Shown here: piece after piece, positions 1 to 35,957 of the stretch
Layout of the letters: each line of letters starts with the position of its first letter
How positions within the stretch are numbered: position 1 is the stretch's first letter
Origin: Nitrososphaeria archaeon
GTDB taxonomy: Archaea; Thermoproteota; Nitrososphaeria; Nitrososphaerales; JARVJX01
DNA length: 35,957 bases
Direction of reading: 5' to 3'
Assembly: GCA_029775995.1 (NCBI GenBank)
Contig: JARVJX010000005.1
Span: 1 to 35,957 of the forward strand
The notes under the pieces: model-generated
What the model was told of the DNA's origin: nothing
Databases searched by the model: none
Seen by the model: the letters and a program-made list of their open reading frames with translations, nothing else
Position numbers and translations under genes: made by a program

Positions 1-480
1 TTGAAGATCCTCTTCTTTAACTTCCATGCTCAAAATCTTCTTGCTCCTAGTATCTACAGCTACATTTAGTTTTAGATCCTTTACGCTCAAGGCCCTTCTT
101 TCTAAAGCTGCTCAACGATTGATCTTGAAACCTGATGAATCAACGGTTATGGTTAGAGGCTCATCAGGACTTACAAGCTCCTCATCGAGCTTAAGATAGC
201 TTCGAAACCCTTCTCCCTATGGTTGTATGCTCAAGATCTATCTCACGAACTTCTACAGAGCTCTAAAGAAACCCTCAGCCTATTGGGGAGGTGGAAGAAG
301 GTCTGAGCTGAGTTATTGCCACAAATTTTATGAAGGATTCAGGATACCTAAATCTGCCCTCTTTACCATCGTTCATGGAATATATCTACCTCCTCCGCCT
401 TTAACGAACCAAAGTTCCAGGAGCTCGCCCTACCTTACATACCTGTCATCTATCTCCCTTCAGCTCATAAGGTAAGGTGT
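1..480 (-). pseudogene. IS5-type DDE transposase remnant (partial)
   Basis: Read on the minus strand in several frames, the segment gives pieces typical of IS5-group transposases. Near 330-480 there is an N-terminal part reading KRADLGILNPSS followed by an LPPP...GFFRAL stretch. Near 200-235 there is a YTTxxRR-like stretch, and near 20-180 the first catalytic Asp block, DEPLTITVDSSGFKI, followed by LKLNVAVDTRSKKIL. Stop codons and frameshifts interrupt the frame repeatedly, so no functional protein is made. The remnant runs off the left edge of the window. The plus-strand open frame at 227-475 is a shadow of this pseudogene. The family call rests on motif order and is fairly secure; the exact IS group is not. 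Confidence 0.65.
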
Positions 481-555
481 AATTCAGGGAGTAAAAAACC
501 AGTCCTATAGAATAGAGCAAATAGTTAGTTATGCACCAACCCAATTTATAGCGAT

Positions 556-565
556 AAATTTATTA
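556..565 (+). promoter_or_regulatory. TATA-like box of the ilv-leu operon
   Basis: An AT-rich box (AAATTTATTA) lies about 26 nt upstream of position 586-590. That is the archaeal TATA-to-start distance, and it places the transcript start almost on the ATG of the small leader ORF at 590. The leader ORF would then be translated from a leaderless mRNA. Read by eye only, with no transcript data. Confidence 0.4.
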
Positions 566-589
566 AGCCAAAAATTGTAGGTTAAGATA

Positions 590-670
590 ATGAAGAGGGC
601 ACGAGATACCATATTACTTTCCAAGGACTTACAAAGCCTACTTGTGATTGTGCCCCTTCTAGTGCCTTAA
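590..670 (+). CDS. candidate branched-chain leader peptide (26 aa)
   Basis: This 26-codon ORF (ATG 590, TAA 668-670) ends 57 nt before ilvB. Twelve of its 26 residues are Leu, Ile or Val, and residues 17-25 read LLVIVPLLV. Such a run is the hallmark of leader peptides that sense charged branched-chain tRNAs in bacterial ilv/leu attenuators. The ATG sits at the transcript start predicted from the TATA-like box at 556-565. A 10-bp hairpin begins four nucleotides after the stop codon, and the ilvB Shine-Dalgarno sequence follows the hairpin. The position upstream of ilvBN-leuAB is exactly what a feedback leader would need. The alternative is a chance ORF in the AT-rich leader; ribosome-mediated attenuation is not established in archaea, so the role is inference. 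Confidence 0.4.
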   Translation: MKRARDTILLSKDLQSLLVIVPLLVP

Positions 671-673
671 AGG

Positions 674-700
674 CCTCATCAAAGCTAAAATTTGGTGAGG
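674..700 (+). promoter_or_regulatory. hairpin between leader ORF and ilvB
   Basis: CCTCATCAAA (674-683) pairs with TTTGGTGAGG (691-700), ten base pairs with one G-U, around a 7-nt loop. The stem ends 5 nt before the ilvB Shine-Dalgarno stretch GGGAGGAGGTG (706-716). No U-run follows, so it does not look like an intrinsic terminator; control of ilvB translation would fit better. A competing pairing GGGCAC (597-602) with GTGCCC (650-655) is possible within the leader ORF. Confidence 0.45.
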
Positions 701-727
701 TTTATGGGAGGAGGTGTGGTATAAAAT

Positions 728-2410
728 ATGGTTTATATGTCTGGTGCGAAAGCCCTTATAGAGGCTTTAAAGAAAGAGAATGTAGATGTAATCTTCGGTA
801 TACCTGGAGGGGCAAATTTACCCATATACGATGCGTTATATGATAGCGGTATAAGGCATATATTAGCTAGACATGAGCAAAGTGCAGCCCATATGGCTGA
901 TGGTTATGCAAGAGCCAGTAGAAGAGCAGGGTTATGTATAGCCACTTCTGGTCCAGGAGCAACAAATTTGGTTACTGGAATAGCTACAGCTTACATGGAT
1001 TCTATACCTATGGTAGCTATAACTGGACAAGTACCAACAAAGATGATAGGTAGGGATGCTTTTCAAGAAACAGATATAGTTGGAGTGGCTATGCCTATAA
1101 CTAAGTATGCCTTTCAGCCCAGAAAGGCATCAGATATACCTGAAACAATAAAGAAGGCTTTCTATATTGCCAATAGTGGTAGGCCTGGACCTGTATTGGT
1201 CGATGTTCCAAAAGATACTCAATCAGATTTTGCAGATATGAATTTTCCAGAAAAGGTTACTGTTAGAGGCTATAATCCACAAGTGGAGCCTGACCCCATA
1301 CAAATTGAGAGAGCCTGTGAACTAATACTAAAGGCTGAGAGACCTATGATAATGGCTGGAGGAGGGGTTTTGATAGCTGGAGCCTTTCATGAGCTACAGG
1401 CTTTAGCTGAGCTTATAATGAGCCCTGTGGTAACTACCTTTAAAGGAAAGGGAGCCTTTCCTGAGAATCACCCCCTAAGCTTAGGTCCCATTGGCATGCA
1501 TGGGCATATTGAAGCTAACAAATTGATAATTGAGGCTGATGTATTGCTCGCTGTAGGTTCTAGATTTTCAGACCGTTCTGTAGGAAAGTTTGATGAGTTT
1601 GGAAATGGGATGAAGATAATTCATGTGGATATAGACCCTTCAGAAATAGGTAAGAATAAGCAGGTTGATCTTCCCATTATTGGGGATGTAAAGGTCACCT
1701 TAGCTGAGTTGGTTAAAGGTTTAGCCAAAAGAATCATAAGAAAGGAAGATAACCCTTGGCTTAAAAGGGTAAATCGAGTTAAGGAGGAAGTAAAACAGTA
1801 TTGGAAGGATGAACCGAAGGATATTACTCCAAGAAAACTTTTGAAAAAATTAAGGGAAGTTTTGCCCCCTGATTCTATCGCAACTACCGAAGTTGGTCAA
1901 TGCCAAATGTGGGCTTCTTTGCATTTTGATGTAATAAAACCTGGAACCTTTTTCAGCTCTACAGGCTTAGGTACCATGGGTTTCGGCTTTCCAGCAGCTA
2001 TAGGTGCAAAGGTAGCTAGACCTAACGTTCCTGTAGTAGATATCGCTGGAGATGGTAGCTTTTGTATGACTGAAAACTCTTTAGCTACAGCAGTCCTTGA
2101 AAGGATACCTGTAATAGTTGTTATAATGAACAACCGCTTATTGGGAATGGTAGCCCAATGGCAAAGATTATTTTATGAAAAAAGGCTTATAGGGGTAGAT
2201 CTTCATGATTCCCCTGACTTTGTAAAGTTAGCAGAAGCTTATGGGGCACAAGGGATAAGAGTGGGGTCTTTAAAAGAGTTTGAAGAGGCTATGAAAAAGG
2301 CCCTTATTAGTGATGTAGCTACTGTGATAGATGTTCCTATTGATCCTGAAGAGGAAGTTTATCCCTTTGTAGTTCCTGGAACTAGTTTAAAGGATATGAT
2401 AATTGCCTAG
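728..2410 (+). CDS. ilvB: acetolactate synthase, large (catalytic) subunit
   Basis: Catalyses the TPP-dependent condensation of pyruvate to acetolactate, or with 2-oxobutyrate to acetohydroxybutyrate, the first common step of valine, leucine and isoleucine synthesis. The 560 residues match the family length. The N-terminal half carries the TPP-activating glutamate in RHEQSAAHMADGYARA (about residues 48-63) and the GPGATN segment; the C-terminal domain has the TPP motif GDGSFCMTEN...NN around 440-465. The ATG at 728 has a strong Shine-Dalgarno sequence (706-716) 11 nt upstream; an ATG at 737 (MSGAKALI) is a possible alternative start. The stop codon is followed directly by the GTG of ilvN, so the two subunits are translationally coupled. 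First gene of the ilvB-ilvN-leuA-leuB operon; expression may be controlled by the leader described at 590-700. Confidence 0.96.
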   Translation: MVYMSGAKALIEALKKENVDVIFGIPGGANLPIYDALYDSGIRHILARHEQSAAHMADGYARASRRAGLCIATSGPGATNLVTGIATAYMDSIPMVAITGQVPTKMIGRDAFQETDIVGVAMPITKYAFQPRKASDIPETIKKAFYIANSGRPGPVLVDVPKDTQSDFADMNFPEKVTVRGYNPQVEPDPIQIERACELILKAERPMIMAGGGVLIAGAFHELQALAELIMSPVVTTFKGKGAFPENHPLSLGPIGMHGHIEANKLIIEADVLLAVGSRFSDRSVGKFDEFGNGMKIIHVDIDPSEIGKNKQVDLPIIGDVKVTLAELVKGLAKRIIRKEDNPWLKRVNRVKEEVKQYWKDEPKDITPRKLLKKLREVLPPDSIATTEVGQCQMWASLHFDVIKPGTFFSSTGLGTMGFGFPAAIGAKVARPNVPVVDIAGDGSFCMTENSLATAVLERIPVIVVIMNNRLLGMVAQWQRLFYEKRLIGVDLHDSPDFVKLAEAYGAQGIRVGSLKEFEEAMKKALISDVATVIDVPIDPEEEVYPFVVPGTSLKDMIIA

Positions 2411-2926
2411 GTGATAAGTTTGGAGACCTATATAATTTCAACTTTAGTTGAGAATAAGCCTGGAGTATTGCAAAAGGTATCTAGCATGTTCAGGAGTAGA
2501 GGTTTTAATATCGATAGTATATCTGTAGGACCCATTGAGAGCAGTGATATATCCAGGATGACTATAACCATAAAGGGTGATGAAAGAACCGTGGACCAAT
2601 TGGTTAAGCAACTGAAAAAGTTGATAGATGTTATAGAGGTAAATATTCTAGACCCTAAGAATACTGTATATAGGGAATTGGTCCTAATTAAAGTGAATTG
2701 TAAGGATACAAATGATAGAAACGATGTAATTATCTTCTCTAGCATTTATAATGCCAAAGTAGTTGATGTTACCAAGGAAAGTATGATAGTTGAGTTAACA
2801 GGGACTCCTGATAAAATTGATTCCTTTATAGAACTCCTTAAAGCTTATAATATAATAGAGCTGGCAAGAACAGGTGTTACAGCTTTAGCTAGAGGTAATG
2901 GTAATGGCACAAGAGGAATATATTAG
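2411..2926 (+). CDS. ilvN: acetolactate synthase, small (regulatory) subunit
   Basis: Regulatory partner of IlvB that stimulates activity and normally confers feedback inhibition by valine. The 171 residues begin with an ACT domain (ISTLVENKPGVLQKVSSMFRSRGFNIDSISV, about residues 9-40), followed by the C-terminal regulatory domain with the typical RELVLIKV segment (about 88-95) and a conserved LARTGVTALARG end. The start is a GTG placed directly after the ilvB stop codon, with no spacer. The 3' end overlaps the start of leuA by 29 nt. Length and domain order are normal for the full-size archaeal/bacterial subunit. Identification is secure. Confidence 0.95.
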   Translation: MISLETYIISTLVENKPGVLQKVSSMFRSRGFNIDSISVGPIESSDISRMTITIKGDERTVDQLVKQLKKLIDVIEVNILDPKNTVYRELVLIKVNCKDTNDRNDVIIFSSIYNAKVVDVTKESMIVELTGTPDKIDSFIELLKAYNIIELARTGVTALARGNGNGTRGIY

Positions 2927-4412
2927 GATTTATGATACTACTTTGAGAGATGGTGAGCAAACTCCAGGAGTATCCTTAACCTTAGAGCAAAAATTAATCA
3001 TAGCTCAACAGTTAGATAAGCTTGGGGTAGATGTAATAGAGGCAGGCTTTCCTATAACTTCAAAGGGTGAAGTTGAAGCTGTAAAATCCATAGCAAAAGC
3101 AGGATTAAGGGCTGAAGTTATTGCTTTAGCTAGATGTAATAAGCTTGATATAGATACAGCTTTAAGTTGTGATGTTAAAAGTTTACATCTTTTTATAGCC
3201 ACTTCAGATATTCATCTTAAACACAAATTAAAGATAAGTAGGGAAGAAGCTTTAGAGAGGGCAATAGAATGCATTAAATATGCTAAGGGGCATAATGTTA
3301 CTGTAGAGTTCTCAGCTGAAGATGCTACCAGAACCAATTTAGATTTCCTTAAGGAATTCCTTAAAGCTGTTGTTAAGGCTGGAGCAGATAGGTTAGACAT
3401 ACCTGATACTGTAGGTATATGCACCCCTGAAAGGATGAGTCAGATAGTTAGAGAGGTTAAAAGTGTATGTAATGTTCCTATAAGCGTTCACTGTCACAAC
3501 GATTTTGGACTTGCAGTATATAATACCATAGCAGGTATAAAGGCTGGAGCCAATCAAGCTCATTTAACCGTCAATGGTATAGGAGAGAGAGCAGGAAATG
3601 CCTCTCTAGAAGAGGTTGTAATGGCTCTTCATTGCCTTTATGGTAAAAAGACAAGGATAAATACCCAGCTGATTTATGAAACTTCTCAATTGGTTTCAAG
3701 ATTGACAGGAATTGTGATTCAGCCTAACAAGGCCATTGTAGGTGATAATGCCTTTGGTCATGAATCAGGAATTCATACCCATGGAGTATTAGAGTATCCC
3801 TTAACCTATGAACCTATAACTCCTGAGCTGGTAGGAAGAAGGAGGTGGATCATGGCTGGTAAACATGCAGGAAGTCATGGTATACAGGCTCAGTTAGAGA
3901 GCTTAGGAATTAAAGCTGATAAGGAGCAATTGAAAATCATAGTAGAAAAGGTTAAGGAATTGGGGGATAAAGGAAAAAGAGTTACAGATGCTGATTTAGA
4001 AGCCATTGCAAAGACCGTTATAGGTCAGAATCTTAAGGAAGAAAAACCTGTTCAATTGTTAGATTTAGCGGTAATGACTGGAATAAAAGTAGTTCCAACT
4101 GCAAGTGTGAAGTTAATGATAGAGGGTAAAGAGATATTAGCAGCTGAGACAGGGGTTGGTCCTGTGGATTCAGCTATAAAAGCTATCCAGAAAATTAGTG
4201 AAAGTTTTGCAAAAATAAGGTTAAAAGAGTATAGACTTGATGCTATAACAGGAGGTTCCGATGCATTAGCTGAGGTAAGTATAAAGGTTGAAGATCATGA
4301 AGGAAATATGGCTTGGGCTAGAGCCATTGGAGAAGATGTGGTAGTAGCAAGTGTTGAGGCTATGATAGATGGGATAAACAAACTTTTGATGAAGAAAAAA
4401 ATAATTCATTAA
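2898..4412 (+). CDS. leuA: 2-isopropylmalate synthase
   Basis: Condenses acetyl-CoA with 2-oxoisovalerate, the first committed step of leucine synthesis. The catalytic TIM barrel starts with IYDTTLRDGEQTPGV (metal-binding Asp and general-base Arg), has the HCHNDFGLAVYNT metal-binding segment near residue 200 and the NGIGERAGNASLEEV motif near 230. The full 504-residue length includes the C-terminal LeuA allosteric domain (about 390-500). Close relatives make citramalate or homocitrate; the adjacent leuB supports the leucine role but substrate choice is not proven. Two starts are possible, ATG 2898 or ATG 2904 (MAQEEYIRI), both inside the end of ilvN. leuC and leuD are not in the window. Confidence 0.9.
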   Translation: MVMAQEEYIRIYDTTLRDGEQTPGVSLTLEQKLIIAQQLDKLGVDVIEAGFPITSKGEVEAVKSIAKAGLRAEVIALARCNKLDIDTALSCDVKSLHLFIATSDIHLKHKLKISREEALERAIECIKYAKGHNVTVEFSAEDATRTNLDFLKEFLKAVVKAGADRLDIPDTVGICTPERMSQIVREVKSVCNVPISVHCHNDFGLAVYNTIAGIKAGANQAHLTVNGIGERAGNASLEEVVMALHCLYGKKTRINTQLIYETSQLVSRLTGIVIQPNKAIVGDNAFGHESGIHTHGVLEYPLTYEPITPELVGRRRWIMAGKHAGSHGIQAQLESLGIKADKEQLKIIVEKVKELGDKGKRVTDADLEAIAKTVIGQNLKEEKPVQLLDLAVMTGIKVVPTASVKLMIEGKEILAAETGVGPVDSAIKAIQKISESFAKIRLKEYRLDAITGGSDALAEVSIKVEDHEGNMAWARAIGEDVVVASVEAMIDGINKLLMKKKIIH

Positions 4413-4417
4413 GTTAT

Positions 4418-5437
4418 ATGCAGAAGCTTAAGGTAGCCTTAATAGAGGGAGATGGTATTGGTCCTGAAGTAAGTAACGCTACTCTAAAGGTTCTAGAGGC
4501 TTTAAAATCTACATTTAATCTAAATTTTGAAATTCAAAAGGTAGATGCTGGTGATAGATGCCTAGAGAGGAAAGGAAGGGCTTTACCAGAGGAGAGTCTT
4601 GATGTTATCAAAGGCTCAAAGGCAATACTAAAGGGACCAGTGGGAAATACTGCTATGGATGTTGTGGTTAGATTAAGGCAGATGTTTGACCTTTACGCAA
4701 ACATTAGGCCTGTGAAAAACTTACCTAAAGTTCCTTCTTTGAAACCCAACATAGATTTTATTATAGTAAGAGAAAATACAGAGGATTTGTATAAAGGTTA
4801 TGAGTTCAATATTCAGGGAGGAGCAATAGCTCTAAGGATAATAACCGAGAAAAGTTGTAGGAGAATTGCTGAGTATGCCTTTAAATTGGCTGAGAAGAGA
4901 AAAGGAAAGATAGTTGCTGTTCATAAAGCTAATGTGTTAAGACTTACTGATGGTTTGTTTGTAAAGGTTTGTAAAGAGGTAGCTTCTAATTACCCTCATA
5001 TAGAGTATAGTGAAATGCTTGTGGATGCTATGGCTATGAATCTTATAAGAAATCCTGAAAATTATGACGTGATCTTGACTACAAATGTTTTTGGAGACAT
5101 TTTATCTGATGAAGCAGCTCAATTGGTAGGAGGCTTAGGCTTAGCACCATCTGCAAACCTAGGAGATGATAAGGCTTTATTTGAACCTGTGCATGGAGCT
5201 GCCCCTGATATAGCTGGTAAGGGTATAGCTAATCCCCTTGCCATGATTTTATCCTCAAAGATGATGCTAGATTGGTTCTTCTCAATAACTGGAGAGGAGA
5301 ATTACGGAAGGGCTGGAGAAGTTTTAGTGAAATCGGTTATAAAAAGCTTGGAAGAAGGCTTTACCACCCTAGATTTGGGAGGTGATAAAAAGACCATGGA
5401 AGTTGCAGATTTCATAATTAGGGAATTAAAAGTATAA
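4418..5437 (+). CDS. leuB: 3-isopropylmalate dehydrogenase
   Basis: Beta-decarboxylating dehydrogenase of 339 residues. It opens with the nucleotide-fold motif [10 protein letters not shown], has the substrate-binding [17 protein letters not shown] arginines (about residues 85-100), the RENTEDLY loop (about 118-125), the K/D catalytic pair ([21 protein letters not shown]), the metal-binding aspartates in [20 protein letters not shown], and the NAD-site [15 protein letters not shown]. The [12 protein letters not shown] loop resembles the branch that also includes isocitrate and homoisocitrate dehydrogenases, so relaxed specificity is possible. It begins 5 nt after leuA and closes the operon, which supports the leucine function. 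Confidence 0.88.
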
Positions 5438-5466
5438 ATAGGATTTTTTAGTAGTGGTTTGGAAGA

Positions 5467-5646
5467 TTGAGTACACAAATTCAATTACCTATATGCTCCT
5501 TTTGTAATAGACCTATATTACCAGGAGAGAGGGCTGTAAAGTTTCTTTGCCCTAATTGTGGAGTAGTATTAATTTGGAGGAATGAGAAATGCAAAATCTT
5601 TTCTAGACCCTATAAATGCTATAACTGTGGATTTGAGGGACCTTAA
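5467..5646 (+). CDS. small archaeal zinc-ribbon protein
   Basis: A 59-residue protein starting at TTG 5467. It has four paired-cysteine knuckles: CSFC (about residues 10-13), CPNC (28-31), a CKIFSRPYKC stretch and CYNC (about 51-54), and the ending GFEGP. This is the pattern of the conserved archaeal two-zinc-ribbon microproteins (HVO_2753 type) that bind two Zn ions. Such genes commonly sit next to the EF-1 beta gene, as here, where EF-1 beta starts 3 nt after this stop. Its function is not known; the neighbourhood suggests translation. Too short for many gene callers, but the cysteine spacing and family ending make it convincing. Confidence 0.85.
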   Translation: MSTQIQLPICSFCNRPILPGERAVKFLCPNCGVVLIWRNEKCKIFSRPYKCYNCGFEGP

Positions 5647-5649
5647 TAC

Positions 5650-5931
5650 ATGAGCAAGCTAATTTTAAGATTTAAAGTTATGCCTTCTGATTCAGATGTA
5701 GATTTTAAGGCTATGGAAAAGGAGGTAATCTCAAGAATCCCAAAGGATGTTAAGCTTAACTATAAGAGAGAAGAGCCTATAGCCTTTGGTCTAAAGGCCC
5801 TAATCCTTGATTTAGAATGTGAAGAAAAGGATGGAGTTTCTGATGAAATAGAGAATCTAATAACAGGGTCTGAGATGGTTGGAAGGGCTGAACTAATAGG
5901 AGTTAGTCGAAAATCCATAACTGTAAAATAA
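5650..5931 (+). CDS. translation elongation factor 1-beta
   Basis: Guanine-nucleotide exchange factor for aEF-1 alpha, reloading it with GTP during elongation. The 93-residue protein has the ferredoxin-like archaeal EF-1 beta pattern: an N-terminal strand (KLILRFKVMPSDSDVDF), the loop YKREEPIAFGLKALILDLECEEKDG and the C-terminal segment ENLITGSEMVGRAELIGVSR. Length is typical for archaea. The gene starts with ATG 3 nt after the zinc-ribbon microprotein and is followed 38 nt later by cdc48, so the three are likely cotranscribed. Confidence 0.93.
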   Translation: MSKLILRFKVMPSDSDVDFKAMEKEVISRIPKDVKLNYKREEPIAFGLKALILDLECEEKDGVSDEIENLITGSEMVGRAELIGVSRKSITVK

Positions 5932-5969
5932 AAGTCATGTTCGTCATAAAATTAAGAGGAGACTAAGGA

Positions 5970-8159
5970 ATGGTTAAAAAAGAGAGAGCTCTATCCCTTC
6001 AATTAAAGGTAGTTGAGGCTAAGCAGAGAGATATAGGAAAAAAGAGGGCAAGAATAAGTAATCATCACTTAAAGGAGCTTGGGATTAAAGCTGGAAGCGT
6101 TATAGAAATTATAGGTAAAAAGGTTACTCCAGTTATTGCGTGGCCTCTGGAACCTGAAGAAGATTCCTTGGAAATCATTAGGTTAGATGGTCAAACAAGA
6201 AAGAATGCTGGAACAGCTTTAAATGAATATGTAACCATTAGAAAGAGTAAAGCTAGTGTAGCTAAAAGCATAACCCTAGTCCCTTTAAACTCAAGGTTAA
6301 GAGGAGATAAAGATTTTACCCAATTTATTAAGAATAGGCTAAAAGGTTACCCCTTTGTTGAAGGTGATGAAATATCTTTAGTAATTCTTGGTAATCCCGT
6401 AGCCTTCATCGTTGATAAGGTTAGACCTAAGGGAATAGTTAAGATAGCTGAAAGTAGTAAGTTAATCCTTATTCAGGAACCTTCAGTTTCTAAGGGGGTA
6501 GGATTAAGAGTAACTTATGATGAAATTGGAGGTTTAAAGGAAGAGATCTCTAAGCTTAGAGAGATAGTAGAATTACCTTTAAGGCATCCTGAGCTCTTTC
6601 ACAGGTTAGGTATAGAACCTCCCAAGGGTATACTTCTCTATGGTCCCCCTGGATGTGGAAAAACTTTAATTGCTAAGGCTTTAGCCAATGAGAGTGAAGC
6701 AAAATTTTACTCTATAAATGGCCCTGAAATAATGAGCAAATATTATGGGGAAACGGAAGCAAAATTAAGGGAGATCTTTAAGGATGCTAAAGAGAATGCC
6801 CCCTCCATAATCTTTTTAGATGAAATAGATGCTATTGCTCCTAAAAGAGAAGAAACCTTTGGTGATGTGGAAAAAAGGTTGGTGGCTCAACTTTTAGCCT
6901 TAATGGACGGATTAACTGAAAGAGGTAGAGTGATTGTTATTGGAGCTACAAATAGGGCTGATAGCTTAGACCCGGCTTTAAGGAGACCAGGAAGATTTGA
7001 TAGAGAAGTAGAAATAGGTGTCCCTAATACTATAGGTAGGTTAGAAATTTTACAGATACATACTAGAGGTATGCCCTTAGGAGAGGATGTAGATCTTTTA
7101 AGAATAGCAAGAGAAGCTCATGGGTTTACTGGAGCAGATTTAAGAGCTCTATGTGCTGAAGCAGCTTTAAAGGCTTTAAGAAGGTATTTGCCTGAGCTCG
7201 ATCTTGAATCAGAAAAAATTCCATCATCAGTATTGGAGAAAATGGTGGTAAAAAATGAAGATTTTAGGGAAGCCTTTAAAGAAATAGTTCCCACAGCCCT
7301 AAGAGAGTTTTATATAGAAAATCCTAATTTAGGTTTTGAAGATGTTGGAGGCTTAATGGATGTTAAGAAAACCCTAGAGGAAAACCTTATTTGGGCCATA
7401 AAAAATCCTGAAAGATTCCAAAAAATAGGTATAGAACCTCCCAAGGGTATACTTCTCTATGGTCCCCCTGGATGTGGAAAAACTTTAATTGCTAAGGCTT
7501 TAGCCAGAGAATGTGGAACAAACTTTATTACTGTTAGAGGTCCTGAAATTCTATCTAAATGGGTTGGAGAATCTGAAAAAGCAATTAGAGAGATCTTTAA
7601 AAAAGCTAAATCTTCGGCTCCCTGCATAATCTTTTTAGATGAGATAGATTCAATAGCTAGGATAAGGGGAGATATTTATGGAGATTTTGGTGTAAGTGAT
7701 AAGGTATTGAGCCAATTGTTAACAGAAATGGATTCTATTTCCAACGTTGAAGGTCTTTTTGTAGTAGCTGCTACTAATAGAGCCGATGTTCTTGATCCTT
7801 CTCTCTTGAGACCTGGAAGATTAGATCTCTTAATTTATGTTCCCCCTCCCAATGAGGAGGAGAGAAAGGAGATATTAAATAAATTTACATCTAAGATGCC
7901 AAAGGAAGAGTTAGATTTAAAAGAATTAGCAAAACTTACAAAGGGTTATTCAGGAGCAGATTTGGAGGCTCTTTGTAGAGAGGCTGGAATAATTGCCCTT
8001 AAAAAGGATGAAAAGTCTCCTCTCATTAGAAAAGAGGATTTCTTAAAGGCTATGGAAAAGGTAAAACCTTCTATTACCGAAGAAATCTTAGCTTGGTATG
8101 AATCTCAGAATAAGAGAATTATAAGTAGAATAAGTACCCAAAAGGGTTTTTATGGTTAG
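5970..8159 (+). CDS. CDC48/VAT-type AAA+ ATPase
   Basis: Double-ring AAA+ unfoldase that feeds proteins to the proteasome or remodels complexes. Of 729 residues, 1-180 form the double-psi-barrel N domain ([16 protein letters not shown]). Ring D1 has Walker A GPPGCGKT at 225-232, Walker [13 protein letters not shown] and the arginine-finger segment [13 protein letters not shown]. Ring D2 has Walker A at 498-505, Walker [13 protein letters not shown] and [14 protein letters not shown]. The protein ends in FYG, fitting the hydrophobic-Tyr-X motif that docks ATPases on the 20S proteasome. An 81-bp stretch is perfectly identical between D1 (6607-6687) and D2 (7426-7506), which suggests gene conversion. 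The gene lies in a translation/replication gene run. Confidence 0.95.
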
Positions 8160-8173
8160 AAATCAGCTAAGAG

Positions 8174-8401
8174 TTGATTAACATGGGGTATCCTTTAAGA
8201 AATTTAATATATGAACTAATAAAGGCCAAGGGAAATTATACCGATAAAGAACTCCTGAATGATATTAACAAAAGAGGTTATGAGATTGGTATAAAGGAAA
8301 TGAATAGAGTCTTAATGCACCTTGAAATTTTAGGCTTAATAAGCGTTAGATGGAGCGGTAAGGATAAGAGAAGAATAGAAATCTTACAGCAAAAGTCATA
8401 A
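8174..8401 (+). CDS. small winged-helix protein
   Basis: A 75-residue protein (TTG 8174; ATG 8183 gives MGYPLRNLIYELI and is an equally good start). The pattern is a compact winged helix: helix 1 RNLIYELIKAKGNYTDKELLND, recognition helix KEMNRVLMHLEILGLI, then a wing VRWSGKDKRRIEIL. It lies 14 nt after cdc48 and 25 nt before the FEN1 gene and so belongs to that operon. Similar small wHTH genes of unknown role are common in archaea. A regulator or a nucleic-acid-binding accessory to FEN1 are both conceivable; nothing in the sequence decides. Confidence 0.7.
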   Translation: MINMGYPLRNLIYELIKAKGNYTDKELLNDINKRGYEIGIKEMNRVLMHLEILGLISVRWSGKDKRRIEILQQKS

Positions 8402-8426
8402 AGCAGTATTTCCTTAAAATTTTCTG

Positions 8427-9449
8427 ATGGGCGTTGATTTAAGGGACATAGTCACTTTAAGGAAGATAGATATTGAAAGTTTAAATAATAAAGTAATTGC
8501 TATAGATGCCTACAATTCTCTTTATCAGTTTTTAGCTATTATCAGAGGAGAGAGAGGTGAGCTCTTGATGGATAGACATGGTAACATTACAAGTCACATC
8601 AGTGGATTATTTTATAGAAATATAAATTTCTTGAGTATAGGCATAAAGCCCATATATATCTTTGATGGTCAACCCCCTGAGCTGAAGGCTATGGAAATAG
8701 AGAAAAGGAAGGAGTTCAAAGAGAAAGCAACTATAATGTATATGAGGGCTTTGGCTGAGGGAAGAATAGAAGAAGCAAAAAAATATGCCCAAGCTACCTC
8801 CCTTATAAAGGATTATATGGTGGAAGATGCTAAGAAGGTTCTCGACCTTTTAGGTATTCCTTGGATAGTTGCTCCATCAGAAGGTGAAGCAACGGCAGCT
8901 CAATTGTCCGTAAATAATTTAGCCTACGCTTGTGCTTCCCAAGATTATGATAGCCTGCTCTTTGGTGCTAAAAGGTTAATAAGAAATTTGACCATATCTG
9001 GAAGGAGAAAGCTTCCAGGAAAGAAGGTTTATATTGAGATAGAGCTTGAAGAAATATTATTGGAAGAACTTTTAAATCAACTATCTATAACTAGAGAGCA
9101 ATTGATAGATATTGGGATTTTGGTAGGGACAGATTTTAATCCTGATGGTTTTAAAGGGATAGGTCCAAAGTCAGCTCTCAAACTTATAAGAGAGTATAAG
9201 AGATTAGAGAGCATACCAGAAATACAGGAAGAGCTAAAAAAGATAGATTACCAAGCTATTAGGGAGATATTTTTAAAACCAAAAGTTTCCTTACCAGAAA
9301 AAATAGAGTTTAAAAGTATAAATAAAGAAGGTTTAATTCACTTCTTATGTGATGAAAAGGATTTCTCCTTTGAAAGAGTTAACAATGCTATAAGCAAATT
9401 AGAGGAAACCTTAGCTAAACGTTCCTTAAGCTTAGATAGGTTCTTTTAA
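8427..9449 (+). CDS. fen: flap endonuclease 1
   Basis: Structure-specific 5' nuclease that removes flaps during Okazaki fragment maturation and repair. The 340 residues match archaeal FEN1. The N region has the metal-binding Asp in VIAIDAYNSLYQFLA (about residue 27) and IFDGQPPELK; the I region has APSEGEATAAQL and the CASQDYDSLLFGA aspartates (about 150-180); the helix-hairpin-helix reads GTDFNPDGFKGIGPKSALKLI. The protein ends with RSLSLDRFF, a PCNA-interacting (PIP-like) tail. The stop codon abuts the ATG of the next gene (HD protein). Confidence 0.95.
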   Translation: MGVDLRDIVTLRKIDIESLNNKVIAIDAYNSLYQFLAIIRGERGELLMDRHGNITSHISGLFYRNINFLSIGIKPIYIFDGQPPELKAMEIEKRKEFKEKATIMYMRALAEGRIEEAKKYAQATSLIKDYMVEDAKKVLDLLGIPWIVAPSEGEATAAQLSVNNLAYACASQDYDSLLFGAKRLIRNLTISGRRKLPGKKVYIEIELEEILLEELLNQLSITREQLIDIGILVGTDFNPDGFKGIGPKSALKLIREYKRLESIPEIQEELKKIDYQAIREIFLKPKVSLPEKIEFKSINKEGLIHFLCDEKDFSFERVNNAISKLEETLAKRSLSLDRFF

Positions 9450-10004
9450 ATGAGCCAAGCAGCTTTTTTAAAATTCTTTGAAAAGGTAAATAGGTTAAAA
9501 GAAGAAAAGAGAAAAGGGTGGGTAACTAAGGCGAATATAAAGGATTGCGAATCGGTAGCTTCCCATACTTTCCAATTGGCTTTAATGGCCATGCTCTTTT
9601 CAAGGGAATTAGGCTTAGACGAGTTAAAGGCTATCAAAATAAGTTTGATTCACGATTTACCTGAAGCTTTAATAGGTGATCATATTCCTGAGGAATATCA
9701 GAAAGGGGAGAAAGAGATTAAGGAGGATAAAGCCTTTAAAAGACTCTTTAGCCTAATTCCTAAAAGGGATGAATATGAAGAATTATGGAAGGAATATAAA
9801 GAGCAGAAAAGCAAAGAATCTAGGTTAGTAAAGCAGTTAGATGCTTTAGAGATGGCTTTACAAGGCCTAAGCTATTACAAAAGATACAAAAGTAGAAATC
9901 TTTTGGAACTTATAGATTCTGCTTCCTCAAAGGTAAAAGATAGATACCTTAATAAAGTTCTCCAATTGAGTAAAAGTAAATCAATTAGACATTCTAATAC
10001 CTAA
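9450..10004 (+). CDS. HD-domain phosphohydrolase (YfbR/HDDC2 type)
   Basis: A 184-residue HD-superfamily protein of the group with 5'-deoxynucleotidase members. Visible metal ligands are the His in ESVASHTFQLALMA (about residues 33-40), the HD pair in KISLIHDLPEALIGDH (about 66-80) and the distal Asp in VKQLDALEMALQ (about 127). The WVTKANIKDCESVASHT start is characteristic of this branch. ATG 9450 directly follows the fen stop codon, so translation is coupled. A role in nucleotide-pool cleaning beside a replication nuclease is plausible but inferred; the substrate is not visible. A T-rich stretch after the stop (about 10005-10018) may end the transcript. Confidence 0.85.
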   Translation: MSQAAFLKFFEKVNRLKEEKRKGWVTKANIKDCESVASHTFQLALMAMLFSRELGLDELKAIKISLIHDLPEALIGDHIPEEYQKGEKEIKEDKAFKRLFSLIPKRDEYEELWKEYKEQKSKESRLVKQLDALEMALQGLSYYKRYKSRNLLELIDSASSKVKDRYLNKVLQLSKSKSIRHSNT

Positions 10005-10018
10005 TTTTAAATTTTTGT
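10005..10018 (+). terminator. possible T-rich terminator
   Basis: Directly after the HD-protein stop codon the plus strand reads TTTTAAATTTTTGT, a T-rich run of the kind that ends archaeal transcripts. The next gene is on the opposite strand, as expected at an operon end. Confidence 0.35.
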
Positions 10019-10188
10019 TATCATGATTTGAAGAATTTAAAAATTTTATTTGCCGAAAAGGATGATTGTTTAAAAATTATTCTCAAAACTTACTGTTAAA
10101 GAGCTTCAGTTACTACACAAAGCCTTAAACCTTTTTAAATAAATTCTATCAAACAGAGTTCTATTGTTTAACTTTTACTCCTTGTCTG

Positions 10189-13100
10189 TTACTCCTTATC
10201 TAAAAATTCATAGGGCCTTGGAACCTCTGGAGGTAGACCCTTTCTCTTCCTTATTTGATTTATTATTTCTGATTGCATAGAAGAAGGCAGAGGTGCCCAG
10301 AGTTTAAAGTGAGTACTCCATAGGGCCTTACCTGCTGTAGCGCCCCTCATAACTTCCGATAGGTCAAAGGTTTCAGAGGCTGGTATCTCACCTTTAATAA
10401 GGGATAAAAATTCTTTTTGCTCTATGTTGATGATTTTACCTCTCTTTGATGAAATAACACTCGCTACAGTACCTATGAGCTCCGTAGGACATTTAACCTC
10501 AATTTCAAGTATGGGTTCTAGTAAAACAGGATTGGCTAAGAGCATGGCTCCTAAAATGGCTCTTCTTGCTGCTGGCATTAATTGGGCATAGGTTCTATGG
10601 GCAGGATCTTCGTGAGGTACAAAGTGATGCAGAACTATCTTTATACCTCTACAATATTCATAAGCCAAGGGACCATTTCTCATTACATCTATAAATCCTG
10701 CCCTTAAGGAATCTAAGGATTCCTGTAAGAATTGAACACCTTTAGTACCATCTACAAAAAGATTTCCCCTCTCATCTATACTAACTACATTTCTAGCTTC
10801 ATCAGCATTCCATCCCTGCTCCCTTAAAATCTTGGCAACAGCCTTTCTTTCCATGATTTCATTGATCTCGCCTGTTAAAATCATGCTTACAACCTTCTCA
10901 CTCAAGGGCTCAGCTCTAATAAATACTTGGTTATGCCTATTAGGAGATTTTGCCATAACTGGACCAGCTGTACCTCTTATGGTTTCCCTATAGTTTATCA
11001 AAGGTTTAGAAGTTATAATCTCTAACCCCTTCTCCTGAAGGAGGGTTGTTGCAATTTCCAAATGTAATACTCCCATTCCAGACATAAGCATCTCTCCCGT
11101 TTCCTCATTTATTTTAATCACTAAGTTAGGGTCTTCAATACTCATATTTCTCAAAGCATCAACAAGCTTAGGAAGGTCCTTTGGATGCTTAGGCTCAACG
11201 CTTATAGTAACTACAGGCTCTGAAACATACCTTACGGATTCAAAGGGTATCATATCTTTAGTCTGGGAAAGGGTTTCTCCCGCCCTTGCATGCTCTAAAC
11301 CTAATAAGGCTGGTATATTGCCAGAAGGTAATTCTCCTACAATCTCCCTATAAGGTCCCATAAACATGGTTACTGATTGAACCCTTTCCTCTCTTCTTGC
11401 TCCTACCAAATATATTATATCTCCATCTCTTACTTTACCAGAGAATAATCTTCCTACAGCTACTATACCTGCCTGAGGATCTACTACAACATTGGTTACC
11501 ATCATTACCATGGGCCCCTCTTCATCACATTCAAGCATAGCTTTACCAATGGAGGAATCTAAATCTCCTCTCCATATCTTTGGAATTCTATATCTTTGGG
11601 CTACATGAGGAGGAGGATGATGCTTGATGACCATGCTTAATACAGCCTCATGTAAAGGTATATTTTCTGTTAGGAATTTAATATCTCCTGTGTTATAGGC
11701 ATTATAAATATCACTAAATCTTATTCCCTTTCTTTTAGCCATCTCAAAGTTAAAGCCCCATTTATCTTTAGCAGAACCAAAGGCTACACTACTATCTTCT
11801 ATCCTAACCTTCCACTTTTCCTTAAACTCAGGCTCTGCGTAAAGAGAGATTAAATTGTTAAATTCAGCTACGATGTTGGCTAACCAGCTCTGCATCTTCG
11901 CAGGGGTAAGCTTTAGCTCTTTAACCAATCTATCAATCTTGTTGATATATAGCACAGGCCTAACCCTCTCCTCTAGGGCTTGGGATGTTACAGTTTCAGT
12001 TTGAGTCATTACACCCTCTACAGCATCTACTACAACTACAGCCCCATCGATGGCTCTAAGGCTCCTGGTAACTTTCCCTGTGAAATCTATATGCCCTGGT
12101 GTGTCTATCATGTTAATTACATAGGGCTTTCCCTCATATTCATAGTATAGGGTAACGTTAGCAGCTTTAATAGTCATCTGTCTTTGTTGCTCTAAATCCA
12201 TAAAATCTAAGGCTAATACTTGGCCAGCTACAGCAGGACTAATCATTCCACAAGCAGCAAGTAAGCTGTCACTCATGGTGGTATTATGCACTATTATTCC
12301 ATTAGCTACAAAGGTATGTGTGTTGGGTACAGTTAGATCGTAAACATCAAAATCCCCTTTAATGAATTCTTTACTCTTCACTTGTATAAATCTGATATCT
12401 CCTTTTGCAAGCTTCTTCCATTGCTCTAACAGCATCCTTACGTTTTTACTCTCGGGACTATCTTCTTTTAAAAGAGCCCTCCATATTTCTAAGATTTTGA
12501 TTCCAAATCTTGTTACTTTGTATCCTTCCCTCTTTTTTATGATCAACCTATCAGCCTTAAGAGAAGCTAGAATACCTTTAATTTTGGAAATAGTTAACCT
12601 CAAAGAATGGTTTAAAGCATTTAGTTTCGCCTCTTTGATAAGTTCTAGAAGCTTATATTTGTCAGCTAAATCCTTTTTATTCTCATAGCTTCTTTCGAAT
12701 ACATTTAAAATTTTATTAAAGATAAGCCAAGTGATCCTTACCTTTCCCTCTTCATACTTCTTATAGTATGGAATTTCTTTTATAGTACCACTTAATCCCA
12801 GGACTATTCTTAAAGTTTTAATCTCTTCTGGCTTTATTGGAACAATATCACTGATCCTGCTAGATGTGGAAACTTTAACTAACTTTTCTAGCTTTTGAGC
12901 CTTCTCTCTTACCTTAAAACCTATTTTTTCTTTAAAGTTAATAAGATTATTACTAGAAATGGTTAGTATTTTATAAGGACCTCTATTATAAATGCTCGGG
13001 ATTACCTTAAAACGTAATAGAGTTAAGCTAAGCTCTCTAACAAGTTCCTTTGACGCTAAGGTTAAAGAGACTCCATTCATATCAACGGTACCATCAGTAT

Positions 13101-14214
13101 CATAGAGACCTCTTAAGAACTCTAAGACGAACTCATTGTGCATTAGGGTTACGAGGGTTGGAAGTCTCAAGTTATGGCTCTTATTTTTTAAAGGATAAGA
13201 AAAAACGTCCTTAAGGAACATCATAAGTGTGTAGCCTCCATGATGGTCTATCCTAAAGGTTGTTTTGCCTTTAACCATCTTTGTTTCTAAGTTAAAGCAT
13301 ATCTTCATCATCTTCTTATAAGCATGAATTATAGCTGGATTAGAAGATGTTAGTGAGGCTCTATTTGTTCCGTCTCCAAAAAGAAGTCCAAGGCCATAGA
13401 GCATAAGCTTAAACTCTTCACTAGTTTTTGGAAGTTTAATCTTTTTAGACTGTCTTCCAAACCTCTTATTGGATGATCTATACATTAAAGATATAATGTG
13501 ATCATATACCTCTGTATAGTTAATATTAAAAGTATCTGTTAAAGAAATCAAATCCTTAAGTCTAAATCTTCCTTTCTTCGCTCCTGATACAAAACCTTTA
13601 AGGCTTATAGTACCTTGAATTTTTGAATAAAGCTCTTTATAACCTATTTCCTTAAATTTAAGCAGAATTTTTTCAGCAAGGGCTTTACTCACATAAACTA
13701 AATAATACTCTTTTTGTGAAAGCTTCTTAATTATGAGACTCTTAACATCATCTAGGTTAGTACCAAGGCTTTTAAGAATATTAGGAACAGCTATATACTC
13801 ACCAGGATTAATTTCATCGGCTCTTAAGGCTTTCAATAGACCTAGGGGGCTTAAAGAGTAAAATGGATGTTCTGGTGTTACAAGAATCTCGTAACCATTT
13901 TTCAAGGTTATCTTTACTAATTGGTCAGTCTTTAACTTCCAAATGGCTGATGAATTAAGGTCCTTCATCCTTAAGCTAGAAACATCTAAAGAATCTACCT
14001 TAAGCCCTTCTTTGAGCTCAACCTTCTCTTTATTTTCTCCTAATCTGGAGTAAAGTTCCTTTATACTTACTATTTCTCCGTTACTTAATGGGATTAAAGA
14101 TTCTCCACTAATACACTTCCCGTGGTCAACATGGGCTATTACACCCATGTTTCTTATCTGTTCCTTATTAGCTATGATTTTTAAGGCTTCAGCAGTAGTC
14201 TTATACTTTACCAT
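10189..14214 (-). CDS. fusA: elongation factor 2 with intein
   Basis: Translocase GTPase of the ribosome. The 1341-residue precursor contains a 611-residue intein (residues 34-644); the exteins join to 730 residues, a normal aEF-2 length. The P-loop AHVDHGK-TT is split by the intein between Lys33 and Thr645, so GTP binding needs splicing. Downstream lie G3 (DTPGHIDF), G4 (NKIDR), the switch-I-proximal DFMDLEQQRQMTIKAAN segment and domains III-V. Domain IV carries PHEDPAHRTYAQLMPAARR, where the His before Arg aligns with the diphthamide histidine, but the usual HRGPAQ reads HRTYAQ. It is upstream of no other minus-strand gene in the same run; the PHI gene starts 43 nt upstream. The gene is intact in frame throughout. 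Confidence 0.96.
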   Translation of the reverse strand: MVKYKTTAEALKIIANKEQIRNMGVIAHVDHGKCISGESLIPLSNGEIVSIKELYSRLGENKEKVELKEGLKVDSLDVSSLRMKDLNSSAIWKLKTDQLVKITLKNGYEILVTPEHPFYSLSPLGLLKALRADEINPGEYIAVPNILKSLGTNLDDVKSLIIKKLSQKEYYLVYVSKALAEKILLKFKEIGYKELYSKIQGTISLKGFVSGAKKGRFRLKDLISLTDTFNINYTEVYDHIISLMYRSSNKRFGRQSKKIKLPKTSEEFKLMLYGLGLLFGDGTNRASLTSSNPAIIHAYKKMMKICFNLETKMVKGKTTFRIDHHGGYTLMMFLKDVFSYPLKNKSHNLRLPTLVTLMHNEFVLEFLRGLYDTDGTVDMNGVSLTLASKELVRELSLTLLRFKVIPSIYNRGPYKILTISSNNLINFKEKIGFKVREKAQKLEKLVKVSTSSRISDIVPIKPEEIKTLRIVLGLSGTIKEIPYYKKYEEGKVRITWLIFNKILNVFERSYENKKDLADKYKLLELIKEAKLNALNHSLRLTISKIKGILASLKADRLIIKKREGYKVTRFGIKILEIWRALLKEDSPESKNVRMLLEQWKKLAKGDIRFIQVKSKEFIKGDFDVYDLTVPNTHTFVANGIIVHNTTMSDSLLAACGMISPAVAGQVLALDFMDLEQQRQMTIKAANVTLYYEYEGKPYVINMIDTPGHIDFTGKVTRSLRAIDGAVVVVDAVEGVMTQTETVTSQALEERVRPVLYINKIDRLVKELKLTPAKMQSWLANIVAEFNNLISLYAEPEFKEKWKVRIEDSSVAFGSAKDKWGFNFEMAKRKGIRFSDIYNAYNTGDIKFLTENIPLHEAVLSMVIKHHPPPHVAQRYRIPKIWRGDLDSSIGKAMLECDEEGPMVMMVTNVVVDPQAGIVAVGRLFSGKVRDGDIIYLVGARREERVQSVTMFMGPYREIVGELPSGNIPALLGLEHARAGETLSQTKDMIPFESVRYVSEPVVTISVEPKHPKDLPKLVDALRNMSIEDPNLVIKINEETGEMLMSGMGVLHLEIATTLLQEKGLEIITSKPLINYRETIRGTAGPVMAKSPNRHNQVFIRAEPLSEKVVSMILTGEINEIMERKAVAKILREQGWNADEARNVVSIDERGNLFVDGTKGVQFLQESLDSLRAGFIDVMRNGPLAYEYCRGIKIVLHHFVPHEDPAHRTYAQLMPAARRAILGAMLLANPVLLEPILEIEVKCPTELIGTVASVISSKRGKIINIEQKEFLSLIKGEIPASETFDLSEVMRGATAGKALWSTHFKLWAPLPSSMQSEIINQIRKRKGLPPEVPRPYEFLDKE
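12283..14115 (-). mobile_element. LAGLIDADG homing-endonuclease intein in EF-2 P-loop
   Basis: The intein begins with Cys34 (CISGESLIPLSNGEIVSIKE, block A), has block B VTPEHPF (residues 112-118) and ends with the splicing blocks DVYDLTVPNTHTFVANGI and VHN (block F/G, Asn644); the +1 residue is Thr. Two LAGLIDADG motifs, LYGLGLLFGDG (272-282) and FLRGLYDTDG (366-375), each keep their acidic residue, so the endonuclease may be active. Residues about 525-575 look like an extra helix-turn-helix/winged segment. It sits in the most conserved site of the gene, GHVDHGK|TT, typical for inteins. An EF-2 intein is known from Methanopyrus to my recollection; whether it shares this site needs an alignment. 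Confidence 0.93.
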
Positions 14215-14256
14215 TTTTATCCTCTCACTTAGGAAGAACTTTGGTTTATTAATTTT

Positions 14257-14868
14257 TTATTCTATATTTGCATGTCTCTTTCCCATCTCTTCTTCAGTTA
14301 TATTAAGCTCCTTTATCATAACAGATATAAGGGCATCTAACAGAACCATACAAGAGTCTTCAAATAAAGTTCCTAAAGGAGCAAGCGGTTCATGTAACCC
14401 TAATATTTGCCTTGCAAAGTAATCTCTTCTACCCTCATCCTCTCCTATAATCCTTCCTTTAACTTCGATTACACAATCGGCTAACTTTGCTAAAGGAGAA
14501 TCTGGAAAGCTTGTAAAGGCTATTACCGTTGCCCCTACATTTTTTGCTGCTTCAGCAGCAACTAGAATTAACCTTGTAGTTCCAGAACCTGATATGGCAA
14601 TTACGAGGTCCTTTTGGCCTATTGAAGGTACTAAAGTATCACCTAAAACATAAACATCGAATCCTAGATGTAATAGCCTTAGGGCAAAAGCCTTAGCAAC
14701 AAAGCCACTTCTACCCATTCCTATTAAAAGGATCTTACTACCATGGTGCTCTTTCAATATGTTTACAGCTTTAGATAAATCCTCTTCACTAACCTTAGAT
14801 ATGGTTTGAGTTACCATAGTTAGAAATCCAAAGGCCACATTCTTAACTTCTGCACCAATGCTAACCAA
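14257..14868 (-). CDS. hxlB: 6-phospho-3-hexuloisomerase (SIS domain)
   Basis: Interconverts 3-hexulose-6-phosphate and fructose-6-phosphate in the ribulose monophosphate pathway, which archaea use in reverse to make ribose phosphates (and formaldehyde). The 203-residue protein is a single SIS domain: GMGRSGFVAKAFALRLLHLG (about residues 50-70), the phosphosugar loop ISGSGTT (about 93-99) and the end MGKRHANIE, typical for the PHI family. The start appears to be TTG 14868 (MVSIGAEVK). No hexulose-phosphate synthase gene is in the window. It lies between EF-2 and the XPF nuclease on the same strand, with short spacers. Confidence 0.88.
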   Translation of the reverse strand: MVSIGAEVKNVAFGFLTMVTQTISKVSEEDLSKAVNILKEHHGSKILLIGMGRSGFVAKAFALRLLHLGFDVYVLGDTLVPSIGQKDLVIAISGSGTTRLILVAAEAAKNVGATVIAFTSFPDSPLAKLADCVIEVKGRIIGEDEGRRDYFARQILGLHEPLAPLGTLFEDSCMVLLDALISVMIKELNITEEEMGKRHANIE

Positions 14869-14908
14869 AAACCATCATCTTACCTTACCTTTTTTCTTCT
14901 CAAAAGCT

Positions 14909-15604
14909 TTACTCTTCTATATCCTCGAGTCTCTTTTGATAAATTTTAAAACCTTCACCATATTTACTTTCTAAAGCCTTAAGAATTCTTTTGGCTCTAG
15001 CATAACCTAAACCTTTAACCCTAGCTAACTCAGAAATTGATGCATTAAATACCTTTTTTGGACTCCCAAAGGCTTCCAATAACCTCTTCCCTAACTTCTC
15101 TCCTACACCAGGCAAGGAAGAAATTAGGGTTAACTGTTGCTCGTAAAGGTCATCTCCTTTCTTTTTCTTCTTTAAAAGAGGAGCCCTTATTCCTATCTTT
15201 CTCCTTAAATGATCCTCTAATATTAAAATTAATTGTGCACTAACAAAGGGATTAGGAGAATAAATTAGCTTTACCTTTGTATTTAAGAGAATAGAGATTA
15301 TAGCCCCATATATAGCTTTTGGATTTTCTGAATATTCTTCAATTTCGTTCAAATCCCCTTCCACTAAAAGGTAAGCTTTCTCATATTCCTTCTGTAATCT
15401 TAGAATTTGGTCGAAGAGCCTACCATCATAAATGCTGCTAATCAGATCTCTAACGCTTTTTCTTTCTACACTACAATCGTAAGATATTATGTAATCTCCT
15501 ATATCTAGCTGGGCAAACTCTACTTTTGCACCCAATTCTCTTATTAGGTTTGGTAATTCACTCACCTTCTCCCTTTCATCTATAACTATTCTAACCAACA
15601 GCAA
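14909..15604 (-). CDS. xpf: XPF/ERCC4-family structure-specific nuclease
   Basis: Short archaeal XPF: 231 residues with an ERCC4 nuclease domain and a tandem helix-hairpin-helix, without the helicase of euryarchaeal Hef. The nuclease motif is visible as VIDEREKVSELP...GDYIISYDCSVERKSVRDLISSI (GDY, ERKxxxD; residues about 6-60). The HhH2 region reads LISSLPGVGEKLGKRLLEAFGS and LARVKGLGYARAKRI (about 165-215). It cuts flaps and branched DNA at 3' sides in repair and restart, usually with PCNA; no clear PIP tail is seen here. Start TTG 15604, or TTG 15598 giving MVRIVIDERE. The helicase-less form points to a TACK archaeon. Confidence 0.9.
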   Translation of the reverse strand: MLLVRIVIDEREKVSELPNLIRELGAKVEFAQLDIGDYIISYDCSVERKSVRDLISSIYDGRLFDQILRLQKEYEKAYLLVEGDLNEIEEYSENPKAIYGAIISILLNTKVKLIYSPNPFVSAQLILILEDHLRRKIGIRAPLLKKKKKGDDLYEQQLTLISSLPGVGEKLGKRLLEAFGSPKKVFNASISELARVKGLGYARAKRILKALESKYGEGFKIYQKRLEDIEE

Positions 15605-15654
15605 GATATTTTAGTAAACCCTCTTAAAAATTATGTGAATAAATAGCATGAACT

Positions 15655-16275
15655 ACCTCTATTCGCAAAAGTTCCAGCCTTCAGGGTAAGCTTTTCTTTT
15701 ATTCTCACATCTACTGTTTTAGGGCCATAACATAACTCCTCCATCTCATAAAACTCATTATTCTAGGGCTATTTTTCTTATGGGTTGGCATGGTTAAACT
15801 TGATGAGCTCTATATCAAGAGTAGTATGATTTTTAAATCACTTCAAGCTCTAGAAGGTATTCTAAAGTAGCATCTTCTGAGCTCAAGGCCGTTATTTCTA
15901 TGATTACTTTATTGGTATCTGAGGTATATGGAGATTCTTCTATCACGAAGTAGGAGTTCAATACTGAAACCCCATAGGATAAGGGCCTAGACCATCATTT
16001 TGGCATCTAACTTTGGAACTGTATAAGCGAGATGATGAGGAGAGCCTAGACCGATCTGACCACTTAGAAGAGGGGGGCCCTTCGAAGAAGGTTATTACAC
16101 TGCCCATTAACCCTTCCCATCTCCGTAGAAAAGGTGCCTATGATATATGCCATCTTGATTCAATGAAAGCTTAACCGGACGAAGACCTAAAACTTCAGTA
16201 TAGAACCTTCTGGTCAGAGGTTTCAAGGGTTGTATGGTGAAGTCCCTGTATTATGCCTCTCAACCTATCCTTGTC
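15655..16275 (-). pseudogene. decayed VOC ring-cleaving dioxygenase (CatE/MhqO-like)
   Basis: The 750-bp gap holds no intact ORF, but minus-strand frames give successive pieces of a vicinal-oxygen-chelate dioxygenase: [10 protein letters not shown] (near 16230-16255), [19 protein letters not shown] and [12 protein letters not shown] (16110-16200), GQIGLGSPHHLAYTVPKLDAK (15995-16065) and NKVIIEITALSSEDATLEYL (15850-15930). The His of GLHH, the second His of SPHH and the Glu of IIEI are at the expected metal-ligand places. Several frameshifts and stops separate them, so it is a pseudogene. It follows the DoxX gene on the same strand, as CatE follows CatD in Bacillus. Confidence 0.65.
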
Positions 16276-16354
16276 TAACACCTAGCAAAGCCTATCTTCA
16301 CCTTTCTTTCCATAAAACTTACTTTTATTGCTACATGTAACAACATACTTATTT

Positions 16355-16756
16355 TTAACCTAGGGTAAGTAGGGCATCAAGGGAAAAGGGTCCCCCTCCT
16401 AAGAAGAACAAAGACAAGGCTCCAGCGAGATACGCAATATCAAGTTCGTATCCAAGAACATACTTTTTCTGTAACTTTTGCTTTGCTAAGATCGTTGTTC
16501 CTATCATTTCTAAGGTTAGCAACAATCCTGTTATTTGTGTGAGAAAGCCCAGAAGTAGAGCAATACCACCTATGAACTCCAGTAGTCCGACTAAGGTAGT
16601 TAGTGCAGAAGGAACGCCTACTGTCTTCATGAAATCCCTTGACTGTTTAGCGGTGGGTCCAAAGAGCTTAGGGTAACCATGCACTATAAAGGCTACCCCA
16701 AGGGCCAGTCTGAGCGGAAGTGCAGCAAATATTTCGTATGCCATTTCATTCACCAC
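16355..16756 (-). CDS. DoxX-family membrane protein (CatD-like)
   Basis: A 133-residue four-helix membrane protein of the DoxX family. Visible family features are the N-terminal PLRLALGVAFIVHGYPKLFGP (about residues 15-35), VGVPSALTTLVGLLEFIGGIALLLGFLTQ (about 47-75), a third helix LLLTLEMIGTTILA and the end AGALSLFFLGGGPFSLDALL. DoxX members include CatD, which works with a catechol dioxygenase against quinones and catechols. GTG 16756 or ATG 16744 (MAYEIF) may be the start; a palindrome (16771-16788) lies just upstream. The divergent HxlR regulator and the downstream decayed dioxygenase suggest a catDE-type module. Confidence 0.88.
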   Translation of the reverse strand: MVNEMAYEIFAALPLRLALGVAFIVHGYPKLFGPTAKQSRDFMKTVGVPSALTTLVGLLEFIGGIALLLGFLTQITGLLLTLEMIGTTILAKQKLQKKYVLGYELDIAYLAGALSLFFLGGGPFSLDALLTLG

Positions 16757-16770
16757 ATTTTTAGAGATAG

Positions 16771-16788
16771 CAAAGTATTTATACTTTG
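16771..16788. promoter_or_regulatory. palindromic operator between DoxX and HxlR genes
   Basis: CAAAGTAT-TT-ATACTTTG is a perfect inverted repeat of two 8-bp arms around TT. It sits in the 64-bp divergent intergenic region, 15 bp from the DoxX GTG start and 33 bp from the HxlR TTG start, where both promoters must lie. Dimeric HxlR/DUF24 regulators bind such palindromes, so this is the likely operator for the adjacent regulator. Confidence 0.6.
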
Positions 16789-16820
16789 TAGTTTAAATTT
16801 ACTAAGTAGGTAATTACAAG

Positions 16821-17162
16821 TTGAGTAGCTCAGATAAACTTAACCATGAGGTATTAGAAGAGTGTGTTTTATTTAATTCAGTTTGGAACGACCTCTCCAA
16901 AGTATGGACCATAGCAATAATACATTCTCTAGGAATAAAAGAACCGGTTAGGTTTAATGAGCTTAAGAGAAGGATAAATGGAATAAGTTCAACCAGCCTA
17001 GCGGAGAGGTTGAAAGAGCTTGAGCAACGAGGCATTGTAGAGAGGAAGGTTTACCCTGAAACACCCCCAAGGGTAGAGTACTCACTTACTAAGAAAGGTT
17101 GGGAGCTTTATACGATTGTACACCAGCTGGGTGAGTGGGTTAAAAGATGGGAGAAGAAGTAA
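16821..17162 (+). CDS. HxlR/DUF24-type winged-helix regulator
   Basis: A 113-residue transcription regulator. The family pattern is visible: a single N-terminal cysteine (Cys15 in EECVLFNSVW), LSKVWTIAIIHSLGIKEPVRFNELKRRINGISSTSLAERLKELEQRGIVERKVY (winged helix, about residues 24-78), PPRVEYSLTKKGWEL (wing) and a C-terminal dimerisation helix. In the related bacterial regulators CatR and YodB the N-terminal Cys senses quinones or diamide; Cys15 is at a similar place, so redox sensing is plausible. It is divergent from the DoxX gene and shares the palindrome at 16771-16788. The start is TTG 16821; no ATG start fits. Confidence 0.87.
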   Translation: MSSSDKLNHEVLEECVLFNSVWNDLSKVWTIAIIHSLGIKEPVRFNELKRRINGISSTSLAERLKELEQRGIVERKVYPETPPRVEYSLTKKGWELYTIVHQLGEWVKRWEKK

Positions 17163-17671
17163 AGAAACATTTAAGAAGAATACAAGAGAAAAATAGACAC
17201 AATTCAAAATCCCCTCACATTAACCTTAATAGGCCTAGACCAAAACTTAACCAGCGTCGAACTATTGCAACTTATAAAATATGCTAAAATCGAAATCAGT
17301 GGAAGAGATAGCTCAATCACTACAACGATGAAAGCCATAGGCACCAAAAGAAGAGCCACCCATGACGAAGTCTTCAAAATTAAAGACTTAGGGTTATTTT
17401 TATCCCAGGATGAAGCTCAGCTTTTTCTCATTTAATATAGATAGATACTTACACTTTCTAGCTAAACTTAAAGGCCTACTATTTCTATCTCTCCTACTAT
17501 TTCTATCTCTAGCTCTAAAATTCAATATAAGCTCTTTATTCTCCTCTGAAATAAAGGATTTTTAAGCCTATTTAAATCTATTTTAAATTAAATCTATCGC
17601 TATAATCAAGATCTTATCTGTCTCTATCTCTTATCAAGATTTAAAATAGGGATTTAAACCTGCAGTATAGT
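17163..17671. other. intergenic region with no recognised gene
   Basis: About 500 bp without a convincing gene. An open frame without a usual start codon ends at TAA 17433-17435 (about 80 codons, containing IKYAKIEISGRDSS and TKRRATHDEVFKIKDLG); its base usage (many C-ending codons) differs from neighbours and I do not recognise it. It may be the tail of a lost foreign gene. 17475-17510 is an 18-bp tandem duplication. The rest is AT-rich. Confidence 0.5.
17475..17510. repeat. 18-bp perfect tandem duplication
   Basis: The unit CCTACTATTTCTATCTCT occurs twice in direct succession (17475-17492, 17493-17510) in the intergenic region before the tRNA gene. No function visible. Confidence 0.9.
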
Positions 17672-17744
17672 GCCGAGGGTGGGATTTGAACCCACGACTC
17701 TCCGGTCTTCAGCCGGATGCTCTCCCAGTCTGAGCTACCTCGGC
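17672..17744 (-). tRNA. tRNA-Phe (GAA)
   Basis: The 73-nt minus-strand sequence folds as a full cloverleaf: acceptor arms GCCGAGG and CCTCGGC (7 bp), D-stem GCTC/GAGC, anticodon stem TCCGG/CCGGA with loop CTGAAGA (anticodon GAA, Phe), T-stem GTGGG/CCCAC with loop TTCAAAT. The variable loop is 5 nt. There is no intron and no encoded CCA. Confidence 0.96.
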
Positions 17745-17917
17745 TAATAAAACTAACCAAAATTTGCTCTTAAGCTTTTCCGTTATAGGATATTGTACTA
17801 TAAGATTTTGAAATATCTTAATTCTTGCTTTTATTAGAATTAACAGGCTAAAGAAAGTGGTTCTAAAAGTCATTCAAGCATACAAAATCGGTTAAGTTTT
17901 TTGTTTAAGGTTTTATT

Positions 17918-19153
17918 TTATAATCCATCGATAAGATTTACAAAAACTTCTTCTCCCCTTTTAACCTCTTCAATATAAGCTTCTATTAACACATATCCAT
18001 CAGCCCTTCCAATCACATGGGTCATAGGAGACATACCAAAGATAGGCTTTGCATAATAATTTCCCTCTCTATAGTTTAGCTTTACCCAACTTACCTTCTT
18101 AAAATCTCTATACCTTTTAAATTTCAAATCTTCTTCAAGCTGAGCTTTTACCCTAATAGAATAGCTCTTTGGCTCCCTATTAAAATAGTATTGTAAGCAG
18201 GGATAGGCTAAAAATATGAAGGAATTTATGGTGCTTTGTATCAACCCTGGCAAGATAAATATGGGTTTACCATCAACTACACCAAAGCCAGCCACTCTAC
18301 CAGGCTGAAGCTTTAACCCATGAACCAATACTCCAGGCTTACCTATTGAGTTAATAGCCTTATGAACCAAATCTTTCTCTCCAAGGGAGGAGCCTCCTAT
18401 GGTCATTATCATATCATACTTTAAGCCTTCTTTCAACTTCTTATGAATATTATTCAAATCATCCTCCACTATCCCCATATGTATGGCTTCTCCTCCATTT
18501 TCCTCAATTAGCTTTGCAATTATCCAACTATGGCTATCTATGATCTTTCCTTTCTCAAAATCCTCTAAATTATCACTGAGCTCGCTACCCACAGGCATTA
18601 TAGCTATCTTTGGCCTTCTAAAGACCTTAATTCTCTTTATCCCAAAATTCATCAACATACCTATATGCTGAGCCTTTATGAAGCTCCCTTTCTCTAAAAT
18701 TAAAGAACCCTTTTTAAAATCGGAGCCTTTTAAAATCACTTCTTCCCCCCTTTTAACCTCCCTGCTTATCAAAATTTTACCATCCCTTTGAATAACCTCT
18801 TCAAGCATTACCATGCTATCAGCTCCATCAGGAATATATGCACCAGTGAATACCTTTGCAGCCTCTCCTTTTTTTATGGTAAAGCTTGGAAATTCCCCAG
18901 CCCAAACCTTTCCCTTAATTTTTAAAGATATGGATCTCTCTTTAGAGGCACCTTTTGTATCTTCAGCCCTTATGGCAAATCCATCCACATGGGAGATATC
19001 TCTTATAGGAAGGTCAATGGGAGATATTAAATCCTCAGCTAAAACCCTTTTATAGGAATTTAAGGGCTCTACCTCTTCAATCTCAGGGTAAAAACTAACA
19101 TTACTTAGAAGTTTTTTCAAGGCTGAATCCAAATTCTCAAACTTAATGCTCAT
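17918..19153 (-). CDS. moeA: molybdopterin molybdenumtransferase MoeA
   Basis: Inserts molybdate (or tungstate) into adenylylated molybdopterin, the last step of Mo/W cofactor synthesis. The 411 residues cover the MoeA domains: the N-terminal part with LAEDLISPIDLPIRDISHVDGFAIRAEDTKGAS (about residues 34-66), the GEAAKVFTGAYIPDGADSMVMLEE segment (about 100-125), the MogA-like domain with PVGSEL, GKIIDSHSWIIAKLIEENGGEA and MTIGGSSLGEKDLV, and the C-terminal domain IV. In hyperthermophilic archaea the enzyme usually serves tungsten enzymes. It is on the same strand as the DHH gene upstream, 75 bp apart. Confidence 0.94.
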   Translation of the reverse strand: MSIKFENLDSALKKLLSNVSFYPEIEEVEPLNSYKRVLAEDLISPIDLPIRDISHVDGFAIRAEDTKGASKERSISLKIKGKVWAGEFPSFTIKKGEAAKVFTGAYIPDGADSMVMLEEVIQRDGKILISREVKRGEEVILKGSDFKKGSLILEKGSFIKAQHIGMLMNFGIKRIKVFRRPKIAIMPVGSELSDNLEDFEKGKIIDSHSWIIAKLIEENGGEAIHMGIVEDDLNNIHKKLKEGLKYDMIMTIGGSSLGEKDLVHKAINSIGKPGVLVHGLKLQPGRVAGFGVVDGKPIFILPGLIQSTINSFIFLAYPCLQYYFNREPKSYSIRVKAQLEEDLKFKRYRDFKKVSWVKLNYREGNYYAKPIFGMSPMTHVIGRADGYVLIEAYIEEVKRGEEVFVNLIDGL

Positions 19154-19228
19154 ACAATTTAAGAAGGGCAGGGAGGTTTAAATATTGTTCTATAGAAATT
19201 AGAATTCTGGCTTTACGCTCTGTAAAGA

Positions 19229-20185
19229 TTAAAGAGAAACCTTTAACCTTTCTAAAAATTCACCAAGTTTGTTTTCATTTATCCTACAACCACTCGCTTT
19301 AGCATGGCCACCTCCAGAGCCTCCTAGGCTCTTTGCTAATTTATCTACAATTTTACCTAAATGTTTCTTATAGCTATAGGAGGCTCTAAGGGATACATCG
19401 TAAGCCCTTTCTTCCCTTTTGTATTTAAGGGCTATTCCTACATCAACCCCTAAAACTCCTTTTGCCATATTTGCCATTAACCCTAAAGGAAATTCATCAG
19501 TTAAGAGATAACCGAATCTTCCAATCTTCCTACCTTCTCTTTTAATTCTTTCTATAATTTGCTCTATATTATCTAGCTGCTCAAAGGCTAATTTGTTAAT
19601 AGATTCTATCCTATGGGGAAGTTTTAATTTTGATAATTGGTTAACTACTTCAAGTAAAAACTCCTTTCTATTATTCTTTGATATGGCGAAGGACAAAAGG
19701 GAGGCTTCTAACAGTAAGAATTGTCTATCATAGTTGCTTATAATTTTCTTTGCCAGAGAGGAATCATCCATGTGATCAGTAATGGCTCCATAGCAAGCTA
19801 AGAACGCTGCTTCTCTCGGTAATGATTCTTTAAAATAATCATACACCAAAACACTTGTGCATTCCTTTAAAGAATGATGCACTTCAATTCCTATCTCTTC
19901 CAACCTTTTCCTTTGTTTTTTAGTTTGCGGATGATGATCTATATAATAAACCTTTGCAAATTTAGATATTCTTTCTAGATTCTCTACAAAAGGATCAAAG
20001 GTCCCTTTACTAATACCTAAATCGCATAAATAAAACTCCTTTACATTGGTAACTTCTTTCAAAGCTTGTAATAAATCCCCATAATCAGCCAACATAACCT
20101 TACATCCTTTAACTATCTTGATTAAAGCAGCTGAGCATATTCCATCTACATCTTCCTCATGAGATAAGCATAAAGTATCCATCAA
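19229..20185 (-). CDS. DHH-family phosphoesterase (RecJ-like)
   Basis: A 318-residue DHH/DHHA1 protein. Motif I reads SHEEDVDGICSAALIKI (residues about 8-24), motif II LCDLGISKG, motif III IDHHPQTKKQ (the DHH signature, near residue 98), motif IV YGAITDHMDDSS, and the C-terminal DHHA1 motif reads GGSGGGHAKASGCRI (about 288-302). Archaeal members act as single-strand exonucleases (RecJ/GAN-like) or nanoRNases; the substrate is not decided by the sequence. ATG 20185 or the adjacent ATG codon may be the start; a TATA-like TATATG/TTTAAA stretch about 25 nt upstream (20203-20215) suggests a leaderless message. It is divergent from the exosome operon. Confidence 0.85.
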   Translation of the reverse strand: MMDTLCLSHEEDVDGICSAALIKIVKGCKVMLADYGDLLQALKEVTNVKEFYLCDLGISKGTFDPFVENLERISKFAKVYYIDHHPQTKKQRKRLEEIGIEVHHSLKECTSVLVYDYFKESLPREAAFLACYGAITDHMDDSSLAKKIISNYDRQFLLLEASLLSFAISKNNRKEFLLEVVNQLSKLKLPHRIESINKLAFEQLDNIEQIIERIKREGRKIGRFGYLLTDEFPLGLMANMAKGVLGVDVGIALKYKREERAYDVSLRASYSYKKHLGKIVDKLAKSLGGSGGGHAKASGCRINENKLGEFLERLKVSL

Positions 20186-20277
20186 ATCCTAGGCTATAGC
20201 CTATCCCTTTATATGTTTAAAAATAATTAAGAATTAGATGCGTATATAGAAGTTAAAACTTGGACTCTCAAATAATC

Positions 20278-20286
20278 TTTATAAAG
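20278..20286 (+). promoter_or_regulatory. TATA box of the exosome operon
   Basis: TTTATAAAG lies 50-58 nt upstream of the SBDS start, predicting transcription from about 20310, with a short 5' leader. Read by eye only. Confidence 0.45.
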
Positions 20287-20335
20287 CAAACTTTAATTTA
20301 ATTTAGTAAGAATTTAATAGTATGTAAGCTAAATA

Positions 20336-21031
20336 ATGGGAGGTATGGATAAATTTACTATAGCAAGGTTAAGCATTGATAAAGAAACTTACGAAGTATT
20401 AGTTAAGCCAGAGGAGGCTTTAGATTTTAAAATGGGTAAGCCTAAAGATATCTCTAAAATTTTGGTCTCCTATGAGATTTATTCTGATGCTTCTAAGGGC
20501 TCAAGAGCCAGCAACGAGAAGATGAAAAGGCATTTTAATACTACAGACCCTTTTAAAGTGGCTGAAATTATAATAAAGAGGGGGGAGCTTCAGCTAACTC
20601 AAGAGCAAAGAAGAAAGATGGTGGAGGATAAAAGGAAGATGATAATCCAAATAATTAACAAGAATTTTATAGACCCTAAAACAGGTCTACCTCACCCCCC
20701 CCTAAGAATAGAGCAAGCCCTACAGGAGGCAAAGGTTTCTATAGATCCCTTCAAAGGTGCTGAAGAGCAAGCAAAAGTGATAATAGAGGCTTTAAGGAAA
20801 ATTATACCCTTAAAAAGTGAATTGGTTAACCTTCGAGTTAAAATTCCCCCCCTTTACTCAGGTAAAACTCAAGGGATATTAAAGAGTTTTGGGGAAGTTA
20901 AGAGCCAAGAATATACTAAAGATGGTTCTTTAATAGCCTTGATACAGATTCCTGTAGCTATACAACAAGCTTTAATAGATAGGTTAGCTAGCTTAACGAA
21001 GGGGAACTTTGAAGCTAAAGTGGAGAGGTAA
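20336..21031 (+). CDS. sbds: SBDS ribosome maturation protein
   Basis: Archaeal homologue of Shwachman-Bodian-Diamond protein (Sdo1), which acts in large-subunit maturation and associates with the exosome operon. The 231 residues show the three domains: N-terminal FYSH fold ([30 protein letters not shown]), the central helical domain ([45 protein letters not shown], about 88-135) and the C-terminal ferredoxin-like domain ([22 protein letters not shown]). ATG 20336 or ATG 20345 (MDKFTIARL) may be the start. First gene of the exosome superoperon. Confidence 0.95.
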
Positions 21032-21036
21032 TTCAA

Positions 21037-21741
21037 TTGGTAGTAATTAAAAGGAAATATGTTATACCAGGAGATCTCATAACCGATAAGAATTATAAGC
21101 CTTTATCTAACGTTATTAAGATAGATGATAAAATATATTCTACAAGAATTGGATTAGCAGAAATAACTAAAGAAGGGGTTAAAGTAATCCCTCTTTCTGG
21201 TCCCTATATTCCTAAGGTAAATGATTTGGTCATAGGAAAAATAGTTAACTATTCAGCCTTTGCGTGGGAAGTAGATATCAATTCTTGCTTTTCAGCCTAT
21301 TTACCTGCTCAGAATGTATTTGGTAAAGAATTCTCTACATCTAAAGATGCATTAAGCAAGAAATTAACCATAGGAGATCTTATCCTAGCAAGAATAGTTT
21401 CCTTTGATAGAACTAAAGACCCAATTTTATCCCTTGTAGAGCAAGGCTTAGGGAAGATCTTTAATGGAGAAATTGTAAGGATAACTCCTATGAAGATTCC
21501 AAGGTTAATTGGCAAGAAAGGATCGATGATGAAGACCATAGAGAAAGGTACAGGTACTAAATTAATTATAGGTCAAAATGGTGTGATTGTGATAAAAGGG
21601 GAACCTCAATCTATATTAAGGGCCATAGAGGCTATTAAGATGATAGAGGAAGGAGCCCATATGCAAGATTTAACTCAAAAGATTAGAGATTTTTTGGGGA
21701 TAAGAGAAAAGGAGGATGAAGATGGGGAAACTGATCAATGA
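21037..21741 (+). CDS. rrp4: exosome RNA-binding cap protein Rrp4
   Basis: Cap subunit that binds RNA and guides it into the Rrp41/42 ring. The 234 residues contain the N-terminal domain with VIPGDLI and GPYIPKVNDLVIGKI, an S1 domain (VIGKIVNYSAFAWEVDINSCFSAYLPAQ..., about residues 65-135) and a KH domain with PRLIGKKGSMMKTIEKGTGTKLIIGQNG (about 153-180). The start is TTG 21037, 5 nt after the SBDS stop; the 3' end overlaps rrp41 by 26 nt. Confidence 0.94.
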   Translation: MVVIKRKYVIPGDLITDKNYKPLSNVIKIDDKIYSTRIGLAEITKEGVKVIPLSGPYIPKVNDLVIGKIVNYSAFAWEVDINSCFSAYLPAQNVFGKEFSTSKDALSKKLTIGDLILARIVSFDRTKDPILSLVEQGLGKIFNGEIVRITPMKIPRLIGKKGSMMKTIEKGTGTKLIIGQNGVIVIKGEPQSILRAIEAIKMIEEGAHMQDLTQKIRDFLGIREKEDEDGETDQ

Positions 21742-22438
21742 AGAGGGTCTAAGGGTAGATGGTAGAAGGGTAGATGAGCTAAGACCCATTAAAATTGAAG
21801 TGGGAATTTTGAAGAATGCTGATGGTTCAGCCTATATTGAAATGGGTAAGAATAAGATAGTTGTGGCTGTTTATGGTCCTAAAGAGGTTCATCCAAAGCA
21901 TATGAGCTTACCTGATAAGTGCCTTTTAAGGTGCAGATATCATATGTCTCCTTTTTCAACCGATGTTAGAAAGAACCCAGCCCCTTCTCGAAGAGAGATC
22001 GAGATATCAAAGGTAGTTAAGGAAGCTTTAGAGTCAGCCCTAATTCTTTACGATTATCCGAGAACGGCTATAGAAATTTACATGGAAGTGCTTCAATCAG
22101 ATGGAGGTTCAAGATGCGCTGCTATTACAGCGGCTTCTGTAGCCTTAAGTGATGCTGGTATAAACATGAGAGATTTGGTTGTTGCTTGTGCTGTAGGTAA
22201 GGCAGATGGTATGATAATTTTAGACCCTAACGATATTGAAGATAAAGAAGGAGAGGCTGATATGCCCTTAGCCATCATGCCAAATCTTAATCAGCTAACT
22301 CTTCTTCAAATTGAGGGTAAATTTACAAAGGAAGAATTTGAAAAGGCTTTTAATTTAGCCCTAGAAGGATGTAGGAAGATTCACCATATTCAAAAGAAAG
22401 CATTAATGTTAAAATACTTTGGTAAAGTGGAGGAATAA
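21716..22438 (+). CDS. rrp41: exosome 3' exoribonuclease Rrp41
   Basis: Catalytic RNase PH-type subunit of the archaeal exosome, a phosphorolytic 3'-5' exonuclease and RNA-tailing enzyme. The 240 residues have RVDGRRVDELRPIKIEVG (about 11-28), the RNA-binding arginines in CRYHMSPFSTDVRKNPAPSRREIEIS (about 78-103), the phosphate site GGSRCAAITAAS (about 130-141) and the catalytic acidic loop DPNDIEDKEGEADMPLAIMP. It starts inside rrp4 (ATG 21716, or 21722 giving MGKLINEEG) and is followed after 2 nt by rrp42. Confidence 0.95.
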   Translation: MKMGKLINEEGLRVDGRRVDELRPIKIEVGILKNADGSAYIEMGKNKIVVAVYGPKEVHPKHMSLPDKCLLRCRYHMSPFSTDVRKNPAPSRREIEISKVVKEALESALILYDYPRTAIEIYMEVLQSDGGSRCAAITAASVALSDAGINMRDLVVACAVGKADGMIILDPNDIEDKEGEADMPLAIMPNLNQLTLLQIEGKFTKEEFEKAFNLALEGCRKIHHIQKKALMLKYFGKVEE

Positions 22439-22440
22439 AT

Positions 22441-23259
22441 ATGCATTCAAAAAGATCTTTTATAGTAGAAGATTTAAGGAAAGCCCAATTAGCTAATTTG
22501 CTAACTCAAGGTAAAAGATTGGATGGGAGAAGTTTACTAGATTATAGAGATTTAAAGATTGAAACCAATTTAATAAGTAAGGCTGAAGGCTCAGCTAAAG
22601 TTAGTTTAGGAAATACTCAGGCTATAGCAGGGGTTAAAGTTGAGATCGATGAACCTTTCCCAGATACTCCAGATCAAGGAATACTAATTGTAAATGCTGA
22701 GATACTTCCCTTGGCATCACCCTATGCTGAACCAGGACCCCCTGATGAAGAGGCTATTGAGTTAGCAAGAGTGGTAGATAGAGGAATCAGAGCTTCCGAT
22801 ATGATAAATTTAAAAAACTTATGCTTAATTGAAGGGAAAAAGGTTTATACCATCTTTGTGGATGTTAGCATACTAAATGTGGATGGAAATTTATTTGATG
22901 CAACTTCCTATGCTGTTGTGAGCTCTTTACTAACAACAAAAATACCAAAGTATGAGGTTAAGGATGGAGAAATAAAACAGGTTGATGAAAAAATAAGTTT
23001 GAGTTTTGATACTATACCAATCTCTGTAACCTTAGGGAAAATAGGGAATACTTTAATAGTTGACCCAGATCAAGAAGAGGAAGCCCTTATGGATGCAAGG
23101 TTAACCCTAGCTGTAGATTCTGATGATAACATAGTAGCTGGACAAAAGGGAGGTGCAGGTTCCTTTAGTTATGATGAGGTTATTCGGGCTACAGAGATAG
23201 CAAGGTTAAAGGGGAAAGAGATAAGAAGCAAAATTAAGGAGGTTTTGGGAATTGGTTAA
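22441..23259 (+). CDS. rrp42: exosome ring subunit Rrp42
   Basis: Non-catalytic RNase PH-type partner of Rrp41 in the hexameric ring; it is needed for RNA binding. The 272 residues show GKRLDGRSLLDYRDLKIETNLISKAEGSAKVSLGNTQ (about 19-60), the family loop LASPYAEPGPPDEEAIELARVVDRGIR (about 90-117) and the C-terminal DPDQEEEALMDARLTLAVDSDDNIVAGQKGGAGSF. The catalytic acidic set of Rrp41 is not complete here, as expected. It starts 2 nt after rrp41 and overlaps the ribosomal protein gene by 8 nt. Confidence 0.95.
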   Translation: MHSKRSFIVEDLRKAQLANLLTQGKRLDGRSLLDYRDLKIETNLISKAEGSAKVSLGNTQAIAGVKVEIDEPFPDTPDQGILIVNAEILPLASPYAEPGPPDEEAIELARVVDRGIRASDMINLKNLCLIEGKKVYTIFVDVSILNVDGNLFDATSYAVVSSLLTTKIPKYEVKDGEIKQVDEKISLSFDTIPISVTLGKIGNTLIVDPDQEEEALMDARLTLAVDSDDNIVAGQKGGAGSFSYDEVIRATEIARLKGKEIRSKIKEVLGIG

Positions 23260-23461
23260 GAAGAACTCTGAGGTAATTAAGGGACTAGGAGCTAAGTATG
23301 GAAGCACTGTAAGGAAGAGGTATTCTTCGGTCATGATGAAGTTAAAGGCAAAAAGGCAATGTATTAAATGTGGTTCCTGGAGTTTTAAAAGATTAGCTAC
23401 AGGTATATGGCAATGTAAAAAATGCGGACTAAAAGTTACAGGCGATAGCTACACTTTATAA
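23252..23461 (+). CDS. rpl37ae: ribosomal protein eL43 (L37Ae)
   Basis: Zinc-ribbon protein of the large ribosomal subunit. The 69 residues start at TTG 23252 (MVKKNSEVIKGLGAKYG) inside the end of rrp42. The zinc ribbon is CIKCGSWSFKRLATGIWQCKKCG, with two CxxC pairs 15 residues apart, and the ending KVTGDSYTL. Length is typical. The pcc1 ATG begins on the last base of this stop codon, so translation is coupled. In many archaea rpoP follows this gene; here it does not. Confidence 0.94.
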   Translation: MVKKNSEVIKGLGAKYGSTVRKRYSSVMMKLKAKRQCIKCGSWSFKRLATGIWQCKKCGLKVTGDSYTL

Positions 23462-23712
23462 TGTTAGAAGAATTTAACCTAGAAATCCTTGTAACCCTTG
23501 ATGATGAGCTAATAGAACCCTTTATCAAAGCTCTTTCTCCCGAATTAAAAGAAACAGGAAAGGTGAAAGCCTCTTTAAGTAAGGAAAAAAACCTCTTAAT
23601 AATAAAGCTAAGCTCTTCAGATTTATCTAAGTTAAAGGCTGTAAGCTCTTCCTTAGCAAGATGTATCTTCAGCGCTAAGGAAACTTTGGATAAGGTAAGA
23701 GAAGAATCATAA
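23461..23712 (+). CDS. pcc1: KEOPS complex subunit Pcc1
   Basis: Small dimerising subunit of the KEOPS complex that makes t6A at position 37 of ANN-decoding tRNAs. The 83 residues show the ferredoxin-like Pcc1 pattern: strand LEILVTLDDELIEPFIKALSPELK, strand VKASLSKEKNLLIIKLSSSDLSKLKAVSSSLARCIFSAKETLDKV. The LSSSDLSKLKAVSSSLARCI segment is the most typical part. Its place between eL43 and prefoldin beta in the exosome superoperon is the known archaeal arrangement and supports the call. Confidence 0.88.
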   Translation: MLEEFNLEILVTLDDELIEPFIKALSPELKETGKVKASLSKEKNLLIIKLSSSDLSKLKAVSSSLARCIFSAKETLDKVREES

Positions 23713-23749
23713 AAGGTTTAAAAACCCCTAAGAAAATACAAAGGGTAGT

Positions 23750-24118
23750 ATGAGCAGACAAGATTTACCTCCTTGGCTTAAGGAGCAGCTGGCAAGGTTT
23801 GACCAATTACAACAGAATTTACAAACCATAATACTACAGAAGCAACAAGTGGAGATGGAGCTAAGTGAGATAGATAGAGCCCTAGAAGAACTAAAAAAGA
23901 TTAATCCAGGAGATACAGTATATAAGTCTGTTGGAAATCTTCTTGTTAAGGCTGATAGAGATGGTTTAATTAAGGAGCTTGTGGAGAGAAAAGAGTTAGC
24001 AAATACTAGAATCATGGTCCTAACAAAGCAGGAAAGCAGGGTTAGGGAAAGTGTGAAGGAACTCCAAGAAAAAATCAACGAAGCCATAAAGGGTAGAACA
24101 TCACCTGAAGCTCAATAA
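23750..24118 (+). CDS. pfdB: prefoldin beta subunit
   Basis: Subunit of the hexameric prefoldin chaperone that hands unfolded proteins to the thermosome. The 122 residues form the usual coiled-coil/hairpin/coiled-coil: PWLKEQLARFDQLQQNLQTIILQKQQVEMELSEIDRALEELKKI (about 6-50), the hairpin DTVYKSVGNLLVKADRDGLIKEL and a second coil ERKELANTRIMVLTKQESRVRESVKELQEKINEA. A 37-bp spacer precedes it. The DHH gene that follows probably begins inside its last codons. Confidence 0.93.
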   Translation: MSRQDLPPWLKEQLARFDQLQQNLQTIILQKQQVEMELSEIDRALEELKKINPGDTVYKSVGNLLVKADRDGLIKELVERKELANTRIMVLTKQESRVRESVKELQEKINEAIKGRTSPEAQ

Positions 24119-25124
24119 AATTTGGATTAAAAGATTTCCCTTTATTAATTTAGAGAAGGTAGATAGAGCCATAATAATCTGTCATAGGAGAGCCGATGTA
24201 GATGCCTACTCTTCAGCCTACTCTCTTAGATTTCTTCTTAAAAGATTAAAGAAGGATATGGAGGTGAAGGTTGGTTTACCTGAAGGCTTAAACCTACAAA
24301 CTAAAAAGTTAGCTGAGTATTTTAAAACTGAAAAAGCTGAGAAAAACTACATAGCTCGTTGTGATCTTATTTTAGTTGTAGATACTGGTCATTCTTCTCT
24401 ACTTAAGGAATGGTTAGATGAAATCTTAAAGGCTAAGGGTTATAAAATATTTATAGACCATCATCCTATTAGCGAATCCATATTAAAAGTTGCCAATAAA
24501 TTGATCTTAGATGAAGAAGCTTCCTCTACATCGGAGATAGTCTTTCAGATCTTTGAGGTTAAAAATATAAAACCTAGCAGAAAGGTTTCAGAGGCTCTAA
24601 TGGTAGGAATCTTAGAGGATAGTCAATTTCTAGCTATTTCCTCTCCTTTAGCCATAAAATCTATGGCAAAGTTATGTGATTATTCATCTTTAGATAAGGT
24701 TCGAGAGCTCCTAAGATTTGATAGAGATTACTCTGAAGTGGTTGCAAGGCTAAAGGGAGCTCAAAGGATGAAGATATACAAGATAGGAAATTGGGTCTTT
24801 GCTTATACTGAAGTGGGTTCTTATCAAGCTTCTGTAGCTAGAGCCCTAATTAATCTAGGGGCAAATATTTCCTTAGCCTTAGGGGAAGCTAATGGAGAGC
24901 TTAGGGGGAGCTTTAGAGCAACACCTTCTTTTTGTAGTGATGCTAAAATTCACTTAGGAAGGGATCTGGCTGAAAGACTTGCTAAGGAATTTGATAATGG
25001 CATTGGAGGAGGGCATAAAATGGCTTCATCCTTCACAGTAAAGGCAAATTTAAAAGAAGTTAAAAAGGTAGTTTTAAACATACTTAAAGAGAGACTTGGG
25101 CAAGAAGTAAAAGTGATTTCTTGA
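24105..25124 (+). CDS. DHH-family phosphoesterase of the exosome operon
   Basis: DHHA1-containing phosphoesterase, likely a nanoRNase/oligonucleotide hydrolase working beside the exosome. From the first ATG (24258) 288 residues follow, with VDTGHSSLL (motif II), FIDHHPIS (motif III, the DHH signature) and the C-terminal GIGGGHKMASSF. But motif I, AIIICHRRADVDAYSSAYSL, is encoded upstream at 24165-24227 in the same open frame, so the real protein must begin earlier. That frame is open from 24090 and contains no ATG, GTG or TTG before 24258; only CTG 24105 or ATT 24120/24126 could start it. I chose CTG 24105, which overlaps the end of pfdB. Start uncertain, family secure. Confidence 0.8.
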   Translation: MKLNKIWIKRFPFINLEKVDRAIIICHRRADVDAYSSAYSLRFLLKRLKKDMEVKVGLPEGLNLQTKKLAEYFKTEKAEKNYIARCDLILVVDTGHSSLLKEWLDEILKAKGYKIFIDHHPISESILKVANKLILDEEASSTSEIVFQIFEVKNIKPSRKVSEALMVGILEDSQFLAISSPLAIKSMAKLCDYSSLDKVRELLRFDRDYSEVVARLKGAQRMKIYKIGNWVFAYTEVGSYQASVARALINLGANISLALGEANGELRGSFRATPSFCSDAKIHLGRDLAERLAKEFDNGIGGGHKMASSFTVKANLKEVKKVVLNILKERLGQEVKVIS

Positions 25125-25963
25125 TGAAAATTGTAGAGTTTTCAAATTTCTCTTTCTCCTATGATAATGGTAATTACATCCTTAAAGATATGAATTTTTA
25201 TGTGGAGGAAGGGTGGTGTGTATTAGTTGCTGGAAAAAGTGGCTGTGGAAAATCTACACTACTTAGATGCATAAATGGATTAATCCCAAAATATTATAAG
25301 GGTAGATATGAAGGCGAAGTTTTAGTAGATGGAGTAAGAGTTATTGATTATAGCATGAGTGAGCTATCTAAGAAGGTTGGAACCCTTTTTCAAAATCCAG
25401 ATCATCAGCTTTTCATGTTTTCTGTAGAGAGAGAAATAGCCTTTGGTCTTGAAAATTTGGGCTTAGACCCTTCAGATATAAAGGATAGAGTGGAATGGGC
25501 TTTGGACTTTTTGAATCTAAAGGATTTAGCAAAAAGGGCTCCCTATGAGCTCTCGGAAGGTCAGAAGCAAAGGGTAGCTTTAGCTTCCATATTGGTTATG
25601 AGACCAAAGATAATTCTTTTAGATGAGCCTACTTCTCTATTAGACCCTAAAACTTCTTTACAATTAGTTAATCTATTAAGGAATTTAAAGGAAAAGCTTA
25701 AAGTTACTTTAATAATTGCTGAGCACAAATTGGAGCTATTTTCCCCTATAGCCGATAGATTATTGGTAGTTCATGATGGCTCTATTAAAGCCTATCATAG
25801 GGTAAAAGAAGTTCTAAAGAATCCCTCAATAAGCTCTTACGGTGTATCTTTACCTCCCTTAGCCCAGCTTTCCCTTTTTATAGAAGGATTCAAGGAGCCT
25901 AGCCTAACTATTGATGAGATGATGAAAGAATTGAGGAGGTTTTTTAATGATAGAGTTTCATAA
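25124..25963 (+). CDS. ecfA1: ECF transporter ATPase A1
   Basis: ABC-type ATPase of an energy-coupling-factor importer for a vitamin or metal. About 279 residues: Walker A GKSGCGKSTLLRCINGLIP (about residues 36-54), Q-loop FQNPDHQLFMFSVEREIAFGLENLG (the NPDxQ Q-helix form is characteristic of ECF/CbiO ATPases), signature LSEGQKQRVALASILVMRP (about 142-160) and Walker B ILLDEPTSLLDPKT. The ATG 25124 overlaps the DHH stop (ATGA). The 3' end overlaps the second ATPase gene by 17 nt. Confidence 0.93.
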   Translation: MKIVEFSNFSFSYDNGNYILKDMNFYVEEGWCVLVAGKSGCGKSTLLRCINGLIPKYYKGRYEGEVLVDGVRVIDYSMSELSKKVGTLFQNPDHQLFMFSVEREIAFGLENLGLDPSDIKDRVEWALDFLNLKDLAKRAPYELSEGQKQRVALASILVMRPKIILLDEPTSLLDPKTSLQLVNLLRNLKEKLKVTLIIAEHKLELFSPIADRLLVVHDGSIKAYHRVKEVLKNPSISSYGVSLPPLAQLSLFIEGFKEPSLTIDEMMKELRRFFNDRVS

Positions 25964-26750
25964 TGTAAGCTTTATCTACCCTAATGGTTTCAAAGCTTTA
26001 GATGAAATTAATTTAAAGATTAGAGAAGGAGACCTTTTAGCTTTAGTGGGAGAAAATGGTTCTGGAAAAACTACTTTAATAAAACATCTTAATGGCTTAC
26101 TAAAGCCTACTCAAGGTAAAGTCTTCATATTTGGAAGAGATACAAAGGAACTAACGGTAGCTGAAGTATCTAGGTATGTAGGGATAGTATTTCAAAACTC
26201 TGATTCTCAACTATTCTCTGAAACTGTAGAAGATGAGATAGCCTTTGGATTAAGAAATTTTGGATTTAGCGAAGAAGATATAAATTTGAGAATTAATTTT
26301 GCCTTAAGGCTCTTTGAACTTGAAATATATAGAAAAAAATCTCCCTTTTTATTAAGTGGGGGAGAGAAGAAGAGACTATGTATGGCTTGCATATTAGCTT
26401 GGGATCCTAGGTTTATAGTTTTAGATGAACCCACAGTAGGGCAAGATTTCTTAGAGAAGGAAAAACTAATACAGATGATCGATCTTTTAAGAAGAAAAGG
26501 AAAAGGAATCGTTATTGCCTCTCATGACATAGAATTCTTATGGAAGCTACAGCCAAAGATGGTGGTTATGAAGAATGGTAGAATAATTGCTTATTCATCA
26601 GCAGAAGAAATTTTTTCTAACTCTTCAATTCTTGATCAGAGTAATTTGATACCTCCTCAATTGGTTGAGCTATCAAAGCATCTCTCCACTAAAGCTTTTC
26701 AAACCATTGAGCAGGCTAAAGAGTGGATAAAGAAAAGGGTAAATGTTTAG
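25947..26750 (+). CDS. ecfA2: ECF transporter ATPase A2
   Basis: Second ABC ATPase of the ECF module, 267 residues. Walker A GENGSGKTTLIKHLNGLLKP (about 35-54), Q-loop FQNSDSQLFSETVEDEIAFGLRNFGF, signature LSGGEKKRLCMACILAWDP (about 137-155), Walker B FIVLDEPTVGQD with the switch His in SHDIEFL. Having two different ATPases is the usual ECF heterodimer. The start lies inside ecfA1 and the end overlaps ecfT by 8 nt, so all three are coupled. Confidence 0.93.
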   Translation: MIEFHNVSFIYPNGFKALDEINLKIREGDLLALVGENGSGKTTLIKHLNGLLKPTQGKVFIFGRDTKELTVAEVSRYVGIVFQNSDSQLFSETVEDEIAFGLRNFGFSEEDINLRINFALRLFELEIYRKKSPFLLSGGEKKRLCMACILAWDPRFIVLDEPTVGQDFLEKEKLIQMIDLLRRKGKGIVIASHDIEFLWKLQPKMVVMKNGRIIAYSSAEEIFSNSSILDQSNLIPPQLVELSKHLSTKAFQTIEQAKEWIKKRVNV

Positions 26751-27477
26751 ATTACCCCATTCCTTTATCTTTTCAAGACAGGACAGCTTAATTCACAGAC
26801 TTGATATAAGGGTAAAGATCATAATCTTTATCGAATTTCTTATATTATCTTTAATTTTATTTAATATTAGAGACCAGCTGACCCTCTTATCCTTTTTAGG
26901 AGCTTTGATTTTCCTATCTAAAATTGAAAGGAGAATTTTAAACTCTTTAGCTTTCATAACTTTTTTAATGGCTATGATCTTTATTTTGAATCTTATAATA
27001 TCGAAGGAAATAATCATATCTTTATCTTACTCTTTAAGATTCCTTTTAATTATATTAACCTCTTCTAGCTTCTTTCAAACCATTTCCCCTGATGAATTGG
27101 AATATTTCTTGAGGCTCTTAAGGGTTCCAAGGTACCTTAGATTTGCCTTTATTAGTGCCCTTAGATTTGTTCCTCTATTGATGCTTGATCTGATTCAAAT
27201 TACAGATTCTCAGAGAGCAAGGGGTTTAGAGTTGGATAAAGGAAACATTTTTAAAAGAATAAAAAATAGAATACCTATACTAATTCCTCTAATAATAAGC
27301 ACCATTAATAGAAGCTCTCAGATGGCTGAAGCCCTTGAAACTAGGGCTTTCAATTCTACTAAAAAGGATGTTCTTTGTTTAAATTTAAATTTTGAAAAAA
27401 GGGATTTAATATTTCTATTTATCTTTTTTCTCCCTTCTTTGCTAACGGTTGGATACTATTATATTATTTACCCATAG
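26743..27477 (+). CDS. ecfT: ECF transporter transmembrane protein T
   Basis: CbiQ/EcfT coupling protein of 244 residues with five or so hydrophobic helices (about 22-45, 48-66, 68-90, 95-115 and 225-243). The long cytoplasmic helical segment contains the two coupling motifs: SQRARGLELD (about 155-164) and ALETRAFNST (about 200-209), the Ala-Arg-Gly/Ala-Arg-Ala motifs that contact the ATPases. No S (substrate-binding) gene lies here, so the substrate is open; a shared (group II) module working with unlinked S proteins fits. A T-rich stretch follows the stop. Confidence 0.9.
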   Translation: MFRLPHSFIFSRQDSLIHRLDIRVKIIIFIEFLILSLILFNIRDQLTLLSFLGALIFLSKIERRILNSLAFITFLMAMIFILNLIISKEIIISLSYSLRFLLIILTSSSFFQTISPDELEYFLRLLRVPRYLRFAFISALRFVPLLMLDLIQITDSQRARGLELDKGNIFKRIKNRIPILIPLIISTINRSSQMAEALETRAFNSTKKDVLCLNLNFEKRDLIFLFIFFLPSLLTVGYYYIIYP

Positions 27478-27484
27478 TATAATA

Positions 27485-27522
27485 GTATTTCTATTTCTAT
27501 TTTATTTTTTATCCACAAATCA
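27485..27522 (+). terminator. T-rich terminator after ecfT
   Basis: The plus strand downstream of ecfT is T-rich (TTTCTATTTCTATTTTATTTTTTATCC), the typical archaeal transcript end, at the end of the long exosome-ECF gene run. Confidence 0.4.
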
Positions 27523-27596
27523 TTTTGTAACCTCTAATAGGATCTAGGGGCGCTCTTATCCAGCTGTTGTAGGTTAAGATTTTAGCTTACTTTTTA

Positions 27597-27765
27597 TAGG
27601 CCTCTTGAGTTTTCCTGGATTAGGTATCTGATGGATGAGAAGAAGCTTGCTTGGTTGTTTAGGGAGTTTAGATGGTCTGAAGGATTAAGATGTCCTCTAT
27701 GCTTCTCTTGTAAGATTGAAAAACATCTTAAGCCATCTTTGAAGCTGGAAAAATATAGATGTTAA
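27597..27765 (+). pseudogene. IS1595-type transposase N-terminal relic
   Basis: A plus-strand frame (ATG 27631, stop 27763-27765; homology extends a few codons upstream) gives a 44-residue peptide that looks like the beginning of an IS1595-family transposase: MDEKKLAWLFREFRWSEG, RCPLCFSC and later YRC, that is, the N-terminal zinc-ribbon after a short helical start. The rest of the transposase is missing. It lies in the 330-bp gap between ecfT and mtrH. The motif 'TTGTAGGTTAAGAT' just upstream (27567-27580) also occurs at 575-588. Confidence 0.6.
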
Positions 27766-27806
27766 TATCAAATAAAATTAAATAAGAACGAAATATTAAC
27801 CATAGC

Positions 27807-28709
27807 TCAAGCTATCTTATACCTTGGGTGGGGTCTTAAAGGTCTCTTTCCCCTTTCAACAGCTATTTGAGAAAAAGCAGCATCTACCATAGCAATGGCT
27901 GGAAATACATAGGGAGCATGCTCTATAGGTCCATATAGAATGAAATCAGCCCCCGATGCAACAGCAATTCCAGCTGCAGTGCTGGCTGTAGCTTCTTTAG
28001 CTTGTCTTCCCATTTTTGTCATCAAACCTACCCATTGATCTACAGCATTATGGGCTCCACATCCACAAGGAAAGCCAAAATCATTTTTTATATCATATAT
28101 GGCTTTACAAGCCATACCTAAGCTAGGAATATCTATGACACAGGCATCTACTATAAAATTCTCTATACCTGCTTTAGTAGCTTTATCTACAAGCTCCTTA
28201 ACTATTGCTATTCTACCCTTTATGGTAAAATCTAAAGAATTGTAAAGTAAGAGGATTGAATTCTTCACACCCAAATCTTTTATTTTCTTCAATTCATCAT
28301 CCTTTACTTCTGAACCTATTAGAGAATTGTAGATCACTGGATTCTTAATTCCTTTTTCCTTCAAGTAAGCTATCCCTTTAAGCCTAACATTTGGCATGGT
28401 GCTATCCACTTGAATAACACCTTCATACTTCGATGTAACAAAGTCCAAATATTTTACCATAGCCTCTTCAGTAGAACCTACCACATCTATTATGCTAGGA
28501 TTACTTGTTTTATCTGAAAATTCTAAATGTTTAAAAATTAGCTCTTCAGCCTTTTCTTTATCAAATTCCCCTTTCATCTCATCCTTAACGATTTTATGAC
28601 CCTGGTAAAATATAGAACCTATTAATACTGTAGGTCTTTCACCAGGAACCCCCCCAATTTGAACATTACCAATCTTCACTACCTTTTGAGGAATCTTAAA
28701 CTCAAACAT
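27807..28709 (-). CDS. mtrH: MtrH-type methyltransferase
   Basis: Homologue of tetrahydromethanopterin S-methyltransferase subunit H, which moves a methyl group between tetrahydromethanopterin and a corrinoid. The 300 residues have the start KIGNVQIGGVPGERPTVLIGSIFYQGHKIV (about 10-40), the pterin-barrel segments VVGSTEEAM, VDSTMPNVRLKGI, YNSLIGSEV, the GFPCGCGAHNAVDQW segment (about 208-222) and the end RPLRPHPRYK. No other mtr subunit, and no corrinoid protein gene, is in the window, so this is a stand-alone version that probably serves another corrinoid methyltransferase. A TATA-like box at 28731-28740 sits 26 nt before ATG 28709. Confidence 0.92.
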   Translation of the reverse strand: MFEFKIPQKVVKIGNVQIGGVPGERPTVLIGSIFYQGHKIVKDEMKGEFDKEKAEELIFKHLEFSDKTSNPSIIDVVGSTEEAMVKYLDFVTSKYEGVIQVDSTMPNVRLKGIAYLKEKGIKNPVIYNSLIGSEVKDDELKKIKDLGVKNSILLLYNSLDFTIKGRIAIVKELVDKATKAGIENFIVDACVIDIPSLGMACKAIYDIKNDFGFPCGCGAHNAVDQWVGLMTKMGRQAKEATASTAAGIAVASGADFILYGPIEHAPYVFPAIAMVDAAFSQIAVERGKRPLRPHPRYKIA

Positions 28710-28730
28710 TATAAAAAATCATTTAGGCCA

Positions 28731-28740
28731 CTTAATAAAG
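28731..28740 (-). promoter_or_regulatory. TATA box of mtrH
   Basis: On the minus strand CTTTATTAAG is centred about 26 nt upstream of the ATG at 28709, predicting a leaderless transcript. Confidence 0.4.
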
Positions 28741-28784
28741 CTATGCCTTTCTTCTTAGCTTACGATTGCTATGAGGGTTCTGAG

Positions 28785-29963
28785 TTAAGTTGGGATATGT
28801 ATTGAATTATTCCTACTTAAATCTTCCCTCTCGATTATCTCATTGAGGGCTTTCGGGGTGAACCCAATTCCCCACATCTTGAGTATGTTCACACATGCCA
28901 CGAAGGGCCTATCGGCTCTATAGCCACAATATCTGCACTCGTAAACCTGCCCATTTGTCTTGGACAAACGCCCGCATCTGGGGCAGGTCTTACTCGTATT
29001 CTTAGCAGAAACATAAGGCGTTTTGTAACCATACCAAGCCATCTTATACTCTAGGAAGCTCTGGATTTTTCTGTATGGTAGCGAGGAGACTTTTCTATTC
29101 TTGTATTTAGCTTGTTTGTTCCTCGTCGTGTTATAGCTCAATCCTTTTAGTTTCTCGAGGACCGGGCTAACGCCCTTTTCAATGAATTCTCTAACGATTG
29201 CCGTGGTTACTTTATGAAGGATATCGTTGACCCTTCTTTTCTCACGCTTACAGTATTTCTCCATAAGCATCTTTGAAGTCTTTGGCTTAAATTTAGATAG
29301 GGTTTGGATTTTTTACGTTTCTCAAAATAATGAACCCTTATACCATATAGTTTTTTAAGGTCCATCTTCCGATACTTTAGCTCATCCTTTGCTTCAAGTA
29401 TATCTAAGCTCATTAGGTTGATGTCTACTGAAGTGTAGCCGTTAGGTTTTTTCTCTTCAACCTCTTTCTTGAAAGCTACAATTGCCCTATTTTTGAGCAA
29501 CGTGATTTCTCAATCTTCAACTCTCCTTCCCTCCACGTGTCAACAAATCGCCTTTGGTAAGAGCCTATGACCAGCGGAATTTCAATCCAGCTGTAGGGCT
29601 TTGTCGTAAAGATTGTTTCATCTCCTTTAAAACGCATAGGCTCCTTCTGAAGCTTCAGGGCTGAAGCCTTAAAGGTTGGAGGTTTATTGTATTGGAGTCA
29701 GCCCTTCCCCTCTTCATAAGCCTCCTCCAAGAACGTATTATTCCACATGCCAATCTACAAGCCTATATACAATAATGAGTTGCAAATCCATACTTCTGCT
29801 TAAAATGGTCGTATAACACCTTCTCTAGCTTCATGGGGGAGCCGATGTTGTTCTTTAATGCATATTGTACGCATTCATTAACCATTTGGTTGAAAGTCTC
29901 AAGTAATGGTTTAACTTCAGCACGTGAGTTGTGCTTGAAGACAACGGCTTTAACTACTTTCAT
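28785..29963 (-). pseudogene. tnpB: tnpB of an IS607-like element, frameshifted
   Basis: TnpB-type RNA-guided nuclease gene of about 390 codons, broken by at least three frame changes (near 29763, 29500 and 29250). The N terminus (MKVVKAVVFKHNSRAEV, from 29963) is intact in one frame. The middle frame carries YTSVDINLMSLDIL (RuvC-I Asp) and the last frame SPVLEKLKGLSYN (RuvC-II Glu), the zinc finger CPRCGRL...YECRYCGY and ADRPFVACVNIL (RuvC-III Asp). All catalytic residues survive in pieces, so the decay is recent. The ATG overlaps the stop of the small helix-turn-helix gene (ATGA), the IS607 gene order. Confidence 0.8.
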
Positions 29964-30133
29964 GATTTACCTCTTATAATTCTCTCTATGTCATTTCTAT
30001 AATAGCGTAGTTTTCCACTTGGGAGACGAACTGCTCTTATGAGTCCTTTCTTATACCATAACCAAAGGGTCTTATTGCTGACTTTGAGCATAGTCCTAGC
30101 TTCTTTGGTAGTAATGAGTTCCTCGTATGACAT
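29960..30133 (-). CDS. MerR-like HTH protein, truncated IS607 TnpA
   Basis: A 57-residue ORF (ATG 30133, TGA 29960-29962) with a MerR/excisionase-type winged helix-turn-helix: ITTKEARTMLKVSNKTLWLWYKKG and LPSGKLRYYRNDIERIIRGK. This matches the N-terminal DNA-binding domain of IS607-family serine recombinase TnpA, but the recombinase domain of about 140 residues is missing altogether, although the stop codon still overlaps the tnpB start as in intact elements. Either an internal deletion fused the HTH end to tnpB, or this is a stand-alone regulator. It cannot move the element by itself. Confidence 0.75.
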   Translation of the reverse strand: MSYEELITTKEARTMLKVSNKTLWLWYKKGLIRAVRLPSGKLRYYRNDIERIIRGKS

Positions 30134-30177
30134 CAAAGAAATATTAGAAATAAGTTAATATTTAAACCTATCTATTC

Positions 30178-30773
30178 CGAAACTTGCTGACTACGGCAAA
30201 TTGGCTGAAGTGATGGGGAGAGAGGATTACAAAGACAAAGACTATTTTCGTAAGAACTCTGAGGAAGTAAAAAATGGAATATTAAACCAATTATACGATG
30301 ATGAGTTAAATCGCTTTATAAAATCTGTAAATCCTAGAAACGAATCTTTAGACGCTTCTCTCTTCGCTATATTTTACTTTAATGTTTTACCTGCTGAAGA
30401 TCCCAGAGTTATAAACACCATGGAAGAAGTTGAAAGGGAACTTTGGGTTAAAAAAGGGGTTGGTGGTATAGCAAGGTATAAAGGGGATCTTTACTTTAGA
30501 ACTTCTGAAGAGATTATAGGAAATCCTTGGATTCTTACCACTCTTTATCTTTCAATTTTTTATTCAGAGATAGGAAATTTAAAGAAGGCAAAATCCTTGA
30601 TCGATTGGGTCACTAACTTTTCCTTTGAGTTGTTACCAGAGCAAATTAATCCTTTTAGTGGAGAGGCTGTAAGCGTTTTACCTTTAGCTTGGAGTCATGC
30701 AGCTTTTGCAGTAGCTCTAAGCAAATTTATTTCTAAATTAAAGGAAAGAAACTTAAGTTGGAAGGCTTTATAA
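30178..30773 (+). pseudogene. GH15 glucoamylase, C-terminal fragment
   Basis: The open frame (TTG 30201 onward; the homologous frame extends to about 30178 as KLADYGK) gives 190 residues of the end of a glycoside hydrolase family 15 enzyme (glucoamylase/trehalase type). Visible are DASLFAIFYFNVLPAEDPRV, GGIARYKGD, GNPWILTTLYLSIFY, the catalytic-base segment ELLPEQINPFSGEAVSVLPLAWSHAAF. A whole enzyme has about 620-650 residues, so the N-terminal two thirds, with the general acid, are missing. The cut lies next to the IS607-like element, which probably caused the loss. No N-terminal half is found on the other side of that element. Confidence 0.8.
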
Positions 30774-31365
30774 ATATAAATATAAATTTAAAGTAAGAGT
30801 GAAAAGGAGATAAGTATAAAATTTGATCGTCAAACAAGTTTGAAGAGAGTAAAACAAAGTTGTATGCACTTTAGGCCCATCTCTTCAAATCCCAGTATAA
30901 TTGAGAAAGTGTAAGAGCTGGTATGAGTATCGCAAGGCTTAACTTTTCTTATTCAACCCTGAAGAGATCATAAAGTTATGCAAATGGTTAAAAGAATAGC
31001 AGAGAAACTTGATAAGCTATAGCAATTTTACAAGATTTACCAGTACCTAAACTAAGAATTGGAAAGCTAAAAAAGGGAAAGCTAAAAACCTTGTATCTTA
31101 AGAAGGGAGAAATTTTAATTTAACCATAGATGAAGATGGTATAAATCAATATCTTTAAACTACAAGACTTACCAAAAGAAGTAAAATAGGAAGATATTTT
31201 TAGCTGATGGTTAATAAGATTACAGTAATGTAATAGAAAAGGATGATAGAATAATGATGGTTGCTGGAGATCCAAGAGGAGCAAAAGGTGGGGCAGAATT
31301 TATGAAAGTTCGATTGATAAACTAACAATTTAAGAATCTTTTTAAGTTAGATCTATATTCAATAA
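30774..31365. other. 590-bp AT-rich decayed region
   Basis: No intact ORF. Plus-strand frames show lysine-rich protein-like stretches (for example LPVPKLRIGKLKKGKLKT near 31040-31095 and MMVAGDPRGAKGGAEF near 31256-31305) separated by stops, which suggests one or two decayed genes. I do not recognise them. Confidence 0.45.
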
Positions 31366-31773
31366 TTGATGGTAAGTTTATCTGAGGCTCAAACCAATTT
31401 TTTAAAGAAAGCAAGAGTAGCAAGATTAGCTACCTTTGGGGATAAGGGAATTCATTTAGTTCCTATATGCTATGCTTATAACGAGAACTATATATACATA
31501 GGTACAGGTGCTAAATCAGTAAAAGTTAAAAATTTAGAGAGAAATTCAGAAATAACTTTTTTGGTTGATGAATATAGTGAGGATTGGAATAGGCTTAAGG
31601 GCTTGATGATAAAGGGTAAAGCAGAGATAGTAAAGGGAGGAAAAAATTTTGAAGATGGGAAGGTTATCCTTTACAAGAAGTATTCACAGTATGAGAAGGA
31701 AGCCCCTATTAAGGAAGGGCAAAATGTGATTATAAAAGTAAAGCCAAGGGATATAGTTTCTTGGGGATTATAG
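31366..31773 (+). CDS. PPOX-class, probably F420-dependent oxidoreductase
   Basis: A 135-residue split-barrel flavin/F420 protein. The pattern ARVARLATFGDKGIHLVPICYAYNENYIYIGTGAKSVKVKNLERNSEITFLVDEYSEDWNRLKGLMIKGKAEI (about 17-90) is that of the PPOX group with many F420-dependent members, ending in IKVKPRDIVSWG. ATG 31369 is the likely start (TTG 31366 precedes it). It overlaps the nob1 start (stop TAG 31771-31773). The Fno gene two places downstream makes reduced F420, which supports F420 over FMN, but the cofactor is inferred. Confidence 0.82.
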   Translation: MMVSLSEAQTNFLKKARVARLATFGDKGIHLVPICYAYNENYIYIGTGAKSVKVKNLERNSEITFLVDEYSEDWNRLKGLMIKGKAEIVKGGKNFEDGKVILYKKYSQYEKEAPIKEGQNVIIKVKPRDIVSWGL

Positions 31774-32297
31774 TGAAAGATGCTGTAATTTTAGATTCAT
31801 CGGGCTTTTATTCAGGCTTAGCCTTTTCCATGAAGAACTTTTATACTACTAAAGGTGTTTTAAAAGAAATATCACATATTAAGTTAAGCAAATTGGCTCT
31901 AGAGAGCCTATTAGAGCAGGGTTTGATAAAGGTTGATGAAGGGAAGAAGGAACATTTCAAAAAGGTTATAGAAGTGGCAAAAAGAAGTGGAGATTTCAAA
32001 AGGTTATCAAAGACCGATCTTTCCCTTTTAGCCCTAGCCTTAAAGCTTAAAGATGAAAATTTTGATTCGTTGATAGTTTCCGATGATTACTCTTTATGCA
32101 ACGTAGCTAAGCTTTTGAATTTGAAGGTAACTACATCCGTAACTAGGGGTATAACTAAGGTAATTCGTTGGATAGTTTACTGCAAATCTTGTAAGAAAGT
32201 ATTCGGAGAGTATGATGTTAAAGTATGTGATGTTTGTGGTTCTCCTCTAGCTAGAAAACCTAGGGGAAAGTTAAAAAAGAAAGCTAAGGTTAGCTAA
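31773..32297 (+). CDS. nob1: rRNA maturation endonuclease Nob1
   Basis: PIN-domain endonuclease that trims the 3' end of 16S rRNA during small-subunit maturation. About 174 residues from GTG 31773: PIN acidic residues in AVILDSSGFYSG (about 3-14), LSKTDLSLLALALKL and LIVSDDYSLCNVAKLL (about 90-110), then a linker with VTRGITKVIRWIVYC and a zinc ribbon CKSCKKVFGEYDVKVCDVCGSPL (about 140-163), with a basic tail. TTG 31761 would extend it by four residues. Overlaps the PPOX gene by one base; fno follows after 4 nt. Confidence 0.9.
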   Translation: MKDAVILDSSGFYSGLAFSMKNFYTTKGVLKEISHIKLSKLALESLLEQGLIKVDEGKKEHFKKVIEVAKRSGDFKRLSKTDLSLLALALKLKDENFDSLIVSDDYSLCNVAKLLNLKVTTSVTRGITKVIRWIVYCKSCKKVFGEYDVKVCDVCGSPLARKPRGKLKKKAKVS

Positions 32298-32301
32298 GGA
32301 T

Positions 32302-32973
32302 ATGAGAATAGCCATATTGGGAGGAACAGGAGATTTAGGAAAGGGCCTAGTCCTAAGGTGGAGCAAAAAGCACGATATAATCGTTGGTTCAAGATTCAAA
32401 GAAAAAGCCCTAAAGATGGCGGAAGAGTATAGAGCTATAGCTAAAAAGCATTATGGAGATGCCATGTTAGGTTCTATAGAAGGGGAGGAAAATTTAAAAG
32501 CCCTTAATAGGGCTGAAGTGATAGTTCCCTGCATTTCTCATGAGTATATATTGGATTTTGCAAAGAGCCTAACCATAAGAGAGGATCAGGTTGTATTAAG
32601 TCCTATAACAGTATTAGAGAAAAAAGGAAAAACTTTTTACTATCGTCCCATGAGTTATGAAGGAAAGAGCCTATCGGTAAGTGAACTTTTAGTAGAGCTT
32701 TTAAAAACAAATAGGATAGTTACGGCCTTTCAAACTGTTTCTGCTGGTAAGTTGGCAGACCTTAATTCAGAGCTCAACTATGATATCCTCATCTGTGGTG
32801 ACGATCTTAAAGCTGTAGAGCAGGTAAAAGGCTTAATTGAGGATATAAAGAACCTTAAGGCTTACTATGTTGGAGGCTTAGATTTATCTAGTTTGGTGGA
32901 ATGCCAAACAGCCTTACTCATAAATTTAGCCATTAGGAATAAGCTAAAGGACCCTTCTTTAAAGATAGTTTAA
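32302..32973 (+). CDS. fno: F420H2:NADP+ oxidoreductase
   Basis: Transfers hydride between F420H2 and NADP+. The 223 residues open with a Rossmann fold MRIAILGGTGDLGKGLVLRWSKKHDIIVGSR; the SR after the second strand binds the NADP 2'-phosphate. Family parts are EVIVPCISHEYILDFAKSL, VVLSPITVLEKKG and RIVTAFQTVSAGKLADLNSELNYDILICGDD, and the end YVGGLDLSSLVECQTALLINLAIRNK. Length is typical. It links the F420 pool to NADPH for biosynthesis. Last gene of the PPOX-nob1-fno run. Confidence 0.9.
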   Translation: MRIAILGGTGDLGKGLVLRWSKKHDIIVGSRFKEKALKMAEEYRAIAKKHYGDAMLGSIEGEENLKALNRAEVIVPCISHEYILDFAKSLTIREDQVVLSPITVLEKKGKTFYYRPMSYEGKSLSVSELLVELLKTNRIVTAFQTVSAGKLADLNSELNYDILICGDDLKAVEQVKGLIEDIKNLKAYYVGGLDLSSLVECQTALLINLAIRNKLKDPSLKIV

Positions 32974-32986
32974 GCTTTACAAAGGT

Positions 32987-33337
32987 TTAGGGGACTTTAT
33001 CCCTTTTTTTGATATAGAAGCCCCTTCCTTCACAATCCTTTCCTTTAGACTCATTAATTAACTTAGAACCTATACTTAAGTTATCTAAGATTACCTTTCC
33101 TTCCAATATAGCAGCTAATATAATGGAGTTCCAATAAACTTTTTCTTCTATTTCTTTAAAGGATGCTTCAAAGACTGAAGCATCTAAAAGGGGCTCTATC
33201 TCATGAGGTTTAATCTTAATATTTTCATCCTTTTTGATGGTTAAGAGGTCGCAATCACTAAGGGCTAATGGTTTATTGTGTAAGTATAAAGTCCTCGATA
33301 AAGAATCCTTTGAGTATAGCATAGTATAAGAAATCAC
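32987..33337 (-). CDS. unrecognised protein, third gene of the virus-like operon
   Basis: A 116-residue protein with mixed composition and no motif I can name (for example DNLSIGSKLINESKGKDCEGRGFYI at the end). Starts with GTG 33337, whose bases overlap the stop of the gene upstream (TGA/GTG). It is the last gene of the 34213-to-32987 operon. The position downstream of a capsid-like gene suggests a viral structural or packaging protein, but this is inference only. Confidence 0.6.
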   Translation of the reverse strand: MISYTMLYSKDSLSRTLYLHNKPLALSDCDLLTIKKDENIKIKPHEIEPLLDASVFEASFKEIEEKVYWNSIILAAILEGKVILDNLSIGSKLINESKGKDCEGRGFYIKKRDKVP

Positions 33338-33727
33338 TCAACTTAAGAAGCTCCCTACAATACTCTTACCTACAATCCTATTAAAGTCAAAGATTGAGAA
33401 GATTGGTACAGGTCCGTTAAGGAGTATCTCATCTGCCCCTCCAGGCTGACCGTAAGCTGGTGCAACGATTCCTCTCCTCTTAATTAAGTTAGGATCTATG
33501 TCCTTTAAGGCTATACCTCCAATCCTGTATAATGGAGGGTTTGGTAAAGAAAGGACTTGCTGAGCGTAGCTTTGATCATCTGTTAAGAGAGTTGTCCAAT
33601 AGGTTCCTTGTGGATTGTAGGAGTAGATCATGTGGTTATTTTTTATGAAGTTAAATTCATTGACACTCCTTACGTATCTGAAGATAAAGGAAGAGCGGAG
33701 AATACGGTAGGGTTGTTGAGCAGCCAA
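33338..33727 (-). CDS. unrecognised protein, second gene of the virus-like operon
   Basis: A 129-residue protein (TTG 33727) rich in Tyr, Pro, Asn and Gly, with FKNNHM-like aromatic stretches, YSYNPQGTYWTTLLTD, IVAPAYGQPGGADEILLNGPVPIFSIFDFN and GKSIVGSFLS. It has no membrane segment and no known motif; the composition would suit a beta-rich virion protein. It starts 9 nt after the previous gene's stop and couples to the next by stop/start overlap. Confidence 0.6.
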   Translation of the reverse strand: MAAQQPYRILRSSFIFRYVRSVNEFNFIKNNHMIYSYNPQGTYWTTLLTDDQSYAQQVLSLPNPPLYRIGGIALKDIDPNLIKRRGIVAPAYGQPGGADEILLNGPVPIFSIFDFNRIVGKSIVGSFLS

Positions 33728-33736
33728 ATTCTCATA

Positions 33737-34213
33737 CTAAATTTGGGGAAGATAGTTATAGCTCTCTCGGATATTCTCATTATAGATAGATCGTAGCAAG
33801 CTCAAGAGCTCCTCTGGTCCTACGCTAAGCTGCTGATACACAATGTCGCCGTAGGATCCTTCCATCCTACCAAAGGGCTCGTCTCTAAAGACTCTGTGCT
33901 CGGGGCTTCCTACCCAAGTCACCACTCGAACACTTCCAACTTGTACTGAGGACTCCGATATATTCAAGTCTTCAAGGGATATAGAGAAGTATCTTTCTCT
34001 CTCTCTTCCATAACCGCCAAAGGTAATAGAAGCACTTCTTGTGTCGAAAGGGAAGACATGAGACTCTACATAAGGGATACCTTTTGATTGAAGGAGGCCA
34101 ACAAATTCGTTTAATACTCCTTCAATTCTCTTTATCAGGTCCAAGATTTGGGGATTTGCTGAAGCTCCAATCCAATACAGGAAATCATCCTCACCAGTTA
34201 AAGTACTCAACAA
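33737..34213 (-). CDS. unrecognised protein, first gene of the virus-like operon
   Basis: A 158-residue protein (TTG 34213 or TTG 34210) with a helical N-terminal half (ANPQILDLIKRIEGVLNEFVGLLQSK) and a beta-rich middle (SHVFPFDTRSASITFGGYGRERERYFSISLEDL, VQVGSVRVVTWVG). I do not recognise a family. A TATA-like box (34231-34240) just upstream makes this the first gene of a three-gene operon. Its place downstream of a small protein and an HK97-type capsid fragment suggests a head-tail or tail component. Confidence 0.6.
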   Translation of the reverse strand: MLSTLTGEDDFLYWIGASANPQILDLIKRIEGVLNEFVGLLQSKGIPYVESHVFPFDTRSASITFGGYGRERERYFSISLEDLNISESSVQVGSVRVVTWVGSPEHRVFRDEPFGRMEGSYGDIVYQQLSVGPEELLSLLRSIYNENIRESYNYLPQI

Positions 34214-34230
34214 AAGCCTTAACTATAAAA

Positions 34231-34240
34231 CTATATATAA
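34231..34240 (-). promoter_or_regulatory. TATA box of the three-gene operon
   Basis: Minus-strand TTATATATAG lies about 22-27 nt upstream of the TTG start at 34213, giving an almost leaderless transcript for the 34213-to-32987 genes. Confidence 0.45.
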
Positions 34241-34591
34241 ACATTAAGTTCGCTTTGGCTGTGGCAGAAAAGCTACTTCATCACCTCTATGGATGTTAAG
34301 TTGGGTTCTTAGCTACGTAATCTTAGATAGAGACACCATCACAGTATTGAACCTTCAAAGACGGGGAGCAGGGTTCCCCCAAAGAGCCCTCCATGAATCG
34401 AGAGGGAAGGGTTAAGTGGGAGCAAAAGCAACAATTTACTATGTATTTATACTTAACCCAGAACCCTTCAAGCTAAAGTTCCTCTTAGGCTTGATTTATT
34501 GTGTTATACTCTTCTCTTCTATAAGCTTCTCTAACTTACCTTTCTTCGTTTCGTTTTGTTTTGTTTTGTTTTTAATCTCCCTCAACTTCTG
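34241..34591. other. intergenic stretch with repeat and hairpin
   Basis: No gene seen. It holds one copy of a 16-bp repeat (34257-34272, second copy 35837-35852), a short hairpin CCCTC...GAGGG near 34389-34408 that resembles an insertion-sequence end, and a GTTTT-repeat tract near 34553-34573 next to the 68-residue gene. Confidence 0.45.
34257..34272 (+). repeat. 16-bp dispersed direct repeat, copy 1
   Basis: GGCTGTGGCAGAAAAG occurs here and at 35837-35852 in the same orientation, with weaker similarity continuing a few bases (TTCAT). The two copies flank the capsid/HEPN/MNT fragments, as duplicated element ends would. Confidence 0.7.
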
Positions 34592-34798
34592 TCAAAATTG
34601 TAAATCTTCTAGCTTAACCTTATTTAACCTGTATAATCTTGCCCAATCCTCCACTATGGCTCCTAGGAACCTTCCTAATGGTGGCTCTTTCTTTTTCTCC
34701 TTAAGCATTTCCTCCTTTAGCTCTAAATATAATTCTTCCAAATAATTTGCTTCACTTATAGAAAGAGATATGGGTCTAGAGACCCTTATCGGTGGCAT
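34592..34798 (-). CDS. unrecognised 68-aa acidic/basic helical protein
   Basis: A 68-residue protein from ATG 34798: MPPIRVSRPISLSISEANYLEELYLELKEE and then a helical charged part ending in WARLYRLNKVKLEDLQF. Probably all-helical after a short extended start; no family recognised. It lies 88 bp downstream of the capsid-like fragment on the same strand, so it may belong to the same viral gene set. An A-rich minus-strand stretch (with a 16-bp tandem repeat, 34846-34877) separates them. Confidence 0.55.
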   Translation of the reverse strand: MPPIRVSRPISLSISEANYLEELYLELKEEMLKEKKKEPPLGRFLGAIVEDWARLYRLNKVKLEDLQF

Positions 34799-34845
34799 CT
34801 TACCTCTCCTAACCTTTTTACCTCACTTCACTTCATTTCATTATT

Positions 34846-34877
34846 TTATTTTTTATTTATCTTATTTTTTATTTATC
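34846..34877. repeat. 16-bp tandem repeat, AT-only tract
   Basis: TTATTTTTTATTTATC is present twice in succession (34846-34861 and 34862-34877) between the capsid fragment and the 68-residue gene; low-complexity DNA without visible function. Confidence 0.8.
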
Positions 34878-34886
34878 TTCTTACTT

Positions 34887-35393
34887 CTATGCCGATGTTA
34901 TCTTCCCTATAGCATTTGCATCTATGGTCTTATAGTTCCATCTTGCCCTTGCTGGTGCTTCAACTAAATCATTCACAGGATCATTTACCTCTTCTATCAT
35001 CAGATCTCTTCTAATAAATAGAACTCCAGCATTCTTTGTATCTACCAATAGAGCTGTTCCAGAACTTAATAGACTTGTTACCTCTACCCTCATGCCTGCT
35101 AAATAGGGGACTTGCCCTTCAGGCTCCAAGTCTCTACCTCTATATACTATCCAATTTTGTACGGAAGTATCTTTCAATAGATCGGAAAATTCCGTTGGGT
35201 TCACTATCAGTGTATCGGCTCTCCTCTTCTTTTCATTCCACATAATAGCGTATAGAGATGCTATATCACTGAACTTTAGGGTCCCAGCAGTAGAAGCTGC
35301 CATTGAGCTACCAGCATCACTCACCATCTGACTCAATATGTAGCTACTTTGAAATTCACTATAGGCAAAATCCTCCCCTTGCTCTAGAACCAA
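34887..35393 (-). pseudogene. HK97-fold major capsid protein, C-terminal fragment
   Basis: The 168-residue open frame looks like the C-terminal two thirds of a caudovirus HK97-type capsid protein: GTLKFSDIASLYAIMWNEKKRRADTLIVNPTEFSDLLKD (spine/A-domain helix, residues about 37-75), VPYLAGMRVEVTSLLSSGTALLVDTKNAGVLFIRRD (about 95-130) and the closing EAPARARWNYKTIDANAIGKI strand. The N-arm and E-loop are missing. Upstream the frame runs into a truncated nucleotidyltransferase gene: the bases of EQGED here read SRARGG in the other frame. The junction looks like an illegitimate recombination, and the only start (TTG 35393) is in foreign sequence. Family call is by pattern, moderately sure. Confidence 0.6.
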
Positions 35394-35497
35394 ATAAAAT
35401 TATAGTAACTTTCTCTTTGCTAAGCCTAGAGGTATATCTCTCAAAGGCTTCCTTTTCAATTTTTCTTTTAACCTCATATACTATCCTCCCCCCACCC
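35359..35497 (-). pseudogene. MNT nucleotidyltransferase, N-terminal fragment
   Basis: The minus-strand frame reads RIVYEVKRKIEKEAFERYTSRL, then KEKVTIILFGSRARGG and a stop at 35359-35361. FGSRARG(D) is the nucleotide-binding signature of minimal nucleotidyltransferases (MNT), here cut off right after the motif, with the catalytic aspartates lost. It overlaps the end of the HEPN gene, the usual HEPN-MNT toxin-antitoxin order. Confidence 0.65.
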
Positions 35498-35830
35498 CTT
35501 TTATCTCAAGGGCCTTAAGAGCTTCCCCTTTTGTGTATTCAGATATAGGAGCATCAGGGTATCTAGATTGAAGATAGTGTTCTTGAAGCCATCTAAGTTC
35601 GTCTATATTAGGAAGGGGAAGCTTTTCAGCTTCAGTTATATCAAAGGAAAGTTAAAGAGTGAGTAATGGGTTGAATTCCCCTCTTGAAAATATAAAGCCT
35701 TTAGAGCCAATTCGGAAGCCTGTTAGGCATGAAAACAGCAAGCTGCATAGAATCCTTCTTTTAAGTTGCTCTCGGCTACCTTTAAATTTTCATCGGCTCT
35801 TCTTATCCGTATTTTTATATGCTCAATACT
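35481..35830 (-). pseudogene. HEPN-domain gene, decayed
   Basis: Minus-strand frames give RRADENLKVAESNLKEGFYAACCFHA, a TAA stop in place of Gln, QASELALKALYFQEG (about 35690-35820), then after a frame change DELRWLQEHYLQSRYPDAPISEYTKGEALKALEI (35490-35640). This is the HEPN pattern with its QAxxxALKAL helix and the RYPDA segment. It is the partner of the MNT fragment downstream. Both are inactive here. Confidence 0.7.
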
Positions 35831-35836
35831 CAAAAC

Positions 35837-35852
35837 GGCTGTGGCAGAAAAG
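35837..35852 (+). repeat. 16-bp dispersed direct repeat, copy 2
   Basis: Second copy of the repeat at 34257-34272. The remaining 105 bp to the window edge show no gene I can recognise. Confidence 0.7.
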
Positions 35853-35957
35853 TTTGTTTCATGGTCTAAACTTCTCGTCATGCCAGCTCAATAGCTATAA
35901 CCTGCCTTGATATGTGTGGTGGGAGGTGGATCATGGGCTAAGAAGAGGGATTGGAAG

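Follow-up and report, generated by a model that had tools for sequence, protein, structure and literature searches.

Ribosome-mediated attenuation is a textbook bacterial mechanism, and the leaders of E. coli ilvB, ilvG and leu are attenuators of this kind, situated in front of branched-chain operons. Another bacterial ribosome-mediated attenuator belongs to the ilvBNC operon of Corynebacterium glutamicum (PMC11857589). For archaea, a study of promoter-proximal elongation published in 2021 stated that no mechanism of transcription attenuation or antitermination was known (PMC8448881), and attenuation is unmentioned in a review of archaeal transcription-translation coupling (PMC8116511). Here we describe, upstream of archaeal ilvB, a leader ORF with conserved amino acid composition, conserved promoter spacing and a hairpin at its stop codon. 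With the bacterial branched-chain attenuators it shares a short ORF dense in codons for the regulated amino acids, an RNA hairpin and the operon next to it, while it differs from them in its TATA promoter and near-leaderless start, in having no conserved U-run terminator and one hairpin exactly at the leader stop, and in a Leu codon bias limited to some families. Translational attenuation of the ermC/cat type also combines an upstream ORF (uORF), a hairpin and the Shine-Dalgarno sequence (SD) of the downstream gene, with a stall that alters local structure; in contrast, the archaeal SD lies outside the hairpin, its sequestration is not conserved and lack of an amino acid, in place of a drug, would be the signal. 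As with T-boxes and riboswitches, amino acid genes would be controlled at the RNA level, but in the archaeal element the conserved part is an ORF predicted to be translated, and Rfam gave no match for it in the sequence analyzed here or in its relatives. A full-text search of open-licence papers found no description of the leader, an earlier report in a subscription journal being possible.

The ilvB upstream region

The window, i.e. the whole stretch of 35,957 nucleotides analyzed, belongs to a Nitrososphaerales archaeon related to ammonia oxidizers but with no close relative in the collections. The best matches to its IlvB, mostly from Nitrosocaldus, reach no more than 74% identity. The leader is situated directly 5' of a matching biosynthetic operon, ilvB-ilvN-leuA-leuB, with the genes assigned by NCBIfam:

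559-566, plus strand: TATA box TTTATTAA, first T 31 nt before the leader ATG
590-670, plus strand: leader ORF MKRARDTILLSKDLQSLLVIVPLLVP, 26 codons, stop codon at 668-670, predicted to be leaderless or nearly so
638-664, plus strand: control codons for LLVIVPLLV (CTA CTT GTG ATT GTG CCC CTT CTA GTG), residues 17-25
671-703, plus strand: hairpin abutting the leader stop, arms 671-683 and 691-703 (13 bp), with a 10-bp core 674-683/691-700
706-716, plus strand: ilvB SD, GGGAGGAGGTG
728-2410, plus strand: ilvB, acetolactate synthase large subunit, with its ATG at position 728
2411-2926, plus strand: ilvN, acetolactate synthase small subunit
2898-4412, plus strand: leuA-type 2-isopropylmalate synthase
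4418-5437, plus strand: leuB-type 3-isopropylmalate dehydrogenase

An earlier note on this DNA had described the 26-codon ORF with 12 Leu, Ile or Val (L/I/V) residues and its LLVIVPLLV run, the ilvB SD and the missing U-run after the hairpin, and all of these are borne out. The near-leaderless start which it proposed is supported by the position of the TATA box, from which the transcript start is predicted; directly 5' of this box is CGATAAA, a BRE-like sequence common to relatives of one family (f6). The hairpin, described at 674-700 with 10 bp, is real, and A-U and G-U pairs extend it to 13 bp; it begins directly behind the stop codon, 3 nt upstream of the start given in the note. Its folding energy is -16.0 kcal/mol, compared with -4.6 +/- 2.1 for shuffled sequences (z -5.4). 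By chance, a uORF ending with at least 6/10 L/I/V is expected in about 2% of cases in the upstream region of the window (mononucleotide shuffling).

Two other features of the window were observed. Positions 420-543 are a repeat that recurs at seven more sites in the genome with about 72% identity, often near contig starts; it stops a few bases 5' of the ilvB TATA box, its last 32 bp are 97% identical to one further copy, and it is probably the end of a degraded mobile element. On the minus strand, at 10189-14214, EF-2 contains an intein, which is about 600 residues long, includes a LAGLIDADG domain and is located near the N-terminus just ahead of most of the GTP-binding domain.

Leaders and control codons in related archaea

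By protein search and direct retrieval 188 ilvB upstream regions were collected, 158 of them distinct, mostly from Nitrososphaerales and with about 14 outgroups. The uORF was chosen blind to its peptide: the ORF taken was the one preceded, at a distance of 24-39 nt, by the best TATA box. In the 95 uORFs with a strong TATA box, those within one family sharing ancestry and hence being non-independent, the last ten codons have an L/I/V frequency of 0.60, compared with 0.21 in their own N-terminal part, 0.22 and 0.12 in the shifted frames and 0.28 for a comparison set of 198 other ORFs from these regions. A frequency of at least 0.6 is reached by 72% of uORFs and by 5.6% of other ORFs. In nearly every family the ORF picked by its TATA box has a polar N-terminus and a C-terminus that is branched-chain up to the stop, for example MPRTDSEHKVHVLVLLELA in Nitrososphaera, MKLGGSASISSILLLVDLML in Nitrosopumilaceae, MNSIKGKASFKVLEDIIKEVLLVILI in f6 and the ends VQVVLLILTVLPLVVLL in f4 and SLILVIILLL in f16, each followed by the stop codon. 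Its recurrence spans some 20 families, in which the TATA spacing is fixed and the composition is specific to the frame. The earlier note's reading, a branched-chain leader peptide, is supported by these relatives, and the lack of the ORF or hairpin in relatives, which it had named as evidence against itself, was not what we saw in nearly all Nitrososphaerales families. The leader is also present in other orders of the class (families f18, f20, f21 and f24 and a single f22 genome), where 11 of 18 loci have it compared with about 7% by chance, and one locus from another family of the phylum, outside the class, reads MNKSFIIPFRLLLIKVAKLLAPSLVIVVILK and after its stop has at once a perfect 10-bp hairpin (L335). 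The leader is missing in one Nitrososphaeraceae subclade, where a TATA box is close to ilvB instead, in most of family f22 and in the Bathyarchaeota outgroups. The same caller found 0/8 such ORFs upstream of hisG, trpE, ilvC and pheA, and no Trp, Phe or ilvC leaders were found upstream of trpE, pheA and ilvC.

The peptide sequence differs between families while its L/I/V composition is kept, as expected for tRNA sensing. Synonymous-only change did not emerge from the comparison: pN/pS of the leader is 0.51-0.53 in Nitrosopumilaceae and 0.90-0.92 in Nitrososphaera, and the +1 frame matches both values. Since synonymous variation of Leu codons extends to their first base, this measure is uninformative about the frame. 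L/I/V frequency is highest 2-3 and 5-8 codons before the leader stop. In 32 Nitrosopumilaceae leaders 44% of Leu codons are CTG, compared with 8% in neighboring genes, in Nitrososphaera leaders 79% of Val codons are GTT, compared with 19% in neighboring genes, and all three Val codons of the window leader are GTG, which elsewhere accounts for 13% (p = 0.008). This rare-codon bias is clear only in some families, and the rarest codon is not used in every family. Such skewed leader codons fit the proposed tRNA sensing.

Further upstream elements were seen in the same survey. Upstream of ilvB in three f18 loci (L309-L311) a hairpin lies inside the control codons, in L309 as GGTCTACTT-CA-AGTAGACC, and the leader stop is 4-14 nt before the ilvB start, adjoining its SD. 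Four loci from other families of the phylum (L329, L343, L345 and L346) have a distinct, very short conserved ORF approximately 80-120 nt 5' of ilvB (MRDGTLQV, MSGGTLQVH, MMGGYTLQVE and MIGDFSLQVD, each before a stop), and the DNA surrounding CCCTCCAAGT is conserved; an Rfam scan of the ilvB upstream loci L329, L345 and L346 gave no match. Bathyarchaeota (L104-L109, L114) carry upstream of ilvB a repeated ATGGGGTATTGCTTTAT flanked by GGGG/CCCC blocks. In many Nitrososphaerales families a conserved motif, GATTAC-TTCAT/CAC, is found 60-130 nt upstream of hisG, sometimes in two copies (L221, L219, L205, L222, L206, L209, L226 and others). It is often a tiny ORF with a His codon (MGDYVHKL in the genome of the window itself, MRDYLHTR in L219, MRLVEVGYLHHQLC in L222, all ending in a stop). 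The motif may represent a further leader peptide, of minimal size, or else an RNA/DNA element. The trpE genes at L228-L250 are apparently leaderless, with TATA about 30 nt upstream, and several of these loci have TGTACA palindromes resembling repressor operators; a Trp leader was seen in none.

The hairpin at the leader stop

The best hairpin beginning near the leader stop was determined in 62 loci. Its median start lies 1.5 nt ahead of the stop codon's first base (IQR -5 to +3), and from its end to the ilvB ATG there are on average 20 nt. Significance (p <= 0.05) is reached in 45% of these loci, where 5% are expected. In 15 of 19 families z is -2 or lower for the best member; the hairpin is weak or absent in Nitrosocosmicus, family f15 and most Nitrosocaldus. 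The arms are unrelated between families (GGCCTCATCAAA, AGGGCTCA, GCCCACAAAAAGCAAG, GCACCCC, CCCAGCG, GCGCCTTAAG) and offer no alignable sequence, while their location is common. As far as comparison of sequences can tell, it is the position and pairing of the hairpin that are conserved and not its sequence. Support for the hairpin comes from these differences in arm sequence between families. Within families, covariation (RNAalifold) is weak, since the hairpins of a family either hardly vary or align poorly.

Pairing of the control codons with the hairpin arms, a possible competing structure, is near chance: codon shuffles are beaten (p<0.1) in 17% of loci for the 5' arm and in 8% for the 3' arm. 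In the window a rival pairing of 592-602 with 649-659 is predicted.

Possible mechanisms and their output

We consider it likely, on the evidence of composition and layout, that the leader peptide senses branched-chain aminoacyl-tRNA and controls ilvBN-leuAB; what we infer is translation of the leader, its sensing of tRNA and an increase of ilvB by the stall or the hairpin. Transcription would begin at the leader ATG or only a few bases away from it, and a ribosome would translate the leader during transcription of the operon. It is known that a ribosome on a stop codon covers approximately 10 nt downstream; here it would have to open the hairpin, while one halted 5-8 codons earlier would leave the hairpin intact. 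When charged Leu/Val/Ile-tRNA is ample, the ribosome would get to the stop, where its mRNA channel would have to melt the hairpin, and under shortage it would stall among the Leu/Val/Ile codons 5-10 codons before the stop and the hairpin would fold, the hairpin state being a readout of ribosome position. The ribosome that finishes the leader would park beside the ilvB start region, while a stalled ribosome and a folded hairpin would keep the ilvB start accessible to another ribosome. We take translation of ilvB to be the most likely output, through the position of the ribosome near the ilvB start. Across relatives the stop-to-ilvB distance ranges from 26 to 77 nt, so that no one occlusion geometry is obvious.

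The main alternative, possible but rather doubtful in our view, keeps the same sensor and places the output in transcription elongation through FttA/aCPSF1. FttA takes RNA straight from the RNAP exit channel, and the authors of its structure hypothesize that steric exclusion between FttA and a coupled ribosome serves as quality control of coupling (PMC11616081), which lends plausibility to this output. In replete cells the ribosome would leave at the leader stop and the exposed RNA between stop and ilvB would let FttA terminate; under shortage the stalled ribosome and folded hairpin would block FttA loading. The space between the stop and the SD is filled by hairpins in many families, and T5-T6 runs follow the hairpin in f24 (L312) and some Nitrosopumilaceae, both of which favor elongation as the output, while T-runs speak against it when counted overall: runs of at least 5 occur in the gap in 10 of 54 loci, with 5.8 expected, an enrichment that is not clear, and no T-run terminator follows the hairpin in the window. 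An intrinsic terminator was rejected as a shared mechanism on the same grounds. In L312 the hairpin that separates the leader stop from ilvB, GCGGCC..GGGCCGC, has TTTTTT after it and resembles a bacterial intrinsic terminator.

Classical translational attenuation, in which the control codons pair with the ilvB SD and the stalled ribosome releases it, is unlikely. Positions 651-660 of the window are predicted to pair, around the hairpin, with the SD region, and the mean SD accessibility is 0.03 when the leader is free and 0.24 with a ribosome on the control codons, as this output would predict. However, pairing between leader and SD in the window is no better than that of codon-shuffled leaders (p = 0.31), and in 58 relatives p < 0.1 was obtained in only 7%. 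With ribosomes placed at control codons or at the stop, SD accessibility computed in 79 relatives was up in 12 and down in 6, an inconsistent change. The Ser codons TCCTCC of f13 leaders are complementary to GGAGGA (p = 0.01-0.04 in 2/4), and the mechanism could be confined to f1 and f13. Sequestration of the ilvB SD, the output favored by the earlier note, is thus not conserved in relatives, and the ermC type was rejected as a general output, there being no conserved accessibility or antisense duplex effect. The SD and T-run tests together indicate that the shared mechanism is something other than ermC-type sequestration or an intrinsic terminator.

Sequence-specific arrest of the nascent chain, or a functional micropeptide, in place of tRNA sensing is very improbable: the peptide is fairly conserved within Nitrosopumilaceae (as in MKLGGSASISSILLLVDLML), but across families it is unrelated and L/I/V content alone persists, and a hydrophobic run of 8-10 residues is short for a membrane span. 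A chance hydrophobic ORF beside an unrelated palindrome, e.g. a DNA operator, is hardly credible, since L/I/V-rich ends of short ORFs do arise in 0.5-12% of shuffled upstream regions but the recurrence of the leader across some 20 families, at fixed TATA spacing and with frame-specific composition, makes a chance origin untenable, and the palindrome is tied in position to the leader stop.

Returning to tRNA sensing by the leader peptide, the idea is known from bacteria and what would be new is the archaeal case without an intrinsic terminator. We lean towards regarding it as the first archaeal ribosome-mediated amino acid attenuation, with an ancient Nitrososphaeria leader on a leaderless mRNA, a hairpin toggled at the leader's own stop and no intrinsic terminator. 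The presence of this layout in nearly all related families suggests that archaea also sense amino acid shortage by means of a ribosome on a leader peptide. If this is true, attenuation would no longer be solely bacterial, and the leader would have been kept across a class which includes globally abundant ammonia-oxidizing archaea. Archaeal transcription-translation coupling would then be linked to a physiological signal, in a way that is testable in cultured species.
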